Below are positions 1 through 10,315 of a stretch of DNA of 10,315 bases, one piece after another. Numbering within the stretch: position 1 is the first letter of the stretch; the number at the start of each line of letters is the position of its first letter. A program made the translations under genes and the position numbers. Location of the stretch: contig JAUXDE010000061.1 of assembly GCA_030618495.1 (NCBI GenBank), forward strand, positions 1 to 10,315, in the 5' to 3' direction. Source of the stretch: Clostridia bacterium. Its GTDB lineage: Bacteria; UBA6262; WVXT01; JAUXBS01. Under the pieces are notes generated by a model. That model saw only the letters and a list, made by a program, of their open reading frames with translations. It had not been told where the DNA came from and made no database searches.

Positions 1-2
1 GA

Positions 3-119
3 GTAGGATTTAAAATATGGCAGAAGATATTGATAGGGATAAGTATCATATGGGGTTTCACGGGTATTTATTTTTATTTCTTCACGAGGAAAAAGTTGTT
101 AAAGGTTCAAAAGAAGTAG
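3..119 (+). CDS. 3' end of a membrane-anchored protein (possible CbiL/NikL-type subunit)
   Basis: An open frame enters from the left edge and stops at TAG 117-119, giving about 38 residues. It shows one hydrophobic segment (WQKILIGISIIWGFTGIYFY) followed by a basic tail (TRKKLLKVQKK). That is a C-terminal membrane anchor with a positive cytoplasmic end. The next gene, 35 bp downstream on the same strand, is cbiM. In Ni/Co ECF operons the gene before cbiM/nikM often encodes CbiL/NikL, a periplasmic domain with one C-terminal TM helix of similar pattern (GI-x-x-I-x-G-x-x-G). The family assignment is inference from position and the TM pattern only. A PepSY-type TM protein is an alternative. The start and main domain lie outside the window. 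Confidence 0.5.
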   Translation, partial: VGFKIWQKILIGISIIWGFTGIYFYFFTRKKLLKVQKK

Positions 120-154
120 TTGTGTCCGGGAATTTAATATAAACAAGGAAACGA

Positions 155-787
155 ATGCATATACCTGATGGATTTCTTGATACAAAGACCTGGGTCGGGC
201 TTGGGTTAATATCGGGCGCGTTAGTGGGGCTGAGTATATGGAAGTCCAATAAAACGCTGGGGGAGAAGCATATCCCCCTGATGGGAATCATGGCTGCTTT
301 TATCTTCACCAGCCAGATGCTCGCCTTCCCTGTTCCCGGGGGTACAACGGGGCATTTCATGGGGGGGGCTCTTGCGGCTATAGTCCTTGGCCCCTATATG
401 GGAATGGTGGTAATCACTTCGGTGTTGATGATTCAATGCCTTGTTTTTCAGGACGGGGGACTGACTGCCCTGGGGGCAAACATATTCAACATGGGCGTGA
501 TAGGCGTATTTTTTTCATATTTCATTTATAAAATACTCAATAAACTGTTAAAAGGGGTTAGAAGTTTGTATATAAGTTCATTCATAGCAGCTTTTTTAAC
601 GGTTATACTATCGGCTGCGGCATGCGCGGCTGAGCTTGCTGTTTCAGGAACCGTTCCCGCCAAAGTAGCCCTGGCAACAATGGTTTCCGTACATTTCTTC
701 ATCGGCATAGGGGAGGGCGTAGTTACAGCTACGGCCCTGGGGTTCATAAGAAAAGTGAGGCCCGAGCTTTTAGCCGACCTATCTTGA
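155..787 (+). CDS. cbiM: CbiM/NikM substrate-binding (S) component of an ECF Co/Ni importer
   Basis: This is the integral membrane protein that binds Co2+ or Ni2+ for an energy-coupling-factor transporter and works with CbiQ (T) and CbiO (ATPase). The protein has 210 residues and begins MHIPDGFL, the family hallmark. In NikM structures the metal is held by the N-terminal amine, His2 and His67. Here His2 is present and His67 falls in GGTTGHFMGG. The remaining sequence is a set of hydrophobic helices ending near TALGFIRKVRPELL. The start is fixed by the MH motif and an AAGGA site at 145-149. No PDGLE/CbiN domain is fused at the C-terminus. The gene converges on the minus-strand cbiQ-cbiO-nicO operon, so the three-part transporter is split between two transcripts. 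Cobalt versus nickel preference cannot be read from the sequence. Confidence 0.95.
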   Translation: MHIPDGFLDTKTWVGLGLISGALVGLSIWKSNKTLGEKHIPLMGIMAAFIFTSQMLAFPVPGGTTGHFMGGALAAIVLGPYMGMVVITSVLMIQCLVFQDGGLTALGANIFNMGVIGVFFSYFIYKILNKLLKGVRSLYISSFIAAFLTVILSAAACAAELAVSGTVPAKVALATMVSVHFFIGIGEGVVTATALGFIRKVRPELLADLS

Positions 788-827
788 TTCAATGAAAATC
801 ATAAATTCGTTGCTGTGAAAAGGCCGG

Positions 828-840
828 GTGGCTACGCCAC
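828..840. terminator. Short hairpin between the convergent genes (weak terminator candidate)
   Basis: GTGGC-TAC-GCCAC forms a perfect 5-bp stem with a 3-nt loop, between the cbiM stop and the stop codon of the minus-strand nicO gene, which it overlaps. Read on the minus strand, it is followed after a few bases by GGCCTTTT. The position suits a shared terminator, but the stem is short, the loop tight and the T-run only four bases. Confidence 0.3.
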
Positions 841-1844
841 TAAATGCCGCTTTTAATCAGGGTGTGCGCGCCGAGCATGAACCCGATAATAATAATTATC
901 AGGGCGCTGAGCATGGGCAGTTTATATAGGATGAGATTATTCTTCCCCGTGAATTTCTGGATGAATGAACGGGCAGTGACAACGAGAATACCGATAGTTA
1001 TAAGAACTGTCGCAAGCCCCAGTCCAAAGGCAAGAATTACAACTATTCCGTAAAGTATTCTGTTCATCGCAACGCCGATGAGGAGTATTACTATCGCATC
1101 GGGGCAGGGAATGATCCCGCCTGCGATTCCCAGCGTAAAAAGATCCCACATGCGGATTTCCCTATCTTTTTTCCGGTTGATTTCATCATGTTCATGAAGA
1201 TGATGGTGGTCTTTTGCTGATTTTCCATGGGGGTGCGATAAGGCATCATTTCCAGAATGCGGAGCGAGAATGAAGTTCCTGTATGACCTGAGAAAAAGCC
1301 ATATTCCCATTCCGGTGACCAGTACGGCTGAAAAAAGGCTCAACCACGGGTATATCTTTTCGGGAACGATGTAGTTGGATGATAATAAAACAATAAGGCC
1401 CAGGATAATTACGCTGAAAGTATGCGTCACGGTAACTATTAACCCCAGAAATACCGCATGCCATACAGTGCCTTTTGAGCCTACCAGGTAGGCGGCAACA
1501 AGCGTTTTGCCGTGGCCCGGGGTAATGGCATGAAGCGCCCCGACAAAAAAGGCAAGCAGTAATCCTGAAATTATGATAATTGAACTTAACTTTGATTTCA
1601 TCAAATTTTGCAGTTTATTTTTCAGATTAGTGTAGAAAGGCATGTGTTCTTGTTTTGAATCTATTGCTTCTTCCCTGCCGGCGGGAGGTTTGGATTCTGT
1701 TACAGTTGTTTTATCTTCCGGATGGTCCTCTCCGATGTGAGTTATTGTTGTATCGTAATGGGAGTAAGCGGTTAGTACAGAAAGAAATACGATATTTAAC
1801 AGGAGGAAAACTGAAATAATGATTAATTTTTTTAAAGTTTGCAT
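840..1844 (-). CDS. NicO-family nickel/cobalt permease with His-rich loop
   Basis: This is a 334-residue inner-membrane Ni2+/Co2+ transporter of the NicO/RcnA type. An N-terminal hydrophobic segment (residues 7-26) ending in AYS-H could be a signal peptide or first TM helix. A polar, His-containing stretch of about 60 residues follows. Then comes the signature HAITPGHGK (105-113) in the first core helix. A central His-rich hydrophilic loop follows (H196, H204, H206, then H213-H219, including DHHHLHEHD), and then GGIIPCPDA (242-250). The last three helices end at residue 330. The family includes both importers and the exporter RcnA. The His loop resembles the metal-binding loop of exporters, but direction is not proven. 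The start overlaps the end of cbiO by 13 nt with no clear Shine-Dalgarno, suggesting translational coupling. It is the last gene of the cbiQ-cbiO-nicO operon. Confidence 0.9.
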   Translation of the reverse strand: MQTLKKLIIISVFLLLNIVFLSVLTAYSHYDTTITHIGEDHPEDKTTVTESKPPAGREEAIDSKQEHMPFYTNLKNKLQNLMKSKLSSIIIISGLLLAFFVGALHAITPGHGKTLVAAYLVGSKGTVWHAVFLGLIVTVTHTFSVIILGLIVLLSSNYIVPEKIYPWLSLFSAVLVTGMGIWLFLRSYRNFILAPHSGNDALSHPHGKSAKDHHHLHEHDEINRKKDREIRMWDLFTLGIAGGIIPCPDAIVILLIGVAMNRILYGIVVILAFGLGLATVLITIGILVVTARSFIQKFTGKNNLILYKLPMLSALIIIIIGFMLGAHTLIKSGI

Positions 1845-2536
1845 TTATTTAAGAAAGCGTCATCGCTTAAAACTTTTTTATCGCCGGAATACAGTATTTG
1901 ATTATCACCCATTATTATTATTTTTGAACATAATTGTTGAAGCGCGTCATAATCGTGGCTGATAATAATTTTTGCCTGCCCTTCAAGTTTGGATATGAAT
2001 TCTATTATAATCCGACGTTCACGGCGGTCGAGGTTGCTGGTCGGTTCGTCCAGCAGGAAGATATCCGGTTCCATTACCAGCACGCTTGCCAGGGAAACCA
2101 GTTTTCTCTGGCCGAAACTAAGATGGTTCGCCAGTCGTTTTTCATGATTTGGAAGGCCGATATAATTCAGTATCCTGGTGACTTTCTCTTTTATGTCTTC
2201 TTCAGAAATGTTCTTGTTTGCCAACCCAAAAGCTACGTTATCGAATACTGTCGGCATGAATATCTGGTCATCCGGGTCCTGGAAGAGGAATCCTATTTTT
2301 TCCCTGATTCCGGGGATATGTTTTTTGTTCATGGGCATGCCTGAGATGATGATTTGCCCATTATGGGTGTCAATCAGCCCGTCCAAAAGCATTAGCAGCG
2401 TTGATTTTCCCGCGCCGTTGGGGCCAATTATGCCTACCGATTCTCCGTCAGAAACGGTTAAGTCAATGTTTTTAAAAACTACGGTTCCGTCAGGATAGCT
2501 GAAGGATAGATTTTTAACATCAATTATATTCTGCAT
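1832..2536 (-). CDS. cbiO: CbiO, ATP-binding subunit of the ECF Co/Ni importer
   Basis: This cytoplasmic ABC ATPase powers the CbiMQ importer. It has 234 residues with all nucleotide-binding motifs. Walker A is GPNGAGKST (38-46), the Q-loop is FLFQDPDDQ with Gln86, and the signature is LSFGQ (139-143). Walker B is IFLLDEP with catalytic Glu164, the D-loop is SNLD, and the H-loop is ISHD with His194. LSFGQ in place of LSGGQ occurs in CbiO proteins and is not a defect. The protein is shorter than the roughly 270-280 residues common for EcfA/CbiO, because little follows the H-loop. The ATG directly abuts the cbiQ stop (TTTTAA-ATG), and GGAG lies 8 nt upstream inside cbiQ. The 3' end overlaps the nicO start. 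Confidence 0.95.
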   Translation of the reverse strand: MQNIIDVKNLSFSYPDGTVVFKNIDLTVSDGESVGIIGPNGAGKSTLLMLLDGLIDTHNGQIIISGMPMNKKHIPGIREKIGFLFQDPDDQIFMPTVFDNVAFGLANKNISEEDIKEKVTRILNYIGLPNHEKRLANHLSFGQRKLVSLASVLVMEPDIFLLDEPTSNLDRRERRIIIEFISKLEGQAKIIISHDYDALQQLCSKIIIMGDNQILYSGDKKVLSDDAFLNKCKL

Positions 2537-3307
2537 TTAAAATACTCCGATACGGATATATAATATAAGAGATAATAAAACTAACGAAAAAATAATATCA
2601 GTTTGCCCTATCTTGAATTTCCTGAAACTATGTATATGCCCCGTGAATCCCCTGGAAAGCATGGCCATATAAACGCGCTCCGCCCTGTCGTACGTGGATA
2701 TAAAAAGCCAGCCAATCATGGAACCCAGGATTTTTATCCTCCTGGCAAGTTTTGCTTTAAAGCCCCGTGATTCAACGGCATGGCGCATCCTGTCCAGTTG
2801 GTCGATAAGAATAAATACATACCTGTAAAAGAATGATATGACCAGGATCATTATCCGGGGAAATCTGAGTTTTTCAAGTCCCTTCAACAGGTAATTGAAT
2901 TCCGTTGATTCCGCAAGAATTAGCAGGCAAAGGACTGAAAGCCAGGATTTGCAGAGAACATTCTGGAATACCAGCAGTCCTTCACGGTAAACGTTTATTT
3001 TAAATCTTCCAATATTAAAAGAGCTGACAACTTCTGTGCCATTAAAAAATATGATGAAAAATGCAATCAATAGAACAAAAGGGATTACTATGAGGGAGCG
3101 CTTGAGTACGTAAATCAACGGGAGGCGTGAAAGAAAGATTATTAACATGATTACAGTCCCGAACAGAAGAAATCTTATCAAATCCTGCCCCGGGGTGGTA
3201 ACTATTGCAAGCAGTAATAATGTAAAAACTATTATCTTAACACGGCAGTCAAGCCGGTGAATTATACTGTTGATGTGACTGTGCTTGTCCCAGAAGGAAT
3301 GATGCAT
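2537..3307 (-). CDS. cbiQ: CbiQ, transmembrane coupling (T) subunit of the ECF Co/Ni importer
   Basis: This 256-residue inner-membrane protein links the ATPase to the metal-binding CbiM. The N-terminus is His-rich (H2, H3, H9, H11, H17) and continues into HRLDCRVK, close to the usual CbiQ opening with HRLDPRVK. Hydrophobic segments lie at about 23-38, 46-60, 70-90, 112-131 and 152-169, with a last one at about 237-252. The cytoplasmic coupling region holds two X-R-G motifs, ESRG (179-182) and LSRG (217-220), which contact the ATPase in EcfT proteins. The start has an AGGAG site 7 nt upstream (read on the minus strand). It is the first long gene of the minus-strand operon, about 80 nt from a good promoter at 3395-3423. 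Confidence 0.93.
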   Translation of the reverse strand: MHHSFWDKHSHINSIIHRLDCRVKIIVFTLLLLAIVTTPGQDLIRFLLFGTVIMLIIFLSRLPLIYVLKRSLIVIPFVLLIAFFIIFFNGTEVVSSFNIGRFKINVYREGLLVFQNVLCKSWLSVLCLLILAESTEFNYLLKGLEKLRFPRIMILVISFFYRYVFILIDQLDRMRHAVESRGFKAKLARRIKILGSMIGWLFISTYDRAERVYMAMLSRGFTGHIHSFRKFKIGQTDIIFSLVLLSLILYIRIGVF

Positions 3308-3322
3308 TATTACTCCTGTAAT

Positions 3323-3379
3323 TTATGTTTTTATTGCTTTATCTATAGCCGTATAAATTATTACAAATATACCAATCAT
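3323..3379 (-). CDS. Possible 18-codon leader peptide upstream of cbiQ
   Basis: Within the leader of cbiQ, an ATG preceded by AGAGGA at 6-nt spacing opens an 18-residue frame, MIGIFVIIYTAIDKAIKT, ending in TAA. That is 15 nt before the cbiQ start codon and just upstream of its AGGAG. The peptide is hydrophobic at the front and has two lysines near the end, like a tiny membrane peptide. It could be a leader that couples or tunes cbiQ translation, or a small transporter-associated peptide. The Shine-Dalgarno sits almost at the predicted transcript 5' end, which weakens the case. The region is AT-rich, so chance is possible. Confidence 0.3.
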   Translation of the reverse strand: MIGIFVIIYTAIDKAIKT

Positions 3380-3394
3380 AATAAATCCTCTAAG

Positions 3395-3423
3395 ATTATA
3401 CCAAATTCAGCCGGGTTAAGCAA
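3395..3423 (-). promoter_or_regulatory. Sigma70 promoter for cbiQ-cbiO-nicO, with extended -10
   Basis: Read on the minus strand, TTGCTT (3418-3423) and TATAAT (3395-3400) are separated by 17 bp. The -10 is preceded by TGG, an extended -10 motif. Transcription would start near 3388-3390, about 80 nt before cbiQ. The -10 is a perfect match and the -35 matches at 3 of 6. Confidence 0.65.
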
Positions 3424-3426
3424 CCC
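3413..3426. promoter_or_regulatory. Dyad over the -35 box of the cbiQ promoter (operator candidate)
   Basis: GGGTT-AAGC-AACCC is a perfect 5-bp inverted repeat with a 4-bp centre. Its centre coincides with the -35 hexamer of the minus-strand promoter, the expected place for a repressor site. It does not match the Fur-type box at the right end of the window, so a different regulator would be involved. The alternative is a small chance hairpin. Confidence 0.35.
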
Positions 3427-3477
3427 ATTTTATTATTACTGGTATATTCACGGGAATCCCCAAATATATAATAACAT
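3427..3477. repeat. Long imperfect inverted repeat in the divergent control region
   Basis: The centre GGGAATCCC (3452-3460) is a 9-bp odd palindrome. Around it TATATT (3443-3448) pairs with AATATA (3463-3468). Further out ATTTTATTA (3427-3435) pairs with TAATAACAT (3469-3477) at 8 of 9 positions, with a 7-nt bulge on the left. It lies between the two divergent promoters and could be an operator region or a folded element. The arms are AT-rich, so part of the pairing may be chance. Confidence 0.35.
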
Positions 3478-3504
3478 TTTAATTAATTATAACTACATTT
3501 CTGC

Positions 3505-3533
3505 TTGACATAAATGAATGAAATAAGTATAAA
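3505..3533 (+). promoter_or_regulatory. Sigma70 promoter for the small-protein/barrel/ABC importer operon
   Basis: TTGACA (3505-3510), a 17-bp spacer and TATAAA (3528-3533) give a near-consensus promoter. The start would be near 3540, about 20 nt before the gene at 3561. No other good promoter is seen before the next four genes, so it probably serves all five. Confidence 0.7.
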
Positions 3534-3560
3534 TTACAGAGCGTTAACGAAAGACTGATT

Positions 3561-3902
3561 ATGAAAAAAAATCAATACCTTGTCTTAGTTGTATTAATAT
3601 CGTTTATTTCGGTTACCTTTCTTTACCCGTATTTACATACAGATGAAGAATGCTGTTATCTTTGTGGTTCTGGCGGGGTGTTATCCTACAATAAAACAGG
3701 CAAAACTAACGCTCACGAACATGAAGATTCATGCCTGGGGTGTTTCTATGAGAAAATGATTCAATCAGTATGTTTGATGATTATACTGCTGATAGTTCTG
3801 TTGAAAATATTGAATTTAAAATTCGTTAATGATAGTAGTGTCACTTACAAAGTATTTCTAAATAGTTATTCATGCCGGGCTCCTCCCCTTGTAAATCTGT
3901 AA
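3561..3902 (+). CDS. Small Cys/His-rich double-TM protein with C-terminal RAPP motif
   Basis: The protein has 113 residues and no firm function. Residues 4-24 form a hydrophobic N-terminal segment (signal anchor or signal peptide). The middle (26-61) is rich in metal ligands: H26, CCYLC (31-35), HEHED (52-56) and CLGC (58-61). A second hydrophobic helix spans about 66-86, and the tail ends SYSCRAPPL. The layout of N-terminal TM, Cys/His loop, second TM and a terminal S-x-RAPP is seen in small proteins of metal loci, including DUF2946-like ones. That link is recalled from the pattern and not proven. It is the first gene after the 3505-3533 promoter and starts the operon with the barrel and ABC importer, so a role in metal binding, sensing or handover is inferred. 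The Shine-Dalgarno is weak (GAAAGA). Confidence 0.75.
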   Translation: MKKNQYLVLVVLISFISVTFLYPYLHTDEECCYLCGSGGVLSYNKTGKTNAHEHEDSCLGCFYEKMIQSVCLMIILLIVLLKILNLKFVNDSSVTYKVFLNSYSCRAPPLVNL

Positions 3903-3953
3903 AAAACCACGCTTTAAAACCACCAAAAATTATAGTATCCAGGAGATATACAT

Positions 3954-5261
3954 ATGAAAACACATACATACTTATATATATTAATAATATTTGCATTAAT
4001 GGGTTTTAATGATATATGTTTTGCGCAGGACGATTTGAATGTTGAAGAAATTCTTAAAGAAGCAGGTTCTGCCAGGGAAAAAGAAAAACAGCCGGAAAAG
4101 GATGAAATAGAGAAGATAGAAAAGCAGTCAGGGGAATACAAGGGGTTCAAGTTGCCCTGGTTTTCATCGCTTCAGAATCCTTCTCTCGGGGTAGTGGTAG
4201 ACGTGCTTATGCAATCAAGCGACAGGAAAAACTCCCATGACAGCGCTAACAGGATTGATATGAGGGAAGCCGAGCTTATTTTGTACTCTAACATAGACCC
4301 GTTTATCCAGGGGAATGTGTTAATTGCCATGGGTGGTCATCATGGAGTCGAAGTGGAGGAGGCTTCATTGTTGTGTACGGGATTACCGTTCAATCTTCAG
4401 CTTAAGGCGGGCAAGTTCTTGCCGCAGATATGCAGGCTTAATAAAGTCCATACTCACGATCTTCCGTTTGTGGAACATCCCGTCACGATGCAGAATTTTC
4501 TGGGGGCGATTGAGAAAATAGAAGCAGATGATTTTTCTTTGGATTGTGAACCGCATTTCTGCGCTTCAGGGGCAGAACTTGCATGGCTTGCGCCGACAAA
4601 ATATTACTGGAGAATAATTGCCGGAATGCTTAACGGTTTCTCTCAGAGGGGAGAGGATACTTTTTACGCTCAGTTTATACAGCGGGTTGATGGCGTGAAT
4701 CCCGCATACAGGAATTTCGATGATTTTGCCTATACGGTAAGTTCAAAATGGTTCTTCCAGTTAAACCAGAACCATTCCCTGAAAATTAACTTAAGCGGTA
4801 TATTTGACAGCCCTGACTCTGATAATTCACGAAAGACACAGTCTGTTGCAATGACGTATAAATGGTTTCCGTTAAAAAGCGGTTTATATAAATCGCTGGA
4901 ATGGAGTACGGAAGCGTTTTTTAACCAGGAAAAGTTCAATAGTCCTGAAATAGTGAATACTCATGGTTTCTATTCTTATGTGAATTATAAGCTGAACAGG
5001 CTGTTTTCCATCGGAGTAATAGGGGAATGGTCGTTATTCCGTTATGATAGTGGCAAAAAGGCTATTCATTTGGGGACTGCTCTATCTTATCAGCCGAGTG
5101 AAAGGCAGAGGGTAAGGCTGGAGATAGGGTATTATGACAGGGAAGCATGGCTTAACGCTGCCGCGGCCGCTGCGGGGAAAATTGCCGGGGACGGTAAGTT
5201 CTGGCAGGTATTAATACAGTGGTCAGCGGTAATGGGCAGTCATGTGCATTCATACGAATAA
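3954..5261 (+). CDS. Outer-membrane beta-barrel, putative metal-uptake porin
   Basis: The protein has 435 residues. The signal peptide ends at about residue 24 (CFA-QDD). A charged, helical Glu/Lys-rich stretch (28-62) follows and may be periplasmic. From about residue 66 there are alternating beta-strand patterns rich in aromatic and Gly residues. The block with DPF (115-117), VEVEEA, LPF, LKAGKF and NKVHTHDLPFVEHP (163-176) matches a group of barrel proteins commonly found next to ZnuA-like ABC importers and annotated as porin-like or zinc-regulated outer-membrane proteins. There is no TonB box or plug domain that I can identify. Candidate ligands include H129, H130, H166, H168, H175, H201 and the terminal HVH (430-432). 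Cys141, 160, 198 and 203 are unusual in a barrel. A strong AGGAG site lies 8 nt before the ATG. The znuA-like gene follows after 18 nt. Confidence 0.75.
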   Translation: MKTHTYLYILIIFALMGFNDICFAQDDLNVEEILKEAGSAREKEKQPEKDEIEKIEKQSGEYKGFKLPWFSSLQNPSLGVVVDVLMQSSDRKNSHDSANRIDMREAELILYSNIDPFIQGNVLIAMGGHHGVEVEEASLLCTGLPFNLQLKAGKFLPQICRLNKVHTHDLPFVEHPVTMQNFLGAIEKIEADDFSLDCEPHFCASGAELAWLAPTKYYWRIIAGMLNGFSQRGEDTFYAQFIQRVDGVNPAYRNFDDFAYTVSSKWFFQLNQNHSLKINLSGIFDSPDSDNSRKTQSVAMTYKWFPLKSGLYKSLEWSTEAFFNQEKFNSPEIVNTHGFYSYVNYKLNRLFSIGVIGEWSLFRYDSGKKAIHLGTALSYQPSERQRVRLEIGYYDREAWLNAAAAAAGKIAGDGKFWQVLIQWSAVMGSHVHSYE

Positions 5262-5279
5262 TACAATAAGGAGAAAAAA

Positions 5280-6269
5280 ATGAAAAGAATTATCCAGGTA
5301 TTTCTTTTAGTAGCTTTAATATCGTTAGCAGTAGGTCCTGTTTCAGCCGGGAAAATCAAAATTGTTGCCAGCACCCCGGATATAAAGGATATGGTCCTGA
5401 ATATATGCGGTGATGATGTGGAAGTTCAAAGTCTTATGTCCGGGGTTGAGAACCATCATGCCGTGCCGCTCAAGCCGAGTTTTCTTGTGGCGCTTTCAAG
5501 GTGCGATGTTCTTATCGTGAATGGGCTGGAGTATGAGCATGCTTTCTTACCCGGGGCATTGATGTCAATAAATAACCCGGATGTAAAGAAGGGCGCTTCG
5601 CATTACATAGATACCAGTAAGTATATAAGACCCTGCGAAATTCCCGACAAAATAGATTTGTCGCTTGGAGACTTGCACCCGCTTGGAGGCCCGCATATAC
5701 ACATTGAACCGGGGAACGGGATATTGATGTGTAAGGTTATTTATGAAGAAATGATAAGACTGTATCCGGAAAATAAGGATAAATGGAAAACCGCGTACGA
5801 GACTTATATCAAGAGGATATACGTAAAGATGAAAGAACTTCAGGAATACGTGAAGGGAACCGAAGGGTTGAAGGTTGTTTTTTATCATCCCGGGTGGGAA
5901 TACCTTACGGATCGTTTTGGCTGGAAGAAGGTTAGTTATGTTGAATCAAGGGCGGGTATACCCCCAACGCCGAAACACATAAGCCAGTTAACTAAAACGG
6001 TAAGGAATGAAAACTGTAAATTGTTGGCTATTGAGACCTGCTATTCCCTGAAAATCCCGAATTATGTTGCTAAGAAAACAGGCGCAAAGGTGATAAGCAT
6101 CCCGCATCATGTCAATGCGATGCCGGGTTGCGAGACTTATATAGATTTCATTGATACGCTTGTTAGAAAGATTGCGGATATTGGCAGGGAAGTATCAATA
6201 GAAAGGGAGGGATATGGGAACGGTGAAAGAAAACGACAGCGCAAAAGAAAAAAAAGGAGACAAGAATAA
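5280..6269 (+). CDS. znuA: ZnuA-like periplasmic metal-binding protein of an ABC importer
   Basis: This is a cluster A-I solute-binding protein for Zn2+, Mn2+ or a related divalent metal; the ion is not determined. It has 329 residues, with a signal peptide at 1-23 (VSA-GKIKIVAS). Likely metal ligands are His59 or His60 (NHHAVPLKPS), His139 in HPLGGPHIH (133-141), His203 in YHPGWEYL and Asp292 in YIDFIDTLV. The sequence belongs to the subgroup with HP-x-GNPHYW and SRAGIPPTPKH-like motifs. Where that subgroup has a PxSVGG stretch, this protein has IPHHVNAMPG, adding His276 and His277. The last 20 residues are an odd Lys/Arg-rich tail, read out of frame across the start of the next gene (56-nt overlap). 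AAGGAG lies just before the ATG. The symbol is by family resemblance only. Confidence 0.85.
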   Translation: MKRIIQVFLLVALISLAVGPVSAGKIKIVASTPDIKDMVLNICGDDVEVQSLMSGVENHHAVPLKPSFLVALSRCDVLIVNGLEYEHAFLPGALMSINNPDVKKGASHYIDTSKYIRPCEIPDKIDLSLGDLHPLGGPHIHIEPGNGILMCKVIYEEMIRLYPENKDKWKTAYETYIKRIYVKMKELQEYVKGTEGLKVVFYHPGWEYLTDRFGWKKVSYVESRAGIPPTPKHISQLTKTVRNENCKLLAIETCYSLKIPNYVAKKTGAKVISIPHHVNAMPGCETYIDFIDTLVRKIADIGREVSIEREGYGNGERKRQRKRKKRRQE

Positions 6270-6978
6270 ATCTGTACTGCTCAAAATAGACGACCTGGTT
6301 TTAGGGTATCATGACATACCGATATTAAAGAATATCAGCCTTGAAATACAAGAGGGAGTATGTATATGCATACTTGGCCCAAACGGTACAGGGAAAACAA
6401 CTTTACTTAAGGGGCTTCTCGGGCTTAATGTTCCCATGCGCGGTAAAATTACGTGGTATTGCGATAATAAGCCCGTAAAGCCGCAAATTGGATATGTGCC
6501 CCAGAAGGAATACCTTGACCCCGCGTATCCATTAACGGTATATGAAGTCGTACTAATGGGAACATACAGGGGTAATGCGCTGTCTCCCTTTATAAGCCAC
6601 TCGCAGAAGGAGACAGCTTTAAAAGCTCTTGAGGAAGTGAGCATGAAAGATTTATCAAGTATGCTTTTTTCAAAATGTTCTGGGGGACAGAGGCAAAGAA
6701 CGCTGATTGCCAGGGCGCTTGCGACAAAACCGAAAATATTAGTTTTGGATGAATTCACAATGGGGATTGATATTTCGGCGCAGAAACAGTTAACCGAATT
6801 ATTAACCCACTTGAATGAAAAGCACAACATATCCGTTATCCTGGTTACCCAGGACGTAAAAGCGGTGCCGGGTATTGTTAAAGAGGTGCTATGGGTGCAT
6901 GGGGGAAGCGTAGAACATGGTTCAGTGGAGGAATTACTGAGTGAAGAATACATAGATAAGATATATGGTAGAGAGTAG
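6214..6978 (+). CDS. znuC: ZnuC-like ABC ATPase with a non-canonical H-loop
   Basis: This is the cytoplasmic ATPase of the metal importer, 254 residues long. A charged, probably disordered stretch of 20 residues precedes the ABC fold, which begins at LLKIDDLVLGY. Walker A is GPNGTGKTT (55-63), the Q-loop is GYVPQKE with Gln97, and the signature is CSGGQRQR (155-162). Walker B is ILVLDEF with catalytic Glu180. Two deviations stand out. Phe181 replaces the usual Pro of LDEPT. In the H-loop, the usual VSHD or VTHD reads VTQD, with Gln213 (codon CAG at 6850-6852) replacing the switch histidine. GGGAGGG lies 5 nt upstream of the ATG and supports this start although it overlaps the previous gene by 56 nt. 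The substrate ion is not known. Confidence 0.9.
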   Translation: MGTVKENDSAKEKKGDKNKSVLLKIDDLVLGYHDIPILKNISLEIQEGVCICILGPNGTGKTTLLKGLLGLNVPMRGKITWYCDNKPVKPQIGYVPQKEYLDPAYPLTVYEVVLMGTYRGNALSPFISHSQKETALKALEEVSMKDLSSMLFSKCSGGQRQRTLIARALATKPKILVLDEFTMGIDISAQKQLTELLTHLNEKHNISVILVTQDVKAVPGIVKEVLWVHGGSVEHGSVEELLSEEYIDKIYGRE

Positions 6979-6993
6979 CGAGAGGAATGATAC

Positions 6994-7902
6994 ATGGAAA
7001 TAATTATAGAGTTACTTTTAGAATTTAAATGGGCTGTTATGGCAAGTGTATTGATGGGGTGCGTCTTGCCGGTATTTGGCGTTTATTTCATTATGAAGAG
7101 AATGGTGCTAATGGGTGTTGCCCTGCCTCATGTGGCATCTGCGGGCATTGCCCTAGCGATGCTTATAGCGCAGAGGGTTAGATTGTTGACGCTTCAGCCG
7201 GGACAAACCCCTTTTCTAAATGAGGAATCACTGGTTTTACTGGCTCCAATAGGTTCTTTTATTGCGATAATGATAGTACTGGGGATATTTACCGTATGCG
7301 AAAACAGGGGGAACTCATTTACTGAAGCAAGATGGGGAACGACGTATATAACTGCAACGGCATTAATGGTAATATTGCTGGTAATGAATCCATACGCTGA
7401 GTCCCATGTCGCCACAATGCTGGAAGGCAGGGTGATTACCGTTACTTCCGGTCAATTGCTTGCTTTATTCATAATGGGTACTGTGGTAGTCGTTATATTT
7501 GCGATTTCCAATAAAGGAATACTGCTTACTTCTTTTGACCCGGATATGGCAAAAAGCATGGGATTCAAGATAATTAACTGGAATATCACTCATTATCTTA
7601 TGTTTGGGATAATAATAAGTATATGTGTTATGATACTGGGGCCGATGTTCGTTTTCGGGTACCTGTTGTTACCTGCGTTTGCCGTGAGGCCATGGATTGC
7701 GGGAATGAGGAGGTTCTTTATTTGTTCTGCCATTGTAGGAGGCATATCCGCATTTATCGGAGTGGTCCTGAGCCTATGGTTTAACTGGCCGCTTGGCCCA
7801 ACTGAAGTATTGGCTGCTTCCGTAGTACTAATTATTTCAAGAATTGCCCATTTAGCATTCAGAGGACTAAACAGGAAAAGAACAATTGTTGCAGGAAGTT
7901 AA
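6994..7902 (+). CDS. znuB: ZnuB-like membrane permease of the metal ABC importer
   Basis: This ABC-3 family permease of 302 residues has about eight hydrophobic helices and forms the channel for metal delivered by the ZnuA-like protein. Recognisable blocks are MKRMVLMGVALPHVASAGIALA (helix 2 and following loop), ARWGTTYITA, SFDPDMAKSMGF, the conserved loop before the later helices, and GPMFVFGYLLLPAFAVRPW, the motif around the ATPase-coupling and pore helices. The loop between helices 2 and 3 (about 60-80) is rather long and polar (VRLLTLQPGQTPFLNEES). GAGAGGA lies 7-13 nt before the ATG and the gap to the ATPase gene is 15 nt, so the two are cotranscribed. It is the last gene of the operon. 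Confidence 0.9.
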   Translation: MEIIIELLLEFKWAVMASVLMGCVLPVFGVYFIMKRMVLMGVALPHVASAGIALAMLIAQRVRLLTLQPGQTPFLNEESLVLLAPIGSFIAIMIVLGIFTVCENRGNSFTEARWGTTYITATALMVILLVMNPYAESHVATMLEGRVITVTSGQLLALFIMGTVVVVIFAISNKGILLTSFDPDMAKSMGFKIINWNITHYLMFGIIISICVMILGPMFVFGYLLLPAFAVRPWIAGMRRFFICSAIVGGISAFIGVVLSLWFNWPLGPTEVLAASVVLIISRIAHLAFRGLNRKRTIVAGS

Positions 7903-7907
7903 GGACA

Positions 7908-7936
7908 CTTTCAAAACCAAATAAAGATTGTATAAT
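7908..7936 (+). promoter_or_regulatory. Possible promoter for the DUF1007-NicO pair
   Basis: A perfect -10 TATAAT (7931-7936) lies 17 bp from CTTTCA (7908-7913), which matches the -35 at only 3 of 6. It sits in the 65-bp gap after the znuB-like gene and would place the start about 25 nt before the ATG at 7968. Read-through from the upstream operon is also possible. Confidence 0.45.
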
Positions 7937-7967
7937 GCTATAAAAACAGATTAAGGGAGAATAAGGC

Positions 7968-8591
7968 ATGGAAAGAAAAAACAGGGGTGATAAAAATAAA
8001 ATTCTATATATAGTAATTTTATCGCTTTTTATATTCGTATATTCAGCCTATTCACATCCACATGTATTTATTGACAACAGTGTTATTTTTATTTTTGGTG
8101 AAAATGGCCTTAAAAGTATACAGCTTACATGGGTGTTTAATGAAATGTTTAGCTCAATGGTTATTGAAGATTATGACAAAAATAAAGATGGGGAGTTTGA
8201 TCAAGACGAATTGGAAATACTTCAAATTGATATGTTTTCTAATGTGAAGGATTATTGCTACTTTTGTCATATGACTATTGACGGTAAGGAATTTAAAGTC
8301 AATGAAGTTGTGGACTTTTTTGCTTATATTCGGGATGGAGCAATGGTCGTGTATACATTTATTGTCCCCTGTGAGGTAATAGCAGAAGCCAAGTATAAAA
8401 CAATTGTTTTATCTGTCTATGACGATACATATTACATAGCTGTTACAACTGCAAAAGAGAATTCCGTGCAAGCTGAAGGTATCGTTGAGAAGAATTATTC
8501 ATATAAGATTGTTGATACTCCAGGGAAATCTTATTACTATGGGCAGATTATACCCGAGGAAATAATATTCAAATTTAAAAAATCACCATGA
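7968..8591 (+). CDS. DUF1007-family periplasmic protein with EF-hand, partner of NicO
   Basis: This 207-residue exported protein belongs to DUF1007 (PF06226), a family usually encoded beside NicO Ni/Co permeases; its exact role is not established. The signal peptide spans about residues 1-29, with a -3/-1 fit at AYS. The mature protein would then begin HPHVFID (30-36), the family hallmark. The WVFNEMFSSMV block (55-65) leads into a canonical EF-hand loop at 70-81, DKNKDGEFDQDE, with Asp70, Asn72, Asp74, Gly75, Asp78 and Glu81 at the calcium-ligand positions. FCH (99-101) and beta-strand-like sequence follow. Its stop overlaps the next ATG by 4 nt (ATGA), which indicates coupling. The pair is visibly more AT-rich than its neighbours. 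AAGGGAGA precedes the start. Confidence 0.88.
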   Translation: MERKNRGDKNKILYIVILSLFIFVYSAYSHPHVFIDNSVIFIFGENGLKSIQLTWVFNEMFSSMVIEDYDKNKDGEFDQDELEILQIDMFSNVKDYCYFCHMTIDGKEFKVNEVVDFFAYIRDGAMVVYTFIVPCEVIAEAKYKTIVLSVYDDTYYIAVTTAKENSVQAEGIVEKNYSYKIVDTPGKSYYYGQIIPEEIIFKFKKSP

Positions 8592-9508
8592 AAAAAAGCA
8601 TAATTATATCCTTGTTGATTATTGTCAGCTTCAATGCGATTCTAATGGCTCAAAATCCTTTATTGACCCCTGCCCGCAATAAAGTTGAAGACAATGTGAG
8701 AAGCATCAAATATCCGGTGCCCATTCAAAAGTTGCTTTCCAAAATAAATAACCTGCAAATAACACTTAATAAAAATATGACAAAATTATTCAATGATATA
8801 GAAGAAGATAAATCCAAAAAAGCGTTGATATTGATATTTATTGTAGCATTTCTATATGGCGTTTTACATGCGGCTGGACCTGGACATGGAAAGGTAATGA
8901 TTGCATCGTATTTTATGACAGAACGGGCAAAAATAGTGAATGGTTTTATTGCCGGTGGAATGATAGGTTTTATCCATACAGTATCTGCTGTTATTGTAGT
9001 GACGATACTTTATTTAATAATAAAGGTTTCATATCTTTCTAATATTGAAAATATAAGCATAATAGTAAAATCAGTAAGTGCTTTATTAATTATAGGGATA
9101 GGAATATTTTTACTAATTAAGGCAATCCACAAAATATCCATGGGAAAAGGAATAGAAATATTTACAGATAGTAAAGAAGCAAATAGCAATAAAAGTCTTT
9201 TAATTCTTTGTTCTTCAATAGGAATTGTTCCCTGTCCTGGAGTAACAATAATACTTTTATTCGCTATTAACAAAAATGTTTTGCCGGTAGGACTGGTTGC
9301 TATTGTTTTTATGTCATTAGGAATGGCATTTACAATTTCGCTGGCAGCTATTATAACGATTACAGCCAGGAAATATGTTTTTAATTTTATACAAAAGAAA
9401 CCCAGGATATACAATATACTCGAATTTTCCATTCATGTTCTTGGTGCTATTTTTATAATTATATTTGGCATCCTATTATTCCTGTCTAACGTTGTAAAAG
9501 TTCTTTAA
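8588..9508 (+). CDS. Second NicO-family nickel/cobalt permease
   Basis: This 306-residue inner-membrane transporter is a paralogue of the minus-strand NicO gene in this window. The N-terminal hydrophobic segment (4-20, MAQ) may be a signal peptide and is followed by a polar region of about 55 residues. Then come HAAGPGHGK (94-102), further helices, the SSIGIVPCPGV signature (209-219) and final helices ending near residue 301. The central loop between the two halves (about 181-202) has one histidine and no His cluster, unlike the other NicO. The operon partner is the DUF1007 protein, a frequent genomic pairing. Metal and direction (import or export) are not readable from the sequence. Base composition is AT-rich like that of its partner. 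Confidence 0.88.
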   Translation: MKKSIIISLLIIVSFNAILMAQNPLLTPARNKVEDNVRSIKYPVPIQKLLSKINNLQITLNKNMTKLFNDIEEDKSKKALILIFIVAFLYGVLHAAGPGHGKVMIASYFMTERAKIVNGFIAGGMIGFIHTVSAVIVVTILYLIIKVSYLSNIENISIIVKSVSALLIIGIGIFLLIKAIHKISMGKGIEIFTDSKEANSNKSLLILCSSIGIVPCPGVTIILLFAINKNVLPVGLVAIVFMSLGMAFTISLAAIITITARKYVFNFIQKKPRIYNILEFSIHVLGAIFIIIFGILLFLSNVVKVL

Positions 9509-9562
9509 CCTGATTGTTTGTCCTGAACCGTCACCCCATGAAATAGAACAAAGGTTACTAAG

Positions 9563-9576
9563 CAGAAATAATTCTG
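9563..9576. promoter_or_regulatory. Small dyad before the methyltransferase gene
   Basis: CAGAA-ATAA-TTCTG is a perfect 5-bp inverted repeat with a 4-bp centre, extendable by a G-U and an A-T pair. It lies 19 nt before the methyltransferase ATG and just before its Shine-Dalgarno. It could be an operator or an mRNA hairpin. It lacks a T-run, so a terminator is unlikely. Confidence 0.25.
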
Positions 9577-9594
9577 TTGTGAAAAGAGGTTGAA

Positions 9595-10134
9595 ATGAAA
9601 CAGAGAACTGAAAAAATGCCCGATATCGCATTCAGGATAATGGAAGCTATTTTCAATATAATGGATGTTTTTTCTCCTCCGGGGAAACGTTTGGATAACT
9701 TTGGTATAAAAAAGGGATTCGTGGTTGTTGACTATGGATGCGGACCGGGGAGGCACATAAAGAGGGCTTCGGAACTTGCAGGTGAAAACGGTAAGGTCTA
9801 TGCAGTTGATATCCATGAGCTTGCGGTAAGGTCTGTAGAAAAAAAGATAGAGAAATACGGTTTAAAAAACGTCAGTCCGGGAATCATAGAAGGATATAAC
9901 AGCGGGATAAGCAATAAATCAGCGGATTTAATATACGCGCTGGACATGTTCCATATGATAAGGAATACCGGGGAGTTCCTGCGTGAGTTTCACCGGGTAT
10001 TGAAAGGTGACGGGAGGCTTATACTTGAAGACGGGCACCAGCCAAGGGAAGCTGCCAGAAAAAAGGTGAATAATTCCGGGCTATGGAAGATTGTAAAAGA
10101 AAATAAGGAATATTTAGAATGCATTCCGGTATAG
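9595..10134 (+). CDS. Class I SAM-dependent methyltransferase, substrate unknown
   Basis: This is a 179-residue soluble enzyme with a Rossmann-type S-adenosylmethionine site. Motif I is VVVDYGCGPGRH (43-54), and the acidic residue after strand 2 is Asp72 in YAVDIHE. Motif II lies at ADLIYALDMFHMI (110-122) and motif III at LKGDGRLILEDGHQPR (136-151). The segment MDVFSPPGKRLDNFGIKKG before motif I and the DGHQPR and SGLWKIV segments near the end are features of a family of short methyltransferases in diverse anaerobes, whose substrate I cannot name. No metal-related motif is evident, so a tie to the transport genes rests on position alone. GAGGT lies 6 nt upstream of the ATG. An 86-bp gap separates it from the NicO gene, so it may be transcribed on its own. 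Confidence 0.85.
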   Translation: MKQRTEKMPDIAFRIMEAIFNIMDVFSPPGKRLDNFGIKKGFVVVDYGCGPGRHIKRASELAGENGKVYAVDIHELAVRSVEKKIEKYGLKNVSPGIIEGYNSGISNKSADLIYALDMFHMIRNTGEFLREFHRVLKGDGRLILEDGHQPREAARKKVNNSGLWKIVKENKEYLECIPV

Positions 10135-10218
10135 TATTAAGCAAAATGTTAACAAGTCCCCAGTTGTAAATTAATCCTATCAAAACGCAATAAAATCCAT
10201 AAATAAATCAAAAATTAC

Positions 10219-10247
10219 TTGACAAATAATCCAACCTGTGATATAAT
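10219..10247 (+). promoter_or_regulatory. Consensus sigma70 promoter for the right-edge gene
   Basis: TTGACA (10219-10224), a 17-bp spacer and TATAAT (10242-10247) match the consensus at all twelve positions. The start would be near 10254, giving a leader of about 33 nt before the ATG at 10287. Confidence 0.85.
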
Positions 10248-10253
10248 CTTATT

Positions 10254-10272
10254 GACAATGGTTATCATTACC
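10254..10272. promoter_or_regulatory. Fur-superfamily operator at the transcription start
   Basis: Read on the minus strand, the 19-bp site GGTAATGATAACCATTGTC matches the classical Fur consensus GATAATGATAATCATTATC at 16 of 19 positions. In the 7-1-7 view the core is TGGTTAT-C-ATTACCA (10259-10273), with 6 of 7 arm positions symmetric. It covers about +1 to +19 of the promoter at 10219-10247, so a bound repressor would block transcription. Fur, Zur and related proteins use similar boxes, so the sensed metal is not certain. Confidence 0.75.
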
Positions 10273-10286
10273 AATAAGGAGACGGT

Positions 10287-10315
10287 ATGGCGCAAAAAGG
10301 ATGCGGCTGGGAACA
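10287..10315 (+). CDS. 5' end of a gene cut by the window edge (perhaps a Fur-family regulator)
   Basis: An ATG 5 nt after AAGGAGA opens a frame reading MAQKGCGWE to the edge. Ten codons are too few for family assignment. The consensus promoter and the Fur-type box at its start show that this gene is metal-regulated. An autoregulated Fur/Zur-family repressor is one likely identity. A metal importer or metallochaperone is another. Confidence 0.6.

Follow-up and report, generated by a model that had tools for sequence, protein, structure and literature searches.

A small exported protein ahead of a zinc-type uptake operon shares the plan of CruR and is a likely metal-responsive arrest leader

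The closest described counterpart of the small protein studied here is CruR, a copper-sensing upstream open reading frame (uORF) of Bordetella with a CxxC motif and a C-terminal RAPP 45 residues apart (PMC9426467). A stall at the RAPP keeps Rho off, and copper on the CxxC frees the ribosome (PMC9426467); in vitro, the arrested CruR ribosome has the third and fourth RAPP residues in its P and A sites (PMC12992588). More generally, RAPP is the motif at which ribosome-stalling leader peptides arrest translation (PMC10951233, PMC10987492), and RAPP arrest in other leaders has been demonstrated by cryo-EM and toeprinting (PMC10951233, PMC12992588). RAPP by itself is not always enough, since a majority of the E. 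coli and B. subtilis proteins with RAPP-like motifs that were assayed showed no stalling (PMC10987492). The wider motif RxPP is avoided by proteomes (PMC12992588).

Two other kinds of nascent-chain leader resemble the protein studied here. CutF, of the Rhodobacter capsulatus cutFOG operon, is also a nascent, exported metal-sensor leader with a Cys pair and a Pro-rich C terminus (PMC9973294). A survey of 5,334 CutF-like proteins found RND, TonB, PCuAC and HupE/UreJ neighbours, and zinc is absent from the text of that paper (PMC9973294). The arrest peptides ApdA, ApdP and RQH (PMC10951233, PMC10987492) are likewise small exported proteins with a C-terminal RAPP upstream of regulated genes, but they precede secA, secDF or yidC and sense export, and no CxxC/His sensor has been described for them. 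A 2025 census of RAPP/RGPP small proteins lists TonB, YcnI, PCuAC and PepSY as metal-homeostasis classes encoded downstream; in its main text neither the word "zinc" nor a barrel-ZnuABC class appears (PMC12992588). In the literature we found no description of a zinc-linked member of such arrest leaders.

The window, which is the whole 10,315-nt stretch of DNA that was analysed, is an entire contig (C45) of a 1.7-Mb draft genome. Its relevant features, all on the plus strand, are as follows.

3505 to 3533, plus strand: promoter-like site read directly, TTGACA (3505-3510), spacer of 17 nt, TATAAA (3528-3533), 11 of 12 positions matching the sigma-70 consensus
3561 to 3902, plus strand: ORF of the 113-residue candidate leader, from the ORF list and direct reading
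3732 to 3743, plus strand: CLGC codons, putative metal-binding CxxC, 44 residues before RAPP
3871 to 3940, plus strand: C-rich, G-poor, rut-like stretch, the 70 nt with the highest C-minus-G value on the operon strand
3876 to 3887, plus strand: RAPP codons CGG GCT CCT CCC, predicted arrest motif, in which CTCCT is complementary to the barrel AGGAG
3903 to 3953, plus strand: leader-barrel gap, holding the barrel Shine-Dalgarno sequence AGGAG (3941-3945)
3954 to 5261, plus strand: outer-membrane, 16-strand porin-like barrel of 435 residues with an N-terminal signal-like segment
5280 to 6269, plus strand: ZnuA-type substrate-binding protein (SBP) of 329 residues, putative ligands H60, H139 and H203 (PF01297, 4e-40)
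6214 to 6978, plus strand: ZnuC-type ATPase of 254 residues (ABC_tran PF00005, 1e-27)
6994 to 7902, plus strand: ZnuB-type permease (ABC-3) of 302 residues (PF00950, 3e-29)
7968 to 9508, plus strand: DUF1007 and NicO pair (ZevAB-like), 65 nt after the ZnuB-type gene

The sequence-only reading had described one near-consensus promoter followed by five same-strand genes, and the coordinates, the 11 of 12 consensus positions and the family matches all agree with it, although a site scan demanding T at the last position omits the TATAAA promoter. The spacings along the five genes are 51, 18, -56 (an overlap) and 15 nt, and the three importer families (PF01297, PF00005 and PF00950) are clustered in the window. 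A site scan of the window found no terminator-like or intrinsic terminator site between leader and barrel, and none in the 65-nt gap ahead of the DUF1007 and NicO genes, which may lie at the end of the operon transcript.

The 113-residue protein contains the Cys/His motifs reported for it earlier, CCYLC (residues 31-35), HEHED (52-56) and CLGC (58-61), together with both hydrophobic segments, one N-terminal from residue 7 and one between CLGC and RAPP. It ends in CRAPPLVNL, with RAPP at residues 106-109 followed by four residues and the stop codon, and the CLGC lies 44 residues before the RAPP. The C-terminal RAPP was absent from the list of motifs in the sequence-only reading. No Shine-Dalgarno sequence is evident ahead of the small ORF, which makes its translation start the weakest point of the leader assignment.

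Direct homology searches with the 113-residue protein found no homologue on the contigs of its own genome, and among 60 genomes the best match (E 0.04, L035) was not a gene of the leader kind. Within the genome's own order neither a second copy nor a homologue was found, so that the placement of the window leader rests on plan and synteny and not on close homologues. As no sequence homologue of the small protein could be found, relatives were sought through the neighbouring barrel, and this route was successful. The barrel itself has no Pfam match above the cut-off (best BBP2, 0.015). Its AlphaFold model has 16 strands (pLDDT 67.8) and matches the porins VhChiP, Omp32 and OprO with E values of about 1e-10 to 1e-12. 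A profile built from nine such barrels found the barrel in 72 of 386 genomes and 65 of 325 genera; the carriers other than the genome of the window have only the taxonomic domain in common with it. We collected 71 barrel loci, 68 of which could be scored for leaders. ZnuA lies on the barrel strand in 62 of the 71 and ZnuB is usually present, which gives good support to the earlier proposal of a trans-envelope uptake operon.

Small ORFs ending next to a barrel and carrying R[AGSD]PP within their last 16 residues were counted as leaders. Such motifs were present in 50 of 187 small ORFs next to the barrel; the other small ORFs of that strand gave 10 of 1679, and those of the opposite strand 6 of 2043. 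At least 49 of the 68 scorable loci have a small ORF with this ending immediately upstream of the barrel. Control motifs (A/K/L/P/E-xPP and the reversed motif) occurred at background levels or close to them. Endings of the HxPP and QxPP types were slightly raised beside the barrel and may be real variants of the leader motif; HAPP, QSPP and HSPP variants occur at six loci (L111, L098, L087, L088, L097 and L108), and looser inspection adds leaders at three more (L029, L081 and L117). A tally of family codes places the RxPP-positive loci in 38 other GTDB families, about 39 with that of the window. In contrast, no RxPP ORF is adjacent in any of the 40 ZnuA loci that lack a barrel. The leader is thus linked to the barrel and not to ZnuA alone, and the neighbour test proposed for the small protein came out in its favour, with leaders of the same plan standing directly before the barrel and not before barrel-less ZnuA genes. 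One chance RxPP ORF lies more than 2 kb upstream at a barrel-less locus. The only named organisms with a relevant locus in plasmid records were Sulfurovum mangrovi and Vibrio campbellii. In the former a leader ending in HAPP (spacing 69), a barrel, an SBP annotated as zinc-binding and a permease stand in a row; no RxPP leader was seen in the records of the latter.

The leaders have a plan in common, not a sequence. Their identity to the window leader is 13-26%, and the mean column identity across leaders is 14%. Of 51 leaders, 39 have a CxxC at a distance of 42-49 residues ahead of the motif (median 44; 15 leaders at 44 and 10 at 45), compared with a mean of 0.46 of 51 and a maximum of 3 in 2000 trials with shuffled residues. 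As the leaders were picked by their C-terminal motif only, the Cys spacing is independent evidence. Among the 12 leaders that lack CxxC, 11 have a Cys at 43-49. In 46 of 51 leaders the stretch from 75 to 49 residues ahead of the motif contains at least two His, and nearly all leaders have an N-terminal hydrophobic segment. Profile A3, which was built in part from the window leader, finds that leader with E 2.6e-11 and nothing else in its genome.

This plan is close to that of CruR (DUF2946, PF11162; B. pertussis bp2923-bfrG-bp2921). Both are small exported proteins encoded by the first gene of a metal-uptake operon with an outer-membrane protein, and both have a CxxC and a near-terminal RAPP; the spacing of 44 residues in the window against 45 in CruR is inside the tolerance of 1-2 residues. 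In addition, the window has a C>G stretch like that of the cruR Rho site. They differ in the genes that follow, a porin-like barrel and ZnuABC in the window but a TonB receptor and PepSY in the bfrG operon, in the gap, which is 51 nt in the window, mostly 41-200 nt in its relatives and 162 nt in cruR, and in the predicted ligand, zinc for the window leader and copper for CruR. The PF11162 profile did not match the window leader, which for that reason is not assigned to DUF2946; the profile does match 12 of the 49 sister leaders at E<=0.1 (best 9.5e-7). Judged by its sequence, the window leader appears CruR-like in plan, with the CruR anatomy that was compared found in it, the long gap being a possible exception. 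The other described leaders are more distant. CutF has a CxxxC, switches genes on with copper and uses a Shine-Dalgarno-masking stem-loop, whereas the window has no strong stem-loop, and the genes downstream of the window leader encode the barrel and ZnuABC, not secA, secDF or yidC. The importer itself resembles ZnuABC in having ZnuA, ZnuC, ZnuB and the three-His site; such sets are usually under Zur, however, and the set in the window has a barrel that is not of the TonB type and a leader.

The gap between leader and barrel has a base bias of its own. C exceeds G in 37 of 42 gaps, and the median (C-G)/(C+G) is 0.15, compared with -0.03 both upstream of the leader and upstream of barrel-less znuA (p ~1e-5). 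In the window the rut-like 70-nt stretch spans the end of the leader and the gap. The genome of the window has a rho gene.

Starting from the observed anatomy, motif, spacing, synteny and base bias, we infer the arrest, its ligand and the direction and mode of the switch as follows. The ribosome making the leader would stall at the C-terminal RAPP. The length of the tunnel suggests that CLGC, 44 residues earlier in the chain, would by then have reached the exit or have just passed it. Under metal scarcity, the ribosome held at RAPP would cover the C-rich stretch at 3871-3940 and the downstream genes would be on. When metal is plentiful, the CxxC and nearby His would bind it, and the chain would fold, pull and release the stall, ending expression of the barrel-znuACB genes. 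Rho-dependent termination within the C-rich gap would most likely serve as the off-switch; CUCCU in the RAPP codons could instead re-pair with the barrel AGGAG. We thus propose that the 113-residue ORF is an arrest leader of the CruR kind, which responds to metal and shuts a zinc-type uptake operon when metal is plentiful, a reading to which we assign a probability of about 0.75.

The metal is most likely zinc, to judge from the genes and their predicted products. A His rather than a Glu at the third ZnuA site goes with zinc. H60, H139 and H203 of ZnuA are nearly invariant across barrel-linked loci, and in alignment the third site coincides with the His of the cyanobacterial zinc-binding ZnuA 2ov1/1pq4, whereas a His is lacking at that position in the manganese protein MntA. 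The neighbouring DUF1007 and NicO genes at 7968-9508 have what we take to be the family composition of ZevAB. ZevAB is a zinc uptake system of Haemophilus (PMC8000910). A single-sequence search found no DUF1007/NicO pair at the other barrel loci, so the link to ZevAB is only local. Together, the three-His site, the ZevAB-like neighbour and the zinc-annotated SBP of S. mangrovi make zinc likely, and zinc is favoured because the genes that would be regulated encode an importer of the ZnuABC type with that site, alongside a porin-like barrel. The flanking transporters had all been read as nickel or cobalt types. Family matches bear this out for CbiMQO and the left-hand NicO, which are cobalt/nickel types, but the DUF1007 and NicO pair is ZevAB-like and the ZnuA site is of the zinc type.

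An arrest leader of the same design could instead respond, as CruR does, to a ligand other than zinc, namely copper, nickel, cobalt or manganese. The cobalt and nickel transporters beside the operon are consistent with this, and copper is a possible ligand because Pfam-DUF2946 leaders have the same CxxC/His layout and CruR is copper-responsive (PMC9426467). A His signature separating zinc from copper leaders was considered and rejected, as DUF2946 proteins carry His at the same place. However, the genes downstream in the window are of the ZnuABC type with a three-His site and not copper genes, the ZevAB-like pair follows them, and the SBP of the S. mangrovi relative is annotated as zinc; we consider another metal rather unlikely. 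The small protein had also been proposed as a metal-binding or sensing partner of the transporter, that is, a structural metal chaperone or an accessory membrane subunit of the importer. Its exported, membrane-type anatomy, its Cys and His residues and the position of its gene inside the operon would suit such a role, but almost nothing is conserved beyond the CxxC, the His and the RxPP at fixed spacing, where a working subunit should keep more, and the small protein is missing from barrel-less ZnuABC operons. The avoidance of RxPP by proteomes (PMC12992588) also argues against this role, which we regard as improbable. The direction of that proposal towards sensing holds, but a cis-acting, self-arresting uORF is better supported than a working part of the transporter.

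Arrest might also act by freeing the ribosome-binding site of the barrel, as in a translational switch of the SecM/CutF kind, and not by blocking Rho. In 23 of 50 leaders RxPP has CCU as its first Pro codon, where 9.2 would be expected, and in 25 of 50 the RxPP codons contain CCUCC, which can pair with a Shine-Dalgarno sequence; the choice of tRNA at the stall might also explain the excess of CCU. The CUCCU of the window is able to pair with AGGAG, and the Shine-Dalgarno sequence becomes more accessible once the ribosome footprint is masked (z 2.8). Over 42 loci, however, the unmasking effect was not significant (p = 0.11), the fold of the window gap was no better than shuffles (z +1.18), and a conserved Shine-Dalgarno-masking hairpin is therefore unsupported overall. 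The C>G bias suits Rho better, and we hold the translational switch to be doubtful, if conceivable.

To our knowledge, nearly everything described about the control of bacterial zinc uptake concerns the repressor Zur. A regulon study of 2004 noted several delta-proteobacteria with znuABC but neither Zur nor a Zur box and suspected another mechanism (PMC545781), and the authors of the CruR study stated that no riboswitch was known for copper or zinc (PMC9426467). A nascent chain that measures metal would fill this gap in zinc control. The fixed 44-residue spacing and the RAPP make the leader testable by standard arrest assays, and the leader offers a way to annotate a porin-like barrel for which Pfam has no family. 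We regard it as an even bet that the barrel-linked leaders are widespread zinc-responsive arrest peptides in many Gram-negative groups, the nascent-chain counterpart of Zur for trans-envelope zinc uptake, in which case they would be the first translational zinc sensor.

Codon usage in the predicted arrest motif at the C-terminal ends of the leaders departed from expectation. Across 50 leaders, CCU was the first proline codon of RxPP 23 times (9.2 expected), while CCG occupied this position 9 times against an expected 20. The CCU excess and CCG deficit could reflect anti-SD pairing with the Shine-Dalgarno sequence of the barrel gene, or tRNA choice.

Leaders at several other barrel loci differed in their architecture. 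In one sub-group (loci L087, L088, L097, and L108) the leader ends in KHSPP in place of RxPP, which is possibly a variant arrest motif. The leader of Sulfurovum mangrovi (L192, 3677-4033) has HHH, CQVC, and a C-terminal HAPP, with 69 residues between CQVC and HAPP, making it an exception to the 44-residue rule for CxxC-to-RxPP spacing. Locus L089 encodes two differing RxPP leaders in tandem upstream of a single barrel, both having His pairs and a CxxC (coordinates on the reverse complement):
5083-5355, RxPP leader
5494-5805, RxPP leader

In the window operon, the last 56 nt of znuA (6214-6269) are also the first of znuC, and the Lys/Arg run (ERKRQRKRKKRRQE) that forms the C-terminal end of ZnuA is encoded within this overlap. 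Two features lie 3' of znuB:
7968-9508, DUF1007 and NicO pair (ZevAB-like), after a 65-nt gap
10219-10247, perfect promoter TTGACA-17-TATAAT with a TG extension, near the contig end

No terminator-like site was found in the 65-nt gap, and the DUF1007 and NicO pair may be cotranscribed with znuB. The gene served by the promoter lies beyond the contig end.

A second ZnuA-like binding protein, on contig C61 of genome G000 (L036, 7590-10396), adjoins a LolCD/FtsX-like ABC pair, with neither a barrel nor a RAPP leader beside it. Genomes G102 and G368 each had four barrel matches plus several ZnuA genes. Barrel and ZnuA matches were absent from all five genomes of the window genome's genus or order (G001-G005), and the window operon may have been horizontally acquired.
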